This document shows, in pieces, positions 1 through 64,000 of a DNA stretch of 64,000 nucleotides (position 1 is the stretch's first letter; every line of letters begins with the position of its first letter). The notes beneath the pieces are model-generated. The model worked only from the letters and a program-made list of their open reading frames with translations, ran no database searches and was not told the origin of the DNA. Position numbers and translations under genes: made by a program. The DNA is from Microbacterium natoriense (GTDB taxonomy: Bacteria; Actinomycetota; Actinomycetes; Actinomycetales; Microbacteriaceae), in NCBI RefSeq assembly GCF_030816295.1, contig NZ_JAUSXV010000001.1, positions 3,038,001 to 3,102,000 of the forward strand, in the 5' to 3' direction.

Positions 1-1
1 C

Positions 2-484
2 GCTTACAACAACAAGATCGACTGCATGGTTCGCACGAAAAGCGGGAAGCAGAAGCAGCTCGACCTCGTCGGCTACATGCTCACGGAGAAGAAAGCGCCC
101 GTGTTCGTCGAGTGTAAGAGGTACACCTCGGCAGGCAGGCAGTACACGGAGTTCGTCAAGTTCCTGGCGGTCGCGTATGGGCACACGGCTCAGGAGCTCG
201 CGGACTATAACACGACCAGGGAATCTCAGTACTATTGGGTCACGTTTCACCCGTTCAATCTCGAAAACTGGTCCAACCTTGAGACTTACGAGCACATGAA
301 GAAGGCTCTTGAGGCGCACCCCGAGTACCTGGGCGGCGATGATCTCAACGAGTCGTTGGCGCATGAGGTGGCCAGTCGAGTGACCGTCCTCGTGTTCAAT
401 CCCAAGCAAGAAGCCCTCTCTCTCACTCGAGCCGAGCTCGAACAGATCCGTCCCGTTCTGCTGAGGAAAGTGAAGACACTATGA
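2..484 (+). CDS. PD-(D/E)XK nuclease-like protein, C-terminal part (5' end outside window)
   Basis: The reading frame is open to the left edge, so only the last 160 residues are visible and the ATG at 26 is probably internal. The visible part has the layout of a PD-(D/E)XK nuclease core: LDLVGYML followed after about ten residues by VFVECKRY, giving a D...E-x-K arrangement, then a QYTEFVKFL helix. A tract containing QYYWVTFHPF follows. The stop overlaps the next gene by four bases (ATGA), so the two are almost certainly translationally coupled. The complete gene could be a stand-alone nuclease or a larger helicase-nuclease; that cannot be decided here. Nuclease fold is inferred from the motif only. 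Base composition is less G+C-rich than the core genes to the right, in keeping with an accessory island. Confidence 0.6.
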   Translation, partial: AYNNKIDCMVRTKSGKQKQLDLVGYMLTEKKAPVFVECKRYTSAGRQYTEFVKFLAVAYGHTAQELADYNTTRESQYYWVTFHPFNLENWSNLETYEHMKKALEAHPEYLGGDDLNESLAHEVASRVTVLVFNPKQEALSLTRAELEQIRPVLLRKVKTL

Positions 485-1917
485 GTGACTTGATCGAGGC
501 TTTGCACGCCGCTCGCGAGTCGTACGTCAGGGAGGACTACGCGTCGAGGGTCAAGCAGGTCTTTCGAGAGCACCTCGAACTGCTCGAGCCCGATGCCGAA
601 ATCGAGGACACCCTCTACTTCAACCACAGCGCGATTCCGGACTTCAAACTCACGTGGGGACGCGGCGCGAAAGGCAAGTCGTCGCGGGACGTCTTCCTCC
701 GCTCGTCGTACGCGGCCGTGGTCGCAGGCAACGAGACCGCGCACATCACGAACGGCGACCCGATCTTCCTGTCGATCAGCGCCGATCAGGTCGTGGAGGA
801 ATCTGGTTTCGCGATGACCAAGGCTGACGTGTCGCGCGCTGCCAGCCATGCCCGATACTCGCTACTGACCGACGCTGAAGCGTTCAAGGAGATCGCAGCC
901 CCGGCGGCGGATGACAACCCGCTGAGCTCGGCCGTGCGCTCGAACTTTCTCCGGGGAGGGCGGGGGCTGGTGGATGAGCCTGTCGCGGAACGACTTCTCC
1001 TGACCGGGAACGGCACCGGCGAGAACGTCACTGACCTCATCAGAGAGACCTTCTTCGAAGACGCCGTCGTCCGAATGGAACGCACTGCGCTCCTGGTTCA
1101 GTGGGCGATGTCTCCGGATACGGCCATGGACGTGCTGGCGCGGATCGACGGCGCGATGTCCACCGACGAGCTGCGCAGCGTCCTGCCCTGGCTGCTGGGC
1201 AGAGCCACCGCTCCGAAGGGAGACGACTTCTGGACTGCGCTCGGATCGCTCTTCAATTTCGAGCAGCTCGAGAGCCTAGCTTCGGAGCTCAACGGTATGG
1301 ACCTCACCAGGCTGGTGCAGGCGAACCTGAGGACGTGGTCGGCCAAGCGCGCGTACGTGGGGCTGAACGTTGACGCCGAGGGTAACCCCGTGTCGCCGGC
1401 CGAAAGCGCCACCGACGACGACGGAACGGAGCCAGGCGGTCCGGATGAGGAATCGGAAGTTGCATCCAGCGGTTGGCGGTTCGACTCGGGAACTCTGGGC
1501 CTGGCCCTCGGCTCGACGATGATCCGCGTGAGCAATTCGGGCTACAAGCTGAAGGCCCGGCCCGGCTCGTCGACGCCGAAGTGGTCCGTGGCCGTCGGCC
1601 GCCTCGACGGCTTTTCTCTCCGTTCCGCGTCGATCTCCGGGATCGAACGGGCGTTCCGCATTGACGCGCGGGAAAGCGGGAACGTCAAGCGAGACGTCGA
1701 GACCGTCGTCAGCTCCGTCGAGGACAGTTACTTCGTGAGCCATGTCGAAGTAGTGCTCCCTGGCCCTGACCTCGGTGACGAGGACGCCGGAGCGGAATCG
1801 GCGTCAGTCGACTTCGCCGGCGGGATCGTCGTCGCGGAGCGTGCCGTCCAGCTCGGCGCACTCACGCGGGCCGCTGCGAACCTTCTGGCGAACGAGGAGC
1901 TCGACGAGGAGTTGTAG
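481..1917 (+). CDS. Uncharacterised 478-aa protein coupled to the nuclease-like gene
   Basis: I do not recognise this family. The start ATG shares four bases with the preceding stop. The N-terminal third has a PDFKLTWGRG...RDVFLRS stretch at about residues 53-78 that faintly recalls a PD-(D/E)XK strand pair but lacks the final lysine. The middle is helical. Around residues 300-325 there is an acidic, low-complexity linker rich in D, E, G and P. The C-terminal 150 residues look beta-rich and end in an acidic helix. No signal peptide or membrane segment is visible. Coupling to a nuclease-like gene and position in a restriction-modification island suggest a partner subunit of a defence module, but that is inference. 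Confidence 0.7.
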   Translation: MSDLIEALHAARESYVREDYASRVKQVFREHLELLEPDAEIEDTLYFNHSAIPDFKLTWGRGAKGKSSRDVFLRSSYAAVVAGNETAHITNGDPIFLSISADQVVEESGFAMTKADVSRAASHARYSLLTDAEAFKEIAAPAADDNPLSSAVRSNFLRGGRGLVDEPVAERLLLTGNGTGENVTDLIRETFFEDAVVRMERTALLVQWAMSPDTAMDVLARIDGAMSTDELRSVLPWLLGRATAPKGDDFWTALGSLFNFEQLESLASELNGMDLTRLVQANLRTWSAKRAYVGLNVDAEGNPVSPAESATDDDGTEPGGPDEESEVASSGWRFDSGTLGLALGSTMIRVSNSGYKLKARPGSSTPKWSVAVGRLDGFSLRSASISGIERAFRIDARESGNVKRDVETVVSSVEDSYFVSHVEVVLPGPDLGDEDAGAESASVDFAGGIVVAERAVQLGALTRAAANLLANEELDEEL

Positions 1918-2148
1918 CCGTCAGCGCCTGACGAATCCGCTGAGGAGGCAGACTAGTAGACGGGCGAAGAAGTTGTTCGGCCTGCGGAGCGTACAGGTTA
2001 AGCCGCCAGAGGCGTCAACCTATGGCAAGCGTCGGCTGCGCGTAACCATCAGTGCGCGGATCGAGATCTGGGGCTGCTTCAGAGATGTATGGCGGTCTCA
2101 GGCTCCTACTCTGGCCGTGCGCGAGCGCGGAGAGCGCGGTGTGTGAGC

Positions 2149-2645
2149 ATGGAGTACGAGGAAACCGGAGATCTGGACGGCGTGCCGGTCCGGGTGCCCA
2201 CGAGCGACGACTACCTCACTTGCACGGTCTTCGCCGGCGACTGCGAGCCGGGTCCGGGTCTCGGCTCGGACTATCACGTGGCCCGGATCGCGTTCGTCCG
2301 CCCCGAGCACGGGATCCAGAGCCTCGTCGACCCGTTCGAGGACCTGCGACAATCGGCGAGTTGTTCTCGATCAGCGCGACGAACGTCGTCCGGGCCGTGC
2401 TGCGGGCCGTGCCCATCGCGCTGGACTCGCCCGACGACGCCAGGCTCGTCGGGCTAGCCGGTTCCGGCGACGAACAGGTCGCTGCGCTGGTCACGAGCGA
2501 TGTCGGCTTCCGCCGCGAGATCCCGATTAGCGAGCAGCGGGTACAGCCGTGCATCGACGCCGACGGCATGAGCGGGACGCAGGAGTACGTCGACGAGCTG
2601 GCAACTGAGATCAGGGTGACGGTTCAGCGGGCACCGCGAGACTGA
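2149..2645 (+). pseudogene. Uncharacterised gene broken by a frameshift
   Basis: Two adjacent frames each carry half of a plausible protein. From the ATG at 2149, frame one reads protein-like sequence to about FEDL near 2345 and then becomes arginine- and serine-rich nonsense. From about TIGELFSI the second frame continues as normal protein to the stop at 2645. The joined product would be about 165 residues, soluble and acidic. The shift corresponds to loss of one base (or gain of two) around 2343-2352. It is either a decayed gene or a sequence error. No family recognised. It ends eight bases before the convergent specificity-subunit gene. Confidence 0.5.
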
Positions 2646-2652
2646 CCGGAGG

Positions 2653-3834
2653 TCACACCAAAGGTTCGAGCAGGTCCAAGTTCCCTCCGTCACCCGTCGG
2701 CCGCAAGACTTCGATCTTCTGGTCGAGGAGCGCATCGAGTAGCGCGGCTCTCGCAGATCGGGCGCGGGCCTGTTCTGCGGACACAGCGTCGATCTGACCG
2801 CGAATGGCGTCCAGGGCCGTGGCGACCCTGGTGCGCTCGCCCTCGGTCTGAGGCATTGCGACGGTTGTCGAGAACAGTTCGTTTCTGTTCACCTTCGGCA
2901 TCTTCAGACGGGTCGACAGCGCAACGGTCTGAGAAGTAAATGTGTCCTCGAGAAGGATCTCACGCAACAGAGCGGGCGGAGTGCCGTTCAGCGGAGACAA
3001 CGGATAGGCGTCCGCGCTGCAGAGCGCGACGAACCCAGGGAACGCCGCCTTGCGTAGCCTTGGTCGAATCTTCGAGTACACCACATCGCTCTCACCCACG
3101 AGGTACTTACCACTGATCACGCCATCCTCTCGGGCCGTACGCGGGTTGACGAGGCGTCCGGTGCCTTTCTCGATCACATCGACACCGATGTGCAGGAGAT
3201 CTGCGTACTCGTCGTCCTTCGGATTGACCAGCCGAGCCGTGATCTCGCAGACCGAAGCTAAGGGGACCCGAGGGCAGCCCGACAGAAGGTGCTGACGTGT
3301 AGTGGCCAGCAGAGTGGTGAGGGTCGACTCTTCCAATTCGAGGGCATCGATGTATCTGTCCGCAGCAGCGATGACCTCGACGATTCGTCGCTGGACAGGA
3401 AGGGGCGGCAGCGGGATGGTCCAAGCCTCGAAATCCGCTTCCTTCCACCGAGCGCGGCCGTCTCTTCCGTCTCTGAGCTTGTTGATCCGCTTCAGGCTGC
3501 TCTGGTTCGCGAAGCAGAGCGCGAGGAAGTGAGCGTCGAGATCGGACGAATCGACGGTGTACAGCGGAAACTCGTTCGTGACAAGCGCGCCGTCGAGATC
3601 AGCGGGCACGACACCAAAAGGGCCGTTCTGGGCATCGATACGACAGAAGATGAAGTCGCCCTTACGCGCGAGCGCCAACGCTTTCGTCTTCGGTCGACTG
3701 GCGGGGCGCAGGTACGCACCCTTTCCGTACCATCGGACGCCCATGGTGACGTAGTCCTGCCCCGACTCGATCACCACTTTCTCCGACCGTTGCTTAACGT
3801 ACTGGCCGACGGTTACGGTCGGCCAGTCAGACAT
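2653..3834 (-). CDS. Restriction-modification specificity subunit (HsdS/BcgI-B-like)
   Basis: DNA target recognition subunit. The protein (393 aa from the ATG at 3834) has two target-recognition domains, each followed by a conserved spacer helix: LPPLPVQRRIVEVIAAADR with the following coiled coil near residues 150-190, and a second helix ending ALLDALLDQKIEV close to the C-terminus. This is the pseudo-duplicated layout of type I HsdS and type IIB/IIG S subunits. I chose the ATG at 3834, which overlaps the upstream methylase stop by eight bases, rather than the in-frame ATG at 3858. The only partner gene present is the fused nuclease-methylase upstream. No separate hsdR is seen. Confidence 0.88.
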   Translation of the reverse strand: MSDWPTVTVGQYVKQRSEKVVIESGQDYVTMGVRWYGKGAYLRPASRPKTKALALARKGDFIFCRIDAQNGPFGVVPADLDGALVTNEFPLYTVDSSDLDAHFLALCFANQSSLKRINKLRDGRDGRARWKEADFEAWTIPLPPLPVQRRIVEVIAAADRYIDALELEESTLTTLLATTRQHLLSGCPRVPLASVCEITARLVNPKDDEYADLLHIGVDVIEKGTGRLVNPRTAREDGVISGKYLVGESDVVYSKIRPRLRKAAFPGFVALCSADAYPLSPLNGTPPALLREILLEDTFTSQTVALSTRLKMPKVNRNELFSTTVAMPQTEGERTRVATALDAIRGQIDAVSAEQARARSARAALLDALLDQKIEVLRPTGDGGNLDLLEPLV

Positions 3835-5683
3835 CAAACCCGCCGATGCCGGCCTCATTGAGGATCCGGGTCATGTGGTCCAGCGCTACGTCTCGTTGCG
3901 CGCGCGCCTCCTGCCAATCGGCCACCGCTTCGTAGAGGTCGTGGGTCTCGGCCTGAGGCCACGGGTTCCGGCGGATGCCGCGAGCATCGAGGACCCCGGC
4001 GTCATCGAAGATCGCGGTGCGCCACGATCGCGCGTCGGGGCTCTCGACACCGTCGCGGATCGCCCGCTTCGCCAATCGAGAGATCTCTCGCCAGCGGCCG
4101 ACGTCCTTCCGTCCGTGGCCGACCTGCACCTCGTGGCCGTCATCCTCCATGTCGATGAAGGTGACCAAGGCGTCGCGCTCATGGCCGTTGCTGGTCTTGG
4201 TGAAGCCGAAGATCGACGTCTTGACCGTGCGTCCCTGCTCGAAGAAGAGCTGCTGCGGCATGTCGATCACGAAGTCCAGGCGTGCCCGTTCCAAGATCGT
4301 CTTCGCGGCCTTTGGGTCCTTCGAGAGCGTGTTCACCGGCATGATAATCACCAGCTGACCGCCCTCTTCGAGGTACTCGATCGCAGACATTGTGAAGTTG
4401 ACAGGGTTGTCGTGCTCGTACGGCGGATTGATAACGCACTTCGTCGGCTTGAGCCCCTTGACGTAGCGCTGAAGCTTCATGTCCGCAGGCTTGACCGTGA
4501 ACGTGCGGTCGCGGGTCACCAGCGAATCGCGGAACATCAGGTTCGAGCGGCCGTCGCCGTGCAGGAACATGTTGGAGCAGGCCAGAGCGAAGAGGACGGG
4601 GTCGAGCTCAAGGCCGATCAGCTGCGTCTCGTGGATGCTCTCGATCCTAGTTTCGTCGCCGTGGGCCTTGTCTACGAGTTGTTCCATGGCGTCCATGAGG
4701 AATCCGCCCGACCCCATACAGGTGTCGAGGACGACGTCGTCCTTGCCCAGACGCACGAGGTCGACCATGAGGGTCTTGATGTGGTCGGGGGTCAGGATGA
4801 TGTTCTTGTTGTCCATCTTCCCCGCCCGGGAGAGGAAGATCTTGTACGCGCGTCCTAGGATGTCGCGCTTCGTCGTCCGCTTTGAGGGCTGGTGGACGCG
4901 CTCGTCGATGTCATCGATGATCGACTTATACTCGACAAGAGGGATGTCTACGTTCTTGACGAAGGAGAAGCGGTCCTCCCAGTCAATCTGCTTGGACTCG
5001 GAGTTGACCTTCTTCACGAGCTGCCGCTTCACCGCGGCGACGATCTGTTCGTTGAGGTAGCGCGCTTCGACGAGACGCTCATCCTCAGGCTCGCTCACCG
5101 AGCCGTACATGTTCCGGAACGGCTCGTCGTCGAGGGCGATCATGAGGGCCGAGAAGAAGAGCGAACGCTCCGTGTCACGGACACGGGAGTCCTTGTGGAA
5201 TCGCACATTGAGCTGAGTGAGGAAGCGGGTGAGCTCCGCGTCCGACAGCGGGTCGCCGTGCGCAGCAGCCAGGTAGTGCTTCGTCAGAGTGTCGAGGCTC
5301 ACGAGAGCGCGCGGCTTGTCGAGCTCCTCGATCAGCTCAGAGCCGCCCTTGCGGAAGAAGTGGGTCACGCGGAGCGACTCGAGCGTCTGACCGGAGACGG
5401 CGATCCCGACGATGTCGACGTGCGGCACTGCGTTGGCCTGCATGTACATCTGCACCTCGGCCTCGGCCGCAGAGTGGTCAGACTTCAGTCCAACCTCGCC
5501 TGACTTGGCCTCGACGACGATCAGCCAATCGCCCATGTCCAGGAAGAAGTCGGGAAAGCCGTCGACCGTCGAGCCCTCGCGCTTGGACTGGAAGCCGAAC
5601 TTCTTCGGGATGTCCCGCTTCTCCAGGAGCGTCTGGGCACCGTAGAACTCGCGGAACAAGTTCTCGGTCGTGCTCTCTGCCAA
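3827..5683 (-). CDS. Fused endonuclease-N6-adenine methyltransferase (BcgI-A-like RM subunit)
   Basis: Bifunctional restriction-modification protein, 618 aa. Residues about 30-75 hold a PD-(D/E)XK nuclease core: P44-D45, then E58-A-K60 in VVEAKSGE. A helical region follows, and from about residue 270 an HsdM-type methylase with AdoMet motif I (LDTCMGSGGF, about 318-327) and the catalytic motif NPPY at about 417. Length and architecture match the A subunit of BcgI-type enzymes, which cut on both sides of a bipartite site and use a separate B specificity subunit. The start is a TTG at 5683 preceded by AAAGG. It is co-transcribed with the specificity gene. BcgI-like is an inference from domain order. 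A type I-like enzyme with a nuclease fusion is the alternative. Confidence 0.82.
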   Translation of the reverse strand: MAESTTENLFREFYGAQTLLEKRDIPKKFGFQSKREGSTVDGFPDFFLDMGDWLIVVEAKSGEVGLKSDHSAAEAEVQMYMQANAVPHVDIVGIAVSGQTLESLRVTHFFRKGGSELIEELDKPRALVSLDTLTKHYLAAAHGDPLSDAELTRFLTQLNVRFHKDSRVRDTERSLFFSALMIALDDEPFRNMYGSVSEPEDERLVEARYLNEQIVAAVKRQLVKKVNSESKQIDWEDRFSFVKNVDIPLVEYKSIIDDIDERVHQPSKRTTKRDILGRAYKIFLSRAGKMDNKNIILTPDHIKTLMVDLVRLGKDDVVLDTCMGSGGFLMDAMEQLVDKAHGDETRIESIHETQLIGLELDPVLFALACSNMFLHGDGRSNLMFRDSLVTRDRTFTVKPADMKLQRYVKGLKPTKCVINPPYEHDNPVNFTMSAIEYLEEGGQLVIIMPVNTLSKDPKAAKTILERARLDFVIDMPQQLFFEQGRTVKTSIFGFTKTSNGHERDALVTFIDMEDDGHEVQVGHGRKDVGRWREISRLAKRAIRDGVESPDARSWRTAIFDDAGVLDARGIRRNPWPQAETHDLYEAVADWQEARAQRDVALDHMTRILNEAGIGGFDV

Positions 5684-5870
5684 GGTCTACCTTTCGCCGT
5701 GCGAACGCTGGTGCATCGCCTCTGGGGACCGTGTCCAAGAATGCTCAGCGACGACTACGGCGAGCAGGACGGCCCCAGACAAGACTCTCATCTTAGTAGG
5801 CGAGCTTCACATTTCGAGGGCATGGTGCGAGGCCAGGAGACAACCCACCCCCTTACTCGTCTGGCAGTCC
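5684..5870. other. Junction between accessory island and comEC
   Basis: This stretch holds the upstream region of the restriction-modification operon and the point where comEC homology stops. Reading the minus strand, comEC is normal up to the GGA codon at 5868-5870 (end of LTAVSG), then runs into four unrelated codons and a TAA at 5853-5855. The rest is non-coding. No integrase, second attachment copy or inverted repeat is visible in the window; the other end of the island should lie to the left. Confidence 0.6.
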
Positions 5871-6563
5871 GGAGACCGCAGTGAGATGGCTCAGACCGCT
5901 CGCACGCATGTCATCGTTCAGGTCTGCGGTCACGGCTCGCGTGTCACCGACCGCCAGACCGGGCAGCAGTCCTGCTCCCGGTTCGGGAAGGGCCGTCGAT
6001 CGCGACACGAAGTCGCCCTTCAGCTCCGCCGCGAGAGCGAACACGCCGCTCGCCGTCCGCTCGACCTCGGCTGCGCTCGCGAACACCACGATCGCGGATC
6101 GTTCCCCGGCATCCGTCTGCGCAGCCTGTCCCGTGATCCTGATGCCCGCGCCCATGTCGAAGCCCTCGCCGAAGTCGACGCCGACGCGGATGGGGGCGGC
6201 GGCATGGGCGACACCGCCGGGCGACCCGATGCCGGTGAGCTGTGCGTCGAACCACAACCGCCCGTCCTGCCCGATCGACGCGGACGATGTGATCTCGGCC
6301 GTCGCCTCGACGATCCGCCCTCCCCATGCCGTCGCCTCGGCGCGCCCCGGCAGCGCGAGCGCCGCCGACAGCGCCACGGCGGCGCCAGAGGCGAGGATGA
6401 CGACGGTGAGAGCGCCTCGGCGGCGCCAGACCGCCAGCGCGGCGACCGCGGCGACGATGCCCGCGCCGACGGCCCAGACAGCGGCTGCGGGGACGAACAC
6501 GCACAGCAGCGCCACCGCCCATACGGTGCCGGCCAGTGGAAGCAGGCGCAGGTCGCGCCTCAT
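5853..6563 (-). pseudogene. comEC: comEC, N-terminal fragment (truncated DNA-uptake channel protein)
   Basis: ComEC/Rec2 forms the inner-membrane channel for single-stranded DNA uptake in competence. Only 236 residues remain of a protein that is usually over 700. The N-terminal membrane helices (residues about 8-75) and the extracellular OB-like domain (about 78-190) are present. Sequence then reaches DMRASGLSHLTAVSG, the start of the conserved competence domain, and stops four codons later. All channel helices and the C-terminal metallo-beta-lactamase domain are missing. The start ATG overlaps the comEA stop (ATGA), the normal operon arrangement. The break coincides with the accessory island, so insertion of that island is the likely cause. 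DNA uptake through this locus should be lost. Confidence 0.88.
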
Positions 6564-7150
6564 ACCCGCACCCCGTCGCGGATGCCTTCGAGCAGCTTCT
6601 CGCCGATCCCCGGTACGGCCAGCAGATCGTCGACCGAGGCGAACCGGCCGTTCTCGTCTCGCCAGGCGATGATCCGCTCGGCCAAGGCAGGCCCGATGCG
6701 CGGAAGAGTCTCGAGCGCCGTCTGATCCGCCGTGTTGAGGTCGATCCGGGTATCCCCGGGAGACTCCACGGGTGCTCCCGCCTGGCCGGCCCCGCTCGTC
6801 GGAACGATGATCTGCTCGCCGTCGGTGAGAGTCCGCGCCAGATTGACGCCGGTGAGATCGGCGTCGTCGGTGGTGCCGCCCGCCGCGGCCACCGCGTCGA
6901 CGAGCCTGGCGTCGAGTTCGAGAACGTAGAGGCCCGGTGCATGCACGGCACCGAGGATGTGGACGTACAGCTCTCCTGTGGCAGTCGCCGTCGACTCGGT
7001 CAGCGGCACCGTCTCGGTGGGCGCAGCCTGGCCCCGCATGATCCCGAGACCGACCGCGGCGGAGAGCACGACAAGGCCGAGCACGACCGCGGCGCCGACG
7101 CTCAGCCGCAGCTTGCGGGGCGGCGCGAGCGGCGGCTGCGAGTCGGGCAT
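6560..7150 (-). CDS. comEA: ComEA, membrane-anchored DNA-binding competence protein
   Basis: ComEA binds incoming double-stranded DNA at the cell surface. The 196-aa protein has a single N-terminal membrane anchor (about residues 17-38), an SLBB-type domain (VHILGAVHAPGLYVLE, about 65-115), and two C-terminal helix-hairpin-helix motifs (RIDLNTADQTALETLPRIGP and FASVDDLLAVPGIGEKLLEG). It appears intact although its partner comEC is truncated. A TAACGT -10-like box at 7157-7162 lies six bases before the ATG, which suggests a leaderless message. Confidence 0.93.
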   Translation of the reverse strand: MPDSQPPLAPPRKLRLSVGAAVVLGLVVLSAAVGLGIMRGQAAPTETVPLTESTATATGELYVHILGAVHAPGLYVLELDARLVDAVAAAGGTTDDADLTGVNLARTLTDGEQIIVPTSGAGQAGAPVESPGDTRIDLNTADQTALETLPRIGPALAERIIAWRDENGRFASVDDLLAVPGIGEKLLEGIRDGVRV

Positions 7151-7242
7151 CCGCCCACGTTAAGCGCGGGCCGCGGTCCCTGGGAGCCTCAGATCCGCGT
7201 CCCGTGGAGAACTCGGAGAAGTGACGGTTCCGTGCAGAAGGA

Positions 7243-9834
7243 CTAGCCCTTGACGACGAAACTGACGATCTTCGGCGCCCGGACCACGACCTTGACGATC
7301 TCCTTGTCGCCGATCGAGCGGATCACGCGCTCGTCGGCGCGGGCGAGAGCCTCGAGCTCAGCCTCGCCGATGCGCGCCGGCACTTCGAGCTGCGCGCGGA
7401 CCTTGCCGCCCACCTGCACGACGGCCGTGATCTTGTCTTCGACGAGGAGTGCCGGATCGGCCGATCGCCACGTCACGAGGCCCACAGACGGCTCGTGACC
7501 CAGGATCTCCCACATCTCCTCCGCGGTGTGCGGGGCGATGAGGTCGAGCATCACGGTGATCGTCTCGGCAGCCTCGCGCACGGCGGGGTCCGCCGAGCCG
7601 GCCGATCCGTCGATCGTCTTGCGGGTGATGTTCACGAGTTCCATCAGGCGGGCGACCAGCACGTTGAACTTGGTCTGCTCGACCAGCGCCGGCGCCTCGG
7701 ACAGCAGTTTGTGCGTCGCACGACGCAGTGCGGCATCTCCGCCGTCGAAGACGACGTCGACGGGGCTCGACACCTCGCCGGCGATGCGCATCGCGCGCGC
7801 CAGGAATTTCTGGGCACCGGTGGTCGAGACGTCGGCCCAGTCCTTGTCGTCTTCCACGGGGCCGGCGAAGGCGAGTCCCACGCGCAGTGCGTCGGCGCCA
7901 TGCGCGTCGAGCTCCTCCTGGAACAGCACCAGGTTGCCCTTGCTCTTCGACATCTTCGTGCCGTTGAGGATGACCATGCCCTGGTTGATGAGGTTGGAGA
8001 ACGGCTCGGTGAAGTCGATCAGCCCCATGTCGAACAGGACCTTGGTGATGAACCGGGCGTACAGCAGATGCAGGATCGCGTGCTCGACGCCGCCGATGTA
8101 CGAGTCGACGGGCGCCCAGCGCGCCGCTTCCTTAGGGTCGAACGCGACGGTGTCGCTGGTCGGAGACAGGAAGCGCAGGAAGTACCACGAGCTGTCGACG
8201 AACGTGTCCATGGTGTCGGGGTCGCGCAGCACCGGATCACCGGTCTCGGGGTCGACCGTGCGCACCCAGCCCTCGGCCGCACCCAGGGGCGATGCGCCCT
8301 TGGGCGACAGATCGAGACCCTCGATGCTGGGCAGCTTCACCGGGAGCTGGTCCTCCGGCACGGGGATGATCCGGCCGTCGTCGGCGTGCAGCATCGGGAT
8401 CGGGGTGCCCCAGAAGCGCTGGCGGGAGATCAGCCAGTCGCGCAGACGGTAGTTCTTCGCCGCACGGCCGGTGCCGGATGCCTCGAGCTGCTCGATCGCG
8501 CGGGCGATCGCGTTGCGCTTCGACAGGCCGTTCAGCGGCCCGGAGTTGATCATCCGGCCCTCGCCGGTCAGCGCGATGCCCGTGGACGCCGGGTTCTGCT
8601 CGTCCAGCGCAGCGCCGGTGTCGATCGGCACGCCCTCGTCGTCGACCTCGATCACGGGCATGGCGCCGGTGATCGGCGCCGTCGTGTCGACGACGACCTT
8701 GACCGGCAGGTCGAACGCCCGGGCGAAGTCGAGGTCGCGCTGGTCGTGTGCGGGCACGGCCATGACCGCGCCGTGACCGTAGTCGGCCAGCACGTAGTCG
8801 GCGGCCCAGATCGGCAGCTTCTCGCCGTTGACCGGGTTGATCGCGTAACGCTCGAGGAACACGCCGGTCTTGGGGCGGTCGGTGGCCTGGCGGTCGATGT
8901 CGGTCGTCTTCTGCACGTCGGCCAGGTACGACTGGAAGCGCTCGCGCACCTCGACGGGCGCTTCGGCGGCCAGTTCGGCTGCGAGCTCGCCGTCAGGGGC
9001 GACCACGAAGAAGGTCGCGCCGTGCAGCGTGTCGGGGCGGGTCGAGAAGACCGTGACGGGCTCGTCACGACCCTCGATGCGGAAGTCGACGTCGGCGCCG
9101 ATGGAGCGACCGATCCAGTTGCGCTGCATCTGCAGCACCTTCGACGGCCAGAAGCCCTCGAGCTGGTTCAGGTCGTCGAGCAGACGGTCGGCGTAGTCGG
9201 TGATGCGGAAGTACCACTGGGTCAGCTTCTTCTTGATGACCTCTGCACCGCAGCGCTCGCAGCGCCCGTCGACGACCTGCTCGTTCGCGAGCACGGTCTG
9301 GTCGTTGGGGCACCAGTTCACCGGGCTCTTCTTGCGGTACGCCAGACCGCGCTCGTAGAGCTTGAGGAACAGCCACTGGTTCCAGCGGTAGTACTCGGGG
9401 TCGGAGGTGTGCAGAACCCGCGTCCAGTCGAACGAGACACCGTAGGCGCGGAAGCCCGCCTTCTGCTGATCGATGTTCTGGTAGGTCCACTCACGCGGGT
9501 CGGCACCACGGCGGATGGCCGCGTTCTCGGCCGGCAGGCCGAACGAGTCCCACCCGATCGGGTTCAGGACGTTGTGTCCGCGGTGGCGCCAGAAGCGCGC
9601 CACGATGTCGGAGTACAGGTAGTTCTCGGCGTGCCCCATGTGCAGGTCGCCGGAGGGGTAGGGGAACATCGCGAGCACGTAGCGCCGCGGGCGCTTGTCG
9701 TCCTGGCCGCCGGTGACGAAGGTCTCGTTGTCGGCCCAGTACTTCTGCCACTTGGCCTGAATGGCGTGCGCCGAGGGTGCCTCTTCTTCGGCGGGAGCAG
9801 TGGAGAAGGTCTCAGACAACGAACGCACAACCAA
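7243..9834 (-). CDS. leuS: Leucine-tRNA ligase
   Basis: Charges tRNA-Leu. Full-length class Ia enzyme, 863 aa. The HIGH signature appears as HMGH at residues 65-68, the KMSKS loop as [10 protein letters not shown] near residue 630, and cysteine pairs (CPND... and CERCG) lie near residues 170-190. The CP1 editing domain ([16 protein letters not shown], about 265) and anticodon-binding C-terminus are present. The exact start is uncertain: the longest frame begins with TTG at 9834, a GTG lies two codons in, and no clear Shine-Dalgarno precedes either. No T-box leader is visible upstream, unlike ileS. Confidence 0.97.
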
Positions 9835-9853
9835 TCTGACGGAAAAAGCGGGA

Positions 9854-11149
9854 TCAGTTCAGGATATCCGAACCCCAGTGCGCAGGCATTCCGGCCCCGA
9901 GTGCGGCCAGGGGCGCACGGGCCTTGGTGGCGACCTCGGCGACTTCGGATGCTGCGACCGAGCGCCAGGTGATCCCCCCGCCCGCACCCACCACGGCCTG
10001 CCCGGCATCGATCACGATGCTCCGGATCACCATGGCGAGGTCGATGCCGCCGTCGTGGCCGACGTAGCCGAAGCATCCCGCATAGACGCCGCGCGGACCT
10101 CCCTCGAGCGCGTGCAGACGCGTCATGGCCGACAGCTTGGGCGCCCCTGTCATGCTTCCGGCCGGGAACGTCGCCTCGAGCAGCATCCCCACGGTCGTCC
10201 CTTCCGACGCTCTGCCGCTCACCGTGCTGACCAGCTGGTGCACCGCGGGGTAGCTCTCGACCTCCCACAGGCCGTCGACGCGGATGGTGCCCGGATCGCA
10301 CACCCGCGAGAGATCGTTGCGCATGAGGTCGACGATCATCACGTTCTCGGCGCGCTCTTTGGGATCCGCCTGCAGCTCCGCGGCGAGCGCGGCATCCGAC
10401 TCGGCGTCCGCACCTCTGGGGCGGGTGCCCTTGATCGGCTTCGTGCGGATCACTCCCTCTTCGACATGCAGGAACTGCTCGGGACTCGCGCTGAGCAGCG
10501 CGCGGCCGCCGATGCGGATGAAGCCGCCGTGGTGCGCGGGGGTGGCGTCACGCAATCGAAGATACGCCGCGACCGCGTCGTGCGCTCCAGGTACGGTGAA
10601 CCGGGTCGTCAGGCACAGCTGATACGCGATGCCGGCGCGGATCAGCTGACGGCACTCCTCGATCAGCGTCGCGTATTCGGCGGGGGTGTGACGTGCGGAG
10701 ACGGCGGGCGCGGTCGGGACGGGCGGAACGGATGCCGGTCGCAGAGGCATGCGGAGCGACTCCGCCCAGTCGTCGAGATCGGCTGTGGCCGCGATCGCCC
10801 ACGTCTCCCCCGTCGAATGGTCGAACGCCGCGATCCTCGTGGCACGCAGCCAGGCGCTGCCGACGGCTTCCGCTGCGGGCGCTCCCGCGTTGCGGGCACC
10901 GGTCTCGTAGTCGCACCAGCCCACCCACCCACCAGAGAACGGGATCTCTGACGCGTCCGATCCCTCGATGCGCATGTCGACGGGCAGGTGGTCGACCGCG
11001 CCGGTGCCGATGAAGCTCCATCCCTCACGGGCGCCCGCTCCGGCGTCGAGCCAGAACACGTCCGGCGAGATCGCCTCGAGAGAGAGGAAGAACGCGGCCG
11101 GATCGACCTGTGCGGTCACAGCGCGGACGGACAGAGGTTCGGGCACCAT
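9854..11149 (-). CDS. pabB: Chorismate-binding enzyme, aminodeoxychorismate synthase component I (PabB-like)
   Basis: Converts chorismate toward 4-amino-4-deoxychorismate for folate synthesis. The C-terminal chorismate-binding domain shows the family motifs IKGTRPRG (about 226-233), [13 protein letters not shown] (about 258-270), and [16 protein letters not shown] (about 308-323). The N-terminal region is the shorter PabB type, with no amidotransferase domain. Anthranilate synthase TrpE is the alternative, but length and lack of trp neighbours favour PabB. A TAGGCT box at 11153-11158 is six bases before an in-frame GTG at 11146, so that GTG may be the real, leaderless start rather than the ATG at 11149. 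Divergent from the DedA gene. Confidence 0.85.
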
Positions 11150-11187
11150 TCCAGCCTAGATCGCGCCGCCCGGCGTAGTCTCGTGGC

Positions 11188-11859
11188 GTGAATGACTTCG
11201 TGCCCTGGCTGATCGAGTTCATGCGGTCGATCGATCCCGTTGCGCGCACGCTGCTCGCCGGACTCGCCGTCATGCTGGAGACGAGCATCCTGATCGGACT
11301 CGTCTTCCCGGGGGACACCGTCGTCCTGGTCGCCTCGATCGGCATCACCAGCCCTCTGCAGGGCATCGCCATGGTGATCGCGGTCGTCGTCGGCGCACTG
11401 ATCGGCGAGAGCATCGGATTCGGCCTCGGCCGGTGGATCGGCCCGCACATCCGGGCGTCGTGGGTCGGCCGGCGCGTCGGCGAGCACAACTGGGTGCGGG
11501 CCGAGCGCTATCTCGCACGCCGCGGAGGCATCGCCATCTTCCTCTCGCGGTTCCTGCCCGTGCTGCACTCGCTGGTCCCCCTCACGGTGGGGATGAGCCA
11601 CTACTCGTATCGGCGATTCCTCGCGTGGACGGCTCCGGCGTGCCTGGTCTGGGCGACGGCGTACGTCAGCATCACCTCTGTCGCCGTCGGCAGCTTCGAC
11701 GAGCTGGCCGATCAGGTGCACTTCGCCGGCTACATCTTCGTGGGCATCATCATCGTCTTCCTGCTGCTCGTCCTGCTCAGCAAGAAGGTCATCGCCCGCA
11801 TGGAGCGACGCCATCTCGACTCCGACGACGCGGAAGCCGGCACCGACGTGAAAGACTGA
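11188..11859 (+). CDS. DedA/VTT family membrane protein
   Basis: Polytopic inner-membrane protein (223 aa) of the DedA family, whose members act in lipid scrambling and membrane homeostasis. Characteristic features are the early FPGDTVVLVAS motif (about 45-55), the GALIGESIGFGLGRWIG segment, and the F-x-R-F-x-P motif FLSRFLPVLHSLVPLTVGM (about 124-142), followed by two further membrane helices. The GTG start at 11188 is preceded by TAGTCT at 11176-11181 with exactly six bases between, so the message is likely leaderless. The next gene, a phosphatidate-phosphatase-like protein, starts four bases after this stop, hinting at a shared lipid role. Confidence 0.9.
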   Translation: MNDFVPWLIEFMRSIDPVARTLLAGLAVMLETSILIGLVFPGDTVVLVASIGITSPLQGIAMVIAVVVGALIGESIGFGLGRWIGPHIRASWVGRRVGEHNWVRAERYLARRGGIAIFLSRFLPVLHSLVPLTVGMSHYSYRRFLAWTAPACLVWATAYVSITSVAVGSFDELADQVHFAGYIFVGIIIVFLLLVLLSKKVIARMERRHLDSDDAEAGTDVKD

Positions 11860-11863
11860 GGCA

Positions 11864-12889
11864 ATGGCCTCATCCCCTTCGGCCGCCAGAATCCACTGGT
11901 TCGCCCGACTCGAACACCGCCTCCACGTATGGCGTGAGGGTCGAGCGCGCCGTCGTGGCCGCGCCGCGACGATCGTGCCGTTCCCCGGTTACGGCGGTCC
12001 CGGCTGGGTCCGCGTGGTCGGCCGCGTTCTGATCGTGCCCCCGCAGCGGAGCACAGAGTCCGGCGAACCCGCGAGTGTGCGCGGCTGGCGCAGCTTCGTC
12101 GGCATCCCGGTGAGCTTCGCGAAGGTCACCGTGCGGATCGGCGAGACTACCCATCATGTCGTGGCTGATCGCGGCGGTGTGATCGACGCCGTGATCGACG
12201 CCGACCTCGCTCCGGGCTGGCAGACGTTCACCGTCTCGGTCGAGGGCCAGACGCCCGTCGAAGCGACGGCTTTCGTCGTGGCGGAGAAGACCTCGTTCGG
12301 CATCGTCTGCGATGTCGACGACACCGTGATGGTCACCGCGCTCCCCCGCCCGTTCATCGCGGCATGGAACTCCTTCGTGGTCGACGAGCACGCACGCCTC
12401 CCCGTCCCCGGCATGGCGGTGCTCCTGGATCAGCTGCTGCGCCAGCATCCCGGCGCCCCGATGGTGTACCTCTCCACCGGCGCCTGGAACGTGGCCCCGA
12501 CTCTCAAGCGCTTCCTCGGCCGCCACCTCTTCCCGAACGGATCGATGCTCCTCACCGACTGGGGGCCCACGCACGATCGCTGGTTCCGCAGCGGCCGCGA
12601 GCACAAGCTCACCAACCTCCGCCGGCTCGCGGCAGAGTTCCCGCACGTGCACTGGCTGCTCATCGGCGACGACGGCCAGCACGACGAGGCCATCTACTCC
12701 GAGTTCATGGCAGAGCATCCCGACTCGGTCGCCGCGGTCGCGATCCGACGGCTGCTCCCCGCCGAGGCGGTGCTGGCCGGCGGTCGCGCCGACCAGGAGG
12801 AGCACGCCGAGCACGCCGCCCCCTGGGTGAGCGCTGAGGACGGCGCCGGTCTCCGTGACCTGCTCGGCGACGCCGGCATCCTGCACTGA
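11864..12889 (+). CDS. App1-type (DUF2183) HAD-fold phosphatase
   Basis: The 341-aa protein has a beta-rich N-terminal domain and a C-terminal HAD-like phosphatase domain starting with the nucleophile motif CDVDDTVM (about residues 149-156), followed by VYLSTGAWN, and a later GDDGQHDEAIY motif (about 268-278) that supplies metal-binding aspartates. This combination marks the DUF2183/App1 family, whose yeast member is a phosphatidate phosphatase. The substrate here is not known. A Shine-Dalgarno-like GAGG precedes the ATG. It is probably co-transcribed with the DedA gene upstream and with the next gene, whose start lies one base past this stop. Confidence 0.85.
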   Translation: MASSPSAARIHWFARLEHRLHVWREGRARRRGRAATIVPFPGYGGPGWVRVVGRVLIVPPQRSTESGEPASVRGWRSFVGIPVSFAKVTVRIGETTHHVVADRGGVIDAVIDADLAPGWQTFTVSVEGQTPVEATAFVVAEKTSFGIVCDVDDTVMVTALPRPFIAAWNSFVVDEHARLPVPGMAVLLDQLLRQHPGAPMVYLSTGAWNVAPTLKRFLGRHLFPNGSMLLTDWGPTHDRWFRSGREHKLTNLRRLAAEFPHVHWLLIGDDGQHDEAIYSEFMAEHPDSVAAVAIRRLLPAEAVLAGGRADQEEHAEHAAPWVSAEDGAGLRDLLGDAGILH

Positions 12890-12890
12890 C

Positions 12891-13742
12891 ATGATCCTCT
12901 CCCGTGCCGACTGGACGGCGCGCGCGCAGGCCCATCAGGAGCGCGCGGATGCTCTCACCGCAGAGCACCGCGCACGGGCGTCCCGCCGCGAGAAGCATCC
13001 GGTGTGGGACTTCCTCTTCACGTATTACGCGTACAAGCCGGCGCAGCTGCGCCGCTGGCATCCGGGGGCGGGCGTCACCCTGAAGGACGCTCCGGAGCGC
13101 ACCGCCTGGCGCTGGTACTCCTCGAGCGGCGACGACGTCACCCCCGATGCCGACGTCTTCGCCGCCGACAAACCCGAACTCGCGGGCCTCATCGAGCGGA
13201 TGCTGCGGCGCACCGCCTCCCGACCGGGTCAGTTCGGCTGCTTCGGCCTGCACGAATGGGCCATGGTCTACCGCCAGGACGAACATCGGCATCCGGTGCC
13301 CCTGCGGCTGGGCCAGGACGCGACCGACGCCGTCGTCGAGAGCCACGATCTCCGCTGCACGCACTTCGACGCGTTCCGCTTCTTCACCCCCGACGCCGTC
13401 CCCCGCAACCGGAGTCCTCTCACGCGAGACGATCAGCCACTGTTTGAACAGCCGGGTTGTCTGCACGCCGGAATGGACCTGTACAAGTGGGCGATGAAGC
13501 TCGGCCCGCTGATCCCGGGCGAACTGCTGCTCGACGCGTTCGAGCTGGCGCGCGACATCCGGCTTCTCGACATGCAGGCGGCTCCTTACGATCTCTCAGG
13601 CTGGGACGTCGTGCCCGTTCGCATCGAGACTCCGGAGGGCAAGGCCGAGTACGTGCGACAGCAGCGTGGATTCGCCGAACGCGGTGCGGTGCTGCGCGGG
13701 GCTCTGCTCGGCGCCTGGCTCAGCTCGCCGGTTCGCACGTAG
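12891..13742 (+). CDS. Conserved actinobacterial protein (often labelled 3-methyladenine DNA glycosylase)
   Basis: A 283-aa soluble protein with the recognisable KHPVWDFLFTYYAYKPAQL and LRRWHPG segments near residues 35-62. Members are common in Microbacteriaceae and are frequently annotated as 3-methyladenine DNA glycosylases. I see no helix-hairpin-helix or other glycosylase signature, so function is open. The ATG at 12891 was chosen over an upstream in-frame ATG at 12855 because it follows the previous stop by one base. Conserved HxD, YKWAMK and LELARD-like segments in the C-terminal half suggest an enzyme. The 3' end overlaps the convergent GH3 gene by 23 bases. Confidence 0.78.
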   Translation: MILSRADWTARAQAHQERADALTAEHRARASRREKHPVWDFLFTYYAYKPAQLRRWHPGAGVTLKDAPERTAWRWYSSSGDDVTPDADVFAADKPELAGLIERMLRRTASRPGQFGCFGLHEWAMVYRQDEHRHPVPLRLGQDATDAVVESHDLRCTHFDAFRFFTPDAVPRNRSPLTRDDQPLFEQPGCLHAGMDLYKWAMKLGPLIPGELLLDAFELARDIRLLDMQAAPYDLSGWDVVPVRIETPEGKAEYVRQQRGFAERGAVLRGALLGAWLSSPVRT

Positions 13743-14901
13743 AGCACAGCGCCCAGTCCGCGCTCGCCGCGGAGAGACTCAGCCGCAGTGTGAGGACGCG
13801 CGTCGCCGCATCGGCGAGACGTTCGGGCGGGAGGGAGCCGTTCTCGATCGCCGCGACGATCCCCGCCGCCATCTGCCCCGCCGTATCAGGAGTCGACCCG
13901 GCGATCATGAGCACCAGATCGTTACCAGCGGCAAGGGCCGCGACCGCGTCGGCGACGGGATCGCGATACTCGGGGATGCCGGAGGACAGCAGCATGCCCA
14001 GGTCGTCCGTCACGATCACGCCCTCGAAGCCCAGGTCGTCTCTGGCGATCTCGTGCCACCGGGCCGACAGCGATGCGGGCGCGGCATCGACGGCCGTGTA
14101 CGTGAGGTGGCCGAACATCAGCACCGAGGCGCCGGCGTCCACTCCGGCCGCGAACGGCACTGCATCCGAAGTTCGCCACTGCTCGAAGGACTCGCTCGTC
14201 GAAGGGATCGCGTGATGCGAGTCGCCGGGAGCCGCGCCGTGACCGGGGAAGTGCTTGAGCGTCGAGGCGAGGAACTGCTCCTGCGCCGCCGTCGCGGCGG
14301 CCACGCGCTCGGCTGACGCCTGCGGATCCGTGCCGAGCGCACGGCCGAAGATGAACGATGACGTATCGGCGGTGACGTCGGCGACGGTGCCGAAGTTCAC
14401 CGAGATGCCCGCCTGCGCGACCAGGGAGGCGCGGGCGGCGAAAGCGGCCGCGGTCACATCGGCCGGCTGCGACTTCAACGCCGTGGAAGCCGGATAGGTG
14501 TCTGCGCTCAGACGCGAGACGATCCCGCCCTCCTGGTCGATCGCGATGAGCGGAGGCAGCGAGGTGTCCACGGCGAGAGAGCCCGTGACCGTCGGCAGAT
14601 CGGCGGTCGCGGCAGGCATGTTCGCGCCCATCAGGATGAATCCGCCGAACCCCTGTGCCATGTAGGCGTTCAATGCGGCGGGGTCGGTCGACGGGATGTG
14701 TCCCATGATCACGCTTGCGGCCTGCTCGGCCGTCGTCATGCTCGCGACGAGATCGGCCGCGCGCGCCGCGGGCCCGCCGGCTTCGCCCGCGGCGGCCGCG
14801 TGCTCGACGGATGAGGCCGACGCCTCGTGAACGGGTGCGCCCAGGATCGCGCCGGCGACGATCATCGCGAGCGCGACAGCACCGGCACGCCGCCGGGGCA
14901 T
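13720..14901 (-). CDS. Secreted glycoside hydrolase family 3 protein (beta-N-acetylhexosaminidase-like)
   Basis: Predicted exported hydrolase (393 aa) for beta-linked N-acetylglucosamine, likely in peptidoglycan turnover. An N-terminal signal peptide (residues about 1-30, cut near ASAS) is followed by a GH3 TIM barrel with IDQEGG (about 124-129), the NagZ-type KHFPGHG motif and a nearby DSHH histidine-aspartate pair (about 215-230), and VTDDLGM, which carries the predicted nucleophile aspartate. The ATG shares one base with the upstream stop (TGATG), indicating an operon with the NAD(P)-binding gene. Overlaps the convergent gene by 23 bases, so the two 3' ends are encoded on both strands. Confidence 0.9.
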   Translation of the reverse strand: MPRRRAGAVALAMIVAGAILGAPVHEASASSVEHAAAAGEAGGPAARAADLVASMTTAEQAASVIMGHIPSTDPAALNAYMAQGFGGFILMGANMPAATADLPTVTGSLAVDTSLPPLIAIDQEGGIVSRLSADTYPASTALKSQPADVTAAAFAARASLVAQAGISVNFGTVADVTADTSSFIFGRALGTDPQASAERVAAATAAQEQFLASTLKHFPGHGAAPGDSHHAIPSTSESFEQWRTSDAVPFAAGVDAGASVLMFGHLTYTAVDAAPASLSARWHEIARDDLGFEGVIVTDDLGMLLSSGIPEYRDPVADAVAALAAGNDLVLMIAGSTPDTAGQMAAGIVAAIENGSLPPERLADAATRVLTLRLSLSAASADWALCSTCEPAS

Positions 14902-15557
14902 CAGTTCGACAGGGCCTCGGCGATCGGGACCGCGTTCTCGTCGGTGCCGTTGCCGAAGCGGATGGTGCGTCCGATCGTCGCGGGTGAGTCGAGCGCCTCG
15001 ACGATCACCGCGGCGACGTCGGCGCGCGAGACCTCACCGCGCCCCTCGGGGTCGAGGCGGATGCGGCCGGTCGGTTCGTCGAAGGTCAGCGTGCCAGGAG
15101 CGAGGATCGTTCCTTCGAGGTCGGTGCCGCGCAGGTGCTCGTCGGCCGCCCACTTCGCGTCGGCATAGGGGAAGAAGCCGGCGTCCTCCGGGATGCCGTG
15201 ATCGGCCGTCGAGCCGAGCCACGAGACCATCACGTAGCGCGGCACTTCCGCGAGAACTGCGGCGTCCATCGTGCGGATGGCGGCGTCGCGGTCGACCGCG
15301 TAGGTGCGCTGCGGATCGCCTCCGCCGGCGCCCGCCGACCACACGACGGCGTCGTGGCCGCGGATGATCTCCGCGAGCGCCGCCGTGTCGAGCTGCTCGA
15401 CATCGGCGACGAGGGGCTGCGCCCCGCCTGCGGCGACGTCAGCGGAATGATCGGGGTTCCGGATGACCGAGGTCACCTCGGCGCCGCGCTCGACGAGAAG
15501 CGGCGCGAGCAGGAGTGCGATGCGGCCGTGGCCGCCGAAGACGATGACACGGGACAT
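14901..15557 (-). CDS. NAD(P)-binding Rossmann protein (NmrA/YwnB-like atypical SDR)
   Basis: A 218-aa atypical short-chain dehydrogenase-like protein. The N-terminus holds a GGHGRIA nucleotide-binding loop (residues 8-14). A YADAKWAADEHL segment (about 150-161) resembles the YxxxK active-site region, followed by the PGTLT and GRGEVSRADVA motifs seen in YwnB-like NAD(P)-binding proteins. The substrate is unknown. TAGGGT at 15564-15569 sits six bases before the ATG, so transcription may start at the codon itself; the intervening GAGAG could alternatively serve as a ribosome-binding site. Confidence 0.85.
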   Translation of the reverse strand: MSRVIVFGGHGRIALLLAPLLVERGAEVTSVIRNPDHSADVAAGGAQPLVADVEQLDTAALAEIIRGHDAVVWSAGAGGGDPQRTYAVDRDAAIRTMDAAVLAEVPRYVMVSWLGSTADHGIPEDAGFFPYADAKWAADEHLRGTDLEGTILAPGTLTFDEPTGRIRLDPEGRGEVSRADVAAVIVEALDSPATIGRTIRFGNGTDENAVPIAEALSN

Positions 15558-15585
15558 GCTCTCACCCTACGCTCCCATCCCGATG

Positions 15586-16113
15586 TCAGCGCTGGCCCTG
15601 GGTGCTGTCGATCACGAACGCCTGCGGGTGTCCCGGCAGGTAGCGCACGGTCACCGGCTCCCCCGACGGGATGTACGCGTCGCGGTCGGGGTACACGGCA
15701 GGCGTGAAGAAGTTGCTCTCCAGGGTGTATTCGACGCCGGTGGCGGTCGTGAAGGTCACCCAGTCGCCGTCGCGCGTCGCGGCAGTCGGCTGGCCATGCT
15801 CGTAGATGTACGCCCGGGTGACGGGGACACCGGTGAGGCTGAGGATGCCGACCACGAGGTTCGCGAGCATCAGGAAGGCGAGGACGCGGAATCCGATGCG
15901 CCGGAGCCGACCCGTGATCCGCCCCGGCTGCGGGCCCGTCTCCCTCAGGAGCCCTTCACGCTCGCGGACGCGTCGCAGCGCGCCGCCGGGTGCTGATCCT
16001 GCCGCTGACATCGCGAAGAGCCCGAGGATCGAGAATCCGGCGATGAACACCATGGCGTAGCCGTGCGAGGCCGGGAAGTTCACCAGCCAGATCAGCGTGT
16101 CGAGGATGTTCAT
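15586..16113 (-). CDS. Hypothetical membrane protein
   Basis: A 175-aa protein with two predicted membrane helices (about residues 17-38 and 72-93) and a C-terminal beta-rich domain ending in a DUF3592-like layout (VTVRYLPGHPQAFVID). The start at 16113 overlaps the upstream stop by four bases (ATGA), supporting this start over the longer open frame to 16413, whose extra N-terminus is arginine-rich shadow sequence. The same VRY...P theme appears in the upstream gene, so the pair may be related or act together. No function can be assigned. Confidence 0.7.
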   Translation of the reverse strand: MNILDTLIWLVNFPASHGYAMVFIAGFSILGLFAMSAAGSAPGGALRRVREREGLLRETGPQPGRITGRLRRIGFRVLAFLMLANLVVGILSLTGVPVTRAYIYEHGQPTAATRDGDWVTFTTATGVEYTLESNFFTPAVYPDRDAYIPSGEPVTVRYLPGHPQAFVIDSTQGQR

Positions 16114-16901
16114 CGCGCGTCCTCTTTCTCGATCGTGACCGCGACGGTGTGCGGATCCTCTCGTCGGTAGAACGCCCAGATGGGAGCGCCGACCTGGAAG
16201 TGCGAGAGGGCTTGCGGGTAGGCGAAAACGGTCGTCTCGGCTTCCCAGGTCTCGGCGCCTTCCGGCGCCATCAGCACCCGCAGAGCGAGCTCGCTCTGCC
16301 CTTCGAGCCTGCGACCGGTCGGCCGCATCTCGAGCACGGATGCCGGCACCTGCGTTCCCGTCGTCCTGGCCTTCACGAGCCGTGGGTCGATGAGACCACG
16401 ATCGATACGCCACTGGAGCATCGCGTCGCGCACGGCGGGGTCGCTGAAGTCGGCGAGCTCGACCGTGTCCTGATCCGTGAGGCTGTAGCGCACCGGCACC
16501 GGCTGACCGACCTGCAGGCTCGCGAAGTCGCTCGCATCGACGAGCATTCGCAGCTGGGCGACGAACTCGTCTCCGCTGCCTGGCGTGACTCTGATGAAGA
16601 GGTCGTACTGCGGCACGTCGTTCACGGTGAGTCCGGTGCGGGAGACCTCGACGATGCGGCCGACGCCGATGTGCGCCTCGCCCTTCACCCTCTTGCGACG
16701 CCCCAGCCCCGACATGGTTCCGCCGAAGGTCAGGATCAGCCCCCAGGCGACACCGATCATGATTGGCGCGCCGAGAGTGTCCTCACCGCCGAAGGGCAGT
16801 ATCGACTGCCGTTGATTCACGCCGAACAGGCCTTCGCCCGTCCAGATGAGCAGCCACGTCGACAGCAGCAGCCAGACGATCAGGAACACGATGCGGAGCA
16901 T
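16110..16901 (-). CDS. Hypothetical membrane protein
   Basis: A 263-aa protein with two N-terminal membrane helices (about residues 2-24 and 43-63) and two repeats of a beta-rich domain (about 75-160 and 180-258), each carrying the pattern L..V..G.P(V/I).(V/A).Y, as seen in DUF3592-like proteins. The start is preceded by TAACCT at 16908-16913 with a six-base gap and no Shine-Dalgarno, so a leaderless mRNA is likely. It forms a two-gene operon with the downstream membrane protein. Function unknown. Confidence 0.72.
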   Translation of the reverse strand: MLRIVFLIVWLLLSTWLLIWTGEGLFGVNQRQSILPFGGEDTLGAPIMIGVAWGLILTFGGTMSGLGRRKRVKGEAHIGVGRIVEVSRTGLTVNDVPQYDLFIRVTPGSGDEFVAQLRMLVDASDFASLQVGQPVPVRYSLTDQDTVELADFSDPAVRDAMLQWRIDRGLIDPRLVKARTTGTQVPASVLEMRPTGRRLEGQSELALRVLMAPEGAETWEAETTVFAYPQALSHFQVGAPIWAFYRREDPHTVAVTIEKEDAR

Positions 16902-16952
16902 GTGCTCAGGTTATCGACCGAGTCCCTCTACCGATCACGATTCCTGCAGACG

Positions 16953-18017
16953 TCAGCGCGTCTTGGCCAGTTCCGCCGTCAGCATCCGCTGCACGCCCTT
17001 CGCCGCCGAGCGCCCCGCCCGGTTCGCACCGATCGTGCTCGCCGAGGGGCCGTACCCCACCAGCTGCACTCGCGGGTCGGCGAAGGCCGTCGTGCCGCGT
17101 CCGCCACGATCGAGCTGGATCCCGCCAGCTGCCGAACGCAGATGCAGCGGTGCCAGGTGTCCGATGGCCGGGCGGAAACCCGTGGCCCACAGGATCACGT
17201 CGACCCGTTCGAAGGAGCCGTCGGCCCAGCGCACGCCGTCCGGCTCGATGCGCTCGAACATCGGCCGACGGGCGGCGTAGGCGCCGAGCCGCTCGGCCTC
17301 GCGCTCCTGCGGGCGGAGCATGAGGCCCGTGACGCTCACGACGCTCTGCGGCGGCAGGCCGCGCGCGACCCGCTGCTCGACGAGCGCGACGGCCGCCGCG
17401 CCCGCCTCAGGCGTGAAGTCGTCGTCACGCCACACGGGTTCGCGGCGCGTGACCCAGAGGGTGTCGGTGATCGGCGCGAGAGCGCCGAGGAACTGCACCG
17501 CAGAGGCGCCGCCACCCACGACCAGCACCCGTTTGCCGAGGAAGTGCTCGGGCCCGGGATAGTCGATGGTGTGCAGCTGCTCTCCGAGGAACGTCTCCAT
17601 TCCCGGATAGTGCGGCAGGAAGGGGTGCGTCCAGGTGCCGGTCGCGTTCACGATCGTCTTCGCCCGCCATTCGCGCTCCCCCGCGCGCACCACGAGCACG
17701 CGGTCTTCGTCGTCGACCCGATCGACCCTCACCGGTCTGACGACCGGCAGCCGGTGGGCTTTCTCGTAGGCCGCGAAGTACGCCGGCACCGCGACGTTCG
17801 CGCGCTGGGCGTCGCGAGGCGGAGGAGCATCGCCGGGCAGCTCGGCGACGCCGTGCACGTCGCGCATCGTCAGGGCATCCCAGCGGTGCCGCCACGCGCC
17901 GCCTGGTTCGTCGTCGGCGTCGAGGACGACGTGACCGATACCGAGACGGCTCAGGTGGTACGACGCCGACAGACCGGCCTGACCTGCTCCGATCACCACA
18001 CTGCCGAGGATGCTCAC
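16953..18017 (-). CDS. FAD/NAD(P)-dependent monooxygenase-like oxidoreductase
   Basis: A 354-aa two-dinucleotide-binding flavoprotein. The FAD-binding GAGQAGLSASYHL motif lies at residues 10-22, and a second GGGASA NAD(P)H-binding motif near 165-170. LWATGFRP near residue 275 matches the ATG-containing motif of flavin-containing monooxygenase-like proteins (YwnA/CzcO group). The start codon is GTG. Possible substrates are not indicated by context. It stands alone between the hypothetical membrane pair and the DUF3349 gene. Confidence 0.88.
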   Translation of the reverse strand: MSILGSVVIGAGQAGLSASYHLSRLGIGHVVLDADDEPGGAWRHRWDALTMRDVHGVAELPGDAPPPRDAQRANVAVPAYFAAYEKAHRLPVVRPVRVDRVDDEDRVLVVRAGEREWRAKTIVNATGTWTHPFLPHYPGMETFLGEQLHTIDYPGPEHFLGKRVLVVGGGASAVQFLGALAPITDTLWVTRREPVWRDDDFTPEAGAAAVALVEQRVARGLPPQSVVSVTGLMLRPQEREAERLGAYAARRPMFERIEPDGVRWADGSFERVDVILWATGFRPAIGHLAPLHLRSAAGGIQLDRGGRGTTAFADPRVQLVGYGPSASTIGANRAGRSAAKGVQRMLTAELAKTR

Positions 18018-18143
18018 GACGTCATCAACGCCCTCGGCTGCCGCGTTGTTCCGCAGGCCGTCAGAGCGCGATCTGGTAATGGGTGCAGCCGGTTGTGCGT
18101 GGCGACGAGTGCGGCGTCCTGACGCCGCTTGCAGGGATGCTCC

Positions 18144-18779
18144 TCAGACCAGGTTCCAGCCCGACTCGGCAAGGCGGGCTTCGACGCGGCGCAGGTCGGC
18201 ATCGGACGGCAGCTCACCGAGGATCTTCGTCATGAGCACCCGCGCATCGACACGGGACGCGACTCCGTCCTGCTCGATGTCGTGCGCGATGAGCGCATCG
18301 GCGACCTCCCGCACCTCATCGTCGTTCAGACGACGTCGCAGAAGGGCGAGGATGGGCACGTAGTCGGTCTCGGGGATGCCGTCCGGGTAACCGGCCCGCA
18401 ACCACGCCAAAGCGCGCTGCACGGGATTCGCGTGCGCCCTCTCGGGTTCGGCCGGGTTCACGACTGCGTGCTCCTGGGCGCGTTTGCGTGCGCCACCGCT
18501 GAGCGGCCATCCGACCGCTGCCAAGCGGGCCGCGACGGCTCGCACGTCGTCGTCACCCGGGCGTTCCGAGGTCACGTGTTCGATGGCCGCCCTGATGTCC
18601 CGCACGCGGATAGGGTCGGCATCCAGCGATTCGATGCGCGAGATGATCTCCTCGAACTCCTCGTTGCTCAAGGTGTCGCGCAGCAACGCGAGCAGCGGAT
18701 AGTAGTCCTTCGGCGGCACGCCCTCCGGATACCCGGCGCGAAGCCAGCGGAGGATCGACGAGACGACGGTGTCGGTCAT
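18144..18779 (-). CDS. Tandem DUF3349 domain protein
   Basis: A 211-aa protein made of two copies of the small helical DUF3349 domain known from actinobacteria. The copies start with near-identical segments: LRWLRAGYPEGVPPKDYYPL (about 10-29) and LAWLRAGYPDGIPETDYVPI (about 120-139), each followed by a LLR..L...E motif and a VxARLA...GW ending. Usual family members have one domain, so this is an internal duplication. A GAGGAG ribosome-binding site precedes the ATG at 18779. No enzyme motif is visible, and the molecular role of the domain is unknown. Confidence 0.85.
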   Translation of the reverse strand: MTDTVVSSILRWLRAGYPEGVPPKDYYPLLALLRDTLSNEEFEEIISRIESLDADPIRVRDIRAAIEHVTSERPGDDDVRAVAARLAAVGWPLSGGARKRAQEHAVVNPAEPERAHANPVQRALAWLRAGYPDGIPETDYVPILALLRRRLNDDEVREVADALIAHDIEQDGVASRVDARVLMTKILGELPSDADLRRVEARLAESGWNLV

Positions 18780-18789
18780 GATGATCTCC

Positions 18790-19065
18790 TCAGGCTCCGA
18801 ACAACGAGATGCCGAGATAGTGGTGCAGGCTCGACCGGGTGATCCAGAGCACACCGGTGACGACCGCGGCGACGACGATCGCGAAGAGCACGTATCCGAG
18901 AACTGTGAACGCAGGTCGGCGCTCAACGCCGTCGAGATCGCCCGCGCCGGCCGCGTGCAGACGCAGCCCGAGGGCGAACAGCGCGGGGAGCCCGGCTCCG
19001 AACACCGCGCCGACGAGCAGCACGCGGCCGGCGGCGAGGGCGATGTCGCTCCAGATGATGTCCAT
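18790..19065 (-). CDS. Small membrane protein next to the Pit transporter
   Basis: A 91-aa protein with two predicted membrane helices (about residues 11-35 and 52-74). It lies 26 bases downstream of the Pit phosphate transporter stop and just upstream of the DUF3349 gene, all on the minus strand, suggesting one operon. Small membrane proteins in this position are common in actinobacterial pit loci, which suggests an accessory role, but the sequence itself has no diagnostic motif. Confidence 0.75.
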   Translation of the reverse strand: MDIIWSDIALAAGRVLLVGAVFGAGLPALFALGLRLHAAGAGDLDGVERRPAFTVLGYVLFAIVVAAVVTGVLWITRSSLHHYLGISLFGA

Positions 19066-19091
19066 GATGACTCCGATTCTCTCGCGTGCGT

Positions 19092-20285
19092 TCAGGCTGC
19101 GGTGGCGGCCGATGCTTCGGGGACGACCTTGCCGTCCCACTCTGCGTTCACGTTCGAGGCATCGACCTTCTGGCGGCGGCTGCGCAGATACATGTACGCG
19201 GAGAGGACGATCAGGAGCGCGAAGACCGTGATCGCGCCGGTGAGCCCGCCGATGCCGTTCGCTATGAAGTAGCACAGCGCGCCGACGATGCCGGCCGCGG
19301 GCATCGTGATGAGCCAGGCCGCCGCCATGCGTCCCGCGACGCCCCAGCGCACGACTCCCCCGGGCTTGCCGACTCCGGAGCCCAGGATCGATCCCGTGGC
19401 GACGTGGGTGGTCGACAGTGCCATGCCCATCGAGCTCGATGTGAGGATGATGGCCGCCGACGACGCCTCCGCCGCCATGCCCTGCGGCGACTCGATCTCG
19501 ACGAGTCCCTTGCCGAGCGTGCGGATGATCCGCCAGCCCCCGAGGTAGGTGCCGACGGCGATGGCGAGGCCGCAGACGACGATGATCCACACCGGAAGGC
19601 CGTCGTCCTCGATGCCCTGAGTGGTGAGGGATCCGTGGGCGATGAGCGCGAGAGCGATGACGCCCATGGTCTTCTGCGCGTCGCCGGTGCCGTGGGCGAG
19701 GGACACGAGCGATGCGGTGCCGATCTGGCCCCAGCGGAATCCCGTCTCTCGACGCTTCTCCCCCACGCGCTTCGTGATCGCGTAGACGAGGAAGGTGCCG
19801 ACGGCGGCGACGGCTCCGGCGATGACCGGCGAGAGGAAGGCGGGGACGATGATCTTGCCGATGATGCCTGCCCAGTTGATCGTCACCGCGCCTGCGAGGC
19901 CCGCCCCGATCAATCCTCCGAACAGCGCATGCGAGGAGCTCGACGGAAGCCCGAGCAGCCACGTGATGAGGTTCCAGAGGATGCCGCCGACGAGGCCCGC
20001 GAAGATGATCGTCATCGCCGTCTGGGCGCTGAGGCCCTCGACGAGACCGCCAGTCTCGGTCTGTAGCTTCAGTACGTCCTTGGTGATCGTCGCGGCGACC
20101 TCGACCGACAGGAACGCTCCGACGAGGTTCAGCACCGCGGCGATCGTAACGGCGGCCTTGGGCTTGAGGGCGCCGGTGGCGATGGACGTCGCCATCGCGT
20201 TTCCGGTGTCGTGGAATCCGTTCGTGAAGTCGAAGCCGATGGCGGTGACGATCACGAGGATCAGGATGAGGAGCTCGCCGGACAT
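19092..20285 (-). CDS. pit: Inorganic phosphate transporter, Pit family
   Basis: Low-affinity metal-phosphate symporter in the cytoplasmic membrane. The 397-aa protein has the two family signature repeats: GFDFTNGFHDTGNAMATSI near the N-terminus and SLAHGTGDAQKTMGVIAL near the middle (about residues 200-217), plus the SSSHALFGGLIGA and STTHVATGSILGSG segments. About ten membrane helices are visible. I prefer the ATG at 20285. A GTG at 20315 in frame adds ten residues but its ribosome-binding site is too close. The gene begins shortly after the jetC stop. Confidence 0.93.
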   Translation of the reverse strand: MSGELLILILVIVTAIGFDFTNGFHDTGNAMATSIATGALKPKAAVTIAAVLNLVGAFLSVEVAATITKDVLKLQTETGGLVEGLSAQTAMTIIFAGLVGGILWNLITWLLGLPSSSSHALFGGLIGAGLAGAVTINWAGIIGKIIVPAFLSPVIAGAVAAVGTFLVYAITKRVGEKRRETGFRWGQIGTASLVSLAHGTGDAQKTMGVIALALIAHGSLTTQGIEDDGLPVWIIVVCGLAIAVGTYLGGWRIIRTLGKGLVEIESPQGMAAEASSAAIILTSSSMGMALSTTHVATGSILGSGVGKPGGVVRWGVAGRMAAAWLITMPAAGIVGALCYFIANGIGGLTGAITVFALLIVLSAYMYLRSRRQKVDASNVNAEWDGKVVPEASAATAA

Positions 20286-20348
20286 GGTGCGAGTCTCGCA
20301 CTCGGCACGGCTCACGCCTCCGGGTCACCGGAAGAGTTCACCCGACGT

Positions 20349-23300
20349 TCACGCCCGCGCCGGCTCCTCTGCGAGCCCGACCTTCAGCTTCGCCCACGAG
20401 CGTCCCTGCGTGTCCTTGAGGATGTCGTACTCCACGTCGACATGCGGTTCGATCGCGCTGTACTTGTCGTTCGGCGCGCCGATCACGAGCTGGAAGCCGA
20501 GACCGCGCCAGGCGCCGATCGCGCGCTTGGTGAAGTGAGCGTCGGCCTTGATCAGCGCTTCGTCCATGAAGACGGGTGCGTAGCGAGGGCGTTCGGCGCC
20601 GGCATCCCCCAACTGGTAGCGCAGTGCCGCGCCGACGATGAACGCGATGAGCTCCTGCGACTCGCCGCCGGACTTCTCCCCGATGTGGTCGTACAGCGCC
20701 ACGTGCTGCTTGGTGTCGGCCGTCACCCGCTCGGCGCTCACCCGCACGTGATTGCGCACGTCGACGAGATCGTTGAAGTCCGGAGCCGATCTGCGCAGGT
20801 GTCCGATCAGCCGAGACATCCTGCGATACGCGTTTTCGCGCTCGGCGTCGGTCGAGGCGTTTTCGATGAGTCCTCGGACCTCGCGCAGATCGCGCCGGAA
20901 GCGCTTGCGAGCCTCGGACTGGCTGTCTCGCGTGGTGATCTGCAGCCGATGATCGTCGTCGTAGAACGGCAGATCCTGCATGATCCGATTGATCGGTTCG
21001 ATGCGCTCGCGGATCTCGCGGAGCGAGCGGGCGAGCGTCGAATCGAGGTTCGTGAGGTCGTTGCCGGAGAGGTTCAGCAGGCTGTCGCGCCACTCCCCCT
21101 CGAGCTCGTGGAGGCCGCTCGTCTCGAGCGCGGTGAGGATGTTCTCGAAATCATCGACGTACAGGTCGGGGTCGGCCAGAAGATTCGGATTCTCCCAGCG
21201 CTCCAGGAACGTCTGCATGAGCCGTCGCATGCCCTCGCGCTGCTCCTGATGGGCTTCGACAGCGCGCGAATGGTCTTCGGCGAGACGCTGGCCCGCACTC
21301 GACAGCGCGTTGTCGAAGCGGGTCAGCAGAGCGGATGCCGTGGCCGCGGTGCCACTCGGCGCGGCGAAGCGGTCATCGAGATACGCGGCATGCTCGGTGT
21401 CGAACGCGCGGGCGCTGTCGGCTGCCTCGTCGATAAGCTTCTGGGCTGCGTCGACGTCGTCGATGATGTCACCCCAGGTCGATTCCACCTGGTTCCGCTC
21501 GACGGTCGCCGCCGCGATCTCCTCACGCAATCGGGTCATGGACTTCTTCGCCTTGTCGATCTGGTCGCGCAGGCCGGCGATGTCGGGATTCGCCTGTGCG
21601 ACATCGGATTCGACCGACTGCCAGCGCTCGCGCTCGGCGTTCAGCGCGTCGACATCGATCCGGTCCCACGTGACGTCGACGATCTTCGCGTAGGCCGCGC
21701 GCTGCGCATCGATGCCGTCGAGATCGGCCGCGGCGACGTCGAGCCGCACCTCGGCCTGGTCGAGCTCGCGACGAGCCGCGTCCACGGCGGCCCGCAGTTC
21801 GCGGAGTCTGCTCTGGTTCGAGAAGCCGAGCACGTTCGCGCGCCCGTGACCGCCGTGCGCTCCCTGCTCACCTCGCGAGATCTGTCCGGTGATCGTCACG
21901 GCCTGATCGTGCGCGGCGAGCTCCTCCGCACTGTTCACGCAGACGAAACCGAACCGTTCCTCGAGCCGCAGCTGCAACCAGCCGGTGAACGGGGTGCTGC
22001 TGTAGTCGAGACGACCTGGCAGGGTGTCGGCCGCTCCTCCGCGTCCCGGCCGAATGCCGGTGTGCACGCCCTGGTAGTTCAGGCGCCGTGGCGTCCGCAC
22101 ACTGTCGATCGCAGCGCGGAACCTGTCTAGGTGGGCGACATCGAGCAACAGGGTGGTCGCGAACCCGCCGAGTGCGAGGTTGAAGGCCTCCCGCCACGGC
22201 TCGTACTCGGTCTGCACCTCGACGAGTTCGCCCACGAACGGCAGCTCGTGGGCTTCGAGCCCTGCGGCCTCGGCGAGTCGCGCGCGCGACTGGTAGAGAT
22301 CGGCGGGGATGTTGCCGGTGAACGACGTGGATGCCGCGAGCTCCCGTTCGAGTCGCGACAGCTCGGCCGACGCCGCATCGCGGGCGCTCCGCGCCTGCGC
22401 CCAGTCGTCACGAGCCCGCGCCTTCGCAGCGGAATCGTCGAGCGCAGCGCGCGCCCGGGCGATCAGCGCCTCGAACTGCTCCTTCGTGGAGGCATCGACG
22501 CCGAGCATCCGGAGGTCCTGATCCAGGCGCGACCGCGCCTCCTCAGCCTCCAGCAGGCGCCGCTCGACCCCGCGAAGCTCGCGCTGCGCGGTCTCCAGGT
22601 GGTCGCCGCCGTGTTCGCGGAGCAGGTCTCGGAGTCCGTCGTGCTCGGCATCCGCCGCATCCGCCTGGACGCGCTTCTCGCGGATCGACGCGTCGAGCGC
22701 CAGCTTGCGGTCGCGCAGCTCCTCCTCGACGTCGCGCAGCAGAGCCATCCGCCGCTCGGCTCGCCACAGCGAAGCCAGTGAAGACGGATCGGCGAAGATG
22801 CCGACCTCGTCGATCAGGCGCATCCGCTCCGCGGTGGTCTCGATCCTCAGACGGAGATCACGGATCGGCTCGAGCGCCGCCACCTGCTGGCGGGCGACGA
22901 GCATGCGCTGGCGGGTGCTCTCGAGCTCGTCGAAGTGGGTGACGACCGCGTCAGCCGTGCGCATGGTCTCGGGTTCTTCGAGCACGAGGCGCTTGTACAG
23001 ATCGTCGACCGTGGTGATCTGCTGCCCGGCCTGGATACGCGCCAGCAGACTCATCGCGTTGGATCCGGCGCCGGCCGCCCCGATGCCGAGCACCGCGTGC
23101 AGGCGGGCTGAGAACTCCCGGTCGGTGCCGACCGGATCGAGGCCGGCGGTCCGCACGGATGCGTCGGTCAGGCGCTGGGTGGCTGCGCGCTCGAGAGAGC
23201 CGAGATCGAAGGCGCCGTGCACGGTCGCCCGCACCCGCACGGTGTCTTCGAGCACCCGTGCTCCCGCGGGAATGTACCAGGCGCGCACGGCCGTGAACCG

Positions 23301-23714
23301 GGCGCCGTCATGGTCGAGCCACGTCATCGAGATCGCGGTCCAGGTGTCCTCACCGTCGCCGCGGAGCACCTGCACCTTCGTGCCTTCCTCGGTGCGGGTT
23401 TCGTCGAGCTTTCCGCGTCCGTAGGACAGCACGTTGCGCTGTTCGTCTCCGCGCGGGCGGCCGGTGACCCCGCCGTTGGAGGCGCCGTTGAACGGCGTCG
23501 TGTGCGGCATCATGAGCGCGATGTACGCGTCCATGAGCGTGGATTTGCCCGATCCGGACCCTCCGCACAGAAGTGTGGCCTCGGGAGAGAATCGCACACG
23601 GTGCGGTCCGCCGTCGTAACCGCCCCAGTTCACCAGCTGCAGGTCTTCCGCCAACCACTGCTGGCCGCGGGAGCCCTGCGGGATGAGTCCGAACAGCGTC
23701 TCGATCATCGTCAT
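20349..23714 (-). CDS. jetC: SMC-like ATPase JetC/MksB
   Basis: Large coiled-coil ABC-type ATPase (1121 aa) of the MksB/JetC group, the motor of MukBEF-like loop-extruding complexes. Walker A is GGSGSGKST at residues 51-59, the ABC signature is KSGGESQ near 1012, and Walker B is VFMDE near 1040. Two long coiled coils (about 290-500 and 660-900) flank a central hinge-like domain ([11 protein letters not shown] region, about 525-620). The start overlaps the JetB stop (ATGA). In Wadjet systems jetD, the DNA-cleaving subunit, is needed for plasmid restriction. Here the next gene is pit, and no jetD is found. Confidence 0.9.
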
Positions 23715-24406
23715 GACAGCACGCCTTCCCGCGTGTCCTCGGCCTCGATAGCGTCTACCGCCCGACCGGCCGCCGTCTCACGCAGCCAGTCCCGAAGCTC
23801 GGTGAGCTTCTGAGCGCTCAGCACGACCTCGACCAGCGGGCCGATGCGATAGCGGCCCGTCGTCTCCTCGCTGATGATGCCGTCGTTCGCCAGCTTGCGC
23901 ATCGCGTCGCGCACGGCCTTCTGCCGTCGCGCGATGTCGCCGTCGGCATCGGTGAAGTAGCTGAGCACGGTCTGCTCGACGTCTTCGATGTCGATGCGCG
24001 GCGCCGCCTCGCCTGCGACGTTCTCGCGCTCGTATACCGTGCGCAGATGCACGAGCACGAGGGTCTCGGAACGCGTGTACGGAGTGTCGCGGAGCAGGAT
24101 CGGGATGTCGAGCTCGTCGATGCGGATCTGCTGCTTGTAGGCGAGACCGTGTTCGTGATCGACGATCAGACGGATGTACAGATCGTTGAGCCGCGACTCG
24201 ATCACGGTCTGGTGATCGAGCAGAGTGCGCCATTCCTGACGGTTGCGCTCCGACAGCAGGAAGCGGCGGTGCAGGATCAGCGCGAGAGTGCGGCGGACCT
24301 CGGGATCGAGCACGCCCCTGTCGCCGGGGAACAGCTCGGGGAGGTCCTCCTCCATCGAGACCGGCTCGATGAAGCCCTCTGCCGTGGTGGGTTCGTGGTC
24401 ACTCAT
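23711..24406 (-). CDS. jetB: JetB/MksE (DUF4194) subunit
   Basis: A 231-aa winged-helix protein matching the DUF4194 family, the kleisin-associated KITE-like subunit of JetABC/MksBEF complexes. Recognisable segments are [18 protein letters not shown] (about 38-55), the [16 protein letters not shown] stretch, and ...[18 protein letters not shown] in a winged-helix region. The ATG overlaps the upstream JetA stop by eight bases and its own stop overlaps JetC, indicating fixed stoichiometry from one transcript. Confidence 0.88.
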
Positions 24407-25895
24407 CCGTCTGCTCCTTCGCGGCCTGCGCCATTGCAGAGTTCTTGGTCGTCTGTGCAGTCACCGCTGCGAAAGCGAACCGCCGCGTCGTGCCGTCCGG
24501 TCGCAGCGCCTCGACGATCGATACGTCCTCGTTTTCGGTCATCCCGTTGCGGTGCGCGATCTCGAGCAGGCCGAGCAGATCGACCGGCCGCCGCGTGTCT
24601 TCGTCGGTCCCGAGGAACGCCTCACCGAGGTCGAACTCGTCGCCGAGTCGCGCGACGTAGGCTTCCAGCTCGGCATACCGAGGGCCGCCCCAGGCCCGCG
24701 TGTCCGCGTCGAGGAACACGGCGTCGTCGCCACGATCCGCGAGTGGCGCCGGGGGCTCGGGCGGACGGACATCGCTGAGAGACTGCCGCAGGTGTCCGAT
24801 GCTCGCGATCGGCAACCGGCGCAGCGGCTCGACGGGGGTCTCGGGTGTACGCGTCTGCGTCCAGGCCTGGAGCCCCGAGATGACGTCGCGCAGAAGCTCG
24901 TCGACCTGACGGTCGCGCGCGGGGTCGTGCGTGCGGACCTGGGCGGCGATCACGTGCGATGCGCGCCGCTGGGCGGTGAGCACCTCTTGCACGCCCAATT
25001 CCATTCGCCGTCCGATCGTGTCGAGGTCCGCGCGCTGGGCCGCGTCGAGCCTGTCCGCGAATGGGCGCGAGAGCAGCTCGTGCAGCTGCTCGGTGAGCGC
25101 GTCGATCCGCTCCGGGTCGCCTATCACGCGCAGAGCGCCGGCGAACGCCTGCCCCTCGCGTGTGGACTGCATGACCTGCTGTCCACGGAGAAGGTACTCG
25201 CGCAGGACCTCGCCGGTAGGCCGCTCATCACGGCGGAGATCACGGATGACATCGCGCTGCATCGCTTTGATCGACTCGGCGACCCGGGTGAAGTCGGCCG
25301 GGAGGCTGCGGGAGAGATGAAGCACGTTCTCGGCTTCTTCGAGCAGCTCGTCGTCGGCTATGGGTTCTGCCTCGTCGTTCTCGAACGCCGCGATCTGCGC
25401 GTTCAGGGCATCTCGTTCCGCCCTCAACCTGGCCAGTCGTCTGGCCGGGTCGTCGTCGGCGTCACCCGCCAGCCGTTCGACGGCATCGAGAAGCGTGCGC
25501 ACGCGCGAGTGCGAGACTCGGGTGGTGCCGCCCGTGAGATCGGCGATCTCCAGCGCCCGCACCGCGTGCGCCGTGCAGCGGTACACCTCTGTGTCGCCTT
25601 CGATCTGCTGGCCGAGCCACCCGACTTTGACCCAGTATCGGCAGACCTCGCGCCCGGTCGTCGACGGCAGTCCCCGGCCGTCCTGCTCGTAGCCGGCCGC
25701 GCGGAGCTCGGCGAGGATCTCGCCCACCTCGACATGCGCATCGGCGACGGCTACCGTCGGCCGCTCGGCGGTGAACATGATGCTCAGCACCGCGACGACG
25801 AAGGGCGCATAGCGCCCGTGCAGCAGATCGAGCGTGGGGATCTTGAACGCGGCACGAGCGCGCAGATACGCCGCTTCGGCTCGAGTACCGGTCAC
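24399..25895 (-). CDS. jetA: JetA/MksF (DUF3375) subunit, kleisin-like
   Basis: A 498-aa DUF3375 protein, the kleisin-type bridging subunit of JetABC/MksBEF. The N-terminus ([20 protein letters not shown]) matches the start of the family. A winged-helix and long helical region follow. An open frame extends upstream to 26147, but that extension is antisense to non-coding DNA and reads through the tRNA-Ala gene, so I place the start at the GTG at 25895, preceded by GGGAG. It is first in the operon, downstream of tRNA-Ala on the same strand. Confidence 0.87.
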
Positions 25896-26011
25896 ACTGC
25901 TCCCGAAACGGATGATCTCAAAACACGCCGCTCCGGTGGGAACGGCATCCTTCAGCCTACTGGGAAGCCGTCGCTGACGCCCGCCGCCGGAGCTTCGCAT
26001 CCGGGTACGCA

Positions 26012-26040
26012 GAAGGCCCCCGGCAGAGCCGAGGGCCTTC
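26012..26040 (-). terminator. Hairpin downstream of tRNA-Ala
   Basis: A 12-bp stem with one G-T wobble (arms GAAGGCCCTCGG and CCGGGGGCCTTC in minus-strand reading) closes a five-base loop just past the tRNA 3' end. There is no strong T-run, so its terminating strength is uncertain; it may separate tRNA from jetA transcription. Confidence 0.5.
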
Positions 26041-26046
26041 ATTCGG

Positions 26047-26119
26047 TGGACCTGAGGGGATTCGAACCCCTGACCCCCTGCATGCCATGCAGGTGCGCTA
26101 CCAACTGCGCCACAGGCCC
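26047..26119 (-). tRNA. tRNA-Ala (anticodon GGC)
   Basis: A 73-nt cloverleaf: acceptor stem GGGCCTG/CAGGTCC (one G-T), D arm GCGC-AGTTGGTA-GCGC, anticodon stem CCTGC/GCAGG with loop ATGGCAT giving anticodon GGC, and TPsiC arm AGGGG-TTCGAAT-CCCCT. The discriminator is A; CCA is not encoded. It lies upstream of the jetABC operon on the same strand. Confidence 0.96.
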
Positions 26120-26321
26120 ATCTGCTTCCCCGGACCAGCCGGGGCAACTTGAAAAGAATACAACACGAATCGCCGCGAGCACCAATCGGCGATCGTCGCC
26201 CGGGCGCGTCGCTCCACGACCCGCGCGACGCTTTTAGCGCTCGGCAGTCCTCGGGTCAACCCTCTCTGCAGACGCCGCCCGGCGTCGTATCGTGACCGCA
26301 CCGATCATGAGGAGGAAGACC

Positions 26322-26519
26322 ATGTCTAATCCGATCCCCCCGCTTCCGTTCCCCGACGACGCCGACGACGAGACGGACGACGTGCCCACCCGCGAGGTCG
26401 ACGGGGACACGCTGCTCGACACCGATGCCAACCAGGACGCCGTCGACAGCTACGCTGCCGACCGCCTGGCATCGGAGGCGGACGATGAGTCTGACGACTC
26501 CGAGTCCGACGGCCTCTGA
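26322..26519 (+). CDS. Small acidic protein overlapping corA
   Basis: A 65-aa, strongly acidic protein (many D and E, with DDADDETDD near the start and DDESDDSESD at the end) with no membrane segment. An excellent ribosome-binding site (GAGGAGGAAG) precedes the ATG at 26322. Its last 35 bases overlap the start of corA in another frame, which points to translational coupling. No family recognised. A role as a Mg2+-responsive leader-type peptide or a CorA partner is conceivable but unproven. Confidence 0.7.
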   Translation: MSNPIPPLPFPDDADDETDDVPTREVDGDTLLDTDANQDAVDSYAADRLASEADDESDDSESDGL

Positions 26520-27441
26520 ACATCCCGTGCCCTCGCGTGCCTGGACGCGTCTGACCAACCCCGGTCCCGAAGAGCTCGAGAAGATCGCGAAGCGCCTCGA
26601 CCTGCATCCGCTCGTCATCGACGATCTGCTCGCCGGGCGTCAGCAGCCCAAGGCTGAGTCGTTCGACGGGCAGCTGTACCTTTCGATCTGGGACATCGAC
26701 CGTGGGGACGAAGGCACGACGATGACCGACACCGACTTGGCGCTGATCCTCACCGCCGACGAGTTGGTCCTCGTGCAGAGGGGTGACACGGCGGAGTTCC
26801 GCGATCTCGACGCGCTGCTCGAGGGGCCGGGTGCCGTGAGCGTCGACTCCCCCCTGGCCGCGGCGCATCGCGTGCTCGACGCCGTGGTGCGCGACTTCGT
26901 CGAACTCGGGGCGGCCGTCGAAAAGGACCTGGACAACTTGGAGACGGAGGTCTTCGACAGCCGCGTACGCGAGGACTACCGGCGCATCTACCGGCTCAGG
27001 CAGCGCATCGGCCAGATCGACAGAGCTTCATCCGGGCTCGCTGAGGCGCTACGCCAATCGGGCGATCACATTGCGCGGCTCACAGAGCAGCAGCCGCATC
27101 TGCGTCCGTACTTCGCTCATCTTGCGAACGACGCCCGCGGAGTGTCCGAGCTGACGTCCACCGAGCACGAGTCCCTCGACGCACTCGTCTCCAGTCACCA
27201 GAGCAACGTGGGGACCCGCCAGAACAAGGACATGCGGACCATCTCGGCGTTCGCCGCGCTCCTGGCCATCCCGACCGTGATCGCCGGCATCTACGGCATG
27301 AACTTCAAGAACCTCCCCCTCGTGAGGTGGGAGTACGGCTGGCTGGTCACCGGTATCGCGATCGTCGTGATCGACGTGATCGCCTTCACCCTGTTCCGCC
27401 GGCGCGGCTGGCTGGGCGAGCACGCCGACGCCGACGAGTAG
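26485..27441 (+). CDS. corA: CorA-family Mg2+/Co2+ transporter
   Basis: Divalent-cation channel of the cytoplasmic membrane, 318 aa. The long cytoplasmic domain ends in the stalk helix, followed by two C-terminal membrane helices joined by the signature YGMNF loop (about residues 271-275), the diagnostic selectivity motif of CorA proteins. GGAGG seven bases upstream supports the ATG at 26485 inside the preceding small acidic gene. The 3' end lies four bases from the convergent hypothetical gene. Confidence 0.93.
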   Translation: MSLTTPSPTASEHPVPSRAWTRLTNPGPEELEKIAKRLDLHPLVIDDLLAGRQQPKAESFDGQLYLSIWDIDRGDEGTTMTDTDLALILTADELVLVQRGDTAEFRDLDALLEGPGAVSVDSPLAAAHRVLDAVVRDFVELGAAVEKDLDNLETEVFDSRVREDYRRIYRLRQRIGQIDRASSGLAEALRQSGDHIARLTEQQPHLRPYFAHLANDARGVSELTSTEHESLDALVSSHQSNVGTRQNKDMRTISAFAALLAIPTVIAGIYGMNFKNLPLVRWEYGWLVTGIAIVVIDVIAFTLFRRRGWLGEHADADE

Positions 27442-27445
27442 AAGC

Positions 27446-27730
27446 TCAGTCCGCCATCAGCGGCGGCAGGTGCGGAATCTGCACCGGCTTCGTGGCTCGG
27501 CTGGGCGCGTGCATGCGCTCCAGGTCTTCGAGCACCTCGAACGCGGTCGCGTAGGTTCCCCGCAGCGGCAGGTCTCTCAGCCAGACCACGTCGACCTCAG
27601 TCGGCGCGAGTTCGTACACGCAGGCCACCACATGCCTCGTGTCGTCCTGAGCGAACCTCAGGTCGTTGATCACCCACTCCGACGTCGTGATACGGCGAAG
27701 CACATAGCGTGGATCGGGATCGGCAGCCAT
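27446..27730 (-). CDS. Small conserved hypothetical protein
   Basis: A 94-aa soluble protein beginning MAADPDPRYVLRRITTSEW and containing VVACVYELAPTEVDVVWL in the middle and a proline-rich C-terminus. Codon usage is normal for the host and it follows the direction of the gene cluster upstream. Start ATG at 27730; no strong Shine-Dalgarno. Family not recognised. Confidence 0.6.
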   Translation of the reverse strand: MAADPDPRYVLRRITTSEWVINDLRFAQDDTRHVVACVYELAPTEVDVVWLRDLPLRGTYATAFEVLEDLERMHAPSRATKPVQIPHLPPLMAD

Positions 27731-27825
27731 CCTGCGGCCCTCCAGGTTCTCTCAGAAGAGAGCTTGCCCGACGCCGTGGCACAGGTGAAGACCCTTGACA
27801 ATCCGGCGGAGAAGCCGGATGACGA

Positions 27826-28515
27826 TCACCCGGTCGGCCGCACCGTGAGATCGGTGAGATGCGCGTCGTCCGGCAGGTCGAGCGCAAGCAGGATGGTCGT
27901 CGCCACGGACTCGGCGGCGATGTAGCGAGAGGCGTCGTACTCGCGCCCCTCTTGCTGGTGGACCTTCTCTTGCATGGGCGTCGCCGTGCGGCCAGGGTAG
28001 ATCGAGGTGACCCGCACGCCGTGCGATGCCTCCTCAGCACGCAGCGAATCCGCCAGCGCCTTCAACCCGTGCTTCGACGCGGCATACGCCGACCAGCCGG
28101 CGTGCGCATTGAGCCCTGCGCCAGAGTTCACGAAGACCACCCGTCCACGGGAGACGCGCAGCACCGGCAGGAGGAGCCTCGTGAGCTCGGCCGGGCCGAC
28201 GAGGTTCACCGCGAGCTGCTGCTCCCACAAGGAGGGCGGCAGATCGGCGACGGCGCCGAGGTCGACCACGCCTGCGACATGGATCAGCGAATCGATGCGC
28301 TCCGGCAGCGCCTGCTTCGACAGCGCCCACGACAGGCGGCCGGGATTCGACAGGTCGCCGACGAGCGTCTGAGCCCCGGGGAACCGCTCCGCCAGCTGTC
28401 TCGCGCGCCCGGCATCCCGCACCAGCAGAACCACCTGGTCACCGCGGTCGATCAGTCGTCGGGCGACCACCGAGCCTATTCCGGAACCGGCTCCGGTGAG
28501 CAGGTGCAAGGGCAT
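27826..28515 (-). CDS. Short-chain dehydrogenase/reductase
   Basis: A classical SDR of 229 aa. The cofactor-binding GAGSGIG lies at residues 8-14, the catalytic tetrad includes NSGAG serine (about 130), and YAASK (about 143-147) supplies Tyr and Lys. After the catalytic motif the IYPGRTATPM segment is typical. The substrate is unknown. It begins one base after the rsfS stop, so it is part of the nadD-rsfS operon. Confidence 0.9.
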   Translation of the reverse strand: MPLHLLTGAGSGIGSVVARRLIDRGDQVVLLVRDAGRARQLAERFPGAQTLVGDLSNPGRLSWALSKQALPERIDSLIHVAGVVDLGAVADLPPSLWEQQLAVNLVGPAELTRLLLPVLRVSRGRVVFVNSGAGLNAHAGWSAYAASKHGLKALADSLRAEEASHGVRVTSIYPGRTATPMQEKVHQQEGREYDASRYIAAESVATTILLALDLPDDAHLTDLTVRPTG

Positions 28516-28516
28516 G

Positions 28517-28888
28517 TCAGGCCGGGTCGGCCGCGAGCTCGAACGGCACGACCGGGCAGTCCTTCCAGAGGCGCTCCAGGCCGTAGTAGACCCGCTCCTC
28601 CTGGTGGAAGACGTGGACGATCAGGTCGCCGAAGTCGAGCAGAACCCAACGGGACTCCGCTCGCCCCTCGCGACGCACGCGCTTGTGCCCCGACTCGAGG
28701 AGCTTGTCCTCGATCTCGTCGGCGATCGCGGCGACGTTGCGCTCGCTGTTGCCGGTGACCAGCAGGAAGATGTCGACGAGCGGCAGGGGCTCGGACACGT
28801 TCAGCGCGACGAGATCCTCCCCGCCCTTGCTGACGGCGGCATCGACTGCGATCTGCAGCATTTCTTCGGCGGTTTCAGGTGACTGCAT
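28517..28888 (-). CDS. rsfS: Ribosomal silencing factor RsfS
   Basis: Binds L14 of the large subunit and blocks subunit joining in nutrient limitation. The 123-aa protein has the family's hallmark DIFLLVTGNSERNVAAIADE (about 39-58) and the WVLLDFGDLIVHVFHQEERVYY segment (about 81-102; only the core is needed for recognition), then YGLERLWKD. The start shares one base with the upstream stop (TGATG). The nadD-x-rsfS order is conserved in actinobacteria. Confidence 0.95.
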   Translation of the reverse strand: MQSPETAEEMLQIAVDAAVSKGGEDLVALNVSEPLPLVDIFLLVTGNSERNVAAIADEIEDKLLESGHKRVRREGRAESRWVLLDFGDLIVHVFHQEERVYYGLERLWKDCPVVPFELAADPA

Positions 28889-30129
28889 CAGATCAACTTC
28901 GTTGTGAAGGCGACGATCAGGACGACACCCAGCGCGAGCGCCAGACCGCCCGCCACGATCGCGAGGGTGAGCATGAGCTTGTTGCCCTTTTCGGGGGCCG
29001 GCGGTCGGATGACCTCACCGGCGGGCTTGATGGTGCTGATCGCGGCACTCGCCGCGATCGGGGTCGGCGAGGAAGCCGGAGGCAGCTCGCCGTCGATCAG
29101 CACGGAGTCGACGTCTTTACCGTCGGCGACGCCGTGCGCATGGCCCTGTGAGCCGATCCCCTGCGGAAGCTCGTAGGAGCCCGTGACGAGGATCTCTCCG
29201 GTCGAGGCGACGGGTCCGTCGAGGGACCCCTCCCCCGCCGGCGGGTTGAAGATGAGGGTGTTGGAGGCGGTGTGCTGCGAGCCTCCGGAGCTGTCGGCTG
29301 AGAGAAGCTCATCGAACGACGGAGTGAACGACTGCTGCGGCTCAGCCGCATCCGCAAGGACGCCGTATCCGAACGCCTCGCTCACGACAGGACGCTCGCC
29401 TTCGGGCAGATCGGCGTCGTCGAGGCGCTTCACATCGGCGAGCACGTCGTCTGTGTCGTCGTGCTCCGTATCCTGCGGCTCCTGCACCTCGATGCCGAGC
29501 GCCGCGACGGCTGCCACGGGATCGTCGTCGACGTGCGCGGGATCGATCTCGACCGGCGCGGTGCTCTCGGAGAGAGGTACGTCGCCGACCGTGTCGACGG
29601 CTGCGGCGGCGCTCACAGGAGCGACGTCGACCTGCTCGTCGTCGTCATCGTCTTCGTCTTCGTCTTCGGAGAACGCAGAACTCGGCGGCGCGAACGCGGG
29701 GACGCCGGAGACGATCTCCTCCGATTCAGCCGGAGAGACGTCGGTGGCGGCAGCTTCTTCCTCGACGTCCTCTTCGATCGGCTCCTCGGCGGGAGCCTGC
29801 GGGGCGGACTCCTCGGCAGCCGAAGCGCTTTCGTCGCCACCGAGCACGGGCACGGATGCGGTCTTGACCCGTTCCTGCTCGCGGATCTGACGACGCGTCA
29901 GCGGAGCGCCAGAGGAATCGACGTCGTCGCCTGGCGCGGGGGCGATCTCTGCCGGCTCCGCAGCACGCGGCAGAGGCGGGACCGGCGGGGGAACGGGCGG
30001 CGCCGCGGGCGCTGCCGCTGCGGCCGCCGCCTCTTCTGCCGAGATGACCGGCGTCGAGCCCGTCAGTCGGATCTCTCGCAACTGCTTGCGCGTCAGCGGA
30101 CCGTGCTCTTGCTGATCCGATGTACTCAT
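28888..30129 (-). CDS. Acidic low-complexity protein with C-terminal membrane anchor
   Basis: A 413-aa protein between nadD and rsfS. Residues 11-19 (PLTRKQLRE) and 76-84 (PLTRRQIRE) are a near-identical repeat. Between and after them are alanine- and proline-rich stretches and a long acidic region ([10 protein letters not shown] near 150). A single hydrophobic helix lies near residues 386-408 at the C-terminus. The N-terminal bulk is presumably disordered and cytoplasmic. Position matches the locus where other actinobacteria often have an LCP-family gene, but no LCP domain is present. The start overlaps nadD's stop (ATGA). Function unknown. Confidence 0.75.
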
Positions 30130-30728
30130 GCCTTGCTCCGATACAGATGATGCTTCGCGATGTATTGAACGACCCCGTCGGGAACGAGGTACCACACCGG
30201 CTCTCCGTCGTGCACCCGTTCACGGCATGCCGTCGACGAGATCGACAGCGCCGGCACCTCGAGCTGGCTGACGTCACCGGGTGGGAGGCCGTCTGTGCTC
30301 AGGACATGTCCAGGACGTGAGACCGCGACGAAATGGGCCAGCTCCCACAACTCATCATGGTCCCTCCAACTGAGAATTTGCGCTACGGCATCCGCTCCCG
30401 TGATGAAGAACAGTTCGGCGTCCGGACGATCTCGCTTCAGATCGCGGAGGGTGTCGATGGTGTACGTCGGCCCTTCTCGATCGACGTCGACCCGGCTGAC
30501 CGTGAACTGCGGGTTGGATGCCGTCGCGATCACCGTCATCAGATACCGGTGCTCGCTGGGGGTCACGTCTTGCTTCTGCCACGGGCGGCCCGTCGGCACG
30601 AAGACGACCTCGTCGAGATCGAACGAGTGCGCGACCTCGCTGGCGGCGACCAGATGTCCGTGGTGGATCGGATCGAACGTCCCGCCCATCACGCCGATGC
30701 GCGGAGCGCGCGAGGTCGTTGTGCTCAT
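30126..30728 (-). CDS. nadD: Nicotinate-nucleotide adenylyltransferase
   Basis: Transfers AMP to nicotinate mononucleotide in NAD synthesis. The 200-aa protein has the nucleotidyltransferase motif [15 protein letters not shown] (about 15-29), [10 protein letters not shown] near 43-52, [13 protein letters not shown] near 107, and the C-terminal ISST-containing motif [11 protein letters not shown]. Size is normal. It is co-transcribed with the acidic protein, rsfS and the SDR gene downstream. Confidence 0.96.
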
Positions 30729-30734
30729 GCGGTC

Positions 30735-30959
30735 TTAGTGGCCGTGCCCCGCCCCGTGCCCGTCCTTGCCGTGCTTCGCGGCGAATGCTTCGGCCTTGGC
30801 CGAATGACGGTTGGCGACGTTCTTGTACGACAGCGTCACCAGAGCGAGCGCGGTGAACACGATCGCGGCGATGACTCCGAAGATCAGCGTCTCGAGCGCC
30901 ACGTTTCCGTGGTGCTCGGTCTCTGCGGCGGCCATCGCGATCTGTGCGACGAGGTTCAT
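30735..30959 (-). CDS. Small single-pass membrane protein with His-rich tail
   Basis: A 74-aa protein with one membrane helix (about residues 22-43) and a C-terminus ending KHGKDGHGAGHGH. The tail could bind a metal. It sits between proA and nadD, a position where Microbacteriaceae commonly carry a short membrane protein. Family not recognised. The next start (nadD) is six bases on. Confidence 0.75.
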   Translation of the reverse strand: MNLVAQIAMAAAETEHHGNVALETLIFGVIAAIVFTALALVTLSYKNVANRHSAKAEAFAAKHGKDGHGAGHGH

Positions 30960-31011
30960 CCTTGCTCCAATTCGTGACCTGCGGGCTGTACAGCGCCCCC
31001 AAGTCTAGTCC

Positions 31012-32265
31012 TCAGCCGCGAATCTGACCTGCTCCACGCGCCAACCACTTCGTGCTGGTGAGCTCGGCAAGACCCATCGGACCGCGCGCGTGCAGCTTCT
31101 GCGTCGAGATGCCCACTTCGGCGCCGAAGCCGAACTCGCCGCCATCGGTGAACCGGGTCGACGCGTTCGCCATCACGACGGCCGAGTCGACCTCGGCGAG
31201 GAACCGCTCGGCATTGCGGGAATCGGTCGTCACGATCGACTCGGTGTGGCCCGTGCTGTAGCGACGGATGTGCTCGAGAGCCTCGTCGAGCGAGTCCACG
31301 ACCTTCATCGCGATGTCGAGGCTGAGGTACTCGGTCGCCCAGTCCTCCTCGGTCGCGGGGATCACGTTCGACACGAGGCCCGCGACTATGTCGTCTCCGT
31401 GGATCGCGACGCCCTCGCTCTGCAGTGCGCTCGCGACGAGAGGAACCAGACGAGGCGCCGCCTGACGGTGCACGAGCACCGTCTCGACGGCGTTGCAGAC
31501 GCTCGGGCGCTGCACCTTCGCGTTCACGACGATGTCGCGCGCCCAGTCGTCGGGCGCGCTCTCGTCGAGCACGATGTGCACGTTGCCCGCACCGGTCTCG
31601 ATGACGGGCACGGTGGACTCGGTGACGACCGTCTCGATGAGCCCCGCGCTGCCACGGGGAACGAGCACGTCGACGAATCCACGTCCGTGCATGAGCGCCT
31701 TGGCGCCATCGCGGCCGAAGTCGTCGACGGTCTGCACCGCTTCGGGCGTCAGCCCCGCTCCGGCCAGCGCGTCGCGCATCACTGCGACCAGCACGGTGTT
31801 CGACTCGAGTGCGGCGCTGCCGCCGCGGAGCACGATCGCGTTCCCCGACCGCAGCGCGAGAGCGGCGATGTCGACCGTGACGTTCGGCCGGGCCTCGTAG
31901 ATGGCGCCGACGACCCCGAACGGCACGCGCACCTGCTCGAGCGCGACGCCGTTCGGCATCCGATGTCCCCCCACGACGCGCCCGACCGGGTCGGGAAGAG
32001 CTGCCACCTCGCGCACAGCCGAGGCGAGAGCGGCGACGCGCTTCTCGTCGAGACGCAGACGGTCGATCAGAGACTCCCCGATGCCGCCTTCGCGACCTCG
32101 GACGATGTCCTTGCCGTTGGCCTCGATGATCTGCGCGGCATTCTGCTCGAGCGCCACGGCGATGGCCTCGAGCACTCGCGCCTTGTCGTCGCTGGTGAGA
32201 GCGGCCGTGGCGCGAGACGCCTCCTTGGCGCGCTCCAGGCGCACCTGCGGGGTCTGATCGGTCAT
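31012..32265 (-). CDS. proA: Glutamate-5-semialdehyde dehydrogenase
   Basis: Second step of proline synthesis from glutamate (reduces gamma-glutamyl phosphate with NADPH). The 417-aa protein carries the aldehyde-dehydrogenase-fold catalytic cysteine in KVQRPSVCNAVET (about 250-262), VGAIYEARPNVT near 117, and the conserved ending TSTKWLARGAGQIRG-like segment. It follows proB by nine bases, forming the proBA pair downstream of obg. Confidence 0.96.
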   Translation of the reverse strand: MTDQTPQVRLERAKEASRATAALTSDDKARVLEAIAVALEQNAAQIIEANGKDIVRGREGGIGESLIDRLRLDEKRVAALASAVREVAALPDPVGRVVGGHRMPNGVALEQVRVPFGVVGAIYEARPNVTVDIAALALRSGNAIVLRGGSAALESNTVLVAVMRDALAGAGLTPEAVQTVDDFGRDGAKALMHGRGFVDVLVPRGSAGLIETVVTESTVPVIETGAGNVHIVLDESAPDDWARDIVVNAKVQRPSVCNAVETVLVHRQAAPRLVPLVASALQSEGVAIHGDDIVAGLVSNVIPATEEDWATEYLSLDIAMKVVDSLDEALEHIRRYSTGHTESIVTTDSRNAERFLAEVDSAVVMANASTRFTDGGEFGFGAEVGISTQKLHARGPMGLAELTSTKWLARGAGQIRG

Positions 32266-32274
32266 CCCGCCAGT

Positions 32275-34568
<2,294 letters not shown>

Positions 34569-34570
34569 TC

Positions 34571-34609
34571 AAAAACAGATTCGGGGCGGGCCGAAGCCCG
34601 CCCCGAATC
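34571..34609 (-). terminator. Intrinsic terminator/attenuator between rpmA and obgE
   Basis: Minus-strand reading: a perfect 14-bp stem (arms 34578-34591 and 34596-34609) with a TTCG loop, then a T-run (complement of A's 34571-34575). It lies after the rpmA stop and before the obgE ribosome-binding site, so it should reduce transcription from the ribosomal-protein genes into obg. Confidence 0.85.
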
Positions 34610-34632
34610 GGATGTCTGCTGTGCTGCTGTGA

Positions 34633-34890
34633 TTACTCAGCTGCTGCGACGATGTTGACGACCTTGCGGCCGCCCTTCGCGCCGAACTGGACCGCACCGG
34701 CGGCCAGAGCGAACAGCGTGTCGTCGCCACCACGGCCGACGTTCACGCCGGGGTGGAAGTGCGTGCCGCGCTGGCGGACGATGATCTCGCCGGCGAGGAC
34801 CTGCTGGCCGCCGAAGCGCTTGACGCCAAGACGCTGTGCGTTGGAATCACGACCGTTACGGGTGGAGCTTGCGCCCTTTTTGTGTGCCAT
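34633..34890 (-). CDS. rpmA: 50S ribosomal protein L27
   Basis: An 85-aa protein with the L27 start [20 protein letters not shown] and the [15 protein letters not shown] segment. No N-terminal cleavable extension of the Firmicutes type is present. It lies 18 bases downstream of rplU and upstream of the intrinsic terminator. Confidence 0.98.
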
Positions 34891-34908
34891 GTCCTGGTCT
34901 CCTCGGTC

Positions 34909-35217
34909 TTACTTGATGCCGGTGATCTTGACGCGCGTGAGCTCCTGGCGGTGGCCCTGACGCTTCTTGTAGCCGGTCTTGTTCTTGTACTTCTGGATGA
35001 TGATCTTCGGGCCGCGGAGGTTGCCGAGAACCTCTGCCGTGACCTTGACCTTCGCGAGCTTGTCGGCGTCGGTGGTCACCGTGGCGCCGTCGACGAGCAG
35101 CACAGCGGCCAGCTCGATCTTCTCGCCCTGGGCAGCCTGCACACGGTCGAGCTGAACGATCGTGCCGACCTCGACCTTCTCCTGCCGCCCACCGGCGCGC
35201 ACTACTGCGTAAACCAC
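34909..35217 (-). CDS. rplU: 50S ribosomal protein L21
   Basis: A 102-aa L21: [18 protein letters not shown] at the N-terminus, [20 protein letters not shown] near the C-terminus (the L21 signature). The start is GTG at 35217. An AGG lies a few bases before it. First gene of the cluster, with a promoter at 35364-35392 and a leader of about 140 nt. Confidence 0.98.
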
Positions 35218-35363
35218 TTCATACCTGTTTCGTTGGGGAGCACGTCGGCTCCGAGAATCTCACGGGAAGACTGTTGCTTGCATGCGCCGCGGGGCGACGG
35301 GTGCGAACGCAAGACTCTCCGCTCCGTCCATTGAGGACGACGCGGCTTACGCACCAAGGGACT

Positions 35364-35392
35364 ACTTTACCGGATGCCGGGCACTGAGGCAA
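35364..35392 (-). promoter_or_regulatory. Promoter of rplU-rpmA(-obgE)
   Basis: Minus-strand TTGCCT (-35, 35387-35392) and TAAAGT (-10, 35364-35369) are separated by exactly 17 bases. Transcription from about 35357 would give a 140-nt leader before rplU, long enough for a regulatory fold, though I do not identify one. Confidence 0.7.
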
Positions 35393-35430
35393 AACGCTCG
35401 AGGCGGTGTGTCTGAACCTACGCTGGACAC

Positions 35431-35697
35431 ATGACCGTTCTCGTCGACGACCCCCGCTGGCCCGCGCATGGACGGCTGTGGGCGCATCTCGTCAGCGACG
35501 AGAGCCTCGAGGAGCTCCACGCGTTCGCTCGGTCGCAGAGCGTGCCTACGCGCGCCTTCGACCTCGACCACTACGACGTGCCGGAGGAGATGCTCCCCCG
35601 GCTCGTCGCCGCCGGCGCGCACCATGTCTCCGGCAAGGAGCTGGTGCGCAGGCTCATCGCGTCAGGACTGCGGATCCCCGCCAGAGATCGGCGCTGA
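35431..35697 (+). CDS. DUF4031 domain protein
   Basis: An 88-aa conserved actinobacterial protein with the DUF4031 pattern: VDDPRWPAHGRLWAHLVSD at the start and DLDHYDVPEEM mid-way. TACGCT at 35419-35424 is six bases before the ATG with no Shine-Dalgarno, so a leaderless mRNA is likely. The 3' end overlaps the convergent RNase E/G gene by 36 bases. Confidence 0.85.
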   Translation: MTVLVDDPRWPAHGRLWAHLVSDESLEELHAFARSQSVPTRAFDLDHYDVPEEMLPRLVAAGAHHVSGKELVRRLIASGLRIPARDRR

Positions 35698-38097
35698 GGC
35701 GTCGTTGTTGACGGCCACCGGCGTGCCGGTCAGCGCGGCCGTGGTGACGCGGCGACGGCCCCGTCCCTGACCGGGAGCCTTCGGCTCCGGCAGGGCGTCG
35801 AGGACCGAGTCCAGAAGCGCCTCCGCCGGCGACTTGGGCGCCTTGCGATCGCCACCCCGCTTCTTGCGGGGCTTCTTGGCACGCTCGGAGCCGGACGCCT
35901 GCTCCGCAGCGGGCGCCACGGCATCCGCTGCCTCGTCGGCATGCGGCGCTCGAGTGGATGCGGCGATCTGAGCGAGAGCGGACTTCGCGCCCTCGGGGAT
36001 GCTGTGCGTCGTGACCTGCACGGGCGGTGCGCTCTGAGCAGGCCCCTGCGGGCTGCCTCCCCGCTGGCGGCGGTTCTGCTGACCGTTGCCGTTGGACGGC
36101 GCGCGGTGCTTCACGACGGGGTCGTGGTGCACGACGACACCGCGTCCGGCGCAGACGTCGCACGCCTCGCTGAAGGTCTCCAGCAGGCCGAGGCCGAGCT
36201 TCTTGCGGGTCATCTGCACGAGACCGAGCGAGGTGACCTCGGCGACCTGGTGCTTCGTCCGGTCGCGGCTCAGGCACTCGATCAGGCGGCGCAGCACGAG
36301 GTCGCGGTTCGACTCGAGCACCATGTCGATGAAGTCGACCACGATGATGCCGCCGATGTCACGCAGGCGCAGCTGGCGGACGATCTCCTCCGCCGCCTCG
36401 AGGTTGTTCTTCGTGACGGTCTCCTCGAGGTTTCCGCCCGAGCCCACGAACTTGCCGGTGTTGACGTCGACGACCGTCATCGCCTCGGTGCGGTCGATCA
36501 CGAGCGATCCGCCCGAGGGCAGCCAGACCTTGCGGTCGAGCGCCTTCTCGATCTGCTCGGTGATACGGAACGCGTCGAACGGGTCGGTCTCGTCCTCGTA
36601 GGGCTCCACGCGCTCCAGCAGATCAGGCGCGACACTCTCGAGGTAGGCGCGGATGGTCTGCTGCGCGTCCAGACCCTGGATGAGCATCTTCGTGAAGTCC
36701 TCGTTGAAGACGTCACGGACGATCTTGACGAGCAGGTCGGGCTCGGCGTGCAGCAGTGCGGGAGCCTGCTGGTTCTCGACCTGCTTCTGGATGTGCTCCC
36801 ACTGCGCGGTCAGGCGCTGCACGTCACGGGTGAGCTGGTCTTCCGTGGCGCCCTCCGCCGCGGTCCGGACGATCACACCGGAGGACTCGGGGAGGACCTC
36901 CTTGAGGATGCGCTTGAGACGAGCACGCTCGTTGTCGGGGAGCTTGCGGCTGATGCCGTTCATCGAGCCGCCGGGCACGTACACGAGGTAACGGCCGGGG
37001 AGCGAGATCTGGCTGGTGAGGCGTGCGCCCTTGTGACCGACCGGGTCTTTCGTGACCTGGACGAGCACTCGGTCGCCGGGCTTGAGCGCGAGTTCGATGC
37101 GACGCGGCTGGTTTCCGGTCTCCACACCGTCCCAGTCGACCTCGCCCGAGTAGAGCACGGCGTTGCGACCGCGGCCGATGTCGACGAACGCGGCCTCCAT
37201 GCTGGGGAGCACGTTCTGCACGCGACCGAGGTATACGTTGCCGATCAGGGATGCGTCCTGGTTGCGAGCGACGTAGTGCTCGACGAGCACCCCGTCCTCG
37301 AGGACGCCGATCTGAGTGCGGCCGTTCTTGGATCGGACGACCATCTTGCGGTCGACGGATTCACGACGCGCGAGGAACTCGGCTTCGGTGACGACGGGAC
37401 GGCGACGACCGGCGTCGCGACCGTCACGACGACGCTGCTTCTTCGCCTCGAGACGCGTGGAGCCCTTGATGGCCTTCGGCTCGGTGATGTACTCCACCAC
37501 CCGCTGACGGGGCTGACGCGGCTCGGAACGCTCCTCGTCACCCTCGGGGCCCCCGCGGCGACGACGACGGCCACGAGCGGATGCCGGGGCGTCTTCCTGG
37601 TCGCGCTCGGCGATGCGGTCGAAGATGCGTCCGGTGCGGGCCGGCAGCGGCACGACCTCCGGAGCATAGAAGTGCAGCTGAGTGGAGACCTGCGAGACGA
37701 ACACCTCGGGCAGCAGACCGAGCGTGACGGCCGTGACCTGGGTCTCGACGGGTGCAGGCTCCTCGACGCTCGGCGTCTCGGGTGCGGACTGCGCCGGCGC
37801 GTCGACCTCTGATGCCTGAGGCTCTGCATCAGCCGGCGCCTGGACCTCTTCGGCCTGCTCAGCCGTGGTTCCATCGCTCGAGGCCTCCGGCGCCTCGGCG
37901 TCGCTCGCCTCTGGGGACGCAACTGCCTCGTCCTGAGGCGCGTCAGTCGATTCCGGGGCGTCCTCCGGCTGGGTGCCCTCCGCTGCCTCGGAGACCGCGG
38001 AGGTCTCCGGAGCGTCGGGGACTACCGCTGCGGGCGCGTCAGCATCCGCAGCGAAGTCGAGGGTGGGGGCGTCGTAGTCATTGGTCTCATCGGCCAT
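35662..38097 (-). CDS. rne: Ribonuclease E/G
   Basis: Central endoribonuclease for rRNA processing and mRNA decay (811 aa). The N-terminal 200 or so residues are low-complexity (A, E, P, D). Then come the S1-like region (GNVYLGRVQNVLPSMEAAF, near 300-320), the catalytic DNase I-like domain with DVNTGKFVGSG and GGIIVVDFIDM (about 535-575), and the Zn-link cysteines in CDVCAGRG (about 655-662). A basic C-terminal tail follows. I chose the ATG at 38097 (MADETND) over an upstream one at 38145, whose extension is arginine-rich. Confidence 0.94.
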   Translation of the reverse strand: MADETNDYDAPTLDFAADADAPAAVVPDAPETSAVSEAAEGTQPEDAPESTDAPQDEAVASPEASDAEAPEASSDGTTAEQAEEVQAPADAEPQASEVDAPAQSAPETPSVEEPAPVETQVTAVTLGLLPEVFVSQVSTQLHFYAPEVVPLPARTGRIFDRIAERDQEDAPASARGRRRRRGGPEGDEERSEPRQPRQRVVEYITEPKAIKGSTRLEAKKQRRRDGRDAGRRRPVVTEAEFLARRESVDRKMVVRSKNGRTQIGVLEDGVLVEHYVARNQDASLIGNVYLGRVQNVLPSMEAAFVDIGRGRNAVLYSGEVDWDGVETGNQPRRIELALKPGDRVLVQVTKDPVGHKGARLTSQISLPGRYLVYVPGGSMNGISRKLPDNERARLKRILKEVLPESSGVIVRTAAEGATEDQLTRDVQRLTAQWEHIQKQVENQQAPALLHAEPDLLVKIVRDVFNEDFTKMLIQGLDAQQTIRAYLESVAPDLLERVEPYEDETDPFDAFRITEQIEKALDRKVWLPSGGSLVIDRTEAMTVVDVNTGKFVGSGGNLEETVTKNNLEAAEEIVRQLRLRDIGGIIVVDFIDMVLESNRDLVLRRLIECLSRDRTKHQVAEVTSLGLVQMTRKKLGLGLLETFSEACDVCAGRGVVVHHDPVVKHRAPSNGNGQQNRRQRGGSPQGPAQSAPPVQVTTHSIPEGAKSALAQIAASTRAPHADEAADAVAPAAEQASGSERAKKPRKKRGGDRKAPKSPAEALLDSVLDALPEPKAPGQGRGRRRVTTAALTGTPVAVNNDASAPISGGDPQS

Positions 38098-38379
38098 CTC
38101 TGGCTTGCTCCTCGCGCGGGGCACATGGTGCCCGCGAAATCTCATGCCGCACCCGCGGGTGCCGCGAACTCACTGGTTGTGCGACCGGCTCATGGCTCTG
38201 ATCGCGTGGGGCATCCGGCCCCGAAGTCTTCGTCGATGCGCGCCGTGGCGTGTGCCGAGCGATGCATCACAGGCCATTATCGCACCATGTGCCGCGGTTC
38301 GCGGCATCCAGGCGGCTCCGCGTCGTTTTCGCCGGTGCGCTTTCGCCCGATGCATAGCCATCACTGTGATAATCCACAT

Positions 38380-38988
38380 ATGAGCGAGCAGCGCACCCGC
38401 CCCGTCGTCTATGCCGTCTGGCTGATCATCGCGAGCGTCTTCGGCTGGTGGGCGGCGTTCCAGCTCACCCTCGACAAGTTCGCCGTGCTGGAGAACCCCG
38501 ACGCGAACCTGAACTGCAATGTCAGCGTCTTCCTGCAGTGCGGCACCAATCTCGAGTCATGGCAGGGTTCGGTGTTCGGCTTTCCGAACCCGATCATCGG
38601 CCTGACCGGGTGGATGGCGCCTCTCGTGGTCGGAGTCGCGATCCTCGCCGGGGCGAGGTTCCCGCGCTGGTTCTGGGCGCTGTACGGACTCGGCATCACC
38701 GGCGCCTTCGTGTTCATCTGCTGGTTGATCGGGCAGAGCTTCTTCGAACTGCACACGCTGTGCCCCTGGTGCGCTCTCACGTACGTGGTCGTCATTCCCA
38801 CGTTCTTCTCCACGGTCCTGCAACTGTTCCAGAACGGAACCTTCCCCGTCTCGGAGTCCGCACGCGAGCGTGCGCAGCGCCTCGGCGTGTGGGTGCCGCT
38901 CGCCTCCATCGTCGCCTTCGTGCTCATCATCGCTCTCGCGCAGTTCGCAGGTGTCGACGTGATCGGGTCGGTCATCAGCCTGTTCTGA
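38380..38988 (+). CDS. Vitamin K epoxide reductase (VKOR) family protein
   Basis: Membrane thiol oxidoreductase that regenerates the periplasmic disulfide-forming partner using quinone. The 202-aa protein has four to five membrane helices, a cysteine pair in LNCNVSVFLQCG (about 47-57), and the active-site CxxC in TLCPWCALTY. An extended -10 (TGTGATAAT) ends six bases before the ATG, so a leaderless message is likely. Confidence 0.93.
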   Translation: MSEQRTRPVVYAVWLIIASVFGWWAAFQLTLDKFAVLENPDANLNCNVSVFLQCGTNLESWQGSVFGFPNPIIGLTGWMAPLVVGVAILAGARFPRWFWALYGLGITGAFVFICWLIGQSFFELHTLCPWCALTYVVVIPTFFSTVLQLFQNGTFPVSESARERAQRLGVWVPLASIVAFVLIIALAQFAGVDVIGSVISLF

Positions 38989-39000
38989 TCCTCACCGGAA

Positions 39001-39038
39001 ACGACGAACGCCCTCCCGGCGGGGAGGGCGTTCGTCGT
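39001..39038. terminator. Bidirectional intrinsic terminator
   Basis: A perfect 17-bp inverted repeat (39001-39017 and 39022-39038) with a four-base loop lies between the convergent VKOR and ndk genes. Short T/A runs flank it on both sides, so it can end transcription in both directions. Confidence 0.9.
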
Positions 39039-39052
39039 GTTTCCGGGCAGAT

Positions 39053-39469
39053 TCAGTCGAACCAGATGCCGAGCTCGCGAGCGGCGGACTCAGGGCTGTC
39101 CGAGCCGTGCACGAGGTTCTGCTGAACCTTCAGGCCCCAGTCGCGGCCGAAGTCGCCGCGGATGGTGCCGGGCGCGGCCGTCGTCGGGTCGGTGGTGCCG
39201 GCGAGCGAGCGGAAGCCCTCGATCACGCGGTTGCCGGCGAGACGGATCGCGACGGACGGTCCGGAGAGCATGAACTCGAGCAGCGGCTCGTAGAACGGCT
39301 TGCCCTCGTGCTCGGCGTAGTGCGCGGCGAGCAGGTCGCGGTCCGGATCGACCAGGCGGATGTCGACGAGCGCATATCCCTTGGCCTCGATGCGAGCCAG
39401 GATCGCGCCGGTGAGGCCGCGCGCGACGCCGTCGGGCTTCACGAGGACGAGGGTTTCTTCGGTGGCCAT
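39053..39469 (-). CDS. ndk: Nucleoside diphosphate kinase
   Basis: A 138-aa Ndk: ETLVLVKPDGVARG at the N-terminus and the active-site histidine in NLVHGSDSPESA near 118. Exchanges gamma-phosphates among nucleotides. The ATG at 39469 is used; the longer frame to 39547 adds an arginine-rich non-native stretch. It follows the DUF4233 gene closely, in the folC operon. Confidence 0.97.
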   Translation of the reverse strand: MATEETLVLVKPDGVARGLTGAILARIEAKGYALVDIRLVDPDRDLLAAHYAEHEGKPFYEPLLEFMLSGPSVAIRLAGNRVIEGFRSLAGTTDPTTAAPGTIRGDFGRDWGLKVQQNLVHGSDSPESAARELGIWFD

Positions 39470-39470
39470 G

Positions 39471-39851
39471 TCATTCACTCTCTGTCTGAGTCGGGGATTC
39501 GGCGGCGGGGCGTCGTGCGTCCAGCTTCGCCCCCATGATCGTCGCATACGCCCACATGCCGCCGAAAATCACGACGACGAGCAGGATCGAGGGTACGAGC
39601 ACCGCGGACAGGGCGATGATCGCCTGGATCACCCAGCCGGCCGTGATCGCCCACGGCTTCGTGATCATCCCCGCGACGGCGATGCACGCAAGTCCCATGA
39701 CCGCGCCGCCGACGATGCCCCACCAAGGCGGTACGCCCGCGGGCAGCGCCTTCAGACCGAACACCGTGAGGCCGGCGAGGAACACCACGATCGATTCGAA
39801 GCCCAGGACGATCGGGGCGAGCTTCTGCACAAGCGTGCGCTGCGGTCTCAC
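39471..39851 (-). CDS. DUF4233 small membrane protein
   Basis: A 126-aa protein with about four membrane helices (LAPIVLGFESIVVFLAGL at the start). DUF4233 proteins are regularly found just after folC in actinobacteria, as here. GTG start at 39851 shares bases with the folC stop (GTGA). Ends one base before the ndk ATG region. Function unknown. Confidence 0.88.
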   Translation of the reverse strand: MRPQRTLVQKLAPIVLGFESIVVFLAGLTVFGLKALPAGVPPWWGIVGGAVMGLACIAVAGMITKPWAITAGWVIQAIIALSAVLVPSILLVVVIFGGMWAYATIMGAKLDARRPAAESPTQTESE

Positions 39852-41200
39852 GCGCGCCACCCGGACTTCCAGTCCTCTTCCTCGGCGAGAGCGATCGCCT
39901 CGCCTGCCAGCACGACGGACCCCGCGATCACGACGGCCCGTCGATCCGATGAGGCCGCCCACTCGCGCGCTGCATCGGCGGCGTCGGCCAGCGTCGGGTG
40001 GACACTCGCCCTGTGGCCGGCCGCCTCGACGAGGTCGGCGATGGCGTCGGCGTCGCTGGCGCGGTCGCTCTCGGGCGCGGTCGCGAAGACGTGAGCGGAT
40101 GCCGGCGCCAGATGCGCGACGATGCCCGCTGCGTCCTTGTCGGCCAGCACGCCGAGCACGACGCCCCATTCGTCGAAGTCGAAGCTGTCGTCCATCGCCT
40201 GCACGAGCGCGGCCGCACCGTGCGGATTGTGGGCGGCGTCGACGATCACAGTCGGCGCGATGCCCAACAGCTGCAGGCGACCGGGCGATGTCACCGACTG
40301 CAGGCCATCGGTGACGATGTCAGCCGCGATCGGCTTGCTGCCGCCGCCGATCAGGGATTCTACGGCGGCGACCGCGAGGGCCGCATTGTGGCCCTGGTGA
40401 GCGCCGTACAGCGGCAGGTACTCCTCGGCGTAGGTTCCCGCGAGTCCGCGGATCGTCAGCAGCTGGCCGCCCACGGCGAGCTTCTGCTCGGCGAGACCGA
40501 AATCCGCTCCCTCGAACGAGATCGTGGCGTTCTTCTCGGCGGCGACCCGGCGCAGCACCGCGGCGGCCTCGGCCGGCTGCTCGGCCGAGACGACGGCCGC
40601 ACCCTCCTTGATGATGCCGGCCTTGACCTCGGCGATGGCCGCGATCGTGCTTCCGAGCCGGTCTGCGTGATCGATGTCGATCGGGGCGAAGACTGCGACG
40701 TCTCCGTCAGCCGTGTTCGTCGAGTCCCATTCACCGCCCATGCCGACCTCGAGCACGAGCACATCGACCGGGGCGTCCGCCACAGCCACGAAGGCGAGCA
40801 CCGTGAGCAGTTCGAAGAACGTCAGGGGCGCGTCGCCGGCTGCTTCGAGCTCGGCGTCGACGATGCCGATGAAGGGTTCGATCTCATCCCAGGCGTCGGC
40901 GACGGCCTCGTCCGAGATCGGCTCGCCGTCGATCATGATGCGTTCGGTGAACCGCTCGAGGTGGGGGCTCGTGAACAGACCGGTGCGCAGATCGTGCGCC
41001 CGGAGCAGCGTCTCGATCATGCGCGCGGTCGAGGTCTTGCCGTTCGTGCCCGTGATGTGCACGACGCGGTACGTCTTCTGCGGATCATCGAGGAACGCGA
41101 GGATGCGCGCGACGCGCTCCTTGCGCGGCTGCACCCAGCGCTCCCCCGCCCGGCTCAGAAGCGCCTCGTAGACGGCATCCGCTCTTTCGCGCGCACTCAT
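39848..41200 (-). CDS. folC: Bifunctional dihydrofolate/folylpolyglutamate synthase
   Basis: Mur-ligase-like enzyme adding glutamate to folates (450 aa). It shows the ATP-binding [15 protein letters not shown] (about 48-62), [11 protein letters not shown] (about 79-89) and the [13 protein letters not shown] motif (about 152-164). ATGA overlap with the ileS stop, giving an ileS-folC-DUF4233-ndk operon. Confidence 0.96.
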
Positions 41201-44200
41201 GAGGCTGCTCCGATCCGGCTGACGGCGACCGTGAAGTCGCCCGTGTTCGCGTAGGTCCCTGCAGGGATCACGGCGGTGAACTCCGCAGCAGGCGCCCCGG
41301 CGTCTCCGCGGTGGACTCCGTGCTCGAGCGCCAGGGTCTCCCCCGCGACATCGGCGATCTCGAAGGCAGCGTCGACCGCATCCGCATCCGCTTCGCTCGC
41401 GAAGATCAGGTCGAGCCTGATCCGGTCGCTCACGTCGAAGCCCGCGTTCTTGCGGGTCTCCTGCACGGCGCGGATCACGTCGCGGGCGAGGCCCTCGGCT
41501 TCGAGCTCCGGGGTGGTCGCCGTGTCGAGCAGCACGAAGCCGCCGGAGGGGACGATCGCGAGCGCCTCGCCCTCCGGACGCCCGGTGGTCTCGAGCACGA
41601 GTTCGTACTCCCCCGGCTCCAGAGCGATGCCGTCAGCCGTGACGATCCCGTTCTCCTCGGTCCAGAAGCCATTGCGTGCGGCCTGGATGACCTTCTGCAC
41701 CTCTTTGCCGAGGCGCGGGCCGGCCGCGCGGGCGTTGACGCTGAGGCGGTGATCGATGCCGTAGTCGGCTGCCGTGGTCTCGGACTGCGGCACGAGCTCG
41801 ACGGACTTCACGTTCAGCTCCTCGCGGAGGATGTCCTCGAACTGTCCGAGCGTCGCAGCGTGCGGCGACACGACGGTCAGGCATGCGAGAGGCAGGCGTA
41901 CGCGGAGCTTCTCTTTCTTGCGCAGCGCGTTGCCGACGCTCGAGAGCTCGCGGACGGCGTCCATCGCGTCGCGGATCTCGTCGGCGGCGGGGAAGGCGTC
42001 GGCATCCGGCCAGTCCTGCAGGTGCACGCTGCGTCCGCCGGTGAGTCCCTGCCACACGCGCTCGCTCACGAGCGGGACGAGCGGGGCAGCCACGCGGCAC
42101 AGGGTCTCGAGCACCGTGTAGAGCGTGTCGAACGCTTCGGTCGATGTGCCGGCCCAGAAGCGGTCGCGCGAACGACGGATGTACCAGTTGGTCAACACCT
42201 CGGCGAAGTCCCGCAGAAGAGCGGATGCCGTGGTCGAGTCCAGGCCCTCGAGGTCGCTCTTCACCTCGCGGACGAGGTCGCCGAGGCGCGCCAGGATGTA
42301 GCGGTCGAGCACGTCGGTCGAGTCGGTCCTCCAGGACGCCTCATACCCCGTCTGGGTCCCTGAGCCTGTCGAAGGGTTCGCCGCATTGGCGTAGGTCGCG
42401 AAGAAGTACCACGAGTTCCACAGCGGCAGCAGGAACTCGCGCACTCCGGCGCGGATCCCCTCTTCCGTGACGGCGAGGTTGCCGCCTCGGAGCACCGAGC
42501 TCGACATGAGGAACCAGCGCATGGCGTCGGAGCCGTCGCGGTCGAGCACCTCGGAGACGTCGGGGTAGTTTCTCAGCGACTTCGACATCTTGTAGCCGTC
42601 GGAGCCGAGCACGATGCCGTGGCAGCTCACGCCGGTGAACGCCGGACGGTCGAACAGCGCGGTCGAGAGCACGTGCATCACGTAGAACCAGCCGCGGGTC
42701 TGCCCGATGTACTCGACGATGAAGTCGGCGGGTGCGTGCGAGTCGAACCACTCCTGGTTCTCGAACGGGTAGTGCACCTGCGCGTAGGGCATCGATCCCG
42801 AATCGAACCACACATCGAACACGTCCTCGATGCGGCGCATCGTGGACTTCCCAGTGGGGTCGTCGGGGTTCGGACGGGTCAGGTCGTCGATGTAGGGACG
42901 GTGCAGGTCGATCTCGCCCTCGGGGTTGCGCGGCAGCGTGCCGAAGTCGCGCTCGAGGTCTTCGAGAGAGCCGTAGGCGTCGATGCGCGGATACTCCGGG
43001 TCGTCGCTCTTCCAGATCGGGATGGGCGAGCCCCAGTAGCGGTTGCGGCTGATCGACCAGTCGCGTGCGCCCTCGAGCCATTTGCCGAACTGGCCGTGCT
43101 TGACGTTCTCGGGCACCCACGTGATCTGCTCGTTGTTCGCGAGCATCCGGTCTTTGATGTCGGTCACGCGGACGAACCAGCTGGAGACGGCCTTGTAGAT
43201 CAGGGGGTTCCGGCAGCGCCAGCAGTGCGGATAGGAGTGCACGTAGCTCTGCTCGCGCACGAGTCGCTGCTCTGCGCGGAGCAGACGGATGATCGGCGTG
43301 TTGGCGTCCATCCACAGCAGGCCCGCGACGTCGGTGACGTTCGAGAGGAAGCGTCCGCCGTCGTCGAGCGACAGGATGGTCGGGATGCCGGCGGCCTCCG
43401 CCACGCGCTGGTCGTCCTCACCGTAGGCGGGCGCCTGGTGCACCACGCCCGTGCCGTCGCTGGTGGACACGTAGTCGTCGACGAGGATCTGCCAGGCGTT
43501 CTCGGTGCCGTAGGTCTCGGTGTCGGCGTAGTAGTCGAAGAGCGGTTCGTAGCGGAGCCCGCCGAGGTCGGCACCGCTGATGGTGCGCTCGACCGCCTCT
43601 GCCGCAGCCGCGGCGTCTTCGTAGCCGAGATCCTTCGCGTAGCCGGCGAGGAGATCCTGCGCGAGGAGGTACTTCACGCCCTCGAGGCCCTCGGACGCAC
43701 CCTCGGGACCCGCGGCGACGACGGCGTACTCGATCTCCGGGCCCACGGCGAGCGCCATGTTGGTCGGCAGGGTCCATGGCGTGGTAGTCCACGCGAGAAC
43801 GCGGACGCCCGCGAGGCCCTTCGCCTCGGCATCCGCCCCGGCCAGCGGGAACGACACTGTGACCGACGGATCCTGGCGGTCTTTGTAGACGTCGTCGTCC
43901 ATGCGCAGCTCGTGCGCGCTCAGCGGCGTCTCATCGCGCCAGCAGTACGGCAGCACGCGGTAGCCCTCGTAGGCGAGACCCTTGTCGTACAGGGTCTTGA
44001 ACGCCCAGAGCACGCTTTCCATGTAGCCGAGGTCGAGCGTCTTGTATCCACGCTCGAAGTCGACCCAGCGGGCCTGGCGGGTGACGTAGTCCTGCCACTC
44101 GTGCGTGTAAACGAGCACCGAGTCCTTCGCCTTCGCGTTGAAGACGTCGATGCCCATGTCCTCGATCTCGCTCTTCTCGGTGATGCCGAGCTGCTTCATC

Positions 44201-44544
44201 GCCTCGAGCTCCGCAGGCAGACCGTGCGTGTCCCAGCCGAAGACACGGTCGACCTTCTTGCCGAGCATGGTCTGGAAGCGCGGGAACACGTCCTTGGCGT
44301 AGCCGGTCAACAGGTGGCCGTAGTGAGGCAGGCCGTTCGCGAACGGGGGACCGTCGTAGAAGACCCATTCGTCGGCGCCCTCACGCTGGTCGATCGACGC
44401 ACGGAACGTCTGGTCAGCGTGCCAGAAGTCGAGGATCTCGCGCTCGATGTCAGGGAAGCGCGGGCTCGGGGCGACGACCTGGGTCGCTGAGCCTGTCGAA
44501 GCGTCGGCCGCGGGGCCGAAGGCGGAGGTGCGGGGGTAGGTCAT
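41197..44544 (-). CDS. ileS: Isoleucine-tRNA ligase
   Basis: Charges tRNA-Ile, 1115 aa, class Ia. HIGH motif is HYGH at 74-77, KMSKS near 650, with the editing domain between. Two short insertions, STGSATQ at residues 16-22 and STGSGTQ near 725, are encoded by copies of the same REP-like sequence and are presumably tolerated in surface loops. The start at 44544 lies downstream of a T-box leader that controls translation. Confidence 0.97.
42352..42374. repeat. REP-like repeat copy 1 inside ileS
   Basis: A 23-base element, identical in 22 positions to the copy at 44479-44501, with core TGAGCCTGTCGAAG. The core is a widespread extragenic palindromic-type repeat in actinobacteria and proteobacteria. 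Here it lies in frame within the coding region. Confidence 0.75.
44479..44501. repeat. REP-like repeat copy 2 inside ileS
   Basis: Second copy of the 23-base element, same orientation, encoding part of the IleRS N-terminus (STGSATQ), differing from copy 1 at one position (G for C at 44486). Confidence 0.75.
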
Positions 44545-44782
44545 GTCGTCTCGCAGGAGTCGTGGCGGATGCTGCCGCAAGGACGATCTGCCTGGATCAC
44601 TTCACTGACCAGGCGAACCGCGGTACCACCTCGCTTACCGCGCCTCACGGCGGGGCCACTCTCACTGCGGCTGTGACGGGCCTGCCCCGCTCGGTTCTAC
44701 TGACTCCGACCCGCCGCTTGCGCTGCGTCTGCCGAAAGCGTTCTTCCGAGAGCTCCCCGGTGATGGCCGGATCGATGCTCGT
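44545..44782 (-). promoter_or_regulatory. T-box riboswitch, ileS leader (translational, ultrashort stem I type)
   Basis: Senses uncharged tRNA-Ile. The antiterminator/antisequestrator bulge TGGTACCGCG is at 44619-44628 on the minus strand. The Ile specifier codon ATC is at 44762-44764 in the loop CCGGCCATCACCGG, and GGAAGAACG-like stem-linker sequence follows. No intrinsic terminator precedes the start, which fits the translational type described for actinobacterial ileS. Confidence 0.93.
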
Positions 44783-44788
44783 CCCTCC

Positions 44789-44794
44789 AGTGTA
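44789..44794 (-). promoter_or_regulatory. -10 box of ileS
   Basis: TACACT on the minus strand, about seven bases before the 5' side of T-box stem I, placing the start site near 44782. A good -35 is not visible. Confidence 0.55.
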
Positions 44795-44979
44795 CGCGCT
44801 GCGCGGCGGCATCTGCTCGCCCCGCCCGGGTCTGCGCTCGCCGCATCCTTCTCCTCTTCACTCGCCGCTCTTTCTCCCTCCAGTCGGACTGCACCCCAGA
44901 AGGCAACCCGCGCCTGGGACGGAAGATTCTGTTGCGATCGTCCGACTCAACCGCTGTTCGCCTTCCGAAGCGCTGGCTC
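44795..44979. other. Intergenic region between ileS leader and DUF559 gene
   Basis: No gene is supported. It holds the ileS upstream sequence and, at 44960-44975, one copy of a 16-base direct repeat shared with 46008-46023. Confidence 0.6.
44960..44975. repeat. 16-bp direct repeat, left copy flanking DUF559 gene
   Basis: GCCTTCCGAAGCGCTG, identical to 46008-46023. The pair brackets the DUF559 gene. A chance match cannot be excluded at this length. Confidence 0.4.
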
Positions 44980-45819
44980 TCAGACCGCCAGATGCAGACC
45001 CTGAGCCACCGCGCGCATGATCAGGTCCTGTACCATCGGCCACTCGAACATGATCTGGGTGTACGAGACCCGGATCACCGTGTAGCCCATGAGCCGCAGC
45101 TCGGCATCGTGCCGGATGTCCTCCGAGCGCTGTGCGCCGACGTGATGCGCACCATCGATCTGGACGATCAGACGATCGCCGATCAAGGTGTCGACGCGGT
45201 GCCCTGCGATCCAGATCTGCGTCAGGATCGGCACCCTCAGCCAACGGAGCCGAGTTCGCAGATACGTCTCAAGCCCGGCATCCGCGAAGGGCATGGCCTG
45301 CTCGAGCACCCGCCGCGCTGCGGGCTTCCATGAATAGCCGCGCAGGGTGTCGAGTGTGACCAGAGACTTGTTGAGCGCGGATTCCCATGTGGCGAGCGCC
45401 TGCTCGAACGGCTCACACTCGGCGATGTTCGCGAGGACGTTCTCGATGGGATCCACGAGCGCGCCAGGATCTCTCGGCACGAGGGGCGCTCCCCAGTGGA
45501 GTTTCGCTTCGACCGCGAGTTTGCGCTTGGCGTTGTGGGGAACGGCGAAATGCGGAGGCCCTCCGTGATGGTGAACCCACAGCCCGAGCAGACTCGCCTG
45601 GGTCCGACACGTCAGCACCACGCCGAATCGCGCCGCGGCGACCAGCGTTCTCTCGGCCGTGGGCAGAGCGATCCAGCCGCGTCGCGGGCGGATCACCTGA
45701 CCGCGCGCGACGGCATCGTCGAGAACCCATCGCGAGATCCCGCGCTCGGCGACCACGACAGCGCGCACGACCCCGCCGAGTTCGGTCAGGAGTGCGAGCA
45801 GTTGAGCGGTGGATGCCAC
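44980..45819 (-). CDS. AbiEi-like/DUF559 (Vsr-type nuclease fold) protein
   Basis: A 279-aa protein of a type common in Microbacteriaceae. The N-terminal part resembles the winged-helix antitoxin of the AbiEi type (ISRWVLDDAVARGQVIRPRRG). The C-terminal domain (YLRTRLRWLRVP...RVDTLIGDRLIVQIDGAHHV...DAELRLMGYTVIRVSY) is DUF559, a Vsr-like nuclease fold with conserved D and H residues. I place the start at GTG 45819, because GATACT (45826-45831) lies six bases before it (leaderless); a GTG at 45840 is in frame. Cellular role not known. Confidence 0.8.
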   Translation of the reverse strand: MASTAQLLALLTELGGVVRAVVVAERGISRWVLDDAVARGQVIRPRRGWIALPTAERTLVAAARFGVVLTCRTQASLLGLWVHHHGGPPHFAVPHNAKRKLAVEAKLHWGAPLVPRDPGALVDPIENVLANIAECEPFEQALATWESALNKSLVTLDTLRGYSWKPAARRVLEQAMPFADAGLETYLRTRLRWLRVPILTQIWIAGHRVDTLIGDRLIVQIDGAHHVGAQRSEDIRHDAELRLMGYTVIRVSYTQIMFEWPMVQDLIMRAVAQGLHLAV

Positions 45820-46007
45820 TCCGCCAGTATCCAGATCCACTGGCCGCTTGGTCGCCCGCCCTCAGCGAAACGCCCGGTTCGGTGGAGAACCCGTCCTAGC
45901 CCTGCGGTGTGCAGAGCGGGTGGTGGCGGGGTTCAACCGCTCGAGCGACGGACAACTGCGCCAGGGAAGGATCCCCCGTGTCTGAACGTCCTTCTCAAGC
46001 GCAGGAT

Positions 46008-46023
46008 GCCTTCCGAAGCGCTG
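46008..46023. repeat. 16-bp direct repeat, right copy flanking DUF559 gene
   Basis: Same 16 bases and orientation as 44960-44975, 1048 bases away, upstream of the beta-helix-type gene. Confidence 0.4.
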
Positions 46024-46062
46024 CCGCCGACCGGTGTCCAAGACAGCACCTACGCTCGAACC

Positions 46063-46713
46063 ATGGCTCGCTCTCCCGAATCCCCTGCCGCACCGCGCGT
46101 CTCGTCGCCCGACCTGCCAGATGATCTCGATCCCGCCGTGGCGGCGCGAGGTGCAGACCTCCTCGCGGCCCGGCTCGATCTCACGGGCACCGCGAACCTC
46201 GCCTACGCCTCGCTCGAGCAGTGCACGATCGCTGCAGACGCGGATGCCGTCGACCTCACCGGCGCGACGATTCTCGACGTCGCCGTGACGGGCGCCCGCA
46301 TCGCCTCGCTGCGCATGCGCGGGTCCGGCATCCGACGCCTGCGCATCTCCGGCGGAAGGATCGGCACTCTCGATCTCAGCGAGGCGCGCATCGACGAACT
46401 CGAGCTGCGCGACCTGCGCGTCGACTACCTGAACCTCGGCGGAGCCAAGGCCACAGATGTCGACATCGTCGACTGCGCCATTCGCACGATCGATCTCCCG
46501 CAGGCAGAGCTGACCCGGGTGCGCTTCACGGGAACATCCAGCGACGAAGTGGATCCGCGCGGCCTGCGGGCGGTCAACGTCGACCTCCGAGGGCTCGACG
46601 CCATGAGCTACCTCGATGCCAACAGCCTGCGCGGTACCACGCTGACGTCGTTCCAGGTTCAGCAGCTCGCGCCGGTTCTCGCTGCGGGCATCGGCATCCA
46701 GGTCAACGACTGA
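46063..46713 (+). CDS. Pentapeptide-like beta-helix protein
   Basis: A 216-aa protein with repeating five-residue turns (A/D-L-x-x-A/G pattern, e.g. AVDLTGATILDVAVTGARIA, then RISGGRIGTLDLSEARI), which predict a right-handed beta-helix. No membrane segment. A TACGCT box at 46051-46056 precedes the ATG by six bases (leaderless). The 3' end is three bases from the ABC transporter gene on the other strand. Function unknown. Confidence 0.78.
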   Translation: MARSPESPAAPRVSSPDLPDDLDPAVAARGADLLAARLDLTGTANLAYASLEQCTIAADADAVDLTGATILDVAVTGARIASLRMRGSGIRRLRISGGRIGTLDLSEARIDELELRDLRVDYLNLGGAKATDVDIVDCAIRTIDLPQAELTRVRFTGTSSDEVDPRGLRAVNVDLRGLDAMSYLDANSLRGTTLTSFQVQQLAPVLAAGIGIQVND

Positions 46714-46716
46714 GGG

Positions 46717-48201
46717 TCACGACCCGGCGGCGAGCAGTTCCCTCGTGAACGGATGCTGCGGAGCCGCGAACACGGCACCGGTCGCGCCCTGCTCGACGAT
46801 CCGCCCGTCCTGCATCACGAGAACCTCATCCGCCACGGCCCCGACCACGTCGAGATCGTGCGACACGAAGACCATCGTGAGCCGGCGCTCTCGCTGCAGA
46901 CGGACCAGCAGCTGCAGCACCCGCTCGCGGACGGAGGGGTCGAGAGCCGACACGGGCTCGTCGAGCACGAGCACGTCCGGCTCCGCGGCGAGCGCTCGGG
47001 CGATCGCCGCACGCTGACGCTGCCCACCGGAAAGTGCGAGTGGCCGGCGCAGGGCCAGCACAGGATCGAGATCCACCTCGTTCATGAGCTCGGCGACCCG
47101 TTCCGCCCGCTTCGCTCGCGGCACGCCGCCCGCGGCGAGCGCCTCTCGGAGAGACCGGCCGATCGTCCAGCGCGGATCGAAAGCCCCCAGGGGATTCTGG
47201 TGCACGAGCTGCACGCGGGTCTCCCCCGCCCAGTGCAGTTCGCCCGCATCCGGCCGCTCCACGCCGACCACGATCCGCGCGAGCGTCGTCTTTCCCGACC
47301 CCGACTCCCCCACGATGCCGAGTGTGCGCCCCTTCGGCACCGCGAACGACGCCTCGCTCACCGCCGTGGTCTCGCCGAATACCTTCGACACCCCGGTCGC
47401 GACGAGTACGTGATCCGACACGGGCATCTGCACGTCTCGGGGTGAATGCTGCGTCGCCTCGATGAGCTGACGCGTGTACAGGTGCTGCGGGTTCTCCAGC
47501 ACCTCGCTCACGGGGCCCTCTTCGACGACGACGCCCCGACGCATCACCAGCACGCGATCAGCGAGGCGGCGCACGGCGGCGAAGTCGTGACTGATGAACA
47601 GCACGGCGGTGCCGGCATCCGCGATCTCCCGCAACAGGGCGAGGATGCGCGCCTGCACCGTGGCGTCGAGCGCGGTGGTGGGTTCGTCTGCCACGAGGAC
47701 CGCCGGATCTGCCGCCAGTGCCGAGGCGATCAGGGCCCGCTGCCGGAGACCGCCGGACAGCTGATGCGAGTACTGACGTGCTCGGAGTTCGGGTTCAGGC
47801 ATCCACACTCGCCTCAACAGCACCTGTACCTCATCGCGGCCGTCTGGAAGACCGTGCAGCCGACGGGCCTCCGTGACCTCACGGCCGATGCGCTGGAGCG
47901 GGTCGAGCGACACGAGGGCGTCCTGCGAGACGAGAGCGATGCGCGAACCGCGCAGTCTGCGCCACCCGCGCTCGCCCATGCCGTCGGCTTCGACGCCGTC
48001 GATCAGCAGTCGATCAGCGTGCACCGACGCGTCGACGGGGAGGAGCCCCAGAAGCGCCCGCGCCGTGAGCGACTTCCCGGCACCCGACTCCCCCACGATC
48101 GCGACGCACTCCCCTGGTTCGACGGCGAGCGAGACCCCGTCGACCACCTGCGTTCCGCCGAAGCTCACGCGCAGCCCCCGCACCTCGAGCGCCGGGTTCA
48201 C
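46717..48201 (-). CDS. Peptide/nickel-type ABC importer, fused ATPase (DppD-DppF)
   Basis: A single 494-aa polypeptide with two complete ABC ATPase domains. The first has Walker A GESGAGKS (about 38-45), signature LSGGLRQR and Walker B VLVADEP; the second has GESGSGKT (about 290-297), LSGGQRQR and VLVLDEP. In most loci these are separate dppD and dppF genes. The GTG start at 48201 overlaps the permease stop (GTGA). Confidence 0.92.
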   Translation of the reverse strand: MNPALEVRGLRVSFGGTQVVDGVSLAVEPGECVAIVGESGAGKSLTARALLGLLPVDASVHADRLLIDGVEADGMGERGWRRLRGSRIALVSQDALVSLDPLQRIGREVTEARRLHGLPDGRDEVQVLLRRVWMPEPELRARQYSHQLSGGLRQRALIASALAADPAVLVADEPTTALDATVQARILALLREIADAGTAVLFISHDFAAVRRLADRVLVMRRGVVVEEGPVSEVLENPQHLYTRQLIEATQHSPRDVQMPVSDHVLVATGVSKVFGETTAVSEASFAVPKGRTLGIVGESGSGKTTLARIVVGVERPDAGELHWAGETRVQLVHQNPLGAFDPRWTIGRSLREALAAGGVPRAKRAERVAELMNEVDLDPVLALRRPLALSGGQRQRAAIARALAAEPDVLVLDEPVSALDPSVRERVLQLLVRLQRERRLTMVFVSHDLDVVGAVADEVLVMQDGRIVEQGATGAVFAAPQHPFTRELLAAGS

Positions 48202-48992
48202 GAGGCCCTCCCTGAGCGCAGCACCCGGCCGACGACTGTGGCCGCCACCACGGTGAGCGTGACGGCGATGCCGGGGAAGACCGAGATCCACCACGCCTGG
48301 CCGAGCACATTGCGCCCGCCCGCCAGCATGAGCCCCCATTCGGGCGTCGGCTCTGATGGTCCCAGTCCGAGGAAGCTCAGGCCGGCTGCGGCGAGGATGC
48401 TCGAACCGATTCCGATCGTGGCCAGCACGCTGAGGGAGCCGAGCACACCGGGCATCACGTGCCGCACGAACGCCCGCAGCGGCGGGACTCCGAGGATCCG
48501 CGCGGCCTCGACGTGTTCTGCGAGCCGCAGCGACCGGGTCTGCACGCGTGCGAGCCGGATGTAGACGGGGACGGCCGCGAGCGTCACCGCGATCGCGATG
48601 TTGACCGCGCCCGGCCCCAGCACGGCCACGACCACGAGCGCGACGAGGAACTCCGGGAAGGCCATCAGCACATCGTTCACTCGCATCATCGCGACGTCGA
48701 CGCCGCGAGGCGCGACGCCCGCGATCGCACCGATCAGCAGGCCCGCGATCAGAGCGACAGCGGTCGCCAGGAGCCCGATGCCCACCGACCGACCGGCGCC
48801 GTGGACCACGCGGGAGAACACATCGCGCCCGCTCTGGTCGGTGCCGAAGAGATGCTCGGCGCTGGGCGGCAGCAGGGCGGAGCGCACATCGGTCTCCAGC
48901 GGGCTTCTGGCGGTCAACACGTCGGGGAAGAGCGCCGCGAACGCGATCACGGCGAGCACCCCGACCGCCGTCCACAGCAGTACGCGCTTCAT
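48198..48992 (-). CDS. Peptide/nickel-type ABC importer permease (DppC-like)
   Basis: A 264-aa membrane subunit with five to six helices. It has the DppC N-terminal segment (HLFGTDQSGRDVFSRVVHGA, about 48-67) and the EAA loop EAARILGVPPLRAFVRHVMP (about 162-181) that contacts the ATPase. ATGA overlap with the other permease. Substrate likely a peptide or related compound; not resolvable. Confidence 0.92.
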   Translation of the reverse strand: MKRVLLWTAVGVLAVIAFAALFPDVLTARSPLETDVRSALLPPSAEHLFGTDQSGRDVFSRVVHGAGRSVGIGLLATAVALIAGLLIGAIAGVAPRGVDVAMMRVNDVLMAFPEFLVALVVVAVLGPGAVNIAIAVTLAAVPVYIRLARVQTRSLRLAEHVEAARILGVPPLRAFVRHVMPGVLGSLSVLATIGIGSSILAAAGLSFLGLGPSEPTPEWGLMLAGGRNVLGQAWWISVFPGIAVTLTVVAATVVGRVLRSGRAS

Positions 48993-49942
48993 CGAACAGC
49001 CCTCTGCTGTGAACGCAGCCGTGGGTCGATCAGCGGATGCGACAGCTCGACGACGATGTTCACGCACACGAACACCAGGGCGCTCAGCAGGATGATGCCG
49101 GTGATGACCGGCAGGTCTCGGTTGCTGATCGCCGAGAGCGTGATGCGTCCGAGCCCAGGGCGTGCGAACACCGTTTCGACGAGCACGGCACCACCCAGCA
49201 CAGACCCCGTCAGATACGCGGCGAGTGTGATCGCTCCTGCACCGCCGTGCCGCAGTCCGTGCCGCACGGTGAACCAGGAAGGCCCGGCGCCGCGTGCGCG
49301 GACTGTCTCGGCGAACGGCATCCGCTCCGCCTGCACCAGGCCGTCTCTGAGCACCTGACTCAGAAGCGCGGCCACCGGCAACGCGAGAGTGACGGCGGGA
49401 AGCACGATGGTGGCCGGATTGCGCGCTCCTGATACGGGGAACCAACCCAGCCCGAACGCGAACACGCTGAGCAGCACGAGGCCGATCCAGAACACCGGCG
49501 ATGACAGCACGACCAGCTCGACGCCCGCGGCCAACGCCCTCCCGAGCCGACCCCGCACCAGCACCGTCACTGTGAGAGCCAGGACCACCGCGATGACGAG
49601 AGCCACCGCCGACAACTGCAGCGTCGCACCGAGCTGTCTGCCGATCACCTCTGCGACCGGCATCCGCAGCTGGTACGACTCGCCCAGGTCGCCCTGCGCG
49701 AGTCGCCCGATGAACGCCGCGTACTGCTCCAGCGGAGGCCGATCGAGTCCCAGTTCCACCCGGATGGAATCCTTGACCGCGTCGCTCACCTGGGCCTGTG
49801 GTCCGAGCATGACAGACACCGGGTCACCGGGGATCACCCGGAACGCGAGGAAGGCGAGGGTGGCTGCCCCCCAGAGAACGGCGAGAGCGGATGCGGCGAT
49901 CCCGGCGATCCTCAGCAGCACCGCCTTCACGCGCTTCGTCAC
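48989..49942 (-). CDS. Peptide/nickel-type ABC importer permease (DppB-like)
   Basis: A 317-aa permease with the DppB start (RIAGIAASALAVLWGAATLA) and helical core, and the EAA-type region ETVRARGAGPSWFTVRHGL. The start is uncertain. I prefer GTG at 49942, with GGAG upstream; the TTG at 49990 would add 16 residues read from a GAGCGAGCGGAGCGAG-type simple repeat that looks intergenic (49948-49963). Confidence 0.9.
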   Translation of the reverse strand: MTKRVKAVLLRIAGIAASALAVLWGAATLAFLAFRVIPGDPVSVMLGPQAQVSDAVKDSIRVELGLDRPPLEQYAAFIGRLAQGDLGESYQLRMPVAEVIGRQLGATLQLSAVALVIAVVLALTVTVLVRGRLGRALAAGVELVVLSSPVFWIGLVLLSVFAFGLGWFPVSGARNPATIVLPAVTLALPVAALLSQVLRDGLVQAERMPFAETVRARGAGPSWFTVRHGLRHGGAGAITLAAYLTGSVLGGAVLVETVFARPGLGRITLSAISNRDLPVITGIILLSALVFVCVNIVVELSHPLIDPRLRSQQRAVR

Positions 49943-50003
49943 TCCGACTCGCTCCGCTCGCTCGGTACGGCGCCCGCTGTGCTCGCTCAACGACCGCTGG
50001 GGT

Positions 50004-51623
50004 TCAGCCGACGCTCACATCGTAGAACAGCGGCCGGCCGTACAGGTCGTAGTCGAGTCCCTTGACGCGCTCGCCCACGGCGGTGATCGCCGAGGGGCTG
50101 TAGAGAGGCACGATCGCGACGTGCTGCGCATTCCACTGCTGCACCTCGGTGTAGAGCTCGTCACGGGCGCCCTGATCGCTCGTGGCCACAGCGTCTTCGA
50201 GCAGTGCGTCGAGCGCCGGATCGGAGACCTGCGAGGCGTTCTGGAACCCGTCGGTGTGCAGGTGATTGCGCAGGAAGTCGGGGTCGACGCCCGAGAAGCC
50301 CCAATCGGTCAGATCGAACGTCTTGGGTCCGTACTGCTCGTTGTAGGCGCCGGGCTCGAGCTCCTCGCGGACGACCTCGAAGCCGATCTCCTTGAGATCC
50401 GACTGGATCGCGTTCGCGAGAGCGGCGCGGTCGTCGGGGATCGGGGTCCACGCGATCCAGCGGACGGACAGGCGCTTGCCGTCCTTCATGCGGATGCCGT
50501 CGGCGTCGCGTGCGGTCCAGCCTGCCTCGTCCAGAAGAGTGTTCGCCGCATCCTGGTCGAAGGGCCAGGTTCCCTCGAGAGAGGCGTCGTAGCCGGGCGT
50601 GGTCGACCCGAGGACGCTCCACGCGCGCGGGAACTGTCCGAAGTAGATCTCGTCGACGGCTGCGTCGATGTCGATTCCGCGGGAGAACGCCTGCCGCACC
50701 TTCTCGTCGGCGAAGACGCCGTACTTCTCGTTCAGGTACAGCGAGTACGGCAGACCGGGGTACTCGACGGAGTCGACCGTGATCGCGTCATCGAGGCCCG
50801 CCACGAGGTTCGGCGGCACGTTGCTGGCGAGATCGGACTCGCCGCTCTCGATGACGCCCGTGCGCACCGACGCCTCGGGCTGAATCTCCACGCGGAGCGT
50901 CTCGAACTTCGGGGCCTTCGAGCCTTCCTCGCCCGGGCCCCAGGCGTAGTCGTCGTTGCGCGTGTACACGATCTCCTGGTCGGGCGTGTACTCGGTCAGT
51001 TCGAAGGGGCCGGTGCCGACTGTGATGCCGGGGCCGCCGGCCTTGAGCTTGTCGGCCGACTCCTTCAGAACCTTCGGCGAGTAGAAGCCGAGCTGCGGCG
51101 TGCTCGCCGCCTGCAGGAACGGTGCGTACGGCTGCGTGAAGCTGACCTTCACCGTGTAGTCGTCGATCACCTCGGTGCCGTCGTAGAAGTCGGCGCCGAG
51201 CATGCTGGCTGCCTGTGCCGATTCGGTCTCGGGGTCGACGATGCGGTCGAAGTTCGCCTTGACGGCGGCCGCGTCGAACTTCTCGCCGTCGGTGAAGGTC
51301 ACATCGTCGCGGAGCGTGAAGGTGTACTCGGTGCTGTCCGGAGAGACGTCCCACTTCGTGGCGAGCCACGGTGAGAAGCTGCCGTCGTCCTCCTGGAAGA
51401 CGAGCGAGTCGAGCACTGCGCGCTGAACCATTCCCGAGACGTCGAGCTGGCTCACCTGCGGATCCATGTGCCCGGCCGAGAGGTTCGCACCTTCGATCGA
51501 CCATACGAGTTCGTCGCCACCGCTCTCTCCTCCGGCGGATGGCGCACAGGCGCTCAGGACGAGAGCGGATGCCGCGGCGATCGCGGCGAGGGGAAGGAGG
51601 CGACGCGTGAGGCGTGCAGGCAT
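50004..51623 (-). CDS. Peptide/nickel-type substrate-binding lipoprotein (SBP family 5)
   Basis: Extracytoplasmic binding protein (539 aa). A signal peptide ends in the lipobox LSAC with lipidated C26. The mature part shows the family 5 pattern: LATKWDVSPDSTEYTFTLRD near 85-104, TPGYDASLEGTWPFDQ, and GYDLYGRP near the end. GAGGAATC precedes the ATG. First gene of the importer operon, so the whole cassette (SBP, two permeases, fused ATPase) is complete. Confidence 0.95.
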   Translation of the reverse strand: MPARLTRRLLPLAAIAAASALVLSACAPSAGGESGGDELVWSIEGANLSAGHMDPQVSQLDVSGMVQRAVLDSLVFQEDDGSFSPWLATKWDVSPDSTEYTFTLRDDVTFTDGEKFDAAAVKANFDRIVDPETESAQAASMLGADFYDGTEVIDDYTVKVSFTQPYAPFLQAASTPQLGFYSPKVLKESADKLKAGGPGITVGTGPFELTEYTPDQEIVYTRNDDYAWGPGEEGSKAPKFETLRVEIQPEASVRTGVIESGESDLASNVPPNLVAGLDDAITVDSVEYPGLPYSLYLNEKYGVFADEKVRQAFSRGIDIDAAVDEIYFGQFPRAWSVLGSTTPGYDASLEGTWPFDQDAANTLLDEAGWTARDADGIRMKDGKRLSVRWIAWTPIPDDRAALANAIQSDLKEIGFEVVREELEPGAYNEQYGPKTFDLTDWGFSGVDPDFLRNHLHTDGFQNASQVSDPALDALLEDAVATSDQGARDELYTEVQQWNAQHVAIVPLYSPSAITAVGERVKGLDYDLYGRPLFYDVSVG

Positions 51624-51716
51624 GACGATTCCTCAGGAAGTTCGATTCGGGATGCTCCGATTCTACGGCCGATTCTTGGACCCGGTCGATGTACGGCCCG
51701 GTCGTTACGCGGTCGG

Positions 51717-51722
51717 TACACT
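51717..51722 (+). promoter_or_regulatory. Possible -10 box of valS
   Basis: TACACT followed by GGGAGCAC, like the ileS -10 region; no convincing -35. It would give a 60-nt leader with no T-box features. Confidence 0.35.
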
Positions 51723-51788
51723 GGGAGCACATCCACACTCAGGCACGCTCACACAGTGCCGTATACATCGCTCGAGGAGACCTCCCTT

Positions 51789-54383
51789 ATGTCCGTGATT
51801 CCCGACAAGCCCGCACTCGAAGGTCTCGAAGCGAAGTGGAACGAGGCGTGGTCCGAGCAGGGCACGTACCTGTTCGACCGCATCCGCGCCGCGCAGTCGG
51901 GCCGCGACGGCGTGTATTCGATCGACACGCCCCCGCCGACGGCATCCGGCTCCCTCCACATCGGTCACGTGTTCTCGTACACCCACACCGATATCAAGGC
52001 GCGCTTCGAGCGCATGCGCGGCAAGACGGTCTTCTACCCGATGGGCTGGGACGACAACGGCCTGCCCACCGAGCGTCGTGTGCAGAACTACTACGGCGTC
52101 CGCTGCGATCCCTCGCTCCCCTACGACCCCGACTTCGCTCCGCCGTTCGAGGGCGGCGACAACAAGTCGTCGCGCGCAGCCGACCAGAAGCCGATCAGCC
52201 GCCGCAACTTCATCGAGCTGTGCGAGAGGCTGACCGTCGAGGACGAGAAGCAGTTCGAGGCGCTCTTCCGCCAGCTCGGACTGAGCGTGGACTGGACGCA
52301 GACGTACCGCACCATCTCCGACGACACGATCCGCCAGAGCCAGCTCGCCTTCCTGCGCAACATCGAGCGCGGCGAGGCCTATCAGGCGCTGGCGCCCACG
52401 CTCTGGGACATCGACTTCCGCTCGGCGATCGCGCAGGCGGAGCTCGAGGACCGCGATCAGCAGGCGGCGTATCACACGATCGATTTCCCGTTCGCCGACG
52501 GCAGCGGCGCGATCACGATCGAGACCACACGGCCCGAGCTTCTTCCCGCCTGCATCGCGATCGTGACGCACCCCGAGGGTCCGCACAAGCATCTGATCGG
52601 CACGAAGGTCAAGACGCCGTTCTTCGACGCGGAGATCGAGATCCACGGTCACCACCTCGCCCTCGCCGACAAGGGCACGGGCGCGGCGATGGTCTGCACC
52701 TTCGGCGACGTGACCGACATCATCTGGTGGCGCGAGCTGCGCACCGTCGATGGCCGTGATCTGCCGAACATGACCACGATCGGCCTCGACGGACGATTCC
52801 TCCCCGAGGCGCCTTCCCTGGTCGGATCGGCAGACGCCCGCGCCTGGTACGAGGAGCACCTCGCCGGCAAGACGGTGTTCTCCGCTCGCAAGGAGATCGT
52901 GGAGAAGCTGCAGGAGACCGGCGACATGACCGCCGTCGGCAAGCCGTTCAACCACGCCGTGAAGTTCTTCGAGAAGGGCGACCGCCCGCTCGAGATCGTG
53001 TCGACGCGCCAGTGGTACATCCGCAACGGCGCTCGCGACGCCGAACTGCGCGACCGGTTGATCGCGCACGGCAACGAACTCGCCTGGCACCCCGACTTCA
53101 TGCGCGTGCGCTACGAGAACTGGGTCGGCGGTCTCACCGGCGACTGGCTGGTGTCTCGCCAGCGCTTCTTCGGCGTGCCGATCCCGCTGTGGTACGCGCT
53201 CGACGAGAACGGAGAGCGCGACTACGCCCGCGTGCTGACGCCTGACCACGCGGCTCTGCCGATCGACCCGACGACCGATGTGCCCGACGGGTTCGCCGAG
53301 GACCAGCGCGACGTGCCTGGCGGCTTCGAGGCCGAAGCCGACATCCTCGACACGTGGGCGACTTCCTCGCTCACTCCCCAGCTGGCGGGTGGATGGCAGC
53401 GCGACGATGAGCTGTGGCAGCTCACCGCCCCGTTCGACCTGCGCCCGCAGGGACAGGACATCATCCGCACCTGGCTCTTCTCGACCATGCTGCGCTCGAC
53501 GCTCGAGGACGGCCGCTCGCCATGGCGCAACGCCGCGATCAGCGGCTTCATCGTCGACCCCGACCGCAAGAAGATGTCGAAGTCCAAGGGCAACGTGGTG
53601 ACGCCGGCGGACATCCTCGACACGCATGGGTCGGATGCTGTGCGGTACTGGTCAGCGTCGAGCCGGCTCGGCATGGACGCGGCGTTCGACCCGCAGAACC
53701 CCACGCAGGTCAAGATCGGCCGCCGCCTGGCCATCAAGGTCCTCAACGCGGCGAAGTTCGTGCTGTCCTTCCCCGTGCCGGAGGGCGCCCAGGTCACTCA
53801 TGCGCTGGACGCATCGATGCTCACGGCGCTCGACTCCGTGATCGCCGAAGCCACGAAGGCATACGAGAACTACGACCAGGCGAAGGCGCTCGAAGTCACC
53901 GAGGCCTTCTTCTGGACGTTCTGCGACGACTACCTCGAGCTCGTGAAAGAGCGCGCGTACAACCAGAACGATGTGGGACAGGCATCCGCCGCCCTCGCGC
54001 TGCGCCTGGCCCTGTCGACCCTGCTCCGCCTGCTCGCACCGATCCTCTCCTTCGCGACCGAAGAGGTGTGGTCGTGGTTCGAGGAGGGGTCGGTGCACAC
54101 GGCATCCTGGCCCGAGCCGCTCGGCATCGAGGGTGACCCCGCGGTGCTGTCGGCGGCGAGTGAAGCGCTTATCGGCATCCGCCGCGCGAAGACCGAGGCC
54201 AAGGCCTCTCAGAAGACCCCCGTCTCACGGGCCGCGATCGCCGCACCGGCGGCCAAGCTCGATGCCCTGCGCGCGGCTGCCGACGACCTTCGTGCGGTGG
54301 GTCGCATCGAGCAGCTCGAGTTCACCGAAGCCGAGGCCTTCGCCGTCACGGCGATCGAACTCGCTCCGGTCGAGGGCGCCTGA
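51789..54383 (+). CDS. valS: Valine-tRNA ligase
   Basis: Charges tRNA-Val, 864 aa, class Ia. HIGH motif exact at 57-60 (SGSLHIGHVFS), KMSKS near 595 ([10 protein letters not shown]), with the CP1 editing domain between. The ATG at 51789 has a GAGGAGA site; the longer open frame upstream is not protein-like. A third branched-chain aaRS in this window with leuS and ileS; only ileS has a T-box. Confidence 0.97.
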   Translation: MSVIPDKPALEGLEAKWNEAWSEQGTYLFDRIRAAQSGRDGVYSIDTPPPTASGSLHIGHVFSYTHTDIKARFERMRGKTVFYPMGWDDNGLPTERRVQNYYGVRCDPSLPYDPDFAPPFEGGDNKSSRAADQKPISRRNFIELCERLTVEDEKQFEALFRQLGLSVDWTQTYRTISDDTIRQSQLAFLRNIERGEAYQALAPTLWDIDFRSAIAQAELEDRDQQAAYHTIDFPFADGSGAITIETTRPELLPACIAIVTHPEGPHKHLIGTKVKTPFFDAEIEIHGHHLALADKGTGAAMVCTFGDVTDIIWWRELRTVDGRDLPNMTTIGLDGRFLPEAPSLVGSADARAWYEEHLAGKTVFSARKEIVEKLQETGDMTAVGKPFNHAVKFFEKGDRPLEIVSTRQWYIRNGARDAELRDRLIAHGNELAWHPDFMRVRYENWVGGLTGDWLVSRQRFFGVPIPLWYALDENGERDYARVLTPDHAALPIDPTTDVPDGFAEDQRDVPGGFEAEADILDTWATSSLTPQLAGGWQRDDELWQLTAPFDLRPQGQDIIRTWLFSTMLRSTLEDGRSPWRNAAISGFIVDPDRKKMSKSKGNVVTPADILDTHGSDAVRYWSASSRLGMDAAFDPQNPTQVKIGRRLAIKVLNAAKFVLSFPVPEGAQVTHALDASMLTALDSVIAEATKAYENYDQAKALEVTEAFFWTFCDDYLELVKERAYNQNDVGQASAALALRLALSTLLRLLAPILSFATEEVWSWFEEGSVHTASWPEPLGIEGDPAVLSAASEALIGIRRAKTEAKASQKTPVSRAAIAAPAAKLDALRAAADDLRAVGRIEQLEFTEAEAFAVTAIELAPVEGA

Positions 54384-54595
54384 TGCAGCTGGGCACGCGC
54401 TGGGCGACCGGATCGGAGCCGCCTGCTTCGGTCCCCGCAGCTCTCCGCCCGGCGATCGCCGAGGTGGAAGCGCGTGGACTGAGCGGGCATTGGACCCTCA
54501 CCTGGCTCGAAGGACGCGCGATCGCGGAACTCGACGCCGGCTGGGAAGTCCTTCAGACCGCATCCGGCGTCGTCTCCCGCCCCTTCGAGGACTGA
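54383..54595 (+). CDS. Small hypothetical protein coupled to valS
   Basis: A 70-aa protein whose ATG shares one base with the valS stop (TGATG). Sequence is soluble, with W-rich GHWTLTWLEGRAIAELDAGW. Codon usage is host-like. No family recognised. Confidence 0.65.
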   Translation: MQLGTRWATGSEPPASVPAALRPAIAEVEARGLSGHWTLTWLEGRAIAELDAGWEVLQTASGVVSRPFED

Positions 54596-54629
54596 CAACC
54601 GACGCCGCACCTCGGGAAGGGGCGCGCGG

Positions 54630-54848
54630 TCAGCGGCGCGGGAGACCCGCAGACGCGAGCAGATGCTCCACCTCACGAGGATCGTGGCGTCGCGCCTGCT
54701 GTTCGCGCAGCATGTCGAAGGCTATCTCCCGGCGCGCGGCACGCGCGGCTACACGGCGCTCGACGTGCTGGGAGAGTCCGCGGGCGACACTCTGCAGGAC
54801 GCGCTCGAAGGGGGTCGGTGTGGCGAGTCGAAGCGTTGCGGTGGTCAT
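54630..54848 (-). CDS. Small hypothetical protein next to the ArsR-like regulator
   Basis: A 72-aa arginine-rich helical protein (RAARREIAFDMLREQQARRHD). GAGGAG five bases before the ATG at 54848 supports this start over the GTG at 54854. It lies directly downstream of the regulator, on the same strand, so the two are likely co-transcribed. Family not recognised. Confidence 0.6.
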   Translation of the reverse strand: MTTATLRLATPTPFERVLQSVARGLSQHVERRVAARAARREIAFDMLREQQARRHDPREVEHLLASAGLPRR

Positions 54849-54850
54849 GA

Positions 54851-55459
54851 TCACTCCTCTGGCATCGTCTGGCGGCTGTTCGCCGTCGGAAGGTCGAATA
54901 TCTCGGCGCGCAGAGTCACGCGTCGCGTTCCGGGCAGCGTCTCCTGCCCGCGGTACCGTTCGATGGCGGCGTCGATCACCGCGGTGAGCTCCTCCTTGAC
55001 GGCGCCCATCTGGTCAGGGGTGAGGTCGAGCATCGTCGTCATGACGAGCCCGGCATCTTCCCAGCCCTCCGGCACGTCGGCGCTCGATCGGTTCAGGTAG
55101 TCCATGAGCGTCCGGTGACGCAGCCGGAAGAACTCGGACGTGACGATCTGCGCGGCGGCCCGGTTCGACGGGGACATCTGCTCGTCAGGACCGGGAAGAT
55201 TGATGCGCCCCTTCGGACGCTCCCACCAGCGTTCGCGCGCCGTGCCACGACCGGCGACCTCGCGGATGAGGTCGTGTGACGCGAGCGCGCGAAGGTGGTA
55301 GCTGGTGGCGCCGGACGTCTCCCCGATCAGCGCGGCCAGAGTGCTGGCCGTCTGCGGCCCCCGCTCACTGAGGAGATCGTAGATCCGCACCCGCAGCGGG
55401 TGCGCCAGCGCCTTCAGCGCTCCGGAGTCGAGAGTGCGACCTTCTTCGTTCGTCGTCAT
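54851..55459 (-). CDS. ArsR-type HTH transcriptional regulator
   Basis: A 202-aa regulator with an N-terminal winged helix of the ArsR type (LAHPLRVRIYDLLSERGPQT, about 13-32, then ALIGETSGATSYHLRALASHDL). A C-terminal domain of about 100 residues, perhaps for ligand or dimerisation, follows. The ATG at 55459 sits one base from a 50-bp palindrome (55461-55510), its likely operator, implying autoregulation. Confidence 0.85.
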   Translation of the reverse strand: MTTNEEGRTLDSGALKALAHPLRVRIYDLLSERGPQTASTLAALIGETSGATSYHLRALASHDLIREVAGRGTARERWWERPKGRINLPGPDEQMSPSNRAAAQIVTSEFFRLRHRTLMDYLNRSSADVPEGWEDAGLVMTTMLDLTPDQMGAVKEELTAVIDAAIERYRGQETLPGTRRVTLRAEIFDLPTANSRQTMPEE

Positions 55460-55460
55460 A

Positions 55461-55510
55461 TATGCAAAGATACCCTTGCAAAGAGATCTTTGCAAGGGTT
55501 TCTTTGCATA
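55461..55510. promoter_or_regulatory. Nested 50-bp palindrome, likely operator of the ArsR-like regulator
   Basis: An inner perfect inverted repeat has 12-base arms (55473-55484 CCCTTGCAAAGA and 55487-55498) and a two-base centre. An outer perfect repeat has ten-base arms (55461-55470 TATGCAAAGA and 55501-55510). Between the arms only one pair fails to match. The result is four copies of TGCAAAGA, two in each orientation. It occupies the gap between kbl and the regulator gene. Confidence 0.8.
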
Positions 55511-55519
55511 TTGTCCGAA

Positions 55520-56698
55520 TCAGTTCACAGATGCCCGAGCGGCGACGAACGCGGCCACGCAGCGCTCGATCTGCTCGGCCGTGTGCGCCGCTGACAGCTG
55601 CACACGGATCCGGGCGAGCCCTCTAGGGACGACGGGGTAGCTGAAGGCGGTGACGTAGACACCCTGCGCCTGCATCTCCGTCGCGATGCGCGCGGTCAAC
55701 GCGGCATCTCCGAACATGACCGGAACGATCGGGTGCTCCCCCGGCAGGAGTTCGAAGCCCTCGGCGCCCATGCGCTCGCGGAACAGCGCGGCGTTCTCGC
55801 GCAGTCGTGCTCGCAGGTCGGCCGATGCCTCGACGAGATCGAGCGCGGTCAGCGTGCCGGCGACGATCGCCGGGGCGAGAGTGTTCGAGAAGAGATAGGG
55901 CCGCGAGCGCTGGCGCAGCAGTGCGACGATGTCGGAGTGCGAGGCGACGTAGCCTCCGGACGCCCCGCCGAGCGCCTTGCCGAACGTGCCGGTGTAGATG
56001 TCGATGCGATCGGCGACGCCGCAGAGTTCCGGAGTGCCACGGCCGTTCTCGCCCACGAAGCCGACAGCGTGCGAGTCGTCGACGAAGACGAGCGCGTCGT
56101 ACCGCTCGGCGAGATCGCAGATCTCCGCGAGAGGTGCGATGTACCCGTCCATCGAGAACACGCCGTCGGTGACGACCACGCGGAATCGCGCATCGGATGA
56201 GGCCTTCAGCTGCTCTTCGAGGTCGGCCATGTCGCGGTTGCGGTAGCGGAGGCGACGAGCTTTGGACAGCCGGACGCCGTCGATGATCGAGGCGTGGTTC
56301 AACTCGTCGGAGATGATCGCATCCTCCGGGCCGAAGAGCGTCTCGAACACTCCCCCGTTGGCGTCGAAGCACGATGAGAACAGGATCGCATCATCCGTGC
56401 CGAGGAAGCCGGAAAGCCGACGCTCGAGCTCGAGATGCTGCTCCTGAGTGCCGCAGATGAATCGCACACTGGCGAGTCCATAGCCCCACTCGTCGAGCGC
56501 CCCCTTGGCTGCGGAGAGGATCCGGGGGTCGTCGGCGAGACCGAGGTAGTTGTTCGCGCAGAAGTTCAGCACCTCCGCGCCGTCCGCGATGATCTCGGCG
56601 CTCTGCGGTCCGCGGATGCCGCGCTCGTGCTTCGTGAGACCTGCTTCCTCGATGCTTGCGAGTTCCGCCGTCACGTGCTTCTGAAATGTTCCGTACAT
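55520..56698 (-). CDS. kbl: Glycine C-acetyltransferase (2-amino-3-ketobutyrate CoA ligase)
   Basis: PLP enzyme that converts 2-amino-3-ketobutyrate and CoA to glycine and acetyl-CoA, with Tdh. 392 aa, with [11 protein letters not shown] (about 49-59), the [11 protein letters not shown] motif and the PLP lysine in [10 protein letters not shown] (about 240). ATG at 56698 has GGAG at the right spacing; the GTG one codon up is less likely. It follows tdh by 18 bases. Confidence 0.95.
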
Positions 56699-56716
56699 CA
56701 CAAACTCCGTCTTCTT

Positions 56717-57760
56717 CTACAACCGCGTCCAGTCGAGGATGATCTTCCCTGTTCCCGCCGACTCCGCCGCGGCGAAGCCCTTCTCCCAGTCCTTCGCCGG
56801 GATGACCTCGGCGATGACCCGCCCGATCGACTCGCGCAGCGTCGCGCTCGTCTGCAGCATCGCGCCCATCGCATTCCACGTCTCGAACATCTCGCGACCG
56901 TAGATGCCCTTGATGGTGAGCATGTGCGTCACGAGCTTGCCCCAGTCGACGCCGAATCCTGTGTTCGGCAGCCCCAGCATCGCGATCCGTCCGCCATGGT
57001 TCATGTTGTCGATCATGGCCGGAAGGGCGGTCGCCGCACCGCTCATCTCGAACCCGATGTCGAAACCCTCACGCATGCCGAGGGCGTGCTGGGCGTCTCG
57101 GATGTCGCGCATGGAGACGTCGACGACCTCGTCCGCCCCCATCCGCTTCGCCATCTCGAGCCGTGGTGCGCTGACATCCGTGGCCACGATGAAACGGGCC
57201 CCCGCATGACGGGCCACGGCGATCGCCATCAGCCCGATCGGGCCGCAGCCGGTGACGAGGACGTCTTCGCCGATGAGCGGGAAGGTGAGAGCGGTGTGCA
57301 CGGCATTGCCGAGCGGATCGAAGATCGCCCCGAGCTCGGGCGCGACGTCCGCGTGATGCACCCAGACGTTCGTCGCCGGCAGCGAGAGGTACTCGGCGAA
57401 GGCGCCGTCGCGCTGCAGGCCGAGACCGATCGTGCGAATGCACATCTGACGACGACCGGCGCGGCAGTTGCGGCAGGTGCCGCAGACGATATGCCCCTCG
57501 CCCGAGACCCGGTCGCCCACCGCGATGTCATGCACGAGCGGGCCCACCTCCACGACCTCGCCGTAGAACTCGTGCCCCGGAATCAGCGGAGCGGAGATGG
57601 CAGACGCCGCCCACTCGTCCCATCGGCGTATGTGCAGATCAGTCCCGCAGATTCCGGTGCGCAGGACGCGGATGACGACCTCGTCGGCCCCCGCGACCGG
57701 ATCCGGACGCTCGGTGAGTTCGAGTCCGGGTGCCCGTTCGGCTTTGAACAATGCCCTCAT
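56717..57760 (-). CDS. tdh: L-threonine 3-dehydrogenase
   Basis: Zinc alcohol-dehydrogenase family enzyme oxidising threonine to 2-amino-3-ketobutyrate. 347 aa, with the catalytic zinc Cys in GICGTDLHI (about 38), HEF motif GHEFYGEV, a four-cysteine structural zinc loop (CGTCRNC...MC) and NAD-binding GCGPIGLMA. First gene of the tdh-kbl operon, divergent from a LysR gene across an 81-base gap. Confidence 0.95.
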
Positions 57761-57841
57761 GCTCCGATTCCAGTGCATCCGATGATGTAGATCAATCGGG
57801 ACTTTCTGCATCATTCATATAGTCGTTACTAAACTCTTCTC

Positions 57842-58750
57842 ATGGAGATCCACCAGCTGCAGATTCTGCGCGAGCTCGGCGCGCTGGGCAGCGCCGCTGC
57901 TGTCGCAGACGCACTGAATGTCACCCCGTCGGCAGTGTCACAGCATCTGGCCGCACTTCAGCGGGGCTTTCGCACTCCACTCACGCGCAAGGACGGCCGA
58001 CGACTCGCGTTGACCGCCGCCGGCGAAGTGCTCGCCGCTGCGGGAACTGAGGCGATCGACGCGATGGCGGCAGCGCGGAGCGCTCTCGACGCGTTCGAGA
58101 CCCTGCCGAGCGGTGTCGTGACCGTGAGCGGATTCCACAGCGCCGGGCAGGCGCTGTTCGGCTCCCTCATCAGGGAGCTGTCGGAGACCGGATCGACACT
58201 CACCGTGAAGCTCACCGACGAGGACGTCGCGCAAAGCGACTTCCCCGCGCTGACAGCCCGCTACGACCTCGTTCTTGCGCATCGCATGGAGCACTCCGAT
58301 CCTTGGCCGAGCACCGGCATCCGCAGTCTCACACTCGTCCGCGAGCCACTCGACGTCGCCGTCGCCGCTTCCCACGCGCTCGCCTCGCGCGACTGGGTCG
58401 AGCCCGTCGATGTCATCGATCAGCCCTGGGTGACCAGCCGTGTCGGCTATTCCCCCGACGACGTCCTGCGCGCCGTCTCTGCTCTCACAGGGCGCGCCGT
58501 CGACGTGCGCCACCGCATCAACGACTACGGGGCGGTCTCAGCCGTCGTCGCGGCCGGCGAGGTGCTCGGGATGCTGCCGCGCTACACCTCGCGCAGCGTC
58601 GACGACCGTGACATCGTCCGTCTTCCTCTTCGGGGCGTGAGCACCCATCGCCTCATCGACGTGCTCGCACGCCCGGAGAATCTGCGCCGACGCTCGGTGC
58701 GGATCGTCGTCGAGGCGCTGGAGCGGGTGATGACTAGGCTCAAGGAATGA
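57842..58750 (+). CDS. LysR-family transcriptional regulator
   Basis: 302 aa, an N-terminal winged helix (LQILRELGALGSAAAVADAL, HTH about 18-37, then SAVSQHLAALQ) and a substrate-binding-like effector domain (about 90-295). TAAACT at 57830-57835 lies six bases before the ATG (leaderless). Divergent from tdh, so it is likely the tdh-kbl regulator, although the ligand is unknown. The stop overlaps the peptidase start (ATGA). Confidence 0.9.
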   Translation: MEIHQLQILRELGALGSAAAVADALNVTPSAVSQHLAALQRGFRTPLTRKDGRRLALTAAGEVLAAAGTEAIDAMAAARSALDAFETLPSGVVTVSGFHSAGQALFGSLIRELSETGSTLTVKLTDEDVAQSDFPALTARYDLVLAHRMEHSDPWPSTGIRSLTLVREPLDVAVAASHALASRDWVEPVDVIDQPWVTSRVGYSPDDVLRAVSALTGRAVDVRHRINDYGAVSAVVAAGEVLGMLPRYTSRSVDDRDIVRLPLRGVSTHRLIDVLARPENLRRRSVRIVVEALERVMTRLKE

Positions 58751-60798
58751 CCGACGCATCGAACCCGCTGCTGCAGCCATCCGCTCTCCCCTACGGTCTC
58801 CCGGACTACGCGAACATCAGGCCCGAGCACTACCTGCCTGCGTTCGAGGCGGCATTCGCCGAGCACCTGAGCGAGATCTCGCGCATCACGATGGTGCGGT
58901 CGATGCCGACGTTCGAGAACACGATAGAGGCGCTCGAGCGCTCAGGAGAGCTGCTCGACCGAGTCGCGCACGCCTTCTACACCGTGAGCTCGGCGGACGC
59001 GACACCCGAGATCCAGGCGGTCGACGAGGAGCTCGCCCCGCTGATGGCAGCGCACGACGACGCGATCACGCTCGATGCCGCGCTGTACTGGCGCGTGCGG
59101 CAGGTGCACGAGCAGCTCGGCTCGCTCGATCTCGACGCCGAGCAGCGCTACCTGGTCGAGCGCCGGTTCCGTGAGATGACGCATGCGGGCGCCGCACTCG
59201 ACGATGAGGCCAAGGCCCGGCTCACGCAGCTGAATCAGCAGCTGTCGACGCTCAGCACGACGTTCGAACGCAACCTGTTGAACGACACGAACGAGCTGGC
59301 CGTCGTCTTCGACGATGCCGCCGATCTCGACGGTCTCAGCAGCGGCGAGTTGTCCGCGGCCGCCCGTGCGGCGAGCGACCGCGGTCTCGACGGCAGGCAT
59401 CTGATCTCGCTGCCGCTGTTCACAGGACACCCCTATCTCGCGCAGCTGCGCGACCGCGAATCTCGGCGCCGCATCATGGCGGCATCCCTCGCCAGGGCCT
59501 CGCGCGACAACGACAACGACAACCGCCCGGTCCTTGCCGAGATCGCACGGCTGCGCGCCGAGCGCGCAGCGCTGCTCGGCTACGACTCGCACGCCGCCTA
59601 CGTGACGGCCGACGAGACCGCAGGTACTCCGGAGGCGGTCGAGCGGATGCTGCGAGAGCTCGCGGCACCCTCTGCCCGCAACGCGCGTTCCGAACGGGAA
59701 GCCCTGCAGGCGATCGTCGATGAGACCGAACCTGTTGCGTTCCCCGTGGAGGCGCACGACTGGTCTTTCTACACCGAGAAAGTCCGCACGGCGCGATACG
59801 ACATCGACACGGCGGCGCTGCGGCCGTGGTTCGAGGCCGAGCGCGTGCTGCAGGACGGAGTGTTCTTCGCCGCGACCCGGCTGTACGGTGTGACGTTCAC
59901 CGAGCGAGCGGATATTCCCTCCTACCATCCCGGCGCCCGAGTCTTCGAGGTGTTCGACGCCGACGGCAGCGCCCTCGGCCTCTACGTCCTCGACCTCTAC
60001 ACGCGCGACGCCAAAAGAGGCGGCGCGTGGATGAACCCGATCGTGAGCCAGTCGCGGTTGCGCGGCACGGCTCCTGTCGTCGTGAACAACCTCAACGTCG
60101 CCCAGCCGGGTGAAGGAGAGCCGACACTCCTCACGCTCGACGAGGTCACGACTCTCTTCCACGAGTTCGGCCACGCGCTGCACGGATTGTTCGCGACCGT
60201 CACCTATCCGCACTTCGCCGGCACCAACGTCTTCCGCGACTTCGTCGAGTTCCCCAGCCAGGTGAACGAGATGTGGATCCTCTGGCCCGAAGTGCTCGAC
60301 AACTACGCCCGTCATCACGAGACCGGCGAACCCTTGGACCCCGCGGTCGTCGAGCGTCTCCGGGCGACGGAGGCCTTCGACCAAGGGCACGCGACCGGCG
60401 AGTACCTGGCTGCGGCCTGGCTCGACCAGGCCTGGCATCGGATCGGGACGGATGCCGGGGTCGACGACGTCGCGGCCTTCGAAGCGGCGGCTCTCGCCGA
60501 CATCGGCCTCGACGATCCCGTGGTGCCGACCCGTTACTCGTCCGCGTACTTCGCGCACGTGTTCTCGGGCGGCTACAGCGCGGGCTACTACTCGTACATC
60601 TGGAGCGAGGTGCTCGACGCCGACACGGTCGAGTGGTGCCGCGAGAACGGCGGCCTCACGCGCGAGAACGGCGACCGATTCCGCTCCCGTCTGCTCGGCG
60701 TCGGCGGCGCGAAGGATCCCCTCGAGGCGTACCGCGACTTCCGCGGCCGCAATGCTGAAATCGCTCCCCTGCTGAAGCGCCGGGGACTGGAAGGATGA
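58747..60798 (+). CDS. M3 family oligopeptidase (Dcp/PrlC-like)
   Basis: A cytosolic zinc metallopeptidase (683 aa) degrading short peptides. The zinc-binding HEFGHALHG lies at 472-480 with the downstream glutamate in FRDFVEFPSQVNEMW, a hallmark of family M3. No signal peptide. Co-transcribed with the LysR gene upstream. Closer assignment to Dcp or oligopeptidase A is not possible from sequence alone. Confidence 0.95.
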   Translation: MTDASNPLLQPSALPYGLPDYANIRPEHYLPAFEAAFAEHLSEISRITMVRSMPTFENTIEALERSGELLDRVAHAFYTVSSADATPEIQAVDEELAPLMAAHDDAITLDAALYWRVRQVHEQLGSLDLDAEQRYLVERRFREMTHAGAALDDEAKARLTQLNQQLSTLSTTFERNLLNDTNELAVVFDDAADLDGLSSGELSAAARAASDRGLDGRHLISLPLFTGHPYLAQLRDRESRRRIMAASLARASRDNDNDNRPVLAEIARLRAERAALLGYDSHAAYVTADETAGTPEAVERMLRELAAPSARNARSEREALQAIVDETEPVAFPVEAHDWSFYTEKVRTARYDIDTAALRPWFEAERVLQDGVFFAATRLYGVTFTERADIPSYHPGARVFEVFDADGSALGLYVLDLYTRDAKRGGAWMNPIVSQSRLRGTAPVVVNNLNVAQPGEGEPTLLTLDEVTTLFHEFGHALHGLFATVTYPHFAGTNVFRDFVEFPSQVNEMWILWPEVLDNYARHHETGEPLDPAVVERLRATEAFDQGHATGEYLAAAWLDQAWHRIGTDAGVDDVAAFEAAALADIGLDDPVVPTRYSSAYFAHVFSGGYSAGYYSYIWSEVLDADTVEWCRENGGLTRENGDRFRSRLLGVGGAKDPLEAYRDFRGRNAEIAPLLKRRGLEG

Positions 60799-60804
60799 CT
60801 ATGC

Positions 60805-60824
60805 CCCTGACCTGACGGTCAGGG
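60805..60824. terminator. Terminator-like hairpin between peptidase and Nudix genes
   Basis: Eight-bp stem (CCCTGACC/GGTCAGGG) with a TGAC loop just past the peptidase stop, between convergent genes. There is no T-run, so strength is uncertain. Confidence 0.5.
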
Positions 60825-60889
60825 CGGCGGCAAGTCGCAGACCTCGACGACGGAGCCGAGTTCTCCCGATTCCAACCGGGACGTGCCCA

Positions 60890-61426
60890 TCAGCGCCCCA
60901 GCCACTCCATCGCCTTGTACCAGGTGAGCTGGTGGTAGCTCTGCTCGAGGTGCTCGTCGAGACCGTCAGGCGAGAGCACATGGACGGCGATCGACTCGTT
61001 CGGGTCGAGCTGCTGTTCGCCGACACGTCGGCAGCCGAGTGCGAGGAAGTGGTGCACGCGGTTGGTGTGGTTTCCGAAGTTCGCCCAGGTGGCGCCGAGG
61101 TCGATGATCTCACCAGCTGCGTACCCTGTCTCCTCCCGCAGCTCGCGTACTGCGGCATCCGCAGGGCGCTCGCCGGGCTCCACCCCACCGCCGACGGTGC
61201 CCACCGCGACGACTCCCGCGCCATGCCGGTACTCCTCCACGACCACGGCATCGCCCGACTCGTCGAGAGCGAGCAACGAGATCCAATCGCCGTACTCGAG
61301 CACGTAGTACGGCGCGATCGAGCGCGCACTCGCGTCGCGGCAGTCATCTGCACGCAGACGGATCCAGCGGTCCGCGACCACGAGCTCGCTGCAGACGACG
61401 TGCCAGCGCTCCGGGGAGGCGCTCAT
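60890..61426 (-). CDS. Nudix hydrolase
   Basis: 178 aa. The Nudix box G(x5)E(x7)REUxEExGU is visible as GGVEPGERPADAAVRELREE with TGY following (about 77-100). Sequence resembles ADP-ribose pyrophosphatase-type members, but the substrate is not fixed by the box. It lies 12 bases downstream of clpX on the same strand. Confidence 0.92.
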   Translation of the reverse strand: MSASPERWHVVCSELVVADRWIRLRADDCRDASARSIAPYYVLEYGDWISLLALDESGDAVVVEEYRHGAGVVAVGTVGGGVEPGERPADAAVRELREETGYAAGEIIDLGATWANFGNHTNRVHHFLALGCRRVGEQQLDPNESIAVHVLSPDGLDEHLEQSYHQLTWYKAMEWLGR

Positions 61427-61438
61427 CCGCTCAGACGC

Positions 61439-62707
61439 TCACGCGCTCTTGCGCTTGCGCTCCATCACGATCGTGGGCGCGGCGCCCTCGTCGACGGCAG
61501 CGCGGGTGATGATCACCTTTGCCACATCGTCGGTCGAGGGGATCTCGAACATGATCGGGCCGAGCACGTCTTCGAGGATCGCGCGGAGACCGCGGGCTCC
61601 CGTCTTGCGCTCGACCGCCAGATCCGCGATCGACCGCAGAGCGTCCTCCTCGAACTCGAGCTGCACGCCGTCGATCTCGAACATGCGCTGATACTGCTTG
61701 ACCAGCGCGTTGCGCGGACCCGTCAGGATGTCGATCAGCGCGTTCTGGTCGAGCGGGGACACCGAAGTCACCACGGGGAGACGACCGATGAACTCGGGGA
61801 TGAGGCCGAACTTGTGCAGGTCTTCGGGGAGCACCTCGCTGAACAGATCGAGGTCCTTGCCCTTGTCGTGCAGCGGTGCGCCGAAGCCGATGCCGTGCTT
61901 GCCGACGCGCGCCGAGACGATGTCCTCGAGGCCTGCGAAGGCACCGGCCACGATGAACAGGACGTTCGAGGTGTCGATCTGCAGGAACTCCTGATGCGGG
62001 TGCTTGCGCCCGCCCTGCGGCGGGACCGAGGCGACCGTGCCCTCGATGATCTTGAGCAGGGCCTGCTGCACGCCCTCGCCAGAGACGTCACGCGTGATGG
62101 AGGGATTCTCGGCCTTGCGAGCGATCTTGTCGACCTCGTCGATGTAGATGATTCCCTGCTCGGCGCGCTTGACGTCGTAGTCGGCGGCCTGGATGAGCTT
62201 GAGGAGGATGTTCTCGACGTCTTCACCCACGTACCCCGCCTCGGTGAGAGCGGTGGCGTCGGCGACAGCGAACGGCACGTTCAGCCGCTTCGCGAGCGTC
62301 TGGGCCAGGTACGTCTTGCCGCAGCCGGTCGGACCGATGAGCAGGATGTTGCTCTTCGCGATCTCGACGCTCTCGGCCTTCTGCTCGGCCGGCTGCAGAG
62401 TGCCGTGGGCGCGGATGCGCTTGTAGTGGTTGTAGACGGCGACGGCGAGAGCTTTCTTCGCCGGCTCCTGCCCGACCACGTACTCCTCGAGGAACGAGAA
62501 GATCTCACGCGGCTTGGGCAGCTCGAAGTCGGCCGTGCCGGTCGCGGCGGACTCCGCCATCCGCTCCTCGATGATCTCGTTGCACAGTTCGACGCATTCG
62601 TCGCAGATGTACACACCGGGGCCAGCGATGAGCTGCTGCACCTGCTTCTGGCTCTTTCCGCAGAACGAGCACTTGAACAGGTCGGCGCTTTCACCGATAC
62701 GGGCCAT
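61439..62707 (-). CDS. clpX: ClpX, ATP-dependent unfoldase of ClpXP
   Basis: AAA+ unfoldase delivering substrates to ClpP. 422 aa. N-terminal zinc-binding domain (CSFCGKSQ ... CDECVELC, about 14-42), Walker A GPTGCGKT near 124-131, Walker [11 protein letters not shown] near 185, and the family ending ([15 protein letters not shown]). GAGGAG upstream supports the ATG. clpP is not in the window. Confidence 0.97.
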
Positions 62708-62880
62708 GCGCGTCCTCCTCAGGATGCCGAGATCGTCATCCGAGCCTAACCGCTGTATCGGACACCGGGACGCATTGGCGCGGACACGATTGGGATCTCA
62801 AAGGTGGAGACATCCGCGGCGTCCAGCTACGATCGGCTGGTCCGACGAACCACGGACGCCGTGGAACGAAGGATCTTTGC

Positions 62881-63957
62881 ATGACAATTATCGAGGGCAG
62901 GCTCAACCTCGACCATGGGGTAATAGTCACGACCGATTGTCTCGGGAAGACGTTCACATCGAAGATCGCCGACGTGGAGGTGAACGTAGAGCTTCCTCGA
63001 GCTCAGACAATCGCACGACCACTCGAGGAGGACGGCCCGCCGGGCGACCTCTATGTGATTGAGCCTGTGTGGGCGTCGTCTCCTTGGAATTGGAGATCCC
63101 TGCTCGGGGACGCACCTGAGGAACCGAACGAGTGGGGTGCGCCTCTCCTAACCGATTGGACTTCAGGGGAAGATTTGCCGTCAGGCGCAGTCAGTGTTCG
63201 AAGCGCGCGACTGTGGTTCAGCGGCGTAGGCGAATTCTCACGAGACTCTGAACTCGGTACCCGCGTCATGGACGCGAAGGACGCCTGGCTGTCGCGCGTG
63301 AGCAACTGGGTCGAGTGTCTCACGCTTCAGCACATCAGTAGCCGCGACGACACCAAGCTGAGACAACGGCGAACTCTCGACAAAATCCTATGGACGGACA
63401 CAGGGGGCTCCTCAGAGCTGCTCGACATAGGCCATGCAGGGTGGTCCCGGTACGGCCCAATTGACGCGATGACTGCGGACGGTTTTTCCAACGTTCTCCA
63501 GCTCGCGGCAGTAGACACGGTCCCGGACCTTGCATGGCAGCTGCTCCGGGATTCCTTTCATGCCCATGGCTACGCAGAGGATCGTCGTGCGGTCATCGAT
63601 GCCGCAGCCGCGTTGGAGGTCGGCTACTCGCGATGGCTTGAAGATCGACTTGACGGAGTCGACGCGCAGGTCGCCGAGCTAATTCTGGGTTCCAGGGCAA
63701 CGCTCGGCCTCAAGCTCGAACAAGCGAAAGTGTTGGGCTGGGTGGCACCAGCCGGTACTGGAGACTTGGTGTCGCTCCGCAACCGAGCCGTCCATGGCGG
63801 CTACTCTCCGACCCAGATGACAGCCGCTCGCGTACTCGCCGCCGCCCGCGAAGCTCTAGGTCTGTTCGACCCTGCGCACAGCGACCTGATCGCCAGGTCA
63901 ACAAGATCCTTCCCTATACCCGAACCCTACTCACCGACGTCCCCCGCCTCCGCATAG
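62881..63957 (+). CDS. HEPN-motif protein, possible RNase/defence gene
   Basis: A 358-aa protein I do not recognise as a whole. The C-terminal half has R300-N-R-A-V-H305-G, the R-x4-H motif of HEPN domains, followed by a helix. HEPN proteins include abortive-infection ribonucleases. The N-terminal half is beta-rich (start: MTIIEGRLNLDHGVIVTTD), like the ApeA-type layout. Base composition is noticeably lower in G+C than the adjacent clpX. GAAGGATC precedes the ATG. The right edge of the window limits context. Confidence 0.7.
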   Translation: MTIIEGRLNLDHGVIVTTDCLGKTFTSKIADVEVNVELPRAQTIARPLEEDGPPGDLYVIEPVWASSPWNWRSLLGDAPEEPNEWGAPLLTDWTSGEDLPSGAVSVRSARLWFSGVGEFSRDSELGTRVMDAKDAWLSRVSNWVECLTLQHISSRDDTKLRQRRTLDKILWTDTGGSSELLDIGHAGWSRYGPIDAMTADGFSNVLQLAAVDTVPDLAWQLLRDSFHAHGYAEDRRAVIDAAAALEVGYSRWLEDRLDGVDAQVAELILGSRATLGLKLEQAKVLGWVAPAGTGDLVSLRNRAVHGGYSPTQMTAARVLAAAREALGLFDPAHSDLIARSTRSFPIPEPYSPTSPASA

Positions 63958-64000
63958 GAATGGCTCCCAGAAGCCGAGCCCGCGCCACCGTCTAGCCGTG

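Follow-up and report, generated by a model that had tools for sequence, protein, structure and literature searches.

Large serine recombinases (LSRs) are defined by a Resolvase and a Recombinase domain followed by a zinc-ribbon C-terminal part, and comprise about 450-600 aa. Their att sites show a short core and symmetric attP arms, and the exchange is reciprocal; integration takes place between attP and attB, and excision needs a directionality factor. Serine recombinases are also found on the staphylococcal cassette chromosome (SCC), a group of islands that occupy one chromosomal site and bear defence genes, some of them without a recombinase. SCC is defined by a CcrA/B/C recombinase acting at rlmH, a gene that is kept intact. 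The comEC islands described below share with SCC the single site, the serine recombinases, the defence cargo, and the occurrence of recombinase-less islands; SCC leaves rlmH intact, whereas comEC is cut in two here. The island of the present locus does not belong to SCC/Ccr: its target is comEC, and it matches the NCBIfam models of CcrA (24 bits, cut-off 700) and CcrB (23 bits, cut-off 900) far below cut-off.

The closest described systems are streptococcal. The serine-recombinase elements Phi1207.3/Tn1207.3 insert in comEC, according to the available part of the report (PMC4260502), which corrects the initial annotation of the present locus, where insertion at this comEC site was not known to be described. 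Like Phi1207.3, Tn1207.3, and Phi10394.4, the island presented here is a large serine-recombinase element at a fixed dinucleotide in comEC (celB in pneumococcus). As far as that part of the source goes, it differs from them in its core, which is GG (CGG) and not the GA of Phi1207.3, in carrying a relaxase and a coupling protein where the Phi1207.3 elements carry prophage genes, and in residing in another phylum (PMC4260502). Integrases likewise recurrently target competence genes across species, with elements in comM, comYC, comFA, and comK; these hit other genes, and comEC is not among the disrupted genes named in the accessible text (PMC4774983). In Piscirickettsia, comEC is likewise interrupted by mobile elements, at non-identical positions and in an eroded gene, in contrast to the one exact codon used here; in the portion available, the same source calls disruption of comEC by mobile elements rare and limited to some isolates of S. 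pyogenes and S. pneumoniae (PMC12955456). No actinobacterial comEC insertion was found among the matches listed in a search of titles and abstracts of open-licence papers. As an attachment gene for serine-recombinase elements, comEC is known in streptococci (PMC4260502); judged by the matches listed, the actinobacterial case appears to be new, and so may be the stand-alone C-terminal proteins.

A comEC Gene Split at One Codon

The window, i.e. the whole stretch of 64,000 nt that was analysed, corresponds to G000:C1:3038001-3102000 of the Microbacterium natoriense genome (G000), with window base 1 at 3038001. It covers one part of comEC and the adjoining end of an island:

1..5868, no strand, right end of the integrated element (Pfam comEC parts and blastn against G110)
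1..484, plus strand, cargo ORF entering from left of the window (191 aa, G000:C1:3037909-3038484)
481..1917, plus strand, cargo ORF of 478 aa without family match (Pfam, PADLOC, PHROGs)
2653..3858, minus strand, restriction specificity subunit, Methylase_S (Pfam, PADLOC)
3827..5683, minus strand, type IIG-like restriction enzyme-methyltransferase, N6_Mtase (Pfam, PADLOC)
5843..5849, minus strand, attR element-side half-site motif GGTGGGT, 21 nt from core GG (junction comparison)
5853..6563, minus strand, comEC 5' fragment of 236 aa (ORF and Pfam)
5869..5871, minus strand, crossover core CGG, common to both flanks and the empty site (blastn against G110, junction table)
6560..7150, minus strand, comEA in the chromosomal flank, upstream of comEC (uninterrupted ORF)

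Alongside comEA and comEC, the minus strand holds a neighbour that we take to be leuS. As the initial annotation had it, comEA is intact (7150..6560), and ComEC stops four codons after LTAVSG, the terminus in the ORF list being HLTAVSG-LPDE-stop. The window piece matches positions 1-31 only of the Pfam family Competence, with 22 bits, which alone is below the family cut-off. The rest of the gene, thought to be gone, is indeed missing from the window but not from the genome: Competence positions 28-265 are encoded at G000:C1:2984796-2985500 on the same (minus) strand, 58,373 bp to the left and thus beyond the island, where the 3' part had been expected. The break lies at window 5868/5869, and the whole element spans G000:C1:2985496-3043868 (58,373 bp). 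Its G+C content of 63.6% against 67.3% and 69.1% in the fetched flanks bears out the low value noticed left of comEC.

Among the 366 genomes that form the genus group, G110 is the single one of the same species without the island. Its comEC is contiguous, with 96.1% and 98.9% protein identity to the two split parts, and the genome gave no match to the island recombinase at 1e-40. A related strain with the same short comEC and no island had been named as the observation that would speak against an insertion; in G110 the gene is full. Both flanks align to this draft genome at 98.6% and 98.7% (blastn of the G000 region), and the alignments overlap by 3 bp (CGG), i.e. the base before the LTAVSG glycine codon and its first two bases; in several other genomes only GG is common to both sides (junction table). 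Since the flanks overlap by just these 3 bp in the empty-site genome, the insertion is conservative and located at the glycine codon, with no bases lost or duplicated outside the core (G000 versus G110). A direct repeat longer than the core was not found at the two ends, the longest common word (10 bp) lying in unrelated places; the lack of a long terminal repeat fits an LSR. Of the repeat anticipated near the break, the related att sequence on both sides is present, but the common core is merely CGG.

Displacement of the comEC 3' part by an assembly error or a chance rearrangement is so improbable as to be negligible: the genome forms one contig of 4.19 Mb with the break away from the contig end, the flanks are colinear with G110 with the exact 3-bp overlap, and the same break is found in other genomes of the genus; nothing was found in favour of such a displacement.

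Recombinase and Attachment Sites

A recombinase gene had been expected at the far end of the island, and one was found there, outside the window:

G000:C1:2985532-2987082, plus strand, LSR ORF, 31 bp from the comEC 3' part and divergent from it

The protein comprises 516 aa from the chosen ATG, the frame being open further upstream. It matches Resolvase (PF00239, 4.6e-20) and Recombinase (PF07508, 1.2e-15) over cut-off and Zn_ribbon_recom (PF13408) with 24.4 bits, just under the cut-off of 25.3; in PHROGs it falls into an integrase family (E 2.1e-79). In the PDB, its sequence matches the SPbeta (YokA) integrase alone, in entries 9dxh (E about 5e-7) and 9dxd (about 7e-7). By its predicted domains it is an LSR with a marginal zinc ribbon, and the enzyme is presumably active. 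A phage source yielded distant relatives alone (143 records of a phage collection, 36.6% identity at best among the matches listed), a plasmid source seven distant records (best E 1e-38), and no LSR relatives were found in viral contigs.

With the element-side halves read outward from the core, and the pattern picked after the junctions had been inspected, both ends of the G000 element carry GGTG[AG]GT exactly 21 nt from core GG. On the comEC 3' side, GGTG[ACG] or GATGG is located exactly 21 nt from the core in 12 of 13 LSR loci, and on the 5' side the arm motif occurs at 21 nt in nine of ten LSR or scar loci. The exception is G297 in both cases, with GCATGCGT on either side; here, two LSR genes are arranged in tandem beside the comEC 3' part (L137:2054-5021). 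In a control with a range wider than 21 nt and the GATGG variant omitted, GGTG[ACG] starts 16-23 nt after 194 of 5086 GG positions in the window (3.8%). The G000 junctions have the short core, the reciprocal exchange, and the symmetric arms of LSR sites.

Cargo and Class of the Element

The island encodes a relaxase of the MobA/VirD2 type, the genome's sole PF03432 match, and a VirD4/TraG-type coupling protein (Pfam). PF19044 (VirB4-type), which stands for one part of the conjugation machine alone, has no match above cut-off in the whole genome; on this search the island does not appear to carry the full type IV secretion set with a VirB4-type ATPase by which ICEs are recognized. Of the 57 picked island ORFs, those of at least 350 aa were all scanned with Pfam, a survey which small or diverged type IV secretion parts may escape. 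As a relaxase and a coupling protein occur without a PF19044 match, the element is called mobilizable and not self-conjugative, and the island is probably an integrative mobilizable element. Phage structural or lysis genes gave no match in ten proteins (the LSR and nine of the 57 ORFs).

The restriction-type genes reported left of comEC are confirmed by Pfam and PADLOC as N6_Mtase and Methylase_S. The 191-aa ORF showed no family match in its part 26-481. Elsewhere, the island holds a DUF3644 protein (PADLOC candidate PDC-S19, 1.5e-77), an AAA ATPase with matches to AriA and Old, and a UvrD-type helicase. Type VII secretion is represented by an EccD-like protein (over the Pfam but under the NCBIfam cut-off), an FtsK/EccC-like protein with three FtsK stretches, and an ESAT6_3 protein. 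Type VII genes and a 779-aa protein without family match are located inside the island at L005:765-8768 and L004:16678-19014. Apart from the recombinase, 12 of the 57 ORFs were matched (tblastn, 1e-10) in 24 other composite stretches, some of which include just part of an island. G000 and G063 have in common the relaxase and the small gene that precedes it, together with an HTH gene and a further small gene.

The distant comEC 3' part, the LSR, the att sequence on both sides, and the empty site in G110 all agree with the integrative element proposed initially, and it is very likely that the island is an integrative mobilizable element using comEC as its attachment gene by means of the LSR. The LSR would join attP to attB at the GG core within the glycine codon of ComEC LTAVSG-AN, thereby cleanly splitting the gene, so that its 5' part adjoins comEA and its 3' part the recombinase gene. 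If attL and attR recombined with the aid of a directionality factor, the element would be excised and the exact comEC sequence rebuilt. Transfer may proceed through the conjugation machine of another element, as the relaxase and the coupling protein suggest.

Recurrence at the Same Codon

The Competence domain is present in 360 of the 366 genus genomes. Re-examination covered 23 genomes, i.e. 22 with weak, split, or double Competence matches and G110; the intactness of comEC in the others is judged from E-values, and coordinates are from best rows alone. comEC is split at this codon in 13 of the 366 genomes, counting G000. Where both parts share a contig, the insert ranges from 15 to 148 kb, with sizes of about 15 kb in G238, 16 in G282, 18 in G072, 27 in G270, 42 in G074, 47 in G063, 58 in G000, 95 in G016, and 148 in G040; in G118, G211, G297, and G324 the parts lie on different contigs. 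The core is matched on both sides in 12 of these 13 genomes, the weakest case being G324, where the 3' part begins 46 nt from the contig end and lacks the GG. Left out of the count are G201 and G294, whose genomes are incomplete and match comEC weakly. Further breaks, in G124, G179, G191, G231, G070, G272, and G283, were rejected, as they are explained by contig ends, frameshifts, or an internal deletion, or the codon itself is intact.

LSR relatives (E 1e-40) occur in 20 of the 366 genomes, eight of them, G000 included, with the gene at the same comEC codon beside the 3' part, and 12 with it not beside comEC within the fetched flanks. Among seven named LSR loci, six are in comEC at the same residue, namely those of M. 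hydrocarbonoxydans P30, Microbacterium CBA3102 and A20 (not independent, as they are identical to G074, G016, and G211 or nearly so), a Microbacteriaceae MAG, and two Cryobacterium; the seventh, of Arthrobacter Hiyo8, is outside comEC. A family sample of 398 genomes yielded four LSR matches besides G000: G834 and G911, which represent two further genera (one of them perhaps Cryobacterium), have the LSR in comEC at the same codon, and those of G940 and G1049 are not at comEC in the fetched flanks, the G940 contig ending about 3 kb past the LSR. In an order sample of 396, G000 was the sole match. This single codon appears to have served repeatedly as an attachment site, in no fewer than three genera of the same actinobacterial family. 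The LSR family as a whole has no fixed target, since some relatives with about 50% identity are located outside comEC (two in G053, and those of G940, G1049, and Hiyo8).

Islands with a Stand-Alone C-Terminal Protein

In G072, G282, and G270, an ORF at the 5' end of the island matches the C-terminal part of the LSR alone, from just before the zinc ribbon. The island of G324, whose contig begins inside the C-terminal gene, probably also carries this part as a separate protein.

L120:4636-5319, minus strand, stand-alone LSR C-terminal protein (zinc ribbon, coiled coil), comEC 5'-side island end
L118:4289-5338, minus strand, stand-alone LSR C-terminal protein, comEC 5'-side island end
G270:C205:29273-29926, plus strand, stand-alone LSR C-terminal protein, comEC 5'-side island end
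L142:40-621, plus strand, probable stand-alone LSR C-terminal protein, comEC 5'-side island end, cut by the contig start

The ORF comprises 227 aa in G282; the open frames of G072 and G270 extend further, and there the protein start is our reading. Of 14 genus genomes matching it at 1e-15, four (G072, G282, G270, and G324) have matches that end before the Recombinase domain, all four at comEC; the LSR fragment of G151 is longer (residues 227-515) and includes a stop. Among 5.8 billion proteins, a search restricted to 0.55-1.75 times the query length, so that full LSRs could not appear, returned 25 relatives of 164-327 aa. Their similar starts speak for a family of short proteins and not for a single gene in decay. 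A tree built on the C-terminal part (33 rows) separates the ten stand-alone rows from the others at a branch whose support, 91/100, falls just below the starred level; the comEC LSRs do not form a single clade in it (three changes), and the G053 pair from outside comEC is nested among them. An AlphaFold2 model (mean pLDDT 85, pTM 0.74) found the phiC31 and SPbeta integrases as best PDB matches in a fold search, with modest TM scores (0.47 at best); no PDB chain was found with the family sequence profile, and searches of viral contigs, plasmids, and phages did not turn up the protein. A ribbon-helix-helix, read by eye in the ORF before the C-terminal gene, was dropped, Pfam giving no match.

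A resolvase-domain partner was not found inside the G072, G282, and G270 islands. Resolvase-domain genes exist elsewhere in G282, G324, G303, and G100, and a helper recombinase may act in the same cell in G282 and G324. G072, G282, and G270 retain the arm motif on the 3' side, at 20-21 nt; on the 5' side, none of the four C-terminal-only islands (G324 included) has it at 21 nt. As cargo, G072 carries HsdM, HsdS, and HsdR, and G282 a C5 DNA methylase. The 14.7-kb island at the comEC codon of G238 (L184:2471-17190) harbors the type I restriction genes HsdM and HsdR; no LSR or C-terminal match was obtained there, the arm motif is absent at 21 nt, and the comEC 3' part also looks frameshifted.

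It is conceivable, if rather doubtful, that the codon is shared by two tiers of islands, autonomous LSR elements and defence-type islands without a catalytic recombinase, whose stand-alone C-terminal protein would attach to the same att half-sites and then either make use of the LSR of another element for movement or lock the site against rivals. Nothing relevant on stand-alone LSR parts was found among the literature matches listed.

Possible Consequences for DNA Uptake

Prophages in comK of Listeria are reported to excise reversibly. A comparable switch, by which the element leaves in some cells and gives back comEC, seems unlikely for the comEC islands: the precise core, both att arms, and the uninterrupted LSR ORF of G000 would return the exact frame, but no directionality factor was identified, and the C-terminal-only islands without the 5'-side arm look locked.

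Without its channel part, ComEC is presumably inactive, and a cell bearing the island would be unable to take up DNA, as the initial annotation proposed. The actinobacterium Micrococcus luteus is no longer transformable once comEC has been deleted, as stated in the accessible part of the report (PMC4322843), and recombination is said to be effectively shut down in pneumococci where transposons disrupt comEC (PMC12637031, in the portion available). For Microbacterium, an expression report was the sole find (PMC5177630, in part). That elements disable transformation to escape deletion is a published idea (PMC4774983; PMC12637031, available parts), and loss of uptake would presumably protect the island from removal by transformation.

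comEC might instead serve as a neutral parking site, targeted for its conserved LTAVSG-AN codons and its dispensability, with the loss of uptake as a side effect free of benefit. This is a realistic possibility, though one that falls somewhat short of even: the site encodes a conserved protein motif, LSRs with differing attP arms (the GGTGRGT type and the GCATGCGT arms of G297) use it, and the Competence domain persists across the genus (360/366), but competence genes are hit repeatedly elsewhere (comYC, comFA, comM, and comK; PMC4774983, in the part seen), and in two genomes a full comEC lies next to an attR-like scar, a hint, though no proof, that the gene is worth keeping.

G303:C1:1688001-1718000 (L122, L123) and G100 (L124), full comEC, attR-like scar, and second 5' copy

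In these two genomes, the scar follows a comEC 5' part on the comEA side, and after 9 or 18 kb a second 5' part is fused to the 3' part, yielding a full comEC ORF; tblastn of both stretches revealed no LSR. When the two 5' parts of G303 are aligned, the differences lie almost entirely in the first 300 or so positions, which suggests homologous recombination; those of G100 differ over most of their length. The 5' part has apparently been repaired or replaced, and the outcome is therefore not always a loss of comEC. G118 also has a second, diverged comEC 5' fragment (L134:5594-6307, minus strand), about 5.6 kb from the native one and near a gene that by eye resembles a tyrosine integrase.

Little is known so far about competence in high-G+C Gram-positives. 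With one comEC codon used by recombinases with different att arms and by restriction-gene islands, the idea that elements disable transformation to avoid curing becomes testable in these bacteria. The stand-alone proteins raise the question of whether an island can integrate or persist with the DNA-binding half of an integrase alone; if the two-tier reading is true, they would represent a novel class of integration partners or of proteins that block att sites.
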